A stretch of DNA of 34,309 nucleotides from a virus: IMG/VR virus record IMGVR_UViG_3300042371_000974, positions 1 through 34,309 of that record. One strand, written 5' to 3'. The position numbers were made by a program, and so were the translations under genes. How positions within the stretch are numbered: the first letter of the stretch is position 1; every line of letters starts with the position of its first letter. Below the pieces are notes generated by a model that worked only from the letters and a program-made list of their open reading frames with translations, searched no databases and had not been told where the DNA came from. Positions 1-34,309 of the stretch are shown here, piece by piece.

Positions 1-2
1 GC

Positions 3-1490
3 ATCGCCCCGCTCATCCGCCGCATCGCGTGGCGCTACGCCGCGCTGTTTTCGGCGGCCGTCACGACCGAGCGCATCTATTTCGCGGTGGCGCTCGACCA
101 GCAGACCGCGCCGCAAACCCTCCTCGTCTGGAATCGCCAGACGCAGACCTGGGAGAGTTACGACCAATGGGCCACCACGACCCTCGGCGAGTTTTCCGTG
201 CTGGCCTTCGCGCCGTCCGTGCCGTGGCTGAATGAACCGCGCCTCTTCGCCCTCGATGCCACCGGCCGCCAGGCGTGCGCCACCTACCACCTCGGCGAGG
301 ATCTCGTGGGCTACACCGGCACCGTGCCCACGCGCGCCGCCATCACCTCCACGCTCACCACCCGCGGCTACACCGGCGGCACGGCCGATCCGAAGAAGTT
401 TGTGCGCGCCCAAGTGCAGCTCGACACCTGGAACCCTGCCACCTCGCTCACCGCCGTGTTCGACGGCCCGGGCGAGACGCAATCCCTCGCCTCCATCGCC
501 CGCGACCGCAGCAAGTATTTCACGAGCAAGGCGGATTTTCTGACCTCGAATATCAACGGCGATTTTCACACCGCCCGCCGGCAGGATTACAGCGTGGTGC
601 TCAGCGCCACCCCGGCCAGCGGCTATGCGGCCTGGGCCGAAGGCGCGGCCTACGTGCTCAACAACAACGTGTTTCTCCTGGAAAACGCGCACAACTACCG
701 CGCCACCCAAAGCTCGACCGGCCTCCAGACCAATGTGCCGGGCCAAGCCCCCGCGTTTTGGCGCAAACTGTCTACCGGCACCTCGGTCAATCCGACCTGG
801 GCGAGCGGCAATGTCTATACGGTGGGGATGCAGGTGGTCTACCACAATACCTACGAGTGCATCGCCGCGCACACCGCCAGCTACGGCACCGATCCGATCC
901 ACCATCCCGAGTATTGGACGGATCTCGGGCTCGATGGCGGCTCGGATAACCCTTATCTCGGCCGGCCGGCCGTGCCGGCCACGCTCTCGGCCTACCATTC
1001 GGCCGATGTGGACCGCGATGCCGTGATTTCCTTCCGCGAGTATGAGCGGGTGGTGGATCTCTACAACTACCGCAGCGGCACGACGCGCACCGGCGAGTAT
1101 CACACCGATCCGCTGGCCTACTCCGGCTATGCGCCTGGGCCGGGCGCCATCACCACCTACCACAGCGCCGATACCGACCAAAACGGGCGGATTTCGCTCT
1201 TTGAATTAACCCGCGTGATCGAACTGCTCAATTCGTCGGGCGGCGCCTACCATGTCGAAGCCGGCACGGAGGATGGTTTTGCGCCCGGTGCCGGCACCGA
1301 TCCCGGCACGCCGGCCGGCAGCGATGGGGTGCGCCTCGAAGATTTCCAGACCGCGATCGAGCGCCGCGACCTCGGCCGCGAGGCGGCCTGGTGCCAGCTC
1401 TCAATCTCCAACACCTCCGGCGCGGTCAAAATCCGCGCCATCGACCTCGAAGCCGCGCCCGGCCCGCGGGCCAATCTCCGCCACTCATGA
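3..1490 (+). CDS. Virion adhesin or stabilisation-like protein, 5' end outside window
   Basis: The reading frame is open from the left edge, so the start lies upstream; the first internal start is GTG at 87. The N-terminal part (TLLVWNRQTQTWESYDQW) looks like a beta-rich phage tail surface protein. Around 631-770 and 798-930 are two modules resembling chitin-binding (CBM5/12-like) folds, the second with YTVGMQVVYHNTYECIAAH and a closing EYWTDLG. Two dockerin/EF-hand-like loops follow at about 992-1110 and 1157-1275 (HSADVDRDAVISFREYERV and HSADTDQNGRISLFELTRV), with Asp at calcium-ligand positions. It overlaps the tail fibre gene by ATGA. I infer a surface-exposed binding protein; the exact virion position is unknown. 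Confidence 0.75.
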   Translation: MAPLIRRIAWRYAALFSAAVTTERIYFAVALDQQTAPQTLLVWNRQTQTWESYDQWATTTLGEFSVLAFAPSVPWLNEPRLFALDATGRQACATYHLGEDLVGYTGTVPTRAAITSTLTTRGYTGGTADPKKFVRAQVQLDTWNPATSLTAVFDGPGETQSLASIARDRSKYFTSKADFLTSNINGDFHTARRQDYSVVLSATPASGYAAWAEGAAYVLNNNVFLLENAHNYRATQSSTGLQTNVPGQAPAFWRKLSTGTSVNPTWASGNVYTVGMQVVYHNTYECIAAHTASYGTDPIHHPEYWTDLGLDGGSDNPYLGRPAVPATLSAYHSADVDRDAVISFREYERVVDLYNYRSGTTRTGEYHTDPLAYSGYAPGPGAITTYHSADTDQNGRISLFELTRVIELLNSSGGAYHVEAGTEDGFAPGAGTDPGTPAGSDGVRLEDFQTAIERRDLGREAAWCQLSISNTSGAVKIRAIDLEAAPGPRANLRHS

Positions 1491-2569
1491 GCTACACCAT
1501 TGTCACTCCCGGTTATCAGTTTTCGGCCAACGAAATCATCACCTACGCCAAGCTGAACGCCCTCGGTCAGCCCGTCGTGAGCCTCACCACCGATCTGTTC
1601 AACATCCTCTCCTCGTTCAAAAACGGGTTTATCAACGGCAACCTCCAAGTCTGGCAGCGCGGCACCACGGCCAAAAGCTGCACCAACACCGCCAGCGCCG
1701 CCACCGCCCAGGCCAAGACCTGGCGCGCCGACCGTTGGTTTGCCCGTCCGAGTGGCGCCGCCATCACCTACGCGCAATCCTCGTCTGTGCCCACCGGGGC
1801 CATCGCCAGGTATTCGGCCCTGCTCACCGGCGCCGCCAGCGTGACGACGGTAGATTTCGGCCAGCGCATCGAGTCGATCGACGCCATCACGAGCTGGCAG
1901 CGCGAGCGCACCTTCAGCGCCTATATTTACAACGATACCGGCGCGGCCTTCAGCCCAAAACTGCGCCTCAACACGCCGAGCGCGGCCGACGACTACGCCA
2001 CCAACACCAACCGCCTCGACGCGACGCTCCAAGCGTGCGCCTCCGGCGCCTGGACGCAGGTGAGCGCCACCTTTACCGGCTCCAGCTACACCAACGCCAC
2101 CAACGGCATCGAGGTGGTGCTCCAGATCCCCTCCGGCTCGATGGACGGCGCCGGCAAGTCGGTCAGAATCACCCAGCTCCAATGCGAGCCCGGCAGTGTG
2201 GTCACGGCGCAGGAGCCGCGCCTCATCACCTTTGAGCTCATCTTGTGCCAGCGCTATTGCCTCAAGCTCGGCGGCGCCAACGGCCAAGTGGTCGGCTTTG
2301 CCGCCACTGCCGACAACCTAGAAAATAAAGGCATTTTTACCTACCCCACGACGATGCGCGCGCTGCCTGCCTTCGACGGCAATAATAGCAGCATCGCCAA
2401 TAATACGGATGATTATTTCACGTCAGTGGGCGGCGGCTCCAATGGCACGCCCGTAATCTCCGGTGCCGCAGCCGAAGTCATTTTTGCCTGTGCCAATGGG
2501 GCCGCGAACTGGACCGTCGGCCGCCAGATCAACCTCACCTGCGTCCTCACGGCGGAAGACCGCACGTAA
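1487..2569 (+). CDS. Tail fibre / receptor-binding-like protein
   Basis: A 360-residue protein whose ATG overlaps the upstream stop (ATGA). After a short N-terminal segment it shows NGNLQVWQRGTT followed by TWRADRWF. This signature is common in phage tail fibres and carbohydrate-binding-like adhesins (usual form NGxFqvWqRGts...yTADRW). The rest is rich in Ser, Thr, Ala and Asn and looks like beta-structure. It is probably a receptor-binding protein or short fibre, placed with the upstream adhesin at the distal end of the virion. I see no enzymatic motif and no intramolecular chaperone signature. Confidence 0.75.
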   Translation: MSYTIVTPGYQFSANEIITYAKLNALGQPVVSLTTDLFNILSSFKNGFINGNLQVWQRGTTAKSCTNTASAATAQAKTWRADRWFARPSGAAITYAQSSSVPTGAIARYSALLTGAASVTTVDFGQRIESIDAITSWQRERTFSAYIYNDTGAAFSPKLRLNTPSAADDYATNTNRLDATLQACASGAWTQVSATFTGSSYTNATNGIEVVLQIPSGSMDGAGKSVRITQLQCEPGSVVTAQEPRLITFELILCQRYCLKLGGANGQVVGFAATADNLENKGIFTYPTTMRALPAFDGNNSSIANNTDDYFTSVGGGSNGTPVISGAAAEVIFACANGAANWTVGRQINLTCVLTAEDRT

Positions 2570-2602
2570 GTCACTCTCGCTCTCACTTTCCCTTTTACTC
2601 CC

Positions 2603-4183
2603 ATGCCTGCTTTTCCCGCTGATCGCAACGCCACGACCGAACTCGCCGGCACCGGTGCCGCTCTCGGCACCATCGCCGGAGCCGGCTACAACGCCTACAA
2701 CCAATATTCGCCGCAGTATACGAATACCAATGTCACGAATATGAACAACGCCCTGCGGGGCGACTTTGACACGGTAGCCTACAACCGCGCCAACCCTGGC
2801 GTGCTCGCGGAATTTCAACGGCAGCAGGGGGCGGGCGAACTCGGCGGCTGGAAGTTTGCCGATTTTGCGGCCGCTAATGCCGGCCTCTCCTCGAACGATT
2901 CTTCGCTCAACCAGTATTACACCAACTCGCTTGGGTCCAATTTGCGCACCGCCTACGATCAGGCGAATCCGCAACAAAACGCCGCCAACAACCAGCTCGC
3001 CGCCGACCGCGACCGCCTGAACGCGCAAACGATCCCCGGCGTGCAGACCAACACGGCGCAGTTCACCGGCTCGCAAGGCCTCCCCGGCGTGCAGACCAAC
3101 GCGGCCACCTACACCGGCGCGCAAGCCTCCAACGCGCAGTTCACCCCTGGCCAAGCCCGCGCCACCGATGCGCGCTTCAATGCCGCCCAAGGCGGCCCGC
3201 TCGGCGGCGCGCTGCAAATGGACGCCGCGCGCAACCTCGGCCAAGTGTCGGGCCTGCAAAACCAGCTCCAGCAGCAGGCCAGCAACCTCCTCGGGGCGGG
3301 TGGCGGTTTGACTCAGGGCGAGACGATGGATGCGCAGCAGGGCGCCCGCGCCGCCTATGCCGACCGCGGCCGGCTCCGCGGCAATGCCGGCATCGGCGCC
3401 GAAATCCTCGGCACCGATCAAGCCCGCCGCAGCCGCCTCATGCAGAACGCGCAGTTTGCCCAGGGCGTGGATGCCTCGGGCCAGCAGCAGCTCAACCAGA
3501 ACCGCGGCTACGCCCAAGGCGTGCAGGCGCAAAACCAAGGCCTGAGCCAATTCAACGCCGGCCAGCAGAATCAGCTGGGCCAATTCAACGCCGGCCAGCG
3601 CACCGGGATTTCGCAATTCAACACCGGCCAAGCCAATCAAATCGGCGCCAGCCTGGCGCAATTCAATGCCGGCCAGAACCAGCAAAACTCGCAGTTCAAC
3701 GCGACCGGCATGAACGCGATGAACCAAAGCGCAGCCGAGCGCGCGGATGCCAACGCCCGGTTCAACTACCAAGGCCAGATGCAGAACCAGCAGTTCAACG
3801 CCGCCGGCATGAACGCGATGAACCAGGACGCCGCGAGCCGCGGCGATGCGAACGCCCGGTTCAACTACCAAGGCCAGATGCAGCAGGGCAACGACCAGTT
3901 CGGCCGCTCCCAGAGCGTGGCCGGTCAATACGGCACGCAGGCGATCAACCCCGGCACCTACGCCGCGCAACTCTCCCAGGGCACGCCCGACTACACGGGC
4001 CAGACGCTCAACTACATGGGCGACCTCAACAACACCAACTACAACGCCGCCGCCTCGCGCTACAACAGCGCGCAGAACAACAAAGCGGCCACCACCGGGT
4101 CCATCATCGGAGCCGTCGGCAGCCTGGGCGGGGCCGCTATCGGTGCCTACGGCGCGACTGCGGCCGCGGGTATCCTGTTCTAA
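2603..4183 (+). CDS. Gln/Asn/Ala-rich virion protein with tandem repeats
   Basis: A 526-residue protein. It has a small hydrophobic Gly/Ala segment near the N-terminus (TGAALGTIAGAGYNAYNQY) and another at the C-terminus (GSIIGAVGSLGGAAIGAYG), suggesting membrane contact at both ends. The middle is low-complexity and rich in Gln, Asn, Gly and Ala, with many QFNAGQ-type units and two near-identical 33-residue repeats. Gene order (fibre, this protein, giant protein) suggests an internal or ejected virion protein of a podovirus-like phage. Its stop overlaps the next start (TAATG). I recognise no specific family, so the virion role is inference from composition and context. Confidence 0.65.
   Translation: MPAFPADRNATTELAGTGAALGTIAGAGYNAYNQYSPQYTNTNVTNMNNALRGDFDTVAYNRANPGVLAEFQRQQGAGELGGWKFADFAAANAGLSSNDSSLNQYYTNSLGSNLRTAYDQANPQQNAANNQLAADRDRLNAQTIPGVQTNTAQFTGSQGLPGVQTNAATYTGAQASNAQFTPGQARATDARFNAAQGGPLGGALQMDAARNLGQVSGLQNQLQQQASNLLGAGGGLTQGETMDAQQGARAAYADRGRLRGNAGIGAEILGTDQARRSRLMQNAQFAQGVDASGQQQLNQNRGYAQGVQAQNQGLSQFNAGQQNQLGQFNAGQRTGISQFNTGQANQIGASLAQFNAGQNQQNSQFNATGMNAMNQSAAERADANARFNYQGQMQNQQFNAAGMNAMNQDAASRGDANARFNYQGQMQQGNDQFGRSQSVAGQYGTQAINPGTYAAQLSQGTPDYTGQTLNYMGDLNNTNYNAAASRYNSAQNNKAATTGSIIGAVGSLGGAAIGAYGATAAAGILF
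3692..3889 (+). repeat. Two tandem 99-bp in-frame repeats
   Basis: Copies at 3692-3790 and 3791-3889 each encode 33 residues that start QFNA(T/A)GMNAMNQ and end ANARFNYQGQMQ. They differ mainly at wobble and a few charged positions. Shorter QFNAGQ units precede them from about 3550. In-frame tandem duplication in a virion protein can change length by recombination. Confidence 0.85.
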
Positions 4184-5001
4184 TGAATCTCTTCGATAAA
4201 ATCACCCAAACTGAAAACCTCTTGCGGGCCAGCCTCCCGCGCTACCGCGCGCCCGGCTTCATGTGCTCTTTCGGCAAAGATAGCATGGTCCTGCTCTGGA
4301 TACTGCGCCGGATGGGAGTGGATTTACCGATCGTGTTCTACCGCGATCCGTGGTGGCCCGAGAAATACGCCTTTGCCGAGCGCGTGATTCGTGAGTGCGG
4401 CCTGACCGCCTTCGATTATGCCCCGCTCGGCGTGACCCTCTGGGAAGGGGAGTCGATCATGGCCTTTACCAATCACTATCAGGTGGGGGCCTTGCCAAAT
4501 GGAGTTTTGTTTTTGCCGAAAAACATCCTCCCGCCGGAGCCCGGCCGCAAATTCCTGTGCGGCTTAAAGGACGTGCTGCAACGGCCCACCGGGAATTTCA
4601 ACTACCCGTGGGACATGATGCTCGTCGGCCACAAGTCGAGCGATCAGGACCAAATCGCCGGCCGGATACCGCTCAACGTCGATCTCAAGCAAAACTCGGG
4701 GCTAGGGCCGGATCTGCTCTTTCCGCTGCGCCACTGGACCGATTCGGATATTTGGGAATACTCGCGCGCGTTCGACGTGCCCCAACAACCGGACCGCTAC
4801 GACCGCGCCACCGGCACCGAGCAACCCGACAAGTCAGCCAATAGCGACTACGCCCACGTCTGCATTGCGTGTTGCGATCGGCGCACCAAAGCACCCTCCG
4901 TGCATTGCCCGAAATTCAATATCGAAGTGAGCAACGTGGCCGACCGGGTGCCCTACCACGCGCCCAAGTTTGATTACTACGGGGAGGCGAAACCCGCATG
5001 A
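4183..5001 (+). CDS. PAPS-reductase / PP-loop family protein (CysH-like)
   Basis: A 272-residue adenine nucleotide alpha-hydrolase-fold protein. SFGKDSMVLL at residues 29-38 is the PP-loop that binds the phosphates of ATP, APS or PAPS. Other family-like segments are GHKSSDQD near 149 and PLRHWTDSDIWEYSRAF near 181-197. Cysteines at 227, 230, 231 and 242 form a C-x2-CC-x10-C cluster that could bind a metal or Fe-S centre. The lone C-terminal ECGLH-type catalytic Cys of classical PAPS reductases is not evident, so reductase chemistry is uncertain; sulfur transfer or nucleotide modification is possible. It sits between virion genes, overlapping both neighbours (TAATG, ATGA). Confidence 0.8.
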   Translation: MNLFDKITQTENLLRASLPRYRAPGFMCSFGKDSMVLLWILRRMGVDLPIVFYRDPWWPEKYAFAERVIRECGLTAFDYAPLGVTLWEGESIMAFTNHYQVGALPNGVLFLPKNILPPEPGRKFLCGLKDVLQRPTGNFNYPWDMMLVGHKSSDQDQIAGRIPLNVDLKQNSGLGPDLLFPLRHWTDSDIWEYSRAFDVPQQPDRYDRATGTEQPDKSANSDYAHVCIACCDRRTKAPSVHCPKFNIEVSNVADRVPYHAPKFDYYGEAKPA

Positions 5002-5417
5002 TGCGCGTGCCTGTCATAATTGCCCCGAGTGCGATCCACGGCCGCGGGCTTTATGCCACCCGCGACATTGCCGCCGGGGAAACCGTGTGGGAATTTATGG
5101 CCGGCGACTCCCGTTTGCCGTTCGCGGAAAGCTCGGCCGAGCAACGCCACTTCGGCTACGTCAATCCCGCGGCCCCGGCGTGGCTCGTAGTCTGCGGCGA
5201 CGCCGCGCGCTGGTGGAATTTTGCGCTCGGGGCCAACTGCGAAGAAAGCGCCCCGCCCTCGGCGACGCATGAGGCGCCCATCCGCGCCGGCCGCGCCATC
5301 GCAGCCGGCGAAGAGCTCACCATTACCTTCACTTCCGATGCCGACGCCGCGCGCAAGCTCGGCACCCAGCACTTGACCGCGCCAAACGCCACCGCATCTC
5401 CACGTTCACTCCTCTGA
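4998..5417 (+). CDS. Small SET-domain protein (putative lysine methyltransferase)
   Basis: A 139-residue protein that starts on an ATGATG overlapping the previous stop; ATG at 4998 or 5001 is possible. SAIHGRGLYATRDIAAGE (residues 11-28) matches the SET N-terminal motif GxGLxAxxxIxxGe. WWNFALGANC (72-81) corresponds to the NHSCxPN pseudoknot strand, with Asn retained and His replaced by Phe. GEELTITF (104-111) matches the last SET strand, with Phe where the catalytic Tyr usually lies. The fold call is firm; activity is doubtful because two key positions are altered. SET-domain orphans are known in phages, but their targets are mostly unknown. Confidence 0.8.
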   Translation: MMRVPVIIAPSAIHGRGLYATRDIAAGETVWEFMAGDSRLPFAESSAEQRHFGYVNPAAPAWLVVCGDAARWWNFALGANCEESAPPSATHEAPIRAGRAIAAGEELTITFTSDADAARKLGTQHLTAPNATASPRSLL

Positions 5418-5420
5418 CCC

Positions 5421-6422
5421 ATGCCCTACGCCCCGACCGTCAACGATAACTCCGGCCAGATCCTCGCCCAAGGCATCAACCAAGGCATCGCCGGCCTGGC
5501 CGATGGCATCCAGCGCAGCATCCAAGAGCGCAAGAAGAAGGAGGAGGAGCGCCGCGCCAAGGAAGCCGTGAACGCTGCCGGCAAGGGCCTCTTCGGCGAA
5601 GACTTCGACGTGAAGGACGCCAAGCCCGAGCAATACCCCCTAATTATCCAGTTCGCGCAGCAAAAGAAGGAGGAGCCGATGCGCGCGCTCGTGCTGGAAA
5701 ACGAAGGGTTGAAGCAGCGGATTTCCCAGTCGCAGCTCGACCAATACGCCGTGGCCGCCGAGCAGCAGGCGCGCAACCAAGCCGCGCTGCGCGGCGCGTT
5801 CAACCCGACCACGGGCACCGCGCAAGCCATCCAAGGCGGGGCCGATTTCCAAAACCTGCCCGGCCCGAACGCGATGGATGCCGAGTCGGCGATGCGCTAC
5901 ATGGGCGCCCAGGGCGCCGACGCCGCCACGCTGCAAAATTACAGCCAGACCGTCGAAAACATGGCGCAGGCCAAGCAGCGCAGCCAGCCCAAGCCCGAAC
6001 GGCGCCCCGAGCTCGTGGATCTCGGCGGCGGGGAAACCGGCGTGTGGGATGGCGTCAATTTCTCGCGCACGCCGCGCCCGTCCGCTGGCAGCCGGACCGA
6101 GGCCGATCAAGTCACGGCAATGGTGGCCGCGCTCAAGCAGGCCGAAGCCTCCGGCGATAAGGCGACCGTCACCGCGATGACCGACGCCCTCAAGAAGCGC
6201 ACGACGCAAAACCCGAGCGAGCTCGCGCAAGCGTTGGCGATGGTGGCCACGGGCGGCCTTGGCGGCATGGGCGGAAAACCGCCGGCCACCCCTGCGCCGC
6301 CGGCCGCACCAAGCCAAGCCCCTGCGGCCAAACCTGATTTCTCGGCCTATGAGGGCAAGCGCGTCAGGGGACCGGACGGCGCCACCTACCTCGTCAAAAA
6401 CGGCCAGCCCATCAAACAGTGA
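5421..6422 (+). CDS. Coiled-coil virion-associated protein
   Basis: A 333-residue protein. The N-terminus (GQILAQGINQGIAGLADGIQ) is followed by a strongly charged helix (IQERKKKEEERRAKEA) and predicted coiled coil to about residue 120. A low-complexity Pro/Ala linker comes near residue 280. The C-terminal module (YEGKRVRGPDGATYLVKNGQPIKQ, residues about 310-333) resembles short SH3-like tails in phage virion proteins. It overlaps the giant protein gene by GTGA, suggesting coupled translation. The role is probably an internal virion or ejection protein, inferred from order and composition; I recognise no named family. Confidence 0.6.
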   Translation: MPYAPTVNDNSGQILAQGINQGIAGLADGIQRSIQERKKKEEERRAKEAVNAAGKGLFGEDFDVKDAKPEQYPLIIQFAQQKKEEPMRALVLENEGLKQRISQSQLDQYAVAAEQQARNQAALRGAFNPTTGTAQAIQGGADFQNLPGPNAMDAESAMRYMGAQGADAATLQNYSQTVENMAQAKQRSQPKPERRPELVDLGGGETGVWDGVNFSRTPRPSAGSRTEADQVTAMVAALKQAEASGDKATVTAMTDALKKRTTQNPSELAQALAMVATGGLGGMGGKPPATPAPPAAPSQAPAAKPDFSAYEGKRVRGPDGATYLVKNGQPIKQ

Positions 6423-9400
6423 GCACCGCCACCCTGCCGCAAGGCTGGAGTCTCCTCGACGAACCGCCCGCTGGGTTGCCCGAAGGCTGGGCCCTCGCCG
6501 AACCGGAGAGCAAACCGCTCACGGCCTCGCGCGTGGCCGAGCTGGCGGGCGATGTGGCGGCCGAAGCCGGCGGCGCCACCGCGGGGCAGATGCTCGGCCT
6601 GGCGGGCGGGCCCTTTGCGCCGGTCACGGTGCCGCTGGGCGGCTTCATCGGCGGCGGGATCGGCAACACCATCGCGCAAGGCCGGCGCATGGCGCGCGGC
6701 GAGCAAGACGGGTTTCAGCTCGGTCAACTCCTCGGGGCGGCGGGCATCTCCGCCATCCCCGGCGGCCAGGTCGCCAAAGGCGCCACCGTGGCCGGGCGCA
6801 TCGCGCGCAGCACGGCCGTCATGGGTGGAGCCGGTGCCGCGGGCAACGTGGTGCAGCAAGTCATCGACCGCCCCGAGGGCCAGCCCTTCGATGGCGCGCA
6901 AGTCGCTACGGCCGGCGCGCTGGGTGCGGCCGGCGGCGCCCTCGTGCAAGGCGGCATCGAAGGGTTTAAGGGGCTCGCCGGTCTGTTTCGGCGCACGCCG
7001 CCGGCCGCCTTCGACGCGGCCACGCCGGAGGAAGTCATCGCCGGCATCGCCAAGGCCGAAGGCCTGGCGCCGAGCGAGGTCGAGCGCCGCATCGCGCGCG
7101 CGCGCAACGTGACGCCGCGCCCGCCTGCGCCTGAATTGCCCGCCGGGGCCCGCGTGGGCCAGCTCGACGGCCCGCCCGCGCAACTCGCCCTGCCCGAAGG
7201 GTGGAGCCCCGTGCCCGTGCCGGCCGCGCAAGCCGACCTCGACGCCGCTCTCGCGCGGCAAGCCCGGCCCAGCGCGCCAGAAACCCCCTCTGCTCCCGCC
7301 CAGGTCGCCCCGCCCGAGCCGCTTCCGGCTCCCGTGGACAACGCGCCGGTGGGGGCGCTCCCTCCCGCCGCGATTGATTTCGCGCCACCGGTGCCGGCTG
7401 ATAAGGTGTCGGCGCCACAAGTGCCGCCTATCGCGGCGGGCTCTTTGCCGCCCGCGGGCCAACGCCCTGAGCCTTTGTTTTTGGATCTCATTTCCGGCCG
7501 GATTGATACGCCGGAGGTCGATTATTACATGCGCCAGCGCATGCAGGGAGCGGAAGAACGCTGGGCTAAGCTCTCTCCCCAAGAGCGGGCCGCCGCACAC
7601 GCCGAATTTGGCACGACCAATCCGCGGTTAATCGAGCAAGGCTCGTTTCCCTACGATTCAACGCCTTCGCGTTTCTCTGAAATCGTCGGCTCGATCGAAG
7701 CCATCCGCACGCCTGCCGCAGCACCGGCAAACCGGCCGCCCGAGCTTTCGTTGGATCAACAGCTCACCGCGGCCGAGCTCGCCGCCGCGCGCGCCACTTC
7801 ACGTTTTCGCGAAGCTGGAAAATGGTCCGAACTAAAGGGCCAAAATGCCCGCCAACGGTGGCAAACGCTCAAATCGCAAAAGCTCGATGCCGAGCGCAAC
7901 CTCGAAGACCTGCGGAGTAAAGCGGACCAAGCGATACCGGCCCCCCGCCTGCCCGAGCCGGCGCCCTTGGCGGCCCCGGCCCAGACTTCCGGCGTGAACC
8001 AGGCGCCGAACGTCGGAGACACAATAACCAAGCCCGCAGTCGGCGGTGCGCCAGAGGTAGCCCCGGCCGCCCCGACAAGCAAGCCGGCAATCACCTTGCC
8101 CGATGCCGCCACGGCGCAGACGTGGGCCTCGCGCAATGCCGACCGGTTCAAGAGCGTGACGATCCGCGAAAACCCGGCCGGCGGGTTCGACGTGTTCACG
8201 GTTTCCAAGGGCTCGAAGTTTGCTTTCGGCGCCCGGCCCGACGGTGGCACCGACATTATCGACATCATCCAATCGCTCGGCGGCGTGCCGCCGCCCCCCA
8301 AGGGCGCGACGGGTGGCGAGTGGGATGGGTTTGGCGAAGTGTTCGGCGGCCAAGCGCGCATTTTAATCAACGCGAAGAAACGCGGCGTCGGCCTCGACCA
8401 ATTCCTCGGCAACTTCAGCGACACGGAATTTGCCTACCTGGCCGGCGACCCCGATGGGTTCAAGCAAGCGGTGAGCAATGCCCTCGCCGAGCGCGCGCGC
8501 CTCAAGATCGCCAACACCCTCGAAGAAAACACGGCCAAGTTTCAGACCGCCATCCTCACCGGCAAAGGCCGCGGCGGCAAAGAGCCGAAGGCCGGCACGA
8601 AGGACATGAGCGACAACCTCATTCCCGGCGACAAATTGGCCGTGAAGGGTGAGCCGTTGATTGTGACCGGTGTGGACGATGACGGCAACGTGACACTCCA
8701 AGACGGCCCGCGTTTCGGCACGCAGATCATCCCGCCTGGCGTGGAAATTTACCCCGACGCGCGAAGCATGAAGAAGCTCCCGCGCGAAACACCCCCGGCA
8801 AACACCGGCCCGCAGAGCGACGATCCGTTTGGCGATAACTACGTGCCCGAACCCGACGTGCCCGCGGCGCCGCCGGCCGCGCCCGGCACGCAAGCCGACC
8901 TCGTAGCCGGCATCGAGCGCCAAGCGGCGGCGCCGAGCAGCGGGTTAAAAACCCAAGCGAATACGTCGCACGCTGGAAAGTCGCCGCGGGAACTACTGGA
9001 AATGGCCGCTGCCTACGAACAATACGGCCCCGGCTATGATCGCAATGTTGCCACATCCGCGGGGAGATTGCGGCAGGACATCGAACGAAACTCGAAGGGT
9101 ATTCAATTTAGTGCCGACGAGCTGGCTGTGCGGTTGGATTTGTATGCCGCAAAACCGGCGCCGGCTCTCACGCTCGAATCCGCCAGCGTGGGCCAACAGG
9201 CGGCCGAAGCCCAGGCCGCGCGCGAGGCGCAACTCGTCGCCAAGCGCCGCGCCGACATGCTCGCCGCCAACGAGCGCCCGCTCACCGGCGACAGCTCCAA
9301 CGTCAACCAAGGCCAGCTCTACGCCGAAGATGCCGACATGTTCTCCGGCGCGAGTGCGCAGGAGGTGGCGCAGCGGCCGGCGAAGCCCGTCGCAAATGAC

Positions 9401-12400
9401 TCGGCTATCGCGACAATTCTAAACGACTACGACCGAAGCACCGTGTCCGAATACCGGCCGGTGACTCGCTCGGAAACGCGCGGCTCAGATGGAGAGTGGT
9501 ATAGTGCCGCCGGCGGGCGCTCCCACCGTGTCGGCCTGACCAACGAAACGCGCGAATATTGGGTAAACGAATCTATCAGCCAGGGCACCACCCACGGAAA
9601 ACGGTTTTCAACCAAGCAAGACCTTGAGGCATGGAACGCGAAAAACGCGGCCGATAACCGAGCGGATTTCGAGAAGGAATTGCGGTCGATGCCCGCCGAT
9701 CGCATCGCCTCACAAGCTGAATATTGGGCCAATGAGAAGGCCCGCGTCGATCTGCGCAACGCACCAATCAGCGACCCGCCGCCGCCGGTCCTGCCTGAGA
9801 TTTACACGATGAGCCGCAAGGCCAAGATCGAAGAACTCAAAGGCTACGGCATCACCGAAACCCGCACCGGCGGCTATACCCGCAACAGCGTTTCCGCCGA
9901 TTTGAGCGACATGCTCGAACAGGCCCGCCGCAAGCGGGCCAGCCAGCGCGGCGCCATCGACCCCGCCGTGATGCGCGCCGTGGGGTTTGCCGCTGCGCGC
10001 GGCGTGGCCGGTGCCGCCGTGGGCACGCTCTTGGCTGATACACCCGAAGAACGCGCGGGCTATGCCCTCGCCGGCGGCCTGCTCGGCGTGTCCGCCAGCC
10101 CCGCCCTGGCCAAGATGCTGGGCCGCGCGACGTTTTCCACTACGTCCGTCGGCCGGCGCGCGTTTCCCGAGGCCACGATCCCGTTCGACCTCCGCGAGCA
10201 ACTGATCCTCAAGCCCGGTGCCGTGGCCGCCACCGGCCACCGCGGCAACAATGCCCAGCGCGCCCTCGAAATCACCCTGCGCAAAGAGGCCAATCCCACC
10301 GCCGCGGCCAATGAAGTCTGGCAATTCCTCACGGCCAAGATCCCCGCCGTGCGCCCGAGCCTCGCCGCGCCCGCCACCGAAGCGCGCGCCGCGCTCGACG
10401 AACTCTCCGACAAGCTCATCATCTCCGGCCTCGCGACCGGCACTCTCGCCGATACAATCAACGCCAACAAGGGCAGCTACCTCCGGCGCGCGTTTCGTAT
10501 CTTCCAATCCCCCGGCTGGCGCCCTGAGCAAAAGGTGATCGACGACTGGCAGGCGGCCTACCTCGCGGCCAACCCGAAGAAGACTGCGCAGGACGCGCAA
10601 GACCTCGCCCTCGAACTCCTCGACCGCCGCAACGCCGAAGAGTTTGTGATGACGGGCTCGCTCCTGCGCCAGAATCGCGACTCGTTCAGGCCGCGCAAGG
10701 CCCTCGACGCGCCCACGCTCGCCCTGCTGGGCGAAATCACCGAGCCGGTCGAACTCCTCGGCCAGACCGTGCCGCGCATGGCCCGCCTGATCGAGACGCA
10801 CGAGACGCAAAAGAACCTCGCCCGCATCGGGCAGCAGATGGGGCATTTCTCGCCGCAGTCCGAGCCGAGCCTCGGCCATATCGTGCAGCTCGCCAAGGAC
10901 GCCGACGCTCCGGCCGTGGGCCCGCTCGCCGGCCTCTGGACGACGCCCGAACTCCGCGAAGCCCTCGAAGCCGCCACCGCCGGGCAGAGTGAACAAAGCC
11001 TCGTCTGGCGCACGCTCGCCGGCGCGACGACGCTCGCCAAGTTTTCCAAGACCGTGCTCAACCCCGAGAGCTGGGTGCCGAACGGCATCGGCGCCGTGGT
11101 CGATGGGCTCAAGAACGGCAACGTGCGCATCATGGCCAACGGCCCGGCGTGGAAGGATGCCGTGCTCGTGGGCCTCGAAGAACTCGGCACCGGCTGGAAT
11201 CCGCAGACTCCGGCCGGCCGTGCCACCACCGCCGCCATCTACGCCAAGATGCAGCGCCTCGGCCTGGCTGGGCAGGGCAGTAGCGCGGATTTCCAACGCG
11301 GCCTCGAAATGGCCTGGGGCGAGACCACGCAACGCGGCGCCAAGCGCACGATGCTCACCCTCGGCCGCTCCTACGCCTCCAGCGAAAACGTCATGCGCTA
11401 CATGTGGTTTCAGGCCGAGAAGGCCGCCTACCGCAAAGCGTTTCCCCGCATGGCCGAGGCGGAACTCGAAGCCTACGCCGCGCGCGTAGTGCGCAGCACA
11501 ACCACGAACTACGCAATGATCCCCGAGACGTTGCGCAAAGCCTCGACGGCCGGCATCCTCGGCACGTTCGTCAATTTCCCCTACGAACAATTCCGCCACG
11601 CCTTCAACATCGCGCGCATCGCGAAAGAGGACATGACCAAGGGCGCGGCGACGAACAATCAGGCGCTCGTGGCCGTGGGCGCGCGCCGGCTGGCCGCGTT
11701 TCTCGCTGCCGCGGCCGGCACCGGGGCCGTCGCGGCGTGGTCGATGCGCAAAGAGGGGATCAGCCCCGAGCAAGATGCGGCCTACCGCCGCCGGTTCGCG
11801 CCGTGGGACCGCAACCAATCGCTCATCTACCAGGGCCGCGAGGGCGACAACATCGCCTACATGAATCAAAGCTACGTGAACCCGCAAGCCGTGCTTCTGG
11901 CGGGCGGCTCGGCCGCGGCGCGCGGCGAATCGCTGGAGCAGGCGGCCACCAACTTCTTGAAGGCCGGGCAAGAGACGTTCGGCGGGGGCAGCGTGCTCCT
12001 CAACCCCGGCCTCGAAACCCTGCTGAACCGCACCGAGCGCGGCCGGCAAATCTCCTCGCCGGAAGACAGCGCGGCCAAACAAGCCAACGACCGCATCTCC
12101 TACCTGGCGGATCGGGCTTACAGCCCCGGCTTCCTGAACAGTCTTTCGCGGATCGCCAAGGGTTACAAAGGTGAAACCGGGCCGGATGGTCAGGTGTACA
12201 CGCTCGGCGATGCGATGCAGCGGCTCTTTGGCCGGCGCATTAACCGCGTGAATCTGCCGTATCGGTTTGAGCGCGAAGCCTTCGACATGTCTCGCCGCCT
12301 GGCGGAGGTCCACAGCAGCTATGCCGGCGTGCGGCGCCGCGAAGAGGCCAACGCGCCCGAGAAAGTCGATGCCGCCTACCAAATCGGCGAGCAACGCCGG

Positions 12401-12868
12401 CAAGTCGTGTTCAAGGATCTGACGCAATACATCGCCGATGCGCGCGTGCTCGGCTACGACGAGGAGAAAACGGTGGGGTGGCTGCGCAAGGGTGGGGTGC
12501 CGGCCGAAATCGCGCTGGGTGCGCTAGAGGGTCGCTACACGCCTGGCGAACGGCTGCACGCCAAGACCGGCGCCGAGTTGCTCGCGGAGATCCGCGCAAA
12601 ACCGGCGGCCGAACAGCTCGGCGCGTTTGTGGCGGAGGTCACGAAGAACCCGGCGTTTATTGCGACGGTCAAGGGGGCGATGCTCGACGACGCGCGCGGG
12701 GTGACGCAGCGCGACAAGCTCGTGGCGGCGCTCGATCCTGACAAGCGGGCGGCCTATATCCGGCTGCGGATGGGGGAGCAGAGCGAGACGCAGCGCCTGG
12801 AGTATTTGCACGAGCTGGCCCGCAAACGGCTCCTGACGCCGGAAGTGGTGCGGCAGATGGTGAAGTGA
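6419..12868 (+). CDS. Giant polyvalent internal virion (ejected) protein, 2149 aa
   Basis: It starts at a GTG that overlaps the previous stop (GTGA). Two short Gly-rich units (LPQGWSLLDEPPAGLPEGWALAEP type) open the protein. A glycine-rich hydrophobic segment follows at about residues 57-90, then a long Pro/Ala-rich linker. Small globular modules resembling large polyvalent protein (LPD) domains appear near 560-630 and 730-785. A membrane-active Gly/Ala segment lies near 1180-1235. The helical C-terminal region includes SKTVLNPESWVPNGIGAV (about 1540), NFPYEQFRHAFNIARIAKE (about 1717) and a hydrophobic helix at about 1756-1776. This layout fits giant ejected proteins of podovirus-like phages that travel with the DNA. 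No peptidoglycan-cutting motif is clear. Confidence 0.75.
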   Translation: MSTATLPQGWSLLDEPPAGLPEGWALAEPESKPLTASRVAELAGDVAAEAGGATAGQMLGLAGGPFAPVTVPLGGFIGGGIGNTIAQGRRMARGEQDGFQLGQLLGAAGISAIPGGQVAKGATVAGRIARSTAVMGGAGAAGNVVQQVIDRPEGQPFDGAQVATAGALGAAGGALVQGGIEGFKGLAGLFRRTPPAAFDAATPEEVIAGIAKAEGLAPSEVERRIARARNVTPRPPAPELPAGARVGQLDGPPAQLALPEGWSPVPVPAAQADLDAALARQARPSAPETPSAPAQVAPPEPLPAPVDNAPVGALPPAAIDFAPPVPADKVSAPQVPPIAAGSLPPAGQRPEPLFLDLISGRIDTPEVDYYMRQRMQGAEERWAKLSPQERAAAHAEFGTTNPRLIEQGSFPYDSTPSRFSEIVGSIEAIRTPAAAPANRPPELSLDQQLTAAELAAARATSRFREAGKWSELKGQNARQRWQTLKSQKLDAERNLEDLRSKADQAIPAPRLPEPAPLAAPAQTSGVNQAPNVGDTITKPAVGGAPEVAPAAPTSKPAITLPDAATAQTWASRNADRFKSVTIRENPAGGFDVFTVSKGSKFAFGARPDGGTDIIDIIQSLGGVPPPPKGATGGEWDGFGEVFGGQARILINAKKRGVGLDQFLGNFSDTEFAYLAGDPDGFKQAVSNALAERARLKIANTLEENTAKFQTAILTGKGRGGKEPKAGTKDMSDNLIPGDKLAVKGEPLIVTGVDDDGNVTLQDGPRFGTQIIPPGVEIYPDARSMKKLPRETPPANTGPQSDDPFGDNYVPEPDVPAAPPAAPGTQADLVAGIERQAAAPSSGLKTQANTSHAGKSPRELLEMAAAYEQYGPGYDRNVATSAGRLRQDIERNSKGIQFSADELAVRLDLYAAKPAPALTLESASVGQQAAEAQAAREAQLVAKRRADMLAANERPLTGDSSNVNQGQLYAEDADMFSGASAQEVAQRPAKPVANDSAIATILNDYDRSTVSEYRPVTRSETRGSDGEWYSAAGGRSHRVGLTNETREYWVNESISQGTTHGKRFSTKQDLEAWNAKNAADNRADFEKELRSMPADRIASQAEYWANEKARVDLRNAPISDPPPPVLPEIYTMSRKAKIEELKGYGITETRTGGYTRNSVSADLSDMLEQARRKRASQRGAIDPAVMRAVGFAAARGVAGAAVGTLLADTPEERAGYALAGGLLGVSASPALAKMLGRATFSTTSVGRRAFPEATIPFDLREQLILKPGAVAATGHRGNNAQRALEITLRKEANPTAAANEVWQFLTAKIPAVRPSLAAPATEARAALDELSDKLIISGLATGTLADTINANKGSYLRRAFRIFQSPGWRPEQKVIDDWQAAYLAANPKKTAQDAQDLALELLDRRNAEEFVMTGSLLRQNRDSFRPRKALDAPTLALLGEITEPVELLGQTVPRMARLIETHETQKNLARIGQQMGHFSPQSEPSLGHIVQLAKDADAPAVGPLAGLWTTPELREALEAATAGQSEQSLVWRTLAGATTLAKFSKTVLNPESWVPNGIGAVVDGLKNGNVRIMANGPAWKDAVLVGLEELGTGWNPQTPAGRATTAAIYAKMQRLGLAGQGSSADFQRGLEMAWGETTQRGAKRTMLTLGRSYASSENVMRYMWFQAEKAAYRKAFPRMAEAELEAYAARVVRSTTTNYAMIPETLRKASTAGILGTFVNFPYEQFRHAFNIARIAKEDMTKGAATNNQALVAVGARRLAAFLAAAAGTGAVAAWSMRKEGISPEQDAAYRRRFAPWDRNQSLIYQGREGDNIAYMNQSYVNPQAVLLAGGSAAARGESLEQAATNFLKAGQETFGGGSVLLNPGLETLLNRTERGRQISSPEDSAAKQANDRISYLADRAYSPGFLNSLSRIAKGYKGETGPDGQVYTLGDAMQRLFGRRINRVNLPYRFEREAFDMSRRLAEVHSSYAGVRRREEANAPEKVDAAYQIGEQRRQVVFKDLTQYIADARVLGYDEEKTVGWLRKGGVPAEIALGALEGRYTPGERLHAKTGAELLAEIRAKPAAEQLGAFVAEVTKNPAFIATVKGAMLDDARGVTQRDKLVAALDPDKRAAYIRLRMGEQSETQRLEYLHELARKRLLTPEVVRQMVK

Positions 12869-12907
12869 GGTCTTGCGAACGGGGTGCGGTGGTGTCAGGG
12901 CTGCGGG

Positions 12908-13186
12908 ATGAATCCGAAGCTGATGGCGTGGGGGCTGGCCGTGAGTGTGGCGGGGAACGTGGCGGCGGTGGGGTGGTGGGTGCGCGGGCGGGCGAGTGAG
13001 GCGGGAAGCGCGGCGCAAGTGGGCCGGTACACGTTTGCGCAGCAAGGCGGGAGCGTCACGCGGTGCGACACGATGACGGGCCGGGTAGAGGTGGCCGCAA
13101 CAGTGGCGGGAAAGTGGCAACTGATCGAAGTAATATCCGCCCAAAATCCGCCCATCGGCGGCGGATTACCTCTCAGAGAGCCATAA
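12908..13186 (+). CDS. Small membrane-anchored protein
   Basis: A 92-residue product from ATG at 12908; a GTG at 12884 would add eight residues. An N-terminal hydrophobic segment (MAWGLAVSVAGNVAAVGWWV) is followed by positive residues (RGR), indicating a single membrane span or signal anchor. The rest is small and soluble, rich in beta-branched residues. It is the last gene of the rightward late unit, and its final codons overlap the leftmost putative integrase arm sites at 13135-13155. A spanin-like or superinfection-exclusion role is possible, but nothing specific is visible. Confidence 0.55.
   Translation: MNPKLMAWGLAVSVAGNVAAVGWWVRGRASEAGSAAQVGRYTFAQQGGSVTRCDTMTGRVEVAATVAGKWQLIEVISAQNPPIGGGLPLREP
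13135..13155 (+). repeat. Putative integrase arm sites, left (two 9-bp repeats)
   Basis: ATCCGCCCA occurs at 13135-13143 and 13146-13154, spaced 11 bp. The whole 21-nt block is repeated exactly at 13337-13357, on the other side of the tRNA-like core. A degenerate inverted copy (CGGCGGAT) lies at 13159-13166. The arrangement matches arm-type sites of tyrosine integrases, although this block also encodes the end of the small membrane protein. Confidence 0.65.
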
Positions 13187-13196
13187 AAACAGGGGC

Positions 13197-13233
13197 GTCA
13201 AAGTCACCTGTGCTACCATTACACCATCGGGCA
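13197..13233 (-). other. attP: Putative attP core: 5' half of tRNA-Gln(UUG)
   Basis: Read on the minus strand, 13233 to 13197 gives a 7-nt acceptor strand, U8, a 4-bp D stem around the loop AATGGTA (A14, G18G19 and A21 in place), a 5-nt anticodon-stem strand and the 7-nt loop CTTTGAC. Anticodon TTG reads Gln codon CAA. The sequence then departs from tRNA: the 3' anticodon strand, T arm and acceptor 3' strand are missing. A tRNA fragment beside a phage integrase gene is typical of an attachment core, but use of the 5' half is less common than the 3' end. Lack of host genes suggests an unintegrated attP. Confidence 0.7.
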
Positions 13234-13265
13234 AAATCTCAGTGGTAAACCGCCTGTTTCATAGG

Positions 13266-13296
13266 AGAATATGCAGTTTTAGAGGGTGTTAGTCAA
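13266..13296 (-). promoter_or_regulatory. Putative promoter facing the tRNA-Gln half
   Basis: On the minus strand, TTGACT (13296-13291) is followed after 17 nt by CATATT (13273-13268); TATTCT at 13271-13266 is an alternative. It points at the tRNA-like core, about 33 bp away. After integration at this core, phage DNA would replace the native upstream region of the host tRNA gene, so a phage-borne promoter would be needed to keep it expressed. Confidence 0.4.
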
Positions 13297-13312
13297 CTCC
13301 GTATTCACCCGT

Positions 13313-13357
13313 TTTTGGGCGGATTTCGGGCTTGAAATCCGCCCAAAATCCGCCCAT
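13313..13357 (+). repeat. Putative integrase arm sites, right: 14-bp inverted repeat plus direct copies
   Basis: TTTTGGGCGGATTT (13313-13326) and its exact reverse complement (13335-13348) form a perfect 14-bp stem with an 8-nt loop. The 9-mer ATCCGCCCA occurs inverted at 13316-13324 and direct at 13337-13345 and 13348-13356, the direct pair again 11 bp apart. The last 21 nt duplicate the block at 13135-13155. The hairpin could also shape integrase mRNA translation. Confidence 0.7.
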
Positions 13358-13366
13358 GGGTTTTTC

Positions 13367-14629
13367 ATGATCCCCGAACTGCTGGCGCGGGCCTTGGCGT
13401 CCTCTTCCCCTGTTCGCCTCAACTCCATGGCCGCGGAGTATGGGCTTAAATCCGTCGGCGGAGTGTGGTGGGTGCGTAAAAGTGTTACCCATCCAGTCAG
13501 CCGCCAGGAGCGCCAATTTAAGAAGTCGACCAAGCGCACGGATCTGCGCGACGCGCTCGCCGTGGCCGTGCCCTGGGTGGACGGTTGGCTGGCCGAGGTG
13601 CAAACCGACCGGGCCGAACCGCTCGGCGTCAAACGCGAGTGGGCCACCCTCGGCGAGGTGGTGGATTTTTATCTGACGTGGCCGAACGGCCGGCAGCACA
13701 CCCGCGACCGTTGCGCGCGCGAGCTGGGCACGATGGCGGGGGAGTGCTGGCCGGATCGGGAGTGGCGCGGCATCTCCACCGAAATGCTTACGCGCGATGA
13801 GCGCCTGAAATGGCGCCAGGCGCGCGAGCTCGCCAGCGCCAAGGCGCATTTGCCGGCCGACGCCGAGGCGCACGAGCGGACGAAACGGAATATCAATCAA
13901 ATGATCGCCAACACGAGCGGGGTTTTCTCGCGGGCCGCGCGCGAGGCCTATCACATCGCGGGTATCCGCGTACATGATGCGGTGCTCGGCTGGCTCGACG
14001 TGCGGAAACTCAAGGCGAAGCCGGCCGCGCCGCCCGAACCGCTCGGCGATGCCGTCATGGCGAAGATTGCGAGGGAGTTGCCGGGCTTGAAGGAGCGCGC
14101 GCCGGGGGCGTGGGCCGCGGTTATGCTCATGTTTTTCGCGGGTGTGCGGAACATTGAGGCCGTGGCGGCGCGGTGGAGTTGGCTGGGTGAGGTGGAGTTG
14201 GATGACAGCGGCGAAGAGGTGCGGGGGTTCCGGCTGGAGTCGGCCGGCGAGCATCTGAGCAAGCAATCCGATGGCCTCGTGCCCGTGCGCGTGGCGGTCT
14301 GGAAGGATCTCGCGTCGGTGCGCCACCTGGGGCAGAAGGGGGAAGATTTTATCGTGCCGGGCGCGACTGTCACGGCGCGGATCGAGGCCGCTTACTATGA
14401 GGCGAGCGAGTTTTTGAAATCGTGCGGCGTCGAGAAGCGGCGCGGCAAGACGACGTATCGGCTCCGCGGCAAGGCGATTTCCCTGATGGGTGCGCTGTAT
14501 GGCGACAAGGCCGCGGCAAGGTATGCGCGGCACAAGGACGAGAAAACGACGCGCGAGAATTACACCGGCACGCGCGCGGCGTTTGTGTCGATGCCGGCGA
14601 TGGCCGGCGCCGCGGTGGCCGAGAAATGA
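13367..14629 (+). CDS. int: Tyrosine recombinase, phage integrase
   Basis: About 420 residues from ATG at 13367; a GTG at 13286 is in frame, but its extra codons run through the putative arm sites, so I prefer the internal ATG. The catalytic domain carries MFFAGVRNIEA (first catalytic Arg), a YRLRGKAISLMGALYG segment where HxLRH is usual (Arg kept, first His replaced by Tyr), and RYARHKDEKTTRENYTG with His and the nucleophilic Tyr. The N-terminal part (to about residue 190) is a helical core-binding domain. It stands beside the putative attP and converges on the leftward operon. No clear Shine-Dalgarno precedes either start. A divergent member, but confidently a tyrosine recombinase. Confidence 0.88.
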   Translation: MIPELLARALASSSPVRLNSMAAEYGLKSVGGVWWVRKSVTHPVSRQERQFKKSTKRTDLRDALAVAVPWVDGWLAEVQTDRAEPLGVKREWATLGEVVDFYLTWPNGRQHTRDRCARELGTMAGECWPDREWRGISTEMLTRDERLKWRQARELASAKAHLPADAEAHERTKRNINQMIANTSGVFSRAAREAYHIAGIRVHDAVLGWLDVRKLKAKPAAPPEPLGDAVMAKIARELPGLKERAPGAWAAVMLMFFAGVRNIEAVAARWSWLGEVELDDSGEEVRGFRLESAGEHLSKQSDGLVPVRVAVWKDLASVRHLGQKGEDFIVPGATVTARIEAAYYEASEFLKSCGVEKRRGKTTYRLRGKAISLMGALYGDKAAARYARHKDEKTTRENYTGTRAAFVSMPAMAGAAVAEK

Positions 14630-14656
14630 AAAGGGCCGCCCGGTGAAGGGCGGCCC
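14629..14656 (-). terminator. Rho-independent terminator of the leftward operon
   Basis: GGGCCGCCC (14633-14641) and GGGCGGCCC (14648-14656) form a perfect 9-bp stem with a 6-nt loop. On the minus strand the stem is followed by TTTTCA, a T tract at the end of the leftward operon. In the plus direction it lies directly after the integrase stop but has no T tract there. Confidence 0.75.
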
Positions 14657-14661
14657 GTGGG

Positions 14662-14688
14662 GCGCGGTGGAGTTGTGCGCGGGTTTTA
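14662..14688 (+). repeat. Direct repeat copy A after a leftward gene stop
   Basis: A 27-nt sequence matching 14910-14935 except for one A/G change and one extra T. On the minus strand it begins with the stop codon of the 72-residue gene and runs into its downstream sequence. Confidence 0.8.
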
Positions 14689-14904
14689 GCGGGCTCGGGG
14701 CTTATCCGCGCGGGCTGGGATAAATTCGGCCGCAATGTCGGCCGCTATTTCGAGGCGTTGGCTATACCACGGCAGGAAAACCGAAACCGTTCCGGTGCGA
14801 CGGTCGCGCCGGGCTGAGAAATGCCCGAGTGTTCCGGTCTCGTAGTCGTTTCGGAGCCAGCTAGTGAACCGCAAAAGCCACAAGGGGCGCGTTTCGGTGT
14901 GCAT
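14686..14904 (-). CDS. Small hypothetical protein flanked by direct repeats
   Basis: A 72-residue, Arg-rich protein with ATG at 14904, last gene of the leftward operon before the terminator. It contains LLRFTSWLRNDYETGTLGHF and a basic RRDRRTG, then a hydrophobic stretch and an Ala-rich C-terminal helix. I do not recognise a family. It is bounded by near-identical 26-27-nt repeats, each beginning at a stop codon (its own and that of the upstream gene), so it may have been inserted or duplicated as a unit. Coding status is moderately supported by spacing in the operon and the sensible start. Confidence 0.5.
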   Translation of the reverse strand: MHTETRPLWLLRFTSWLRNDYETGTLGHFSARRDRRTGTVSVFLPWYSQRLEIAADIAAEFIPARADKPRAR

Positions 14905-14909
14905 ATTAT

Positions 14910-14935
14910 GCGCGGTGGGGTTGTGCGCGGGTTTA
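14910..14935 (+). repeat. Direct repeat copy B after a leftward gene stop
   Basis: A 26-nt near-copy of 14662-14688. It starts (minus strand) at the stop codon of the 66-residue gene ending at 14933, and occupies most of the gap before the next start at 14904. Confidence 0.8.
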
Positions 14936-15133
14936 CCGCGGGGCCACGCCCTGCTCGGCCAGGGCGGCGCGCACGATTTCGAGGGCGGCCAGCATATAAT
15001 GCGGCTCCTCGGGGTTGGTCGGGTCCGCGTGCCGCTCGCAGGTGGTGAAACTCACGCGTTTGAGGAATTGCGCGAGGTGCCAGGCGTGCGGCTCGTCGAG
15101 GGTGACGGTGATTTTCACGGGCGGGGATTTCAT
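14933..15133 (-). CDS. Small conserved-type phage protein
   Basis: A 66-residue protein with ATG at 15133, four bases after the stop of the upstream gene. It begins with a short beta strand (VKITVTLDEPHAWHLAQFLK), followed by a helical part (PHYMLAALEIVRAALAEQG). The pattern AWxLAQFLKR, then a final EIVRAAL-type helix, is familiar from small phage proteins of unknown function, but I cannot name a family with certainty. It may be a small regulator or accessory factor of the leftward operon. Confidence 0.6.
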   Translation of the reverse strand: MKSPPVKITVTLDEPHAWHLAQFLKRVSFTTCERHADPTNPEEPHYMLAALEIVRAALAEQGVAPR

Positions 15134-15137
15134 GGGA

Positions 15138-15566
15138 TTATTTGCCGCGGGCGATGAAACCGGCGCCGAGTTGCGCAAACTCAAACGTGTGGCCCGAAAC
15201 GGTGGCCGTGTCGTTAAAGAGTTTGACGACGGCGGCCGGCGTGACGTGCTCGGGGATCCCGGTGACTGCGTAGGTGATCGAGCCGGACGGGCTGGGCCCA
15301 ACGGGCGCGGCCGGGTTTTGCAGCGTGGCGAGGCCAGCGGAATTTTCCGAGGTTTTGAGTTTGAGCGTTTTCATGGGTGCGGATTCGAGGACGATCAGGG
15401 CAAGGTGCAGCGTATCGGATTGGGACAAGCCGCGAGTGGCGGCCTGATGTTTGAGGGTGGCAAGGCTGGCGGGATCGAGGCGGACGAACAGCGGCACACG
15501 AGGCACCGCGCCTTTTTGGGCGTTTTTGTTGCCGGCGCCCGGCCGGGGTTTGGATTTGGTTTTCAC
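15138..15566 (-). CDS. Ribbon-helix-helix-like protein with C-terminal extension
   Basis: A 142-residue product from a GTG that overlaps the upstream stop (GTGA). After a basic N-terminus (KTKSKPRPGAGNKNAQKG) comes VPLFVRLDPASLATLKHQAA and SQSDTLHLALIVLES (about residues 23-60). This is a strand-helix-helix pattern like CopG/Arc-type DNA-binding domains. The second part begins at an internal Met (MKTLKLKTSENS) and forms a separate beta-rich module to the C-terminus. An internal start there could give a shorter product. A role as operon regulator is inferred. Confidence 0.55.
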   Translation of the reverse strand: MKTKSKPRPGAGNKNAQKGAVPRVPLFVRLDPASLATLKHQAATRGLSQSDTLHLALIVLESAPMKTLKLKTSENSAGLATLQNPAAPVGPSPSGSITYAVTGIPEHVTPAAVVKLFNDTATVSGHTFEFAQLGAGFIARGK

Positions 15567-15787
15567 GGGGAAGGCTTGAACGGCGCGAGGGCATCGAGGA
15601 CCGAGCCCGGCGCCCCGCCGATTGTGGCAAGGTCGATCAGGCCGCGGAGCGCGCGGGTGTTGTTGTGGTCGAGGCCGGTGCCGCCGTTTTTGAGCAGGGC
15701 GCGGAGATCGGCGAGCGCCTGGCGGCCGCGCTCGCTGCCGGCGAGCTGCGCCACCAGGGCAGAAACTTGGTCGGTGCGGGTGGTCAT
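15563..15787 (-). CDS. Small hypothetical helical protein
   Basis: A 74-residue protein with ATG at 15787 overlapping the upstream stop (ATGA) and its own stop overlapping the next GTG. It is helical and Ala/Leu-rich (TDQVSALVAQLAGSERGRQA, then ADLRALLKNGG) and has no membrane segment, cysteine or catalytic motif. The unbroken chain of overlapping junctions is the main reason to call it real. Function unknown. Confidence 0.55.
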   Translation of the reverse strand: MTTRTDQVSALVAQLAGSERGRQALADLRALLKNGGTGLDHNNTRALRGLIDLATIGGAPGSVLDALAPFKPSP

Positions 15788-15987
15788 GTGAGCAGGATTG
15801 AAAGTTGCCGGTCGGTGGAAACGGCGCGCGCGGGGCGCGTCGTGATGGTTTCGCCGCAGAGCGTGAGCGTCTCGACCTGCTCGCCCTGGGCGAACATGTC
15901 GAGGGTTTCGGCCTGCGTCGGGAGGGCAGACACGCGCGCATGATTGCGCGCGATGGCGGCCAATTCGGTATCGGACAGGAGAGACAT
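15784..15987 (-). CDS. Small hypothetical protein
   Basis: A 67-residue protein with ATG at 15987 and a stop overlapping the next gene by ATGA. It contains SLLSDTELAAIARNHARVSA, a short helix, and then a Thr-rich beta-like stretch (VETLTLCGETITTRPARAV). It follows the Cys-tailed protein gene by 18 bp. No family is recognised; operon position and clean overlap support expression. Confidence 0.5.
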   Translation of the reverse strand: MSLLSDTELAAIARNHARVSALPTQAETLDMFAQGEQVETLTLCGETITTRPARAVSTDRQLSILLT

Positions 15988-16005
15988 GGATTTGGTTTTT
16001 GATGG

Positions 16006-16272
16006 TTAAGAGCAGCAGCCGCAGCAAGGGGCGTCTTCACACCGGCCGCGGCGGTTGGTGTAAACTTCGGCGCCGGTCGAGAAACGCGTCACCGTGGAGA
16101 CGGTGCGCGGCGTGTAAGCGGGGCGGCCGCCGGCCACGAGGGCGCGGCAGCGGTCGGCGAGCTCGGCGGGAACCTCCCAGCCTTGCGCGATGGGATTCCA
16201 GCGCCCGCCGAGCGCGCGGAGCGCCTGGCGGTGCGGGTAGGTGTTGCCGGTGATAAGGGATAGCGTGGTCAT
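16006..16272 (-). CDS. Small GRW-module protein with Cys-rich tail
   Basis: An 88-residue protein with ATG at 16272 overlapping the stop of the LPD29 protein gene (ATGA). It carries TGNTYPHRQALRALGGRWNP and WEVPAELADRCRAL, the same kind of G-x-R-W module seen at the C-terminus of its upstream neighbour (AAGFRWSRFAGCWWAK). It ends in a cysteine cluster (CEDAPCCGCCS), possibly metal-binding. The shared module suggests the two neighbours act together. Such modules occur in phage and plasmid proteins of unclear function. Confidence 0.6.
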   Translation of the reverse strand: MTTLSLITGNTYPHRQALRALGGRWNPIAQGWEVPAELADRCRALVAGGRPAYTPRTVSTVTRFSTGAEVYTNRRGRCEDAPCCGCCS

Positions 16273-17396
16273 GTGGCACCCCCTTGCGCGCCGGCGATGG
16301 CTTGCGCCGCCGCGAGCGTTTCGGCGCTTTGTTTGGCCCACCAGCAGCCCGCGAAGCGCGACCAGCGAAAGCCGGCCGCCTTCACCCGGTCCAAAATCTC
16401 CGCGGCGGGTTTGGCGGCAAACACGATTTCCACGCCGTTTTTCTCAGTGTTCAAACGCACGGTGGCGCCGGTGCTCGTCGCGGGCATTTGCAACGACTCG
16501 ATGCCGGCCGCGGGCGGGCTGACATAGTAGGAGCGCGACCGGGCCTCCCGGTAAATCGCTTCCTTGGTCTGAAAGTCGAAGGCGCCGGAAATGTCGCCGT
16601 GTTGGCCGGGCGTGATCTCGTGCCCCATCTCAGCAGCAATTTCAACGTGCCGCGCGGCGCTGACTGAGCGGTGGCAATTCACATATTTCGCCCCGCCGAA
16701 CATTTCGGCGAAAATGTTGTGCCGGTAACTCGTGGAGTCATCCATCCCGTCAAAATCGCACTCCTGAAAACGGTCAGCGATGGCGTCAACTTCATCGTGG
16801 GTCGGACCGTCCACCCATGAAACATCGACGGCATTTCCGCCGGAGAACGAGGAGGAGCGCACCGAGAACACGAAGCCGGGAAACGTGTGAGCCAAGAGCT
16901 TTTTCAGATTGGCGGAGGCGAGGGAGTGGCCCCGTTTGCCGTCAGGCGTGGAGCGTTGCAGAAAAGCCAGCGTGACGGCCAAGGCCGCGCGTTCGGTGGC
17001 ATCTTTGGCAGCCCGGGCGCCGCGCTCGCGCACTTGGTCGGCCTGCTTTTCGACCTTCCGCGCCGCGGCAGCGTCGAGAAAAGCCGTGATTTCGTCGGCC
17101 GTGAGAATAACCGGCGCCGCGGCCTCATCGCGGGTGCGAACGAAATGCCAGCCGCCGGCGCTGCGGCCGTGGCGGTCGGGGTCGCTGGCGTGCACCTGCG
17201 AAGCGTGCCCATCCTCAAACGTGCAGGCTTGCCCATAACCCCATTCGCCGGCGGTTTCGCCGGTGACAACGGCTTTCTGCCGCGGGTTTGCCATGTCTTC
17301 ATAGGAAACGAGGGAGCCAACGGGCAGCAGGTGCGCGGGGCTCAGCGGGTCCATTTTTCCGGTCTTAAAATTGAGGTGATAAACGGGAGCGCTCAT
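16269..17396 (-). CDS. LPD29-type polyvalent accessory protein
   Basis: A 375-residue protein, ATG at 17396 overlapping the previous stop. The N-terminal third has a beta-rich, SH3-like look (GSLVSYEDMANPRQKAVVTG). The centre (about residues 160-235) matches the large-polyvalent-protein domain LPD29 pattern: LKKLLAHTFPGFVFSVRSSS, then VDVSWVDGPTHDEVDAIADR and a FDGMDD motif. The C-terminus holds a compact module (GVEIVFAAKPAAEILDRVKA, GFRWSRFAGCWWAK). LPD domains are common in mobile-element proteins, some linked to anti-defence functions. It is the largest product of the leftward operon; a role in protecting phage DNA or acting on the host is inference. Confidence 0.7.
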   Translation of the reverse strand: MSAPVYHLNFKTGKMDPLSPAHLLPVGSLVSYEDMANPRQKAVVTGETAGEWGYGQACTFEDGHASQVHASDPDRHGRSAGGWHFVRTRDEAAAPVILTADEITAFLDAAAARKVEKQADQVRERGARAAKDATERAALAVTLAFLQRSTPDGKRGHSLASANLKKLLAHTFPGFVFSVRSSSFSGGNAVDVSWVDGPTHDEVDAIADRFQECDFDGMDDSTSYRHNIFAEMFGGAKYVNCHRSVSAARHVEIAAEMGHEITPGQHGDISGAFDFQTKEAIYREARSRSYYVSPPAAGIESLQMPATSTGATVRLNTEKNGVEIVFAAKPAAEILDRVKAAGFRWSRFAGCWWAKQSAETLAAAQAIAGAQGGAT

Positions 17397-17414
17397 TTGG
17401 CACCTCCTTGGATC
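17393..17414 (-). promoter_or_regulatory. GGAK/Shine-Dalgarno/ATGA gene-junction element
   Basis: On the minus strand this reads AAGGAGGTGCCAAATGA, giving the last codons Gly-Gly-Ala-Lys-stop of the upstream gene, a strong Shine-Dalgarno (AAGGAGG) and an ATG overlapping the stop. The 22 nt are identical to 17629-17650, and the 15-nt core GGAGGTGCCAAATGA recurs at 30960-30974 on the other strand. Confidence 0.85.
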
Positions 17415-17632
17415 GGCAACAGGCGGCCCAATTCATCGAGCGGAAAACAGGGTTTGCGGCCGGCTTCAACGTCGAGCGCATTGCACCAGAGATACCAGGT
17501 AACCTTTGCCCGGGCCTGGGCTGCCTTCATTTCCGGCGACGGGCCGCAACCCGCGCGCACATCCCGCGCGACCAGTTTGCGCAGCTGGGCGTTTTCGCCG
17601 TCGAGTTTAACCTGGAGAGCGGCGGCGTTCAT
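17393..17632 (-). CDS. Small hypothetical protein
   Basis: A 79-residue protein. ATG at 17632 is preceded by AAGGAGG, one of the few canonical Shine-Dalgarno sites here. It has an N-terminal helix (NAAALQVKLDGENAQLRKLV), two cysteines (in AGCGPSP and WCNAL) and a middle helix with the aromatic segment VTWYLWCNALDVEAG. It ends in QGGAK, encoded by the junction element that leads into the LPD29 gene. No family is recognised. It is flanked on both sides by the same 22-nt junction, so it could be a swappable cassette. Confidence 0.6.
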   Translation of the reverse strand: MNAAALQVKLDGENAQLRKLVARDVRAGCGPSPEMKAAQARAKVTWYLWCNALDVEAGRKPCFPLDELGRLLPIQGGAK

Positions 17633-17650
17633 TTGGCACCTCCTTGGATC
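17629..17650 (-). promoter_or_regulatory. GGAK/Shine-Dalgarno/ATGA gene-junction element
   Basis: An exact 22-nt copy of the junction at 17393-17414. It encodes the QGGAK end of the 91-residue protein and the ribosome-binding site plus overlapping start of the 79-residue protein. Confidence 0.85.
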
Positions 17651-17904
17651 TCTTCCAGGCGCGCCGAGAGGACGGAAAGCAGAATTTCGGCGTCGGCCAC
17701 TGCGTCGACCGGATCGCGACCGAGGGCGCGGACGATGGCGCCCCGCAGCCAGGCGGAACAATCGGGCTCGCCGATGAGGCGGTCGGCGAGGTCAAGGGCG
17801 GAACTGTGCGCCGGGCGCGTGCAATAGCTGGGGGAGGTGCGGGCGGCGAGAGCGGCCGGCGACAAGGCCGGGCGCTCGATTGTGCTTTGCGGGTGGGTGC
17901 TCAT
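17629..17904 (-). CDS. Small hypothetical protein
   Basis: A 91-residue protein from ATG at 17904. AGGAGAG stands nine bases upstream, which decides this start over the earlier ATG at 17940. The first part is Ser/Pro/Ala-rich (STIERPALSPAALAARTSPS); the second is helical (ALDLADRLIGEPDCSAWLRG, VADAEILLSVLSARLEEI). It ends in QGGAK at a junction element. It follows a 216-bp gene-free leader, so it is likely the first gene of a sub-operon. Function unknown. Confidence 0.6.
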   Translation of the reverse strand: MSTHPQSTIERPALSPAALAARTSPSYCTRPAHSSALDLADRLIGEPDCSAWLRGAIVRALGRDPVDAVADAEILLSVLSARLEEIQGGAK

Positions 17905-18120
17905 ATGTTTTCTCTCCTGATGCCGGGCGGCCCGCGTCAACGGGTGGCAGGTGGTGGTTTTCTCCCGCCTGCCTGCCCGGCACTAAAAGCGAGAGAAACC
18001 GGCGGGCGCTCGCCCACCGACACGGCACACGATGCACCGCGCCGCGAGAAATACAATCAAAACCGCGCGCGCGTCGGGCTGAGAAATACAAACGCCACGC
18101 CGCGCGCGGGTTGCGCGCGA
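17905..18120 (-). other. Gene-free leader with paired repeats and hairpins
   Basis: No convincing gene lies here. GAGAAATACAA occurs twice, at 18046-18056 and 18081-18091, 35 bp apart. GGGCG-CT-CGCCC forms a small hairpin near 18004. A longer imperfect inverted repeat pairs TTCTCT...TGCCGGGC (about 17910-17928) with GCCCGGCA...GAGAGAA (about 17976-17997). On the minus strand this would be a structured leader for the 91-residue gene, or a promoter/operator segment. No clear promoter hexamers are seen. Confidence 0.4.
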
Positions 18121-18465
18121 TCAATTTTCCGCGGGCGGGGCGAAATCTCCGGCGAGGTCGAGGCAGGCCGGCGCCGCGACCTCGTAGAGGATCTCCCCGA
18201 GCACGAGCCAGCGGCACCGGTCAAGCGGGAGTTTGCGCCACAGGTGCCGGTGCGTCTGGCCGGTGTCGGGATCCATGCCGGCAAACTCGCACGGGCTCGC
18301 ATAGTCGGCCGCGCGCAACCAGGCGAGCAGCCGCGGCACGTCCTCGGGCTCGACAAATTCGAGCCAATCGAGGCCGTGGAGGTGGTGCACGATGCGCACC
18401 CCGTGAGCCGATCCCGACCAAACCGGCGAGCGCCAGAGCAGCCCGGCCCGGTGGTCGAAAATCAA
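18121..18465 (-). CDS. PAS-like domain protein
   Basis: About 114 residues if it starts at TTG 18465; no ATG or GTG lies close to the end of the upstream gene. An ATG at 18693 is in frame but would overlap the neighbour by about 220 bp. The sequence has a PAS-like order: LIFDHRAGLLWRSPVW, then HHLHGLDWLEFVEPEDVPRL (a helix pattern typical after a PAS entry strand), CEFAGMDPDTGQTHRHLWRK and a final strand (RWLVLGEILYEVAAP). PAS folds bind small ligands or partner proteins. Downstream of the ribbon-helix-helix gene it may sense a signal for the lysogeny switch, which is inference. Confidence 0.5.
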   Translation of the reverse strand: MIFDHRAGLLWRSPVWSGSAHGVRIVHHLHGLDWLEFVEPEDVPRLLAWLRAADYASPCEFAGMDPDTGQTHRHLWRKLPLDRCRWLVLGEILYEVAAPACLDLAGDFAPPAEN

Positions 18466-18472
18466 GGCGCGC

Positions 18473-19009
18473 TCACGATCGAGGGCGACGGGCGCGGGCG
18501 TTGGCGGCCTCGATCGCCAGGCGCTTTTTAGTGCTCGCCAGGTCGGCCGCAAATTGCGCAGCAGGGGCAGCAGGGGCAGCAGGGGCAGCAGGGGCAGCAG
18601 GGGCAGCAGGGGCAGCAGGGGCAGCAGGGGGAAAGGGGGACGAGGGTGAGATAGTTCCATCAAGAATCCGAATATGCTCGGCCGCCGATCCACGGGCCAG
18701 CGACTCCCAGAGCTCCAAAAGGAGCCGCTCCAATAATGCCGGCTGATCGACCTGGGCGGCCCGCAGCAGCGCGCCGAGCTGCGCCGCGATCCGCGGCCGG
18801 TAGAGCGACGCGAGCCGCTCCAGGATGTCGGGTTGCACGCCGCTCGGGCGGGCGCCGGCCGCGGTCACGTCGGCGAGGGCGAGGCGGCGGAGGTAGGCGC
18901 TCGCGTTGCCCTCGGCGACCTCCGCGGCGCGGGCATAAATCACGGCCTGAAGCTCGGGGTCAGCATGAAAGCCGACGAGTTTGGAGAGTTTGGCGGGTGA
19001 TGCGGTCAT
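18473..19009 (-). CDS. Ribbon-helix-helix-like protein with Ala-Ala-Pro linker
   Basis: A 178-residue protein, first gene of the leftward operon, divergent from the early region across a 77-bp gap. The N-terminus (KLVGFHADPELQAVIYARAA, then GNASAYLRRLALADV) has the strand-helix-helix look of CopG/MobC-type DNA-binding proteins. A helical region follows (PALLERLLLELWESLARG). Then comes a run of Ala-Ala-Pro units encoded by the 9-bp tandem repeat at 18558-18629, and a basic C-terminus (ARARRPRS). By position it is the best candidate for the lysogeny-side repressor or plasmid-like regulator, possibly acting at the palindrome at 19073-19087. Confidence 0.6.
   Translation of the reverse strand: MTASPAKLSKLVGFHADPELQAVIYARAAEVAEGNASAYLRRLALADVTAAGARPSGVQPDILERLASLYRPRIAAQLGALLRAAQVDQPALLERLLLELWESLARGSAAEHIRILDGTISPSSPFPPAAPAAPAAPAAPAAPAAPAAPAAQFAADLASTKKRLAIEAANARARRPRS
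18558..18629 (+). repeat. Eight perfect 9-bp tandem repeats
   Basis: GCAGCAGGG is repeated eight times without error. In the leftward gene it encodes an Ala-Ala-Pro linker between helical parts. The 9-bp unit keeps the frame whatever the copy number, so slippage would only change linker length. Confidence 0.9.
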
Positions 19010-19049
19010 GGCGAAACCGTGTTCGAACGCTTAAAACCTTAAAGGGTTG

Positions 19050-19087
19050 TTGACGTAGAAGCAAGAAACAGTTTTACACGGTGTAAA
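19050..19087 (+). promoter_or_regulatory. Rightward early promoter with palindromic operator, leaderless start
   Basis: TTGACG (19050-19055), a 17-nt spacer and TTTACA (19073-19078) form a plausible promoter. A perfect 7+1+7 palindrome, TTTACAC-G-GTGTAAA (19073-19087), covers the -10 and reaches the first base of the ATG at 19087, so transcription would begin almost at the start codon. A repressor bound here would block polymerase directly. The leftward promoter in the same gap is less clear. Confidence 0.65.
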
Positions 19088-19305
19088 TGAGCGACCCCAA
19101 ACGCGCCGGCCCTGATCGAACGATCATCTTGCGGATTCCGCGGATTGACCCGCTTTCGCTCGAAATCGACCTGGCGGCCGTGCGGGCCGGGCAAACGCCG
19201 CCGCAGTTTTGCAAGACGGTGCTGGCGTCGGTGCTGGCTTGCGCCGTGCCGGCCCCTGCGCCCCAACCCGCCGCCCGCCGCGCCCGCGAAGCGCGCGCCG
19301 CCTGA
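19087..19305 (+). CDS. Small early protein, possibly DNA-binding
   Basis: A 72-residue, first rightward gene, whose ATG touches the operator palindrome. It contains RTIILRIPRIDPLSLEIDLA and a helix (PPQFCKTVLASVLA), a strand-helix layout that could be a ribbon-helix-helix variant, then a basic Ala-rich tail. Position opposite the leftward ribbon-helix-helix gene suggests a Cro-like counterpart, but this rests on context. The nearly leaderless mRNA would need no Shine-Dalgarno, and none is seen. Confidence 0.5.
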   Translation: MSDPKRAGPDRTIILRIPRIDPLSLEIDLAAVRAGQTPPQFCKTVLASVLACAVPAPAPQPAARRAREARAA

Positions 19306-19308
19306 GCC

Positions 19309-19536
19309 ATGGTCGCCGCTGCGGCATTTTTTCGCGAGCTGACCGGGCCCGGCCTGCCGTGCCGGCTGCCAGGTGCGGCCGACGTGCCGGCGCCGCTTTG
19401 TTTCCGCGAGGTCGTGCAGCACCCGGCCGGCGGGTGGACAATCGCCGAGCCCATCGACGCGACCCAATGGGCCGCGCGGATCTACCGCGGCAACTGGCCC
19501 ACCTACGGCGCCGCGCTCGCGGCCCTCGACCTATGA
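19309..19536 (+). CDS. Small early hypothetical protein
   Basis: A 75-residue protein starting three bases after the previous stop and overlapping the next gene by ATGA. It shows PCRLPGAADVPAPLCFREVV and GWTIAEPIDATQWAARIYRG, a compact mixed fold without membrane or metal motifs. No family recognised. Tight spacing on both sides supports expression with the early operon. Confidence 0.5.
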   Translation: MVAAAAFFRELTGPGLPCRLPGAADVPAPLCFREVVQHPAGGWTIAEPIDATQWAARIYRGNWPTYGAALAALDL

Positions 19537-19763
19537 GCGCGCCAAAGATCCGTGAGGCGGAGCAGTTTTATTCCCTGGCGCAGGTGTCGCGGCTCGTGGG
19601 CGTGCAGCCGGAGCGGCTGTCAGCTTTGGCGATGGAGGGCAAATTTCCGCCGGCCGCGGTCGTGGTTCCTGGCGGCGGTCACAAGGGCCGCCGGTGGACT
19701 GCCTCGCAACTGGCCGCGCTCGTGCAGGCATGGGCCAACCCACTTGCGCCGGCTCAACGCTGA
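19533..19763 (+). CDS. MerR/excisionase-like small DNA-binding protein
   Basis: A 76-residue protein with ATG overlapping the upstream stop. FYSLAQVSRLVGVQPERLSA is followed by LAMEGKFPPAAVV, a basic turn (GGGHKGRRW) and a recognition-like helix (TASQLAALVQAW). This is the winged-helix layout of AlpA/Xis-type proteins. It may be the recombination directionality factor for the integrase at 13367, or an early regulator; the family fits both. I see no extra domain. Confidence 0.6.
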   Translation: MSAPKIREAEQFYSLAQVSRLVGVQPERLSALAMEGKFPPAAVVVPGGGHKGRRWTASQLAALVQAWANPLAPAQR

Positions 19764-19772
19764 TTTTTTCCC

Positions 19773-20483
19773 GTGCTGACTCTCGGAACACAAACCACGA
19801 TGCACGCCGCCCTTGGCACGGAGGGCGATGAGCTTCTGAGCATCGAGGGCGACCGGAAGGGCAACCGATGCACGGCGCGTTGCTTGGATGCGCGCGCGGA
19901 TCTCCGCGCCGCGGTGCTCGGGGCCGTGGCCGAGGGCCAAGGCTCGCGCCGAGTGGCGGCCGCGTTCGGTGTTTCCCGCGAGGTCGTGCGCGCGCTGCGG
20001 CGCCAGGCGCTCGCGTCCGGTGAATTAGACCAGCACAAACAAAGCATCGGCTTGGATGCGCTCGCCCTGGCGCGCGAAGCTATCGACCGATGCCGCGATG
20101 AACTTGACGAGATGCCGCGCGCGTCGCTGCCGATCCTCGCCGGCATTATGACCGACAAGGCCCTTTTATTGACCGGCGGCGCTACGGTGCGCATCGAGCA
20201 CGTCAGCGGCCCGACGCACGCCGGGCTGAATGACATGCTCGCCAGCCTGGGCGCCGGCTGCATCGAGGTGCAGGCCTCGGCACCGGTTGAGGGTCGGGAG
20301 GATGTCGGGCAAAAGGTCGCCGACCAGGCGGCCGGCGGGCAGATCCCGGCCGCGGTCGGCATCGAGTTTCCGGCGTTAGGTGATTCCGAGTCACCTATTT
20401 TCCGCCCATCGCACGAGCGAGCCGAGCAGGCGCGGGCGGATGGTGGGCGGATCGAGGCCACGCGCGCGGAGGTGCGGCCGTGA
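19773..20483 (+). CDS. Helix-turn-helix protein
   Basis: 236 residues from GTG at 19773; an ATG at 19800 (227 residues) is equally plausible. The helix-turn-helix is at VAEGQGSRRVAAAFGVSREV followed by VRALRRQALASGELD. A helical domain (LALAREAIDRCRDELDEMP, then SLPILAGIMTDKALLLTGGA) follows. The C-terminal 70 residues are Ala/Gly/Glu-rich and probably loose. A role as early regulator, or a small-terminase-like DNA-binding protein, is possible; no small terminase is found directly before the large one. The 3' end contains a small inverted repeat, AGGTGA-N7-TCACCT. Confidence 0.55.
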   Translation: MLTLGTQTTMHAALGTEGDELLSIEGDRKGNRCTARCLDARADLRAAVLGAVAEGQGSRRVAAAFGVSREVVRALRRQALASGELDQHKQSIGLDALALAREAIDRCRDELDEMPRASLPILAGIMTDKALLLTGGATVRIEHVSGPTHAGLNDMLASLGAGCIEVQASAPVEGREDVGQKVADQAAGGQIPAAVGIEFPALGDSESPIFRPSHERAEQARADGGRIEATRAEVRP

Positions 20484-20691
20484 GCGCGCGCGGATGCGCG
20501 GGCGCGCGAGGGGGGGAGGGGGGGGTGGCCGTTTTCGCGGGGGGGGGCTGCGAGTCTACTGGTTCCATTGAGACACAATTTTCGCTTAAAGCGGTTTTCA
20601 CCCTTTGCCGGTGGGTGGACTTCATGGGGATGGAGCAGAACGGCCGGGTTTACGCACCCGGCTGCCATTCATCCACCGGCATCCTTTTCCT
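20484..20691 (+). other. Intergenic region with three G tracts and a hairpin
   Basis: Runs of 7, 8 and 9 G lie at 20510-20516, 20518-20525 and 20539-20547, with G-quadruplex potential on the plus strand and obvious risk of length errors. A hairpin with 7-bp stem (GCCGGGT / ACCCGGC, 20643-20662) precedes the gene at 20692. No clear promoter is visible. A GTG frame across it (from 20480) codes mainly the G runs and I do not call it a gene. Confidence 0.55.
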
Positions 20692-21213
20692 ATGAGCCGA
20701 AAAAAAATCGCCGCCGAGGCCCCGCCTGCTGTGCCCGCCGCTCCGGCGCCGGCTGCGCCCGATGTGGGCTGTGAGCTTTTCTGGGAGGTGAAGGTCGCCG
20801 AGAGCATGGGCGTCGCGCGTGAGCGCATTGCCGCGCTGCGCGCCGAACACCTCACGGAAGGCCCCCACTTTCGCAGTGTGCGCAACGCCGTGGTGCTGAC
20901 GGCCAGCGGCCTCGAACTGATCGTGGCCGCGCTCAACCCGCGGTCTGCACCCGCCCCGACCGACAAATCCCCGCAGACGCAGGCGGCGGCCTGCCCTGAC
21001 GGGCCGCCCGAGCGCGTCGCGATGGTGGTGCGCCGCGTGCCGCCCAACATCCGGCTGCTGCTCGCCTCGAAACTCGACGACCGCACCGAGCGCGTCGTGC
21101 GCGTGCGCGACAACCGCCTGTTCATGCCGGGCATGATGCTCACCGCGATTGATTGCGGGCAAAACCTCTTCCAGTTCACCGGGCGCCTGCCGCGCCGGAA
21201 AGGCCGCTGGTGA
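20692..21213 (+). CDS. Early protein with possible HTH-like N-terminal domain
   Basis: A 173-residue protein from ATG at 20692. After a Lys-rich start and an Ala/Pro linker, residues 25-75 (LFWEVKVAESMGVARERIAA, then VVLTASGLELIVAAL) resemble small DNA-binding helices that read position-specific sequence. The C-terminal half (ERVAMVVRRVPPNIRLLLAS, RLFMPGMMLTAID) is beta-rich and basic. It ends GTGA into the next gene. It could bind DNA near the adjacent origin; no named family is recognised. Confidence 0.5.
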   Translation: MSRKKIAAEAPPAVPAAPAPAAPDVGCELFWEVKVAESMGVARERIAALRAEHLTEGPHFRSVRNAVVLTASGLELIVAALNPRSAPAPTDKSPQTQAAACPDGPPERVAMVVRRVPPNIRLLLASKLDDRTERVVRVRDNRLFMPGMMLTAIDCGQNLFQFTGRLPRRKGRW

Positions 21214-21509
21214 ACACCCTCAACGATCAGCACAGCGAGGCGCACTCGCTTGCCCTCGCGGCCGTCTGGCAGCGCCGCAAGCCTTGGACACGCACCGACA
21301 GCGCGCGGTTCCTGAATGACCGCGGGCCGGCCCTCCTGGCGCATCTGCGCCGCTCGCCCGGCCGGTGGCCGGAGACTTGCCCGAAAGCCCTGGGCGACTG
21401 GCTCAAGCTGCACGGCGTCCCGCTTTTCGACCACGCGCACGCCGCCCTTGTGGCCCGCCGCACCGACGAGGCGCGCGACGCCCTCGTGCCGTCCGATTTG
21501 CTCCCATGA
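21210..21509 (+). CDS. Small early hypothetical protein
   Basis: 99 residues from a GTG overlapping the previous stop, ending in ATGA with the next gene. It is basic and helical, with LALAAVWQRRKPWTRTDSAR and an alternating Trp/Leu segment (ALGDWLKLHGVPLFDHAHAA). I recognise no family. It is embedded in a four-gene early run whose overlaps suggest coupled translation just before the replication genes. Confidence 0.5.
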   Translation: MNTLNDQHSEAHSLALAAVWQRRKPWTRTDSARFLNDRGPALLAHLRRSPGRWPETCPKALGDWLKLHGVPLFDHAHAALVARRTDEARDALVPSDLLP

Positions 21510-21850
21510 ATCCCGCTTCCGATTCTCTCTTTGATCCGGCCGCCCTTTGGACGCAGGCCAAGACCGAGCGTTACCTCGCGGACAACCCCCTGCCGGTCGA
21601 TTTCTGCTGGCGCCACGACGACGGCACGCAAAAGCCCGTGCAGCCCCGCGGTGGCATCAAGAACGGCTACGGCTTCTGGCTGCGCTACACGCCCTATTTC
21701 CCCGGCCTGTTTGAGGAGATCCACGCCATCATCGCCCTGACCCCGGCGACCCACCCCGACGGCACGCCCTTCGCCATGACGCCCGAGTGGCTCGCCGCGC
21801 AACTCGACGCCCGCCGCCCGAAGGGCACGCAGACCGACCTTTTCGCGTAA
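21506..21850 (+). CDS. Small early protein with C-terminal clamp-binding-like motif
   Basis: A 114-residue protein, ATG overlapping the previous stop. The middle has aromatic-rich sequence (GGIKNGYGFWLRYTPYFPG) and a helix (LFEEIHAIIALT). Residues 109-113 are QTDLF, encoded at 21830-21844, one residue from the end. This fits the bacterial beta-clamp-binding consensus Qx(D/S)LF, in the exposed C-terminal position typical of such peptides. It lies directly before the replisome organiser. A link to host sliding clamp is inferred; chance occurrence in 114 residues cannot be ruled out. Confidence 0.6.
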   Translation: MNPASDSLFDPAALWTQAKTERYLADNPLPVDFCWRHDDGTQKPVQPRGGIKNGYGFWLRYTPYFPGLFEEIHAIIALTPATHPDGTPFAMTPEWLAAQLDARRPKGTQTDLFA

Positions 21851-21881
21851 CTGTTCAGCAAAAAATAAAATCCATCCCCCG

Positions 21882-22658
21882 ATGATCGTCTCACCTGATT
21901 TCTTTGAACACTGGAAAACCAAGGCTCTGATTGAGCTTTCTCAGCGCGCCGAGAGCCCGCTTTGGGTCATGCGCCTCTGGGCGCATTGCCAGACCCGCCA
22001 AGAATACCGTTTCCGCCTGCCCACCATCGCGCTCAAAGCGATTTGCGCCGTGCCGACGGAAATCACCGCCCAACAGTGGTTTGACTGGCTCCTTCAATGC
22101 CAGTTCATCGAGGGCACGCCCGAGAAATGGACGGTCCACGGCTGGGCCGAAGCGAACGCCTCTTTGGTGTCGCGCTGGTTCAACGGTCGCCAAGCGAAGA
22201 CGAAGCGGAAGGGAAGCGGAGACGAAGCGGAGAAGAAGCGAAAAGCGGATTCGGTCGAGGATAAGAGAAGAGAAGAGAAGAGAAGAGAAGAAGGAGAAGA
22301 GGGCGGGGGCAAACCCGGCGCCCGGCCCGCCGATCTGGCTGAAACGAAAGCCTACTTTCTGGCCCATGAGGGCAACGAATCCGAAGCCGAGGATTTCTTC
22401 CTGTTCTACGAATCCAACGGCTGGAAGACCAACACCGGCCGCCTGCTCGCCTCGTGGCCGGCCGCCGCGCAACGCTGGATTCGGGGCAACCGCGCCCGCG
22501 TTTCCAGCCCCTCCGGTCCGAAAAAATTTGGTTCGGCCGGCGGCGCCACGGCTCCCACCAATCCCGCTTTCGCCACCGCCCTGCCCACCGCGCTGAACGA
22601 CTGGCCCGGCGGCGCATTCCCCGACCAAGCCCCTCCGGCCGGCGCCACCTTTCTCTGA
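21882..22658 (+). CDS. Phage replisome organiser / helicase-loading-like protein
   Basis: A 258-residue protein directly before the helicase gene. Its N-terminus (SPDFFEHWKTKALIELSQRA, then SPLWVMRLWAHCQTRQEYRF) matches the replisome-organiser type that binds the phage origin. The central linker (residues 105-145) is highly charged (KRKGSGDEAEKKRKADSVED, then repeated KRREE units). The C-terminal domain (DLAETKAYFLAHEGNESEAE, FLFYESNGWKTNTGRLLASW) resembles DnaD/DnaT-type helicase-loader parts. The linker DNA contains the candidate origin at 22191-22303. It probably recruits the DnaB-type helicase encoded next. Confidence 0.75.
   Translation: MIVSPDFFEHWKTKALIELSQRAESPLWVMRLWAHCQTRQEYRFRLPTIALKAICAVPTEITAQQWFDWLLQCQFIEGTPEKWTVHGWAEANASLVSRWFNGRQAKTKRKGSGDEAEKKRKADSVEDKRREEKRREEGEEGGGKPGARPADLAETKAYFLAHEGNESEAEDFFLFYESNGWKTNTGRLLASWPAAAQRWIRGNRARVSSPSGPKKFGSAGGATAPTNPAFATALPTALNDWPGGAFPDQAPPAGATFL
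22191..22303 (+). other. Candidate replication origin: 11-bp-phased iterons and purine tract
   Basis: GAAGCGGA occurs at 22202, 22213 and 22224, with one-mismatch (GAAGCGAA, 22235) and two-mismatch (CAAGCGAA, 22191) copies on the same exact 11-bp spacing. An 11-bp period is not a codon multiple, so it is not a protein repeat. It is followed by a 41-nt homopurine run (22263-22303) beginning with five AAGAG units. Iterons inside the initiator gene followed by a biased tract resemble the lambda O arrangement. Confidence 0.55.
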
Positions 22659-22664
22659 TTTCCC

Positions 22665-24218
22665 ATGCACCTCGAAACCTATTCTGCGGCCGATTCCGCG
22701 CAGGCGCGCAAATCCCTCACCGCCCTCCCCGAAGTCGGCCGCGCGCTCCCTCATTCCCTCGAAGCCGAGGAGGCGCTCCTCGCGCTCCTCATCGCCTATC
22801 CCGACGAAGTGTTCCCCCTGTGCCGCTCCGCCAAGTTTTCCGACAAGTCGTTCTACGATCCGAAGCACGGCACGATTTACGCCGCTGTGACCGCGCTGGG
22901 CGAAGCGCAAAAACCCATCGACCTCGCCACCGTGGCCGAGCGGCTCCGCGAGACGGGCGACCTGGAGCCCATCGGCGGCTACGCCACGCTCACCCAGGTC
23001 ACGACCTACCAAGGCACCGCCGCGCGGGCCCGCCACTGGATCGACCAAGTGCGCAAGCTTTGGATTCTTCGCCAGACCATCCGCCGCGCGCAAAAAGCGA
23101 TCGAGGATTGCCACGCCTACAACGGCGAACCCTTCGCCGAATTTCTCGCCCCGGCCGCCGCGTGGTTCCAGACCGCCACCGCCCGCGCCCGCCAGGGCGA
23201 GAGCGGCGCCGTCGAATCTCTCGGCGTCGTCATCGCGCAGATTCGCGCCGACGTGGCCGCGCGCGCCGCTGGCACCGAAGACCGCAGCGGCTGGATCTTC
23301 ACGGGCTTTCCCGAGTTCGACAATTTCGACTCCTCCTCCTGCATGATGCCGTTCGGCTCCATGCGCGAGGATGGCAACGTCATCATCGGCGGCGGCTCGT
23401 CGATGGGCAAAAGCGTCCTCATGCGCAACCTTGCCACGCTCGCCATCGACCGCGGCCAGCGGGCCCTCGTCTACACGATCGAGACCAATCGGTATTCGTT
23501 CATCCAGTCCATGGCGGCCACCGCGGCGCGCGCCAGCGTGCGCGGCCTGAACCGCGCGCCGAAGGATCACGTCGCCCGCCTCGACCGGGCCCTCGTCGAA
23601 CTGGAGGCCAAGGTGGATAAGAAACTGTTCCTCTTCCAACGCTCCGACTCCCCCGCCTTTGAGACCATCGAGGGCATCGTGGCCCACGCCCGCGCCTGGT
23701 GCGCGCAGCACGGCACGCCGCACCTCATCGTCCTCGACTATCTCCAGCTCATCGGCGTCGGCAAACGCTGCAACTCGCGCGAGCAGGAGGTCGCGCACAT
23801 CTCGCACACCTGGCAGGCGCTCCAGCGCGAGCTCGGCTGCGTCACCCTCGGCGGCGCCCAACTCAACGAGGCCGCGCTCTCCGGCCTGCGCCAAATCAAG
23901 AAAGACAAGGAGGGCAAAGTGATTCACGAACTGCCCAACCGCGGCGCCCTGCGCGAATCGCAGGCCCTCTACCATGATGCCGACGTGGTGATTTTCCTGC
24001 ACATGCCCGTCGTCGATGGGGCCGGCCGCGAGCAAGTCGGCCTCGATACCACCAACCCCGAGATGTGGCTGTGTGTCGATAAGCGCCGCTCCGGCGTGCG
24101 CGGCATTGTGAAGACCCGCTTCGAGAAAGCGCACGGCTATTTCAAGCCGCTGCACGACGCCCCCGCCCACCGCCCCGCCACCGGCTCCGGCGGCCCGACC
24201 TCGAAGGCCGACTACTGA
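22665..24218 (+). CDS. Replicative DNA helicase, DnaB type
   Basis: A 517-residue protein. The N-terminal domain (PHSLEAEEALLALLIAYPDE, residues 25-45) matches the DnaB N-terminal helical fold. The RecA-like core has Walker A GGGSSMGKS near residue 242, LVYTIETNRYSF after it, Walker B LIVLDYLQLI near 354, and REQEVAHISHTWQALQRELG, the helix before the arginine-finger region. SGVRGIVKTRFEKAHGYFKP matches the DnaB C-terminal strand. A 5'-3' hexameric helicase for phage DNA replication, probably loaded by the preceding protein. Length and motifs are normal for the family. Confidence 0.9.
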   Translation: MHLETYSAADSAQARKSLTALPEVGRALPHSLEAEEALLALLIAYPDEVFPLCRSAKFSDKSFYDPKHGTIYAAVTALGEAQKPIDLATVAERLRETGDLEPIGGYATLTQVTTYQGTAARARHWIDQVRKLWILRQTIRRAQKAIEDCHAYNGEPFAEFLAPAAAWFQTATARARQGESGAVESLGVVIAQIRADVAARAAGTEDRSGWIFTGFPEFDNFDSSSCMMPFGSMREDGNVIIGGGSSMGKSVLMRNLATLAIDRGQRALVYTIETNRYSFIQSMAATAARASVRGLNRAPKDHVARLDRALVELEAKVDKKLFLFQRSDSPAFETIEGIVAHARAWCAQHGTPHLIVLDYLQLIGVGKRCNSREQEVAHISHTWQALQRELGCVTLGGAQLNEAALSGLRQIKKDKEGKVIHELPNRGALRESQALYHDADVVIFLHMPVVDGAGREQVGLDTTNPEMWLCVDKRRSGVRGIVKTRFEKAHGYFKPLHDAPAHRPATGSGGPTSKADY

Positions 24219-24265
24219 ATTTCTCCGCACCTCCGCCCGCCACACCCAGCCCGCACCCCCACTTG

Positions 24266-24781
24266 ATGAAAACCGCCCTCTTCACCGTCTTTGTCCTGAT
24301 CGTGTTTGCCGTGTTGTTTCTGCTTTCCTTCACCCCGTGGGCCACGCCCGAGGAGTGGCGCGCCACCGACGCCGCGGGCGAGCCCAAGCCCGCCCCCAAA
24401 TCGCCCGAGGCCAACGCCTACCTTGCCGGCCTTTCGCCCCTGCTGTTTGCCCTGTCCTCCGTCGAGACCGGCAACAACCCGACCGCCATCGGCCCCGGCG
24501 GCGAGCGCAGCGCCTGGCAGTTCACGGCCGACACCTGGCGCCGGCACACCAAGCTCCCGTTCCGCCTCGCCTCCGAAGATCCGATCCACGCGCGCGAGGT
24601 CGCCGAGATGCACCTCGACTATCTCTCCGCCGAACTCCGCACCCGCGGCGTGGACCCCACGCCCGAACACCTCGCCGCCGCCTGGCGCTACGGGCCCGCC
24701 TCCTCCCGCGTGTGCGCCGGCACCGATTACGCCAAGCGCGTCGCCCGCCTCGCGGCCTCCCTCGAACTCGATTTCCCATGA
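24266..24781 (+). CDS. Membrane-anchored lysozyme-like enzyme (SAR-endolysin candidate)
   Basis: 171 residues from ATG at 24266. A hydrophobic N-terminal segment (TALFTVFVLIVFAVLFLLSF) has few charges and could be a signal-arrest-release or plain signal anchor. The body has the lysozyme/transglycosylase signature: ALSSVETGNNPTAIGP with likely catalytic Glu67, followed by GERSAWQFTADTWRRHT and a helical C-terminal part (LAAAWRYGP). It probably cuts peptidoglycan for lysis. It stands alone between helicase and terminase, while small membrane proteins that might be holins lie at 30598-30974. Its stop overlaps the next start. Confidence 0.75.
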   Translation: MKTALFTVFVLIVFAVLFLLSFTPWATPEEWRATDAAGEPKPAPKSPEANAYLAGLSPLLFALSSVETGNNPTAIGPGGERSAWQFTADTWRRHTKLPFRLASEDPIHAREVAEMHLDYLSAELRTRGVDPTPEHLAAAWRYGPASSRVCAGTDYAKRVARLAASLELDFP

Positions 24782-25047
24782 AAATCAAATACGCCATCCT
24801 CTCCCTCCGCGCCGAGGGCGCCACCGTGCCCGTGCTCCTGCCCGCCTGCGTCTCTCACGACGAGGTGTTGCTCATCGGCAAACCCATCTCCGCCGGCTTT
24901 TGCACCCTCACGCCCACGGTGCAAGTCTTCGGCCGCAGCGAGAGCCTCAACCTCTCCAGCCATGCCGACGATGCCCGCCTCATAAAAATGTGGTTTGGCC
25001 GGCCCGAGGCGAGCGATGTGGATGCGCCCCTGGCGGAAACGGATTAA
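24778..25047 (+). CDS. Small hypothetical protein after the endolysin
   Basis: An 89-residue protein, ATG overlapping the endolysin stop. It begins with a strand (KIKYAILSLRAEGATVPVLL) and continues as a mixed domain ending DARLIKMWFGRPEASDVD. No membrane segment, so it is not an obvious spanin. The pattern of an early strand, a central loop and a short C-terminal helix is common in phage proteins of unknown function. Translational coupling suggests it is made with the endolysin. Confidence 0.55.
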   Translation: MKIKYAILSLRAEGATVPVLLPACVSHDEVLLIGKPISAGFCTLTPTVQVFGRSESLNLSSHADDARLIKMWFGRPEASDVDAPLAETD

Positions 25048-25153
25048 CGCACCCGCCCACCCCCTTTTCGACCGATGGTAGCCGTGTCTCAGTGGCCGAA
25101 CGCCACCCTCCCAAACAACCGCACGTAGCGAGAGTAGGTCGATCCCCTTTCCC
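25048..25153 (+). other. Intergenic leader with hairpin before the packaging genes
   Basis: A 106-bp gap with GTGGC-N5-GCCAC (about 25093-25107) as a small hairpin and CACGTAG at about 25123. CACGTAG occurs again in the gap before the scaffold gene (about 31398). No clear promoter hexamers. A late transcript might start here; this is inference. Confidence 0.3.
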
Positions 25154-25393
25154 ATGTCCCCCACCACCACCGTCAACGCCGTGCCGAGCGTCACCCTCGC
25201 CGCCGATTGCGACCGCCACCCGCGCCCGACCGAGCGCCGCGCCGTTTGCCCCGAGTGCGCCATCGTCGTCGATCTGGCGAAAATTACCCCGCTGCGCATC
25301 TCCCACCTCGAATTTTACGAGTGCCCCGTGTGCTTCATCGGCTCCCTCCGCGCCGCCTGGTCGCAGAACCTCGTCACCGTCAAAAAAGCATGA
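25154..25393 (+). CDS. Zinc-ribbon protein before terminase
   Basis: A 79-residue protein. Metal ligands are spread as CDRH (residues 19-22), CPEC (32-35) and ECPVC near the C-terminus, giving a zinc-ribbon or rubredoxin-like pair of knuckles. RRAVCPECAIVVDL and FYECPVCFIGSL are the two knuckles. Its stop overlaps the terminase start (ATGA), so it is likely made with the packaging motor. DNA or protein binding in packaging or regulation is possible; no specific family is recognised. Confidence 0.6.
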   Translation: MSPTTTVNAVPSVTLAADCDRHPRPTERRAVCPECAIVVDLAKITPLRISHLEFYECPVCFIGSLRAAWSQNLVTVKKA

Positions 25394-27162
25394 CCGCCCC
25401 GGCCGCCGCTCCCAAACTCAAATGGACGCCGCACCCCGTCCTCGCGCTGCCTACGCGCGAGCAGATTGCGGCGTCCTACGCGAAGCTGGGCGAGGCGGCG
25501 GCCGGCGCGTTCTGGCTCAAATTTCACGCCGACCGCGAAGCCAAGATCAAACTGGAGCTGCACGACCCGCTCCGCCACGGCTACGATTCGCCCCTCTACG
25601 ACCGCACCAAACAGCTCCTCGACGATTTCGACGAGCTCCTGATCCTCGGCGCCAACCGCCTCGGCAAATCCCGCGACGCGGCCAAGATCGTCGTCGATAA
25701 CCTGTGCTCCCGCAAACAGGTCTGGGCCTGCTTCGAGGCCTCGGAAAAAGCGTCGATCAACAAACAGCAATCGCGCATCCACGACACGCTCCCGCCCGAG
25801 TGGCGCGACCTCGGCACCGCCGGCACCGACATCTATGTGAAATACAAGCGCCAGACCGGCTTCTCCGGCGCGCAGTTCATTTTGCCCAACGGTTCGACGT
25901 GCATGTTTTTCAACTACAAGCAGGACGTGAAAGACCTCGAAGGCTACGAACTCGACGGCGTGTGGTTCGACGAACTCGTGCCGATCACCTTTTACGAAGC
26001 CATGGCGTTCCGCGTCGGCCGCAACCGTCGCCAGCGGATGCTCATCACCTTCACCCCGCTCGACGGTAACAAGCCCGCCTTCACCCCCGTCGTCGCCAAG
26101 TTCTTTGCCGGGGCCCGCATCACGGAAACACGGCCCATTGCGCCGCAGCTTCACGGCACCCTCAAGCCCGATGTGGTGCATGTGCGCGACTGCCCGCCCG
26201 GCCACATGCCCTTTGAGATGCAATGCGCCAACCCCAAGGCGCGCGTGCTGTTTTACCATTGGGGCATGAACCCGATGGGGGCCAACAACGAGGTGCTCGA
26301 CCGTCTCGGCGGCCGCCCGAAAGAGCAATGGTTCGTGCGCGCCTACGGCTGGGTGGACAAGCCCCTCGGCTCCGCGCTGCCGAAGTTTGGCAACACCCAC
26401 CTCATCACGCGCGCGCAGTTCGACGCCCTCGCCGGCCGCGGCACCGCGCGCTACTGCGTGGCCGATCCCGCCGGCACGAAGAATTGGTTCATCAAGTGGT
26501 ATGCCGTCACGCCCGCCGGCCACACCATCGTTTACCGCGAGTGGCCCGACGCCGGCCGCTACGGCCCCTGGGCGATCCCGCCCGAGGGTGGCGACAAACA
26601 CGACTGGCGCCCCGGCGAGGCCCAGCGCCTCGACTCCGGCCGCGGCATGGATGGCTACAAACGCCTGATCCTCGAACTCGAAGGCTGGACGCACGACCCC
26701 AAGACCGGCGCCTGGGACGGCTCCCGCTCCGAGCGCATCGAGCGCCGCCTCATCGACCCGCGCCTGGGCGGCGCCGGCATCCCCGGCCAGGAGGAAGGCA
26801 CGAGCATCATCGACCTCATGGGCAACGAGACCCTCGACGCCCGCGGCAAGCTCACGCTGCCCCGCATGTTTTGGGAAGAGGCCCCCGGCCGGCACATCCA
26901 GCACGGGCTCCAACAACTGCAAACCGCCATGGAGTGGGACGAGACTTTGCCGATGGATGCCCTCAATAACTGCCCGAAATGGTATGTCGTCGATGACCTC
27001 ATCCAGACGCGGACGTGTTACACGAGCTACATCGGCCCGCCCATGACGAGCGAGCGCGACGCCCTCAAAGACATCATCGACCCCGACCGCTACTTCATCG
27101 AGGCCGGCTACGGCTTTGTGGAGCCCGAGATGTTCCGCACCCGCGGCGTGTGCGCGTACTAG
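25390..27162 (+). CDS. terL: Terminase large subunit
   Basis: 590 residues from ATG at 25390, overlapping the zinc-ribbon gene. Walker A is GANRLGKS (residues 87-94), Walker B is GVWFDEL with DE at about 194-195, and ITFTPLDG is the coupling motif after it. The nuclease domain starts near 356 with YCVADPAGTKNWFIKWY, giving the first acidic residue. This is the ATP-driven packaging motor and nuclease that cuts concatemers and fills the capsid. Length and two-domain layout are normal for large terminases. The subtype (headful or cohesive end) cannot be decided here. Confidence 0.88.
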   Translation: MTAPAAAPKLKWTPHPVLALPTREQIAASYAKLGEAAAGAFWLKFHADREAKIKLELHDPLRHGYDSPLYDRTKQLLDDFDELLILGANRLGKSRDAAKIVVDNLCSRKQVWACFEASEKASINKQQSRIHDTLPPEWRDLGTAGTDIYVKYKRQTGFSGAQFILPNGSTCMFFNYKQDVKDLEGYELDGVWFDELVPITFYEAMAFRVGRNRRQRMLITFTPLDGNKPAFTPVVAKFFAGARITETRPIAPQLHGTLKPDVVHVRDCPPGHMPFEMQCANPKARVLFYHWGMNPMGANNEVLDRLGGRPKEQWFVRAYGWVDKPLGSALPKFGNTHLITRAQFDALAGRGTARYCVADPAGTKNWFIKWYAVTPAGHTIVYREWPDAGRYGPWAIPPEGGDKHDWRPGEAQRLDSGRGMDGYKRLILELEGWTHDPKTGAWDGSRSERIERRLIDPRLGGAGIPGQEEGTSIIDLMGNETLDARGKLTLPRMFWEEAPGRHIQHGLQQLQTAMEWDETLPMDALNNCPKWYVVDDLIQTRTCYTSYIGPPMTSERDALKDIIDPDRYFIEAGYGFVEPEMFRTRGVCAY

Positions 27163-27205
27163 AACCGCCCCTTTCACCCTCACGCTCCCGCTCACTCCTG
27201 CCTTT

Positions 27206-27466
27206 ATGCCACCCACTACCGCCCCCCAAACTCTCCCCCAGCAATACTACCTCCGCCGCAAGTGTGTCGCCCTCGCCGTGGGCGGCGTGCGCGCCCTGGA
27301 GCGCGCCGAGCGCACCGGCGCCATCGTGCCCGTGCGCGGCCTCGCCGGCCTCAAGCAGGCCCGCTACGAGCGCCCCCGCATCCTCCGCTATCTCGATTGC
27401 CTGAACGGCCTCGTGGATCTGGCGACCGTCATCCGCGAAAACACCGCGGCGAAAGGCGCCAAATGA
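27206..27466 (+). CDS. Small HTH-like protein after terminase
   Basis: An 86-residue protein, ATG at 27206. The segment LRRKCVALAVGGVRALERAE, then RTGAIVPVRGLAGLKQARYE and RILRYLD looks like a MerR/AlpA-type winged helix. It ends KGAK through a weaker version of the GGAK junction (AAAGGCGCCAAATGA). It could be a small terminase-like DNA-recognition protein placed after, not before, the large subunit, or a late regulator. The evidence does not decide. Confidence 0.55.
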   Translation: MPPTTAPQTLPQQYYLRRKCVALAVGGVRALERAERTGAIVPVRGLAGLKQARYERPRILRYLDCLNGLVDLATVIRENTAAKGAK

Positions 27467-27825
27467 GCGATCATTTAATCGCCAAAGCGAATCGTCACGC
27501 CATGGCATTGCCCACGACGCATCCAACGCACGCAGACATTGCGTGGTATGTCCGCGAAGTAGACCAACTCCGCGCCGAGGTTGAGTCTCTTCACCGCATC
27601 GCCAACGCAATCGAGAAGGCCGGTAAGGAACAGGGCGCCCGCGCCGCCCGCGCCGAGGCCGAGGTGAAGCGGTTGCGTGCAGGCGTCGAAGAGTGCTTGC
27701 GCACAAACGCACACCTCGCCGATGGCGAAGACTGCACGCTCATCGGCCTAAAACACTGTTTGCACGATCCCGCCGCCGCCCCTCGCCAATCAGCCCTTGA
27801 CCCTACGGCGCGCCCCTCCGAATAG
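27463..27825 (+). CDS. Coiled-coil hypothetical protein
   Basis: A 120-residue protein, ATG overlapping the previous stop. The central helix (REVDQLRAEVESLHRIANAI, then ARAARAEAEVKRLRAGVEEC) is a clear heptad coiled coil; two more Cys follow (DGEDCTL, KHCLHDP). The same RAERAEAEV type of coil appears in the 122-residue protein at 30971, so the two may be related. It is placed just before the portal. Function unknown. Confidence 0.55.
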   Translation: MSDHLIAKANRHAMALPTTHPTHADIAWYVREVDQLRAEVESLHRIANAIEKAGKEQGARAARAEAEVKRLRAGVEECLRTNAHLADGEDCTLIGLKHCLHDPAAAPRQSALDPTARPSE

Positions 27826-27833
27826 ACTCGCCC

Positions 27834-29999
27834 ATGACACCCAGCGATACGACCCGCGACCCCGAGGAACTCCGCGAACTGCGCACCGAGTTGGAGCAGA
27901 TTATGACCGACGGCCTCGAAGTCTGGCAGCGCCAGGAAGAGGCGCGCGCCGTGCGCTTCAACCTCTGGGAGGGTCAATCCGCCGATGGCCGCAAGCACGC
28001 CGCCTCCCTCGGCGAAGACCCCTTGCCCTTTGAGGGCGCCTCCGATGCGCGTATCCCCGCCGTGGATTCCGTGATCGGCGACAAGGTGGCGCTCGCCAAG
28101 CAGGCGATTTTCCGCGCCCAGGTGCAGGCCACCCCCGTCGAGCCGGCCGATGCGCCCAAGGCCGCCAGCGTCACCGCGCTCCTGCGCTGGCTGCGCGACT
28201 GCGAAATGCGCGCCGAGCTCGAAACCGAGGTCGAGCTCTCCGCCCAGCACTTCTTTGGCGACGATCCCGCCCTCGCCGTCGTCGAGGTCAACTGGCGCCA
28301 GGACATCACGCTCATTCGCCGGCAACTCTCGTTCGACGAGCTCGCGCTCCTCTACGTCACGGGCGACTCGAATCCCGATAACGTCGCGCCCGACGATCCC
28401 CGGCTGGAGCCCGCCATGCTGGCCGATTTTCAGGATCTCGCGCTCAACCCGCTCCGCGACCGCGAATTTAACTCGTGGCTCACGCGCGCCTACCCCGGCG
28501 TCACGCCGGCCGCCGTGAAGACCGCCGTGCGCACCCTGCGCAAAGAGGGCACGGCCGAGCTGCCCGTGCCGGTGGTGCGCGAAAACCGCCCCGGCGTGCA
28601 GGTGCTCAAATACATGGAAGATATTTTCTTCCCCGTGGGCACGGCCGAGCTCCAACGCGCGCGCTCGATCCACCGCCGCGAGTGGATTTCCGAGGTGGAG
28701 CTCCGCGAGCGCGTCGTCACGCAACGCTGGAGCAAAGCGTGGGTCGAAGACGTGCTTGAAAAAGGCCCCGGCCAAACCCTGGGCGATCAGTACACGCGGG
28801 CCACCACGACCGAGATTTCGCTCTCCCGGCCCGGCGGCATCGTCAACGAAAACGACCACCTCTTTGAGATTTGGTGGAGTTACGAACGCCGGGCCGACGA
28901 GCTCGGCGTGCCTGGCATCTACCTCACGATCTGGAGCGTGGCCGTGCCCGACGAGTGTGCCAAGTGCGAGCTCCACGACGATCCCGACGGCGGCTATCCC
29001 TTCCACTGCCGGCCGCGCGAGCGGCTCGGCCGCCAGCTCACCGACAGCCGCGGCCTCACGCGCCCCCTGGCCACCCACCAACAGGAAATCAAGACCCAGC
29101 GCGATGCCCGCGCCAACTACACGCAGCTCGTGGCCTCGCCCCCGCGCAAGACGCTCATGCAGCGCGGCGCCTTCGAGCTGATCCTCGGGCCCAACGCCCA
29201 AATCCCCGTGCAGCGCATGGATGATTTTGAGCTGGTGCAGATGCCGCCCTTTATGAACGCCAGCGTGGAGATGGAAGCCACCACGCGCCGCGAGTTCGAC
29301 GAATACGCCGGCCGCCAGACGCCCGAGCAAGACCCGAACCGCATCGCCCTGCTCCAACAGGCCGGCGTCGATGCGTTCTTCGGCCTCTGGCGCGAAGTCA
29401 TGCGGTCGGTGCTCAAGCAGGCGCGCCGCTTTTACACCCCGGCGGAGCTCGCCCGCGTGACCGGGCCCGGCGGCGAATCCCTCGCGCTCAAACCCGAAGA
29501 TATTTACGGCGAGTGGGACGTGATTATCGAAATCGACACGCGCGACCTGAACATGGAATTTGCCATGAAGAAGATGAAAGCCTTCGGGGATCTGCGCGCG
29601 CTCGATCCCGCTGGCATCCTCGACCTCGGCCCCCTCGTGGAGTGGGCGGCCTATTCGCTCGATCCCGTGCTCGGCCGCCGGGCGATCAAGCCGCAAACAA
29701 ACGTCACGCAAAAGGAAATTTCCGACGAGAAAAACAACCTCGCGCAAATGGCCGTGGGCGTGGAACCGGAAATGCCGGAGCAAGGCATCAACGCGCAACT
29801 GCGCCTCCAGACGATGCAGCAGCACATCGGCCAGAGCCCGAAATTGGCGCAGCTCTACCAAGGCGACGAACTCTTCCGCTCGCTCGTGGAGAACCGCCAG
29901 AAATACCTCATGCAGCAAGTCGCGCAGGAGCAAAACAAGACCATTGGCCGCCTGGGCACCGCCCCGCTCCAAGGGCCCGGCGCCAACGCCGCCGCCTAA
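27834..29999 (+). CDS. Portal protein (podovirus-like)
   Basis: A 721-residue protein. The N-terminus (VRFNLWEGQSADGRKHAASL, then LPFEGASDARIPAVDSVIGD) matches the portal type of P22-like and related phages: a mostly helical start, a W-x-GQSxDG loop and a PFEGASD motif. The size is typical of podovirus-type portals. It forms the dodecameric ring for DNA entry and exit, with the terminase encoded 0.7 kb upstream. The Gln-rich C-terminus (LRLQTMQQHIGQ, MQQVAQEQNKTIG) probably forms the barrel or crown. Head-completion genes are not recognised nearby. Confidence 0.85.
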   Translation: MTPSDTTRDPEELRELRTELEQIMTDGLEVWQRQEEARAVRFNLWEGQSADGRKHAASLGEDPLPFEGASDARIPAVDSVIGDKVALAKQAIFRAQVQATPVEPADAPKAASVTALLRWLRDCEMRAELETEVELSAQHFFGDDPALAVVEVNWRQDITLIRRQLSFDELALLYVTGDSNPDNVAPDDPRLEPAMLADFQDLALNPLRDREFNSWLTRAYPGVTPAAVKTAVRTLRKEGTAELPVPVVRENRPGVQVLKYMEDIFFPVGTAELQRARSIHRREWISEVELRERVVTQRWSKAWVEDVLEKGPGQTLGDQYTRATTTEISLSRPGGIVNENDHLFEIWWSYERRADELGVPGIYLTIWSVAVPDECAKCELHDDPDGGYPFHCRPRERLGRQLTDSRGLTRPLATHQQEIKTQRDARANYTQLVASPPRKTLMQRGAFELILGPNAQIPVQRMDDFELVQMPPFMNASVEMEATTRREFDEYAGRQTPEQDPNRIALLQQAGVDAFFGLWREVMRSVLKQARRFYTPAELARVTGPGGESLALKPEDIYGEWDVIIEIDTRDLNMEFAMKKMKAFGDLRALDPAGILDLGPLVEWAAYSLDPVLGRRAIKPQTNVTQKEISDEKNNLAQMAVGVEPEMPEQGINAQLRLQTMQQHIGQSPKLAQLYQGDELFRSLVENRQKYLMQQVAQEQNKTIGRLGTAPLQGPGANAAA

Positions 30000-30011
30000 T
30001 TCGCCTGTCCC

Positions 30012-30275
30012 ATGAAACGCCCCACCGTCGTCTACTATCCCGCCCCGTCCGCCGCGCTCACGAGCGAAGATTTGCGCGGCACCTTTGCGACCCTGCACCG
30101 CAGCGACCCGCTCCCGCGGGCGCTCAATCAGATTTTGAGCGAGCGGCTGGCCGCGGCCACGATTGCCGTCACCGACCCGCGTTTGAGCGAGCGCGCGGCG
30201 GGGATCTGCGCCGGCCGCATTGCGGAAATCGCCAGCTTGCAAGCGGAGTTAGCCGGGTATCTGGCGCACAAATGA
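30012..30275 (+). CDS. Small hypothetical protein after the portal
   Basis: An 87-residue protein, ATG 12 bp after the portal stop. It contains RPTVVYYPAPSAALTSEDLR, a helix (LPRALNQILSERLAAATIAV) and a C-terminal helix (ICAGRIAEIASLQAELAGYL). No membrane or metal motif. Small helical proteins of this size follow portals in many phages and are of unknown role. The 80-bp gap after it holds GTTTAAG and GATTTAAG, with CCCCGGC on either side, a loose repeat. Confidence 0.6.
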   Translation: MKRPTVVYYPAPSAALTSEDLRGTFATLHRSDPLPRALNQILSERLAAATIAVTDPRLSERAAGICAGRIAEIASLQAELAGYLAHK

Positions 30276-30355
30276 CCCCGGCGGGATAGTTTAAGAACAG
30301 TAAACGATTTAAGAAATGGTTTGCCCCGGCTGAGGCGGTGGGCACGCTGGCCGCG

Positions 30356-30601
30356 ATGAAAACCAAACCAAAACCCCGCGCCCGCCGGATGTGGGCGAAC
30401 TACTACCAAATGCCGTGGAACCCCACGCTTCACCGCGTTCGGCGCCTCGCCTTGGTAAGTCGCGGCCATAAATGCGAAGGGACCATCCCCGTCGCGGTAA
30501 TCCCGCTCCACGACCTCACGACGCTCGGCGACTCAATGGTGTCCGCGCTCGTCGCCATCGGCGTGCTGCCCCGCGCACGCGCCAAGAAAGGACGCAAATG
30601 A
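30356..30601 (+). CDS. Small basic hypothetical protein
   Basis: 81 residues from ATG at 30356; GTG at 30338 would add six residues. It is Arg/Lys-rich at the start (TKPKPRARRMWANYYQMPWN) and ends ARAKKGRK. Its last codons (AAAGGACGCAAATGA) are the gene-junction element in a variant form, overlapping the next ATG. The basic start could bind nucleic acid. No family recognised. Confidence 0.5.
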   Translation: MKTKPKPRARRMWANYYQMPWNPTLHRVRRLALVSRGHKCEGTIPVAVIPLHDLTTLGDSMVSALVAIGVLPRARAKKGRK

Positions 30602-30756
30602 GCGCCGCCCTTGCAGTTGTAGCCTACAGAAACCCAATCGAGGAATGGTTCTGGGAGTCGGGTGTTGCTTACTGGATAATCCTTGGGCTCTGCGCTCTGG
30701 TCGTCACTGTTGCAGGCTACCTCTGGGTGATTGACCGCAAAGGAGGCCGCAAATGA
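30598..30756 (+). CDS. Small membrane protein (holin candidate)
   Basis: A 52-residue protein with one clear membrane helix, AYWIILGLCALVVTVAGYLW, followed by VIDRKGGRK with positive charges that predict the C-terminus inside. The Shine-Dalgarno/junction for the next gene is AAAGGAGGCCGCAAATGA in its last codons. Size and topology fit a single-span holin-like protein. It is separated from the endolysin by 6 kb, so a lysis role is only inferred. Confidence 0.6.
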   Translation: MSAALAVVAYRNPIEEWFWESGVAYWIILGLCALVVTVAGYLWVIDRKGGRK

Positions 30757-30974
30757 GCGCCGACTTCTGGATGGGCGTAACCGCCGGCTTCGCGTTTCTG
30801 TTCACTGTGACCGTCGGCTTTATTGCGCTCTCGAAGCGCATGAGTGCCGAGGCCCGCAAGATGAGCGAGGCCACGATGGTACTATTGCGACAGGCAAACC
30901 TGCACCGCGAGCACATCGAAAAGGACCTGTGGCGCATCGCTAGGGCACTTGAAGAGAAGGGAGGTGCCAAATGA
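30753..30974 (+). CDS. Small membrane protein with helical tail (holin or Rz-like candidate)
   Basis: A 73-residue protein, ATG overlapping the previous stop. It has an N-terminal membrane helix (MGVTAGFAFLFTVTVGFIAL) and a long amphipathic helix (SEATMVLLRQANLHREHIEK). It ends EEKGGAK, encoded by the junction element at 30960-30974. N-terminal anchor plus periplasmic or cytoplasmic coiled tail resembles an i-spanin or phage membrane coil protein. Orientation by charge is not decisive. Confidence 0.6.
   Translation: MSADFWMGVTAGFAFLFTVTVGFIALSKRMSAEARKMSEATMVLLRQANLHREHIEKDLWRIARALEEKGGAK
30960..30974 (+). promoter_or_regulatory. GGAK/Shine-Dalgarno/ATGA gene-junction element
   Basis: GGAGGTGCCAAATGA, identical for 15 nt with the leftward junctions at 17393 and 17629. 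It encodes Gly-Gly-Ala-Lys-stop, supplies the Shine-Dalgarno and overlaps the ATG at 30971. Variant forms stand at 27463, 30598, 30753 and, on the minus strand, 16272. Confidence 0.85.
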
Positions 30975-31339
30975 AATACGTGGGAAAACTATTTGGCCAG
31001 ATTGGCAGAACGCGCGGCTATTTCGACACCGGGAAAACCTCCGAGGATTGGGATGCGCTGGAAGCCCGCGCCGAACGCGCCGAGGCGTCCCTCCACGCCC
31101 TGCGCCTCGTCTGCGGCACGACCGACGCGGACAAGTTCACGACGTGGGTTGACCGCGCCATCGCCCGCGCCGAACGCGCCGAGGCCGAGGTGGCGTTTCA
31201 GCAGGAACGTAATTCTCGTCTGTTTGAGCAGCGAGATGCAGCAGTTGAAGCGCAGGACAAGGCCGAGACCGCCCTCGCCGCCACGGCGGCCGCCCCACCG
31301 CCCACTGCGCCAAGTCCGACCGAAACGCGCCCAAACTGA
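30971..31339 (+). CDS. Small coiled-coil phage protein
   Basis: A 122-residue protein, ATG overlapping the previous stop. The start KYVGKLFGQIGRTRGYFDTG, then SEDWDALEARAERAEASLHA, resembles small phage proteins whose first 30 residues are conserved and followed by a coil. The coil continues with RAIARAERAEAEVAFQQERN and DAAVEAQDKAETALA. The tail is Pro/Ala/Thr-rich. It is the last of four overlapping small genes; function unknown. Confidence 0.6.
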   Translation: MKYVGKLFGQIGRTRGYFDTGKTSEDWDALEARAERAEASLHALRLVCGTTDADKFTTWVDRAIARAERAEAEVAFQQERNSRLFEQRDAAVEAQDKAETALAATAAAPPPTAPSPTETRPN

Positions 31340-31427
31340 ACCAAACCGGCGCAAACGCGCCCGCCCCGCCCCGCCTCTCTTGACCGTTTAGCCGTCCGCC
31401 CCACGTAGGGACGCACTTGCCACCAGC

Positions 31428-32561
31428 ATGAGTGCGACCCTTACCACCAATCGCGCGGCTCCCTCGCCGTCTCCCGCGCAGCCCGACACCTCGCCCGTGT
31501 CCGGTGATACCTCAGACGCGGATTTCGGGCTACCCAGCGCCGCCGATATTACGGCCGCCCTGGATGAGTTGAACCCGACAACTCAAGCCGAGGTCGATCC
31601 CGCCGCCGCCTCTCCCGAGGCCGACGACGACGCCGACCCTGCGACCGAGGAAGACGTGGCCGCAGCCCTCAGCGATGAGGCCGCTCCACCCGCTTCCGAC
31701 GAATCCACGCCCCCTTCCGAGGGCCAGCCGCCCGAAGGTGACACCGCTCCCGCGGCCGATCCCGACGTGGCGGCGGCCCCCAACAAGCGGGATGGCCGCA
31801 ACGACCGCATCGACGAGTTGACCGCTCGCGCCAAGAGCGCCGAGGAAAAGCTGGCGCAAGCCAGCGACCGCCTCGCGCAGTTCGAGGCCCGCGATAGCAA
31901 TCGACTCGAACCCGATGTGCTCGAAGCGATCGACGACCCGGCCGCCCTCGCCACGCAACGCTCCCGGTGGACGAAACTCCACGAATGGGCGATCCGTCAC
32001 GAGCACGCCGAAGTCGCCACCCTGCCCGACGGCAAGGGCGGCACGCAAGAGTTCGACCGCGAGCAGATTTCCGCCCTCAAGGCGCAGACCTTCTCGCTCT
32101 TGAACGAAGCCGCCCCCAAGCGTGAACAGTTCCTCCAGACCCGCGCCCAGGTCGATGCGTTTGCCGTCCAGGCTTACCCCTGGCTGGCCAACACCAAGGC
32201 CGGCGACGGCGCCCACGTCGCGAAACTCCTCTCCGATCTTCCGGTGCTGCGCACCTTGCCCGGTGGCAAGTTGCTCGCCTCGGATGCTTTCATCGGCGGC
32301 GTGTTTCGCGCCAACGGCATCACGGTCTCGAAGGAATTGATCGAGCGTTTGGTCCGCGAAGCCAAGGCCGCCGCCCCGCGCGCCGGCCAGGCCTCGCGCC
32401 CGAGCGCCCCGGTGCGCGCCCCTGCTGCGCCGAGCCGCCCCAGCGCGGTCCCGGCCCGGCTCGACCGCCGCCAGACGCAAAGCCGCCAGGCCGAGCAGCG
32501 CATCACGCGCGAAAAGGGGTCCGAAGATTCGTTGGCCGAAAGCATCGCCGCCCTCCTGTAA
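31428..32561 (+). CDS. Scaffolding-like protein
   Basis: A 377-residue protein between portal and capsid genes. The first 120 residues are very acidic and Pro/Ala/Ser/Thr-rich (EADDDADPATEEDVAAALSD), and then a long coiled coil begins (RIDELTARAKSAEEKLAQAS). The C-terminus is basic and Pro/Ala-rich (SRPSAPVRAPAAPSRPSAVP, RLDRRQTQSRQ), the part that in scaffold proteins contacts coat protein. Position and layout fit a capsid scaffold. No protease motif is evident. The gap before it (31340-31427) shows no clear promoter. Confidence 0.7.
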   Translation: MSATLTTNRAAPSPSPAQPDTSPVSGDTSDADFGLPSAADITAALDELNPTTQAEVDPAAASPEADDDADPATEEDVAAALSDEAAPPASDESTPPSEGQPPEGDTAPAADPDVAAAPNKRDGRNDRIDELTARAKSAEEKLAQASDRLAQFEARDSNRLEPDVLEAIDDPAALATQRSRWTKLHEWAIRHEHAEVATLPDGKGGTQEFDREQISALKAQTFSLLNEAAPKREQFLQTRAQVDAFAVQAYPWLANTKAGDGAHVAKLLSDLPVLRTLPGGKLLASDAFIGGVFRANGITVSKELIERLVREAKAAAPRAGQASRPSAPVRAPAAPSRPSAVPARLDRRQTQSRQAEQRITREKGSEDSLAESIAALL

Positions 32562-32597
32562 GCACTCCTCCACCGTCTCCAGTAACTCACTCCTCCC

Positions 32598-33611
32598 ATG
32601 CCAGCTCTCGTTGAACGCGATGTCGTTGCCAAGGTCCAAGACCTCAGCAACCAATTCGACAATGCGAAATCCTTCGCATTTCCCCTCATGTCCCGCGTGC
32701 CGAAAGGCAGCGCGCCCAAGCAAGCCAAGCTCACCTACGCCGTCGAGAAATACGACGCCGCCGATACCTCCGGCGCCATCGACGAGGCCGAACCGTCCAA
32801 CTTTGAAAACCCGTCCGCCGGCGATGCCGAGCTCGACGTGCGTATCCAGATTTGGGAAAAGGCCGTCTCCATCGGCGGCCTGGCCACGACCACCACCAAC
32901 CAAGCGGGCATCACCCCGAAGAATGTCGTCGCCAAGAAGATTGCGAAAAAGCTCATCGAGCTGAAGCGCAACTGCGAGGTCACGCTCCTCTCCGACAACG
33001 AGAGCCAGCTCGAAACCGGCAACGTGGGCAACAAGACCCGCGGCCTCGTGAAGTGGGCCAGCGCCACCGCCCAGACCCATTACCCGGTCTCGGCCTCCTA
33101 CCTCACCCCCGCGGCCTCCATCGACGCCTCCACCGCCATCGCCGACTACACCGACGCCACCATCACGGCCGTCATGGAGTCGCAGTTCGGCGAGACCGGC
33201 AACGAGAGCGAGGAAAACGTGCTCTTCTGCGGTTCCACCTTCAAACGGAACATGGACCGGCTCACCTTCTCGACCCGCGATGTGTCCAGCCGCACGATGG
33301 TGCGCCGCTACAACACGGCGCCGTCCAGCACCGTCAACCTCGGCGCCGTCAAGGTGCTGGAGACCGGCTTCGGCGACATCGAGCTCGTGCTCTCGCAGCA
33401 CATCAACGCCTCGGGCGATCCCACCACGGCCGCCTCCAAGCGCCTCGCGGTCGGCGGCCCGATCGACAACATGGAGCTCCGCTGGTCCGACGCGCCGAAC
33501 ATGATCCCGCTCGGCAAGACCTCGCGCTCCACCCGTTTCATCGTCACGGCCACCGGGGCCCTCTGCGTGATGAATCCGCTCAAGCTCATCAAATTCGCGC
33601 CTGGTAGCTAA
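32598..33611 (+). CDS. Major capsid protein (SU10/DUF5309-like)
   Basis: A 337-residue protein. The sequence resembles the SU10-type HK97-fold coat family: NQFDNAKSFAFPLMSRVPKG near the N-terminus, a beta-rich E-loop region (SGAIDEAEPSNFENPSAGDA), a long helix with KKIAKKLIELKRNCEVTLLS, and a C-terminal part (RSTRFIVTATGALCVMNPLK). It assembles the head, probably on the scaffold just upstream. There is no obvious prohead-protease gene or cleavage motif. Length is normal for this family. Confidence 0.8.
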   Translation: MPALVERDVVAKVQDLSNQFDNAKSFAFPLMSRVPKGSAPKQAKLTYAVEKYDAADTSGAIDEAEPSNFENPSAGDAELDVRIQIWEKAVSIGGLATTTTNQAGITPKNVVAKKIAKKLIELKRNCEVTLLSDNESQLETGNVGNKTRGLVKWASATAQTHYPVSASYLTPAASIDASTAIADYTDATITAVMESQFGETGNESEENVLFCGSTFKRNMDRLTFSTRDVSSRTMVRRYNTAPSSTVNLGAVKVLETGFGDIELVLSQHINASGDPTTAASKRLAVGGPIDNMELRWSDAPNMIPLGKTSRSTRFIVTATGALCVMNPLKLIKFAPGS

Positions 33612-33643
33612 GGCCCAACCACCACCCATCCACCCATACTCAG

Positions 33644-34111
33644 ATGGCCTCATACCTTCAACTCAACGCCGCCGACCAAGCTCGCTACGGCTTCACCCAC
33701 AAAGTCGTCATCACGTTTGCCGATCTCACCGCCCTCGGGGCGGTGGCTTCCGGCACCGTGGCGCTGGCCACCTACACCGCCGGCCTCGGCTGCACCAAGG
33801 CGGCCTTCCGCCTCGTGACCGCCTTCACCGGTGGCGCCACCTCGGCGCTCGCCCTCGATGTCGGCCACAACGGCGCCACGACGGACGATCCCGACAGCAT
33901 CCTCGATAACTACGAGGTCCATTCCACCGGCACCGAAATCTTCTTCGGCGATGGCAATGGCGCCGTGTTCGCGACCCTGCGCACCGGCTACTACCCGCTG
34001 GATGCGGGAACCTACGAGGCGCTCTTTACCGCCACCGGCGGTAATCTGAACGCCCTCACCGCGGGCGAGGTCAACATCTACCTCCGCCTCGAAGACCTCA
34101 CCAAGGTCTAA
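33644..34111 (+). CDS. Head decoration-like structural protein
   Basis: A 155-residue, Ala/Gly/Thr-rich beta protein just after the capsid gene. Repeating strand segments (HKVVITFADLTALGAVASGT, VALATYTAGLGCTKAAFRLV, ALALDVGHNGATTDDPDSIL, TAGEVNIYLRLEDLTKV) suggest a compact beta sandwich without membrane or enzyme motifs. Size and location fit a capsid decoration or cement protein. It is followed by the strong terminator at 34117-34160, so the capsid unit probably ends here. Confidence 0.65.
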   Translation: MASYLQLNAADQARYGFTHKVVITFADLTALGAVASGTVALATYTAGLGCTKAAFRLVTAFTGGATSALALDVGHNGATTDDPDSILDNYEVHSTGTEIFFGDGNGAVFATLRTGYYPLDAGTYEALFTATGGNLNALTAGEVNIYLRLEDLTKV

Positions 34112-34116
34112 AGCTC

Positions 34117-34160
34117 CGGCGGCCGGTGGGCTCACCCCCGCCGGCCGCCGCCCTCTTTTT
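34117..34160 (+). terminator. Rho-independent terminator after the capsid unit
   Basis: CGGCGGCCGG (34117-34126) pairs with CCGGCCGCCG (34141-34150), a perfect 10-bp stem, with an inner GTGGG/CCCCC-type pairing in the loop. CCCTCTTTTT (34151-34160) gives the T tract. It starts six bases after the decoration-like gene. Confidence 0.8.
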
Positions 34161-34166
34161 CCGCGC

Positions 34167-34309
34167 ATGACCGCCACGGCCAATTTCATCCGCGTCAAAC
34201 CCGGCTTCCGCATCGAGCACCCCGACTACGGGGACATGACGGAAGACGTGGCCCGCGAACTCGCCGCGATGACGGCGCACGACGATGCGCTCCTCGCCGC
34301 CACGGCCGG
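34167..34309 (+). CDS. Structural gene start, cut by right edge
   Basis: The frame from ATG at 34167 is open to the edge, giving 47 residues (TATANFIRVKPGFRIEHPDY, then DMTEDVARELAAMTAHDDAL). It follows the terminator by six bases. A head-completion or tail gene is expected here, but the visible part carries no recognised domain. Coding direction and composition fit the flanking genes. Confidence 0.6.
   Translation, partial: MTATANFIRVKPGFRIEHPDYGDMTEDVARELAAMTAHDDALLAATA

Follow-up and report, generated by a model that had tools for sequence, protein, structure and literature searches.

A candidate phage attachment site made from the 5' half of an Opitutaceae tRNA-Gln gene, with a host-type promoter proposed for the rebuilt gene

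Insertion into tRNA genes is a common event. Islands catalogued in Islander carried a 3' tDNA fragment in 3760 cases and a 5' fragment in 159, and crossover was located in the anticodon in 2083 of about 3919 islands (PMC4383910). It is very rare for a rebuilt bacterial tRNA gene to lose its own promoter, and in archaea the pTN3-like integrases work with the 5' half of the tRNA and provide the promoter (PMC8371274). The DNA analysed here is a whole virus record of 34,309 bases (the window), with capsid, terminase, DnaB-like helicase and tail fibre genes. Its initial annotation had described a core ending in the anticodon loop as less common. Only part of this agreed with the Islander counts, in which crossover at the anticodon was common and use of the 5' side was rare. 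We considered, with a probability of about 0.9, that the region was the attP of a temperate Opitutaceae phage, in which exchange would take place in the anticodon loop and tRNA-Gln would be rebuilt by the phage 5' half under a phage promoter. From sequence, we infer here that recombination occurs, where the strands are cut, that the arms are bound and that the promoter is active.

We focused on the core of the site, positions 13233-13197 on the minus strand, which reads TGCCCGATGGTGTAATGGTAGCACAGGTGACTTTGAC. A 36-base pattern starting from its second base was used for an exact scan of 84,980 bacterial and archaeal genomes. Five contigs were matched, all with the label Cephaloticoccus, Opitutaceae or Verrucomicrobia. 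Each time, the pattern opened a complete tRNA-Gln(UUG) gene. Within this genome set, the exact match was found only in the tRNA-Gln(UUG) of Opitutaceae (Verrucomicrobiota). The core was identical, letter for letter, to the first 37 nt of this gene in the five metagenome-assembled genomes (MAGs). This was consistent with the initial annotation, which had read the stretch as a tRNA-Gln 5' half through the UUG anticodon loop, and a host tRNA-Gln(UUG) sharing 13197-13233 does exist. When two of the exact-match genomes were scanned with mismatches, one such gene per genome was found. ARAGORN called no tRNA in the window, a contig that may be incomplete.

The borders of the identity were informative. 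In 5/5 MAGs, the block was 37 nt long and ran from the first base of the tRNA to the last base of the 7-nt anticodon loop, with no further identical host base on either side. Selection for an intact tRNA probably maintains the left border, and the crossover the right one. The loop itself, CTTTGAC (13197..13203, minus strand), lies at the block end and is the probable overlap between the strand cuts. In the host attB, this loop is flanked by the 5-bp stem symmetry GGTGA/TCACC. By this anticodon-stem symmetry, GGTGA at 13204..13208 (minus strand) is a probable core-type integrase site on the tRNA side. Its probable partner on the phage side is GCCCC at 13192..13196 (minus strand), where attB has TCACC, and GCCCC was invariant in a related phage contig, L003.

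The core pattern gave one other match in viral contigs, which was this contig of 30,181 bases. Read in reverse, L003 was collinear with the window for about 30 kb, and it shared the window's core, flanks and arm pairs. The two were nearly invariant in the core and in the roughly 70 bases that follow it. In the 41 to 110 bases before the core, identity fell to 43-55%, and the arm pair beyond was conserved again. Degenerate patterns of the core, arms and flanks also returned only L003 from the viral contigs, so the attachment site is known from two phages only. An assembly chimera of phage and host tRNA would be possible for one metagenomic contig in isolation. However, the same junctions were present in the separate contig of this diverged relative, which already contradicts a chimera and leaves it a negligible probability.

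In the window, the site sits between a gene of 2149 aa, which is followed by a small ORF, and the integrase gene at 13367. The 2149-aa ORF (6419-12868, plus strand) had no Pfam match and was mostly conserved in L003; it may encode a large virion or polyvalent protein. Phage genes were found on both sides of the site in the window and in L003. This meant that neither contig was integrated and that the site was an attP, and it confirmed the earlier statement that no host DNA is adjacent, which had suggested an unintegrated attP. Two other genes of the window were also recorded. A PAPS reductase-like gene (PF01507; 4183-5001, plus strand) lies inside the phage structural gene region. An ORF of 178 aa (18476-19009, minus strand) contains an Ala/Pro repeat run (AAPAAPAAP), and its shorter kin in L003 (6790-7275) is without the long Ala/Pro run.

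It was also considered that the core could be a remnant of host DNA, left by imprecise excision or transduction, with no working attachment site. Such a remnant would fit with the presence of a partial tRNA gene only and with the fact that no lysogen was seen. However, no host base was carried beyond the tRNA on either side, and a randomly captured piece of host DNA would hardly be bounded by the first tRNA base and the loop end. In addition, two phages share the site beside the integrase with identical arm spacing. A host remnant was thus judged very unlikely.

The gene next to the site (13367..14629, plus strand) encodes a divergent tyrosine-family phage integrase of 420 aa, which was assigned to the PHROG integrase family phrog_1 with an E value of 1.7e-13. 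Its ATG at 13367 is 11 bp past the right arm pair, and the core is 134 bp upstream of this ATG. The protein was 84% identical between the window and L003. In the two-row alignment, R261, R367, H389 and Y399 were placed by eye and were invariant, and the position of the box II His was occupied by Tyr364. The integrase gave no match against Pfam and had no solved relative at the sequence level, and its AlphaFold model was unusable with a pLDDT of 36. Searched alone against viral contigs it gave no match, and the two-row alignment found only L003. Against Opitutales genomes, only weak distant matches were obtained. A candidate excision factor (recombination directionality factor) was found further downstream at 19533..19763 (plus strand). 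This MerR/HTH_17-like protein of 76 aa was matched weakly to the excisionase/regulator family phrog_66 (E 7e-4) and to HTH_17 (E 0.0012, falling short of the curated cut-off).

The DNA around the core carries repeats that suggested arm-type sites. The exact 21-nt direct repeat at 13135 and 13337 and its 9-mers spaced by 11 bp, both reported in the initial annotation, were confirmed. The 9-mer ATCCGCCCA has six copies in 34 kb, where 0.58 would be expected, and five of these copies are in the attP region, at 13135, 13146, 13337 and 13348 on the plus strand and at 13316 on the minus strand. The plus-strand copies form a left pair (13135..13154), which had the same 11-bp spacing in L003, and a right pair (13337..13356), also 11 bp apart and kept in L003. 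The distance from the left to the right pair was exactly 202 bp in both phages, with diverged DNA between them. These results suggested that the two phased pairs flanking the core are probably arm-type sites bound by the integrase. The remaining copy (13316..13324, minus strand) is within an inverted repeat, 13313-13327 / 13334-13348, in which every base is paired. This repeat had been described as 14 bp long; it does exist, but it is 15 bp long and was not conserved in L003. Because L003 lacks the inverted 9-mer copy, this copy is probably not essential to the site.

Since the rebuilt gene would be cut off from its native promoter, the phage would have to carry a host-type promoter. A candidate, TTGACT-17-CATATT, was found at 13268..13296 on the minus strand, aimed at the half tRNA gene. 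The window and L003 shared the form TTGAC(N)-17-CANNTT (TTGAC(T/C), then CATATT or CACTTT), and in both phages the -35 box started 63 bases before the core. TTGAC and CA..TT were thus conserved in an otherwise diverged stretch. In the case of the host, TTGAC was present in 58/58 distinct tRNA-Gln upstream regions examined, 30-75 bases before the tRNA, and the hexamer after it was mostly CA...T. With a matrix trained on the host, the promoter site ranked first of 60,278 positions in L003, and in the window the phage's own site was outside the top five. In a general consensus scan it was the sole promoter-like site in 900 bp of the window, and it ranked in the top four over the 34 kb. The agreement with the host pattern gave good but not conclusive reason to propose that the phage brings a host-type promoter for the rebuilt tRNA-Gln.

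The same promoter-like site could be explained in another way. The half gene might be a transcription unit of its own, giving a short RNA of the tRNA-Gln 5' half, for example a decoy for an anticodon nuclease, with the attP located elsewhere. The conserved site does point at the half gene, and a weak hairpin followed by TTTTT is present at its end. However, as a candidate terminator this hairpin was rejected, as it was no better folded than shuffled sequences (z -0.15) and no terminator was called on the minus strand. Such a role would not call for conserved arm pairs or for an integrase next to the half gene, and a block that ends precisely at the anticodon loop suits a crossover. A short RNA was therefore regarded as highly improbable, and the attP reading was retained.

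Under the attP reading, the adjacent integrase would bind both phased pairs of arm sites as well as the core sites in the anticodon stem. Strands would then be exchanged between attP and the host tRNA-Gln(UUG) gene over the 7 bp of the anticodon loop. With the first 37 bases provided by attP, a complete tRNA-Gln gene would form at one prophage end, composed of phage upstream DNA, the phage 5' half and the host 3' half. Its predicted sequence is CACTGAGATTT, the tRNA-Gln 5' half and TCACC. The other end would retain the host promoter and an orphan 5' half, with the predicted order of host promoter, half gene and GCCCCTG. The predicted attL and attR, proposed earlier for a tRNA check, were constructed in silico and examined with ARAGORN. 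The phage-up/host-down junction gave a full tRNA-Gln(ttg), and the host-up/phage-down junction gave no tRNA. This meant that the rebuilt gene would adjoin the integrase end, without its native promoter, and in a lysogen it would be driven by the promoter at 13268..13296 (minus strand). The attP interpretation of the initial annotation was thus supported by the host tRNA-Gln, the conserved arm spacing, the adjacent integrase and the simulated rebuilding. In the lysogen, tRNA-Gln(UUG) would be under a phage promoter between arm sites, and the integrase or other phage proteins might adjust the tRNA supply and so tie growth to the prophage state; we considered this further step unlikely.

Lysogens were searched with a 161-base probe in 252 Opitutaceae genomes, one genome per species. 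The probe detected tRNA-Gln genes in most of them. Prophages in tRNA-Gln, which the initial annotation had suggested as a check, did not appear: among the matches listed, best first, none in these 252 genomes reached the phage flank, and no integrated copy was found in other viral contigs. Since no lysogen was found, integration itself is also what we infer. Several tRNA-Gln copies were considered as junctions and rejected. The extra copies in genomes G460, G420 and G546 were complete genes with TTGAC upstream, and so was a seemingly promoter-less copy in G450. Separately, an Opitutaceae MAG contig (L006, about 2230-2330) had tandem GTATGTGTCCGGT-like repeats right after its tRNA-Gln gene. These could be the arm sites of a different element at that gene's 3' side.

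The arrangement was compared with described systems. As in a usual tRNA attP, an exact tRNA fragment beside the integrase gene predicts the host (PMC3861242). However, a usual site carries the 3' part and keeps the native promoter (PMC8371274 and the Islander counts). The mycobacteriophages with tRNA-dependent lysogeny (PMC10865867) also integrate into a tRNA gene that the cell needs, and the loss has to be made good by the phage. In that case, the core measures about 10 bp and compensation comes from a whole tRNA gene carried by the phage, whereas no tRNA was found in the window of this phage and the target tRNA itself would be rebuilt. The pTN3-like elements of Thermococcus (PMC5495485, PMC8371274) are similar in that attP is a tRNA 5' half, pTN3 sharing 41 bp that reach the anticodon, and in that the rebuilt tRNA is severed from its native promoter, here at the sequence level only. 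In those elements, attP is inside the integrase gene, which is split on integration, and the integrase promoter serves the tRNA (PMC5495485, PMC8371274). In contrast to these suicidal integrases, the integrase gene here would stay intact and points away, and we propose a separate promoter.

The pair provides a clean two-phage example of an uncommon bacterial 5'-half arrangement, in which the phage has to provide the rebuilt tRNA with a promoter, and it makes a testable prediction on tRNA gene expression in lysogens. It also gives a firm host link, to Opitutaceae, for a phage pair that had no match in the phage record collection. Like the 5'-fragment islands of Islander (PMC4383910), the phage targets a tRNA gene, and the 5' part of the rebuilt tRNA would come from the element. 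Compared with those islands as a class, the host gene here is the tRNA-Gln(UUG) of Opitutaceae, and a candidate promoter of the host type can be seen in attP. It is well supported that the site belongs with this 5'-fragment minority and is no new kind; what it adds is the host, which is new, and the candidate promoter visible in its sequence.
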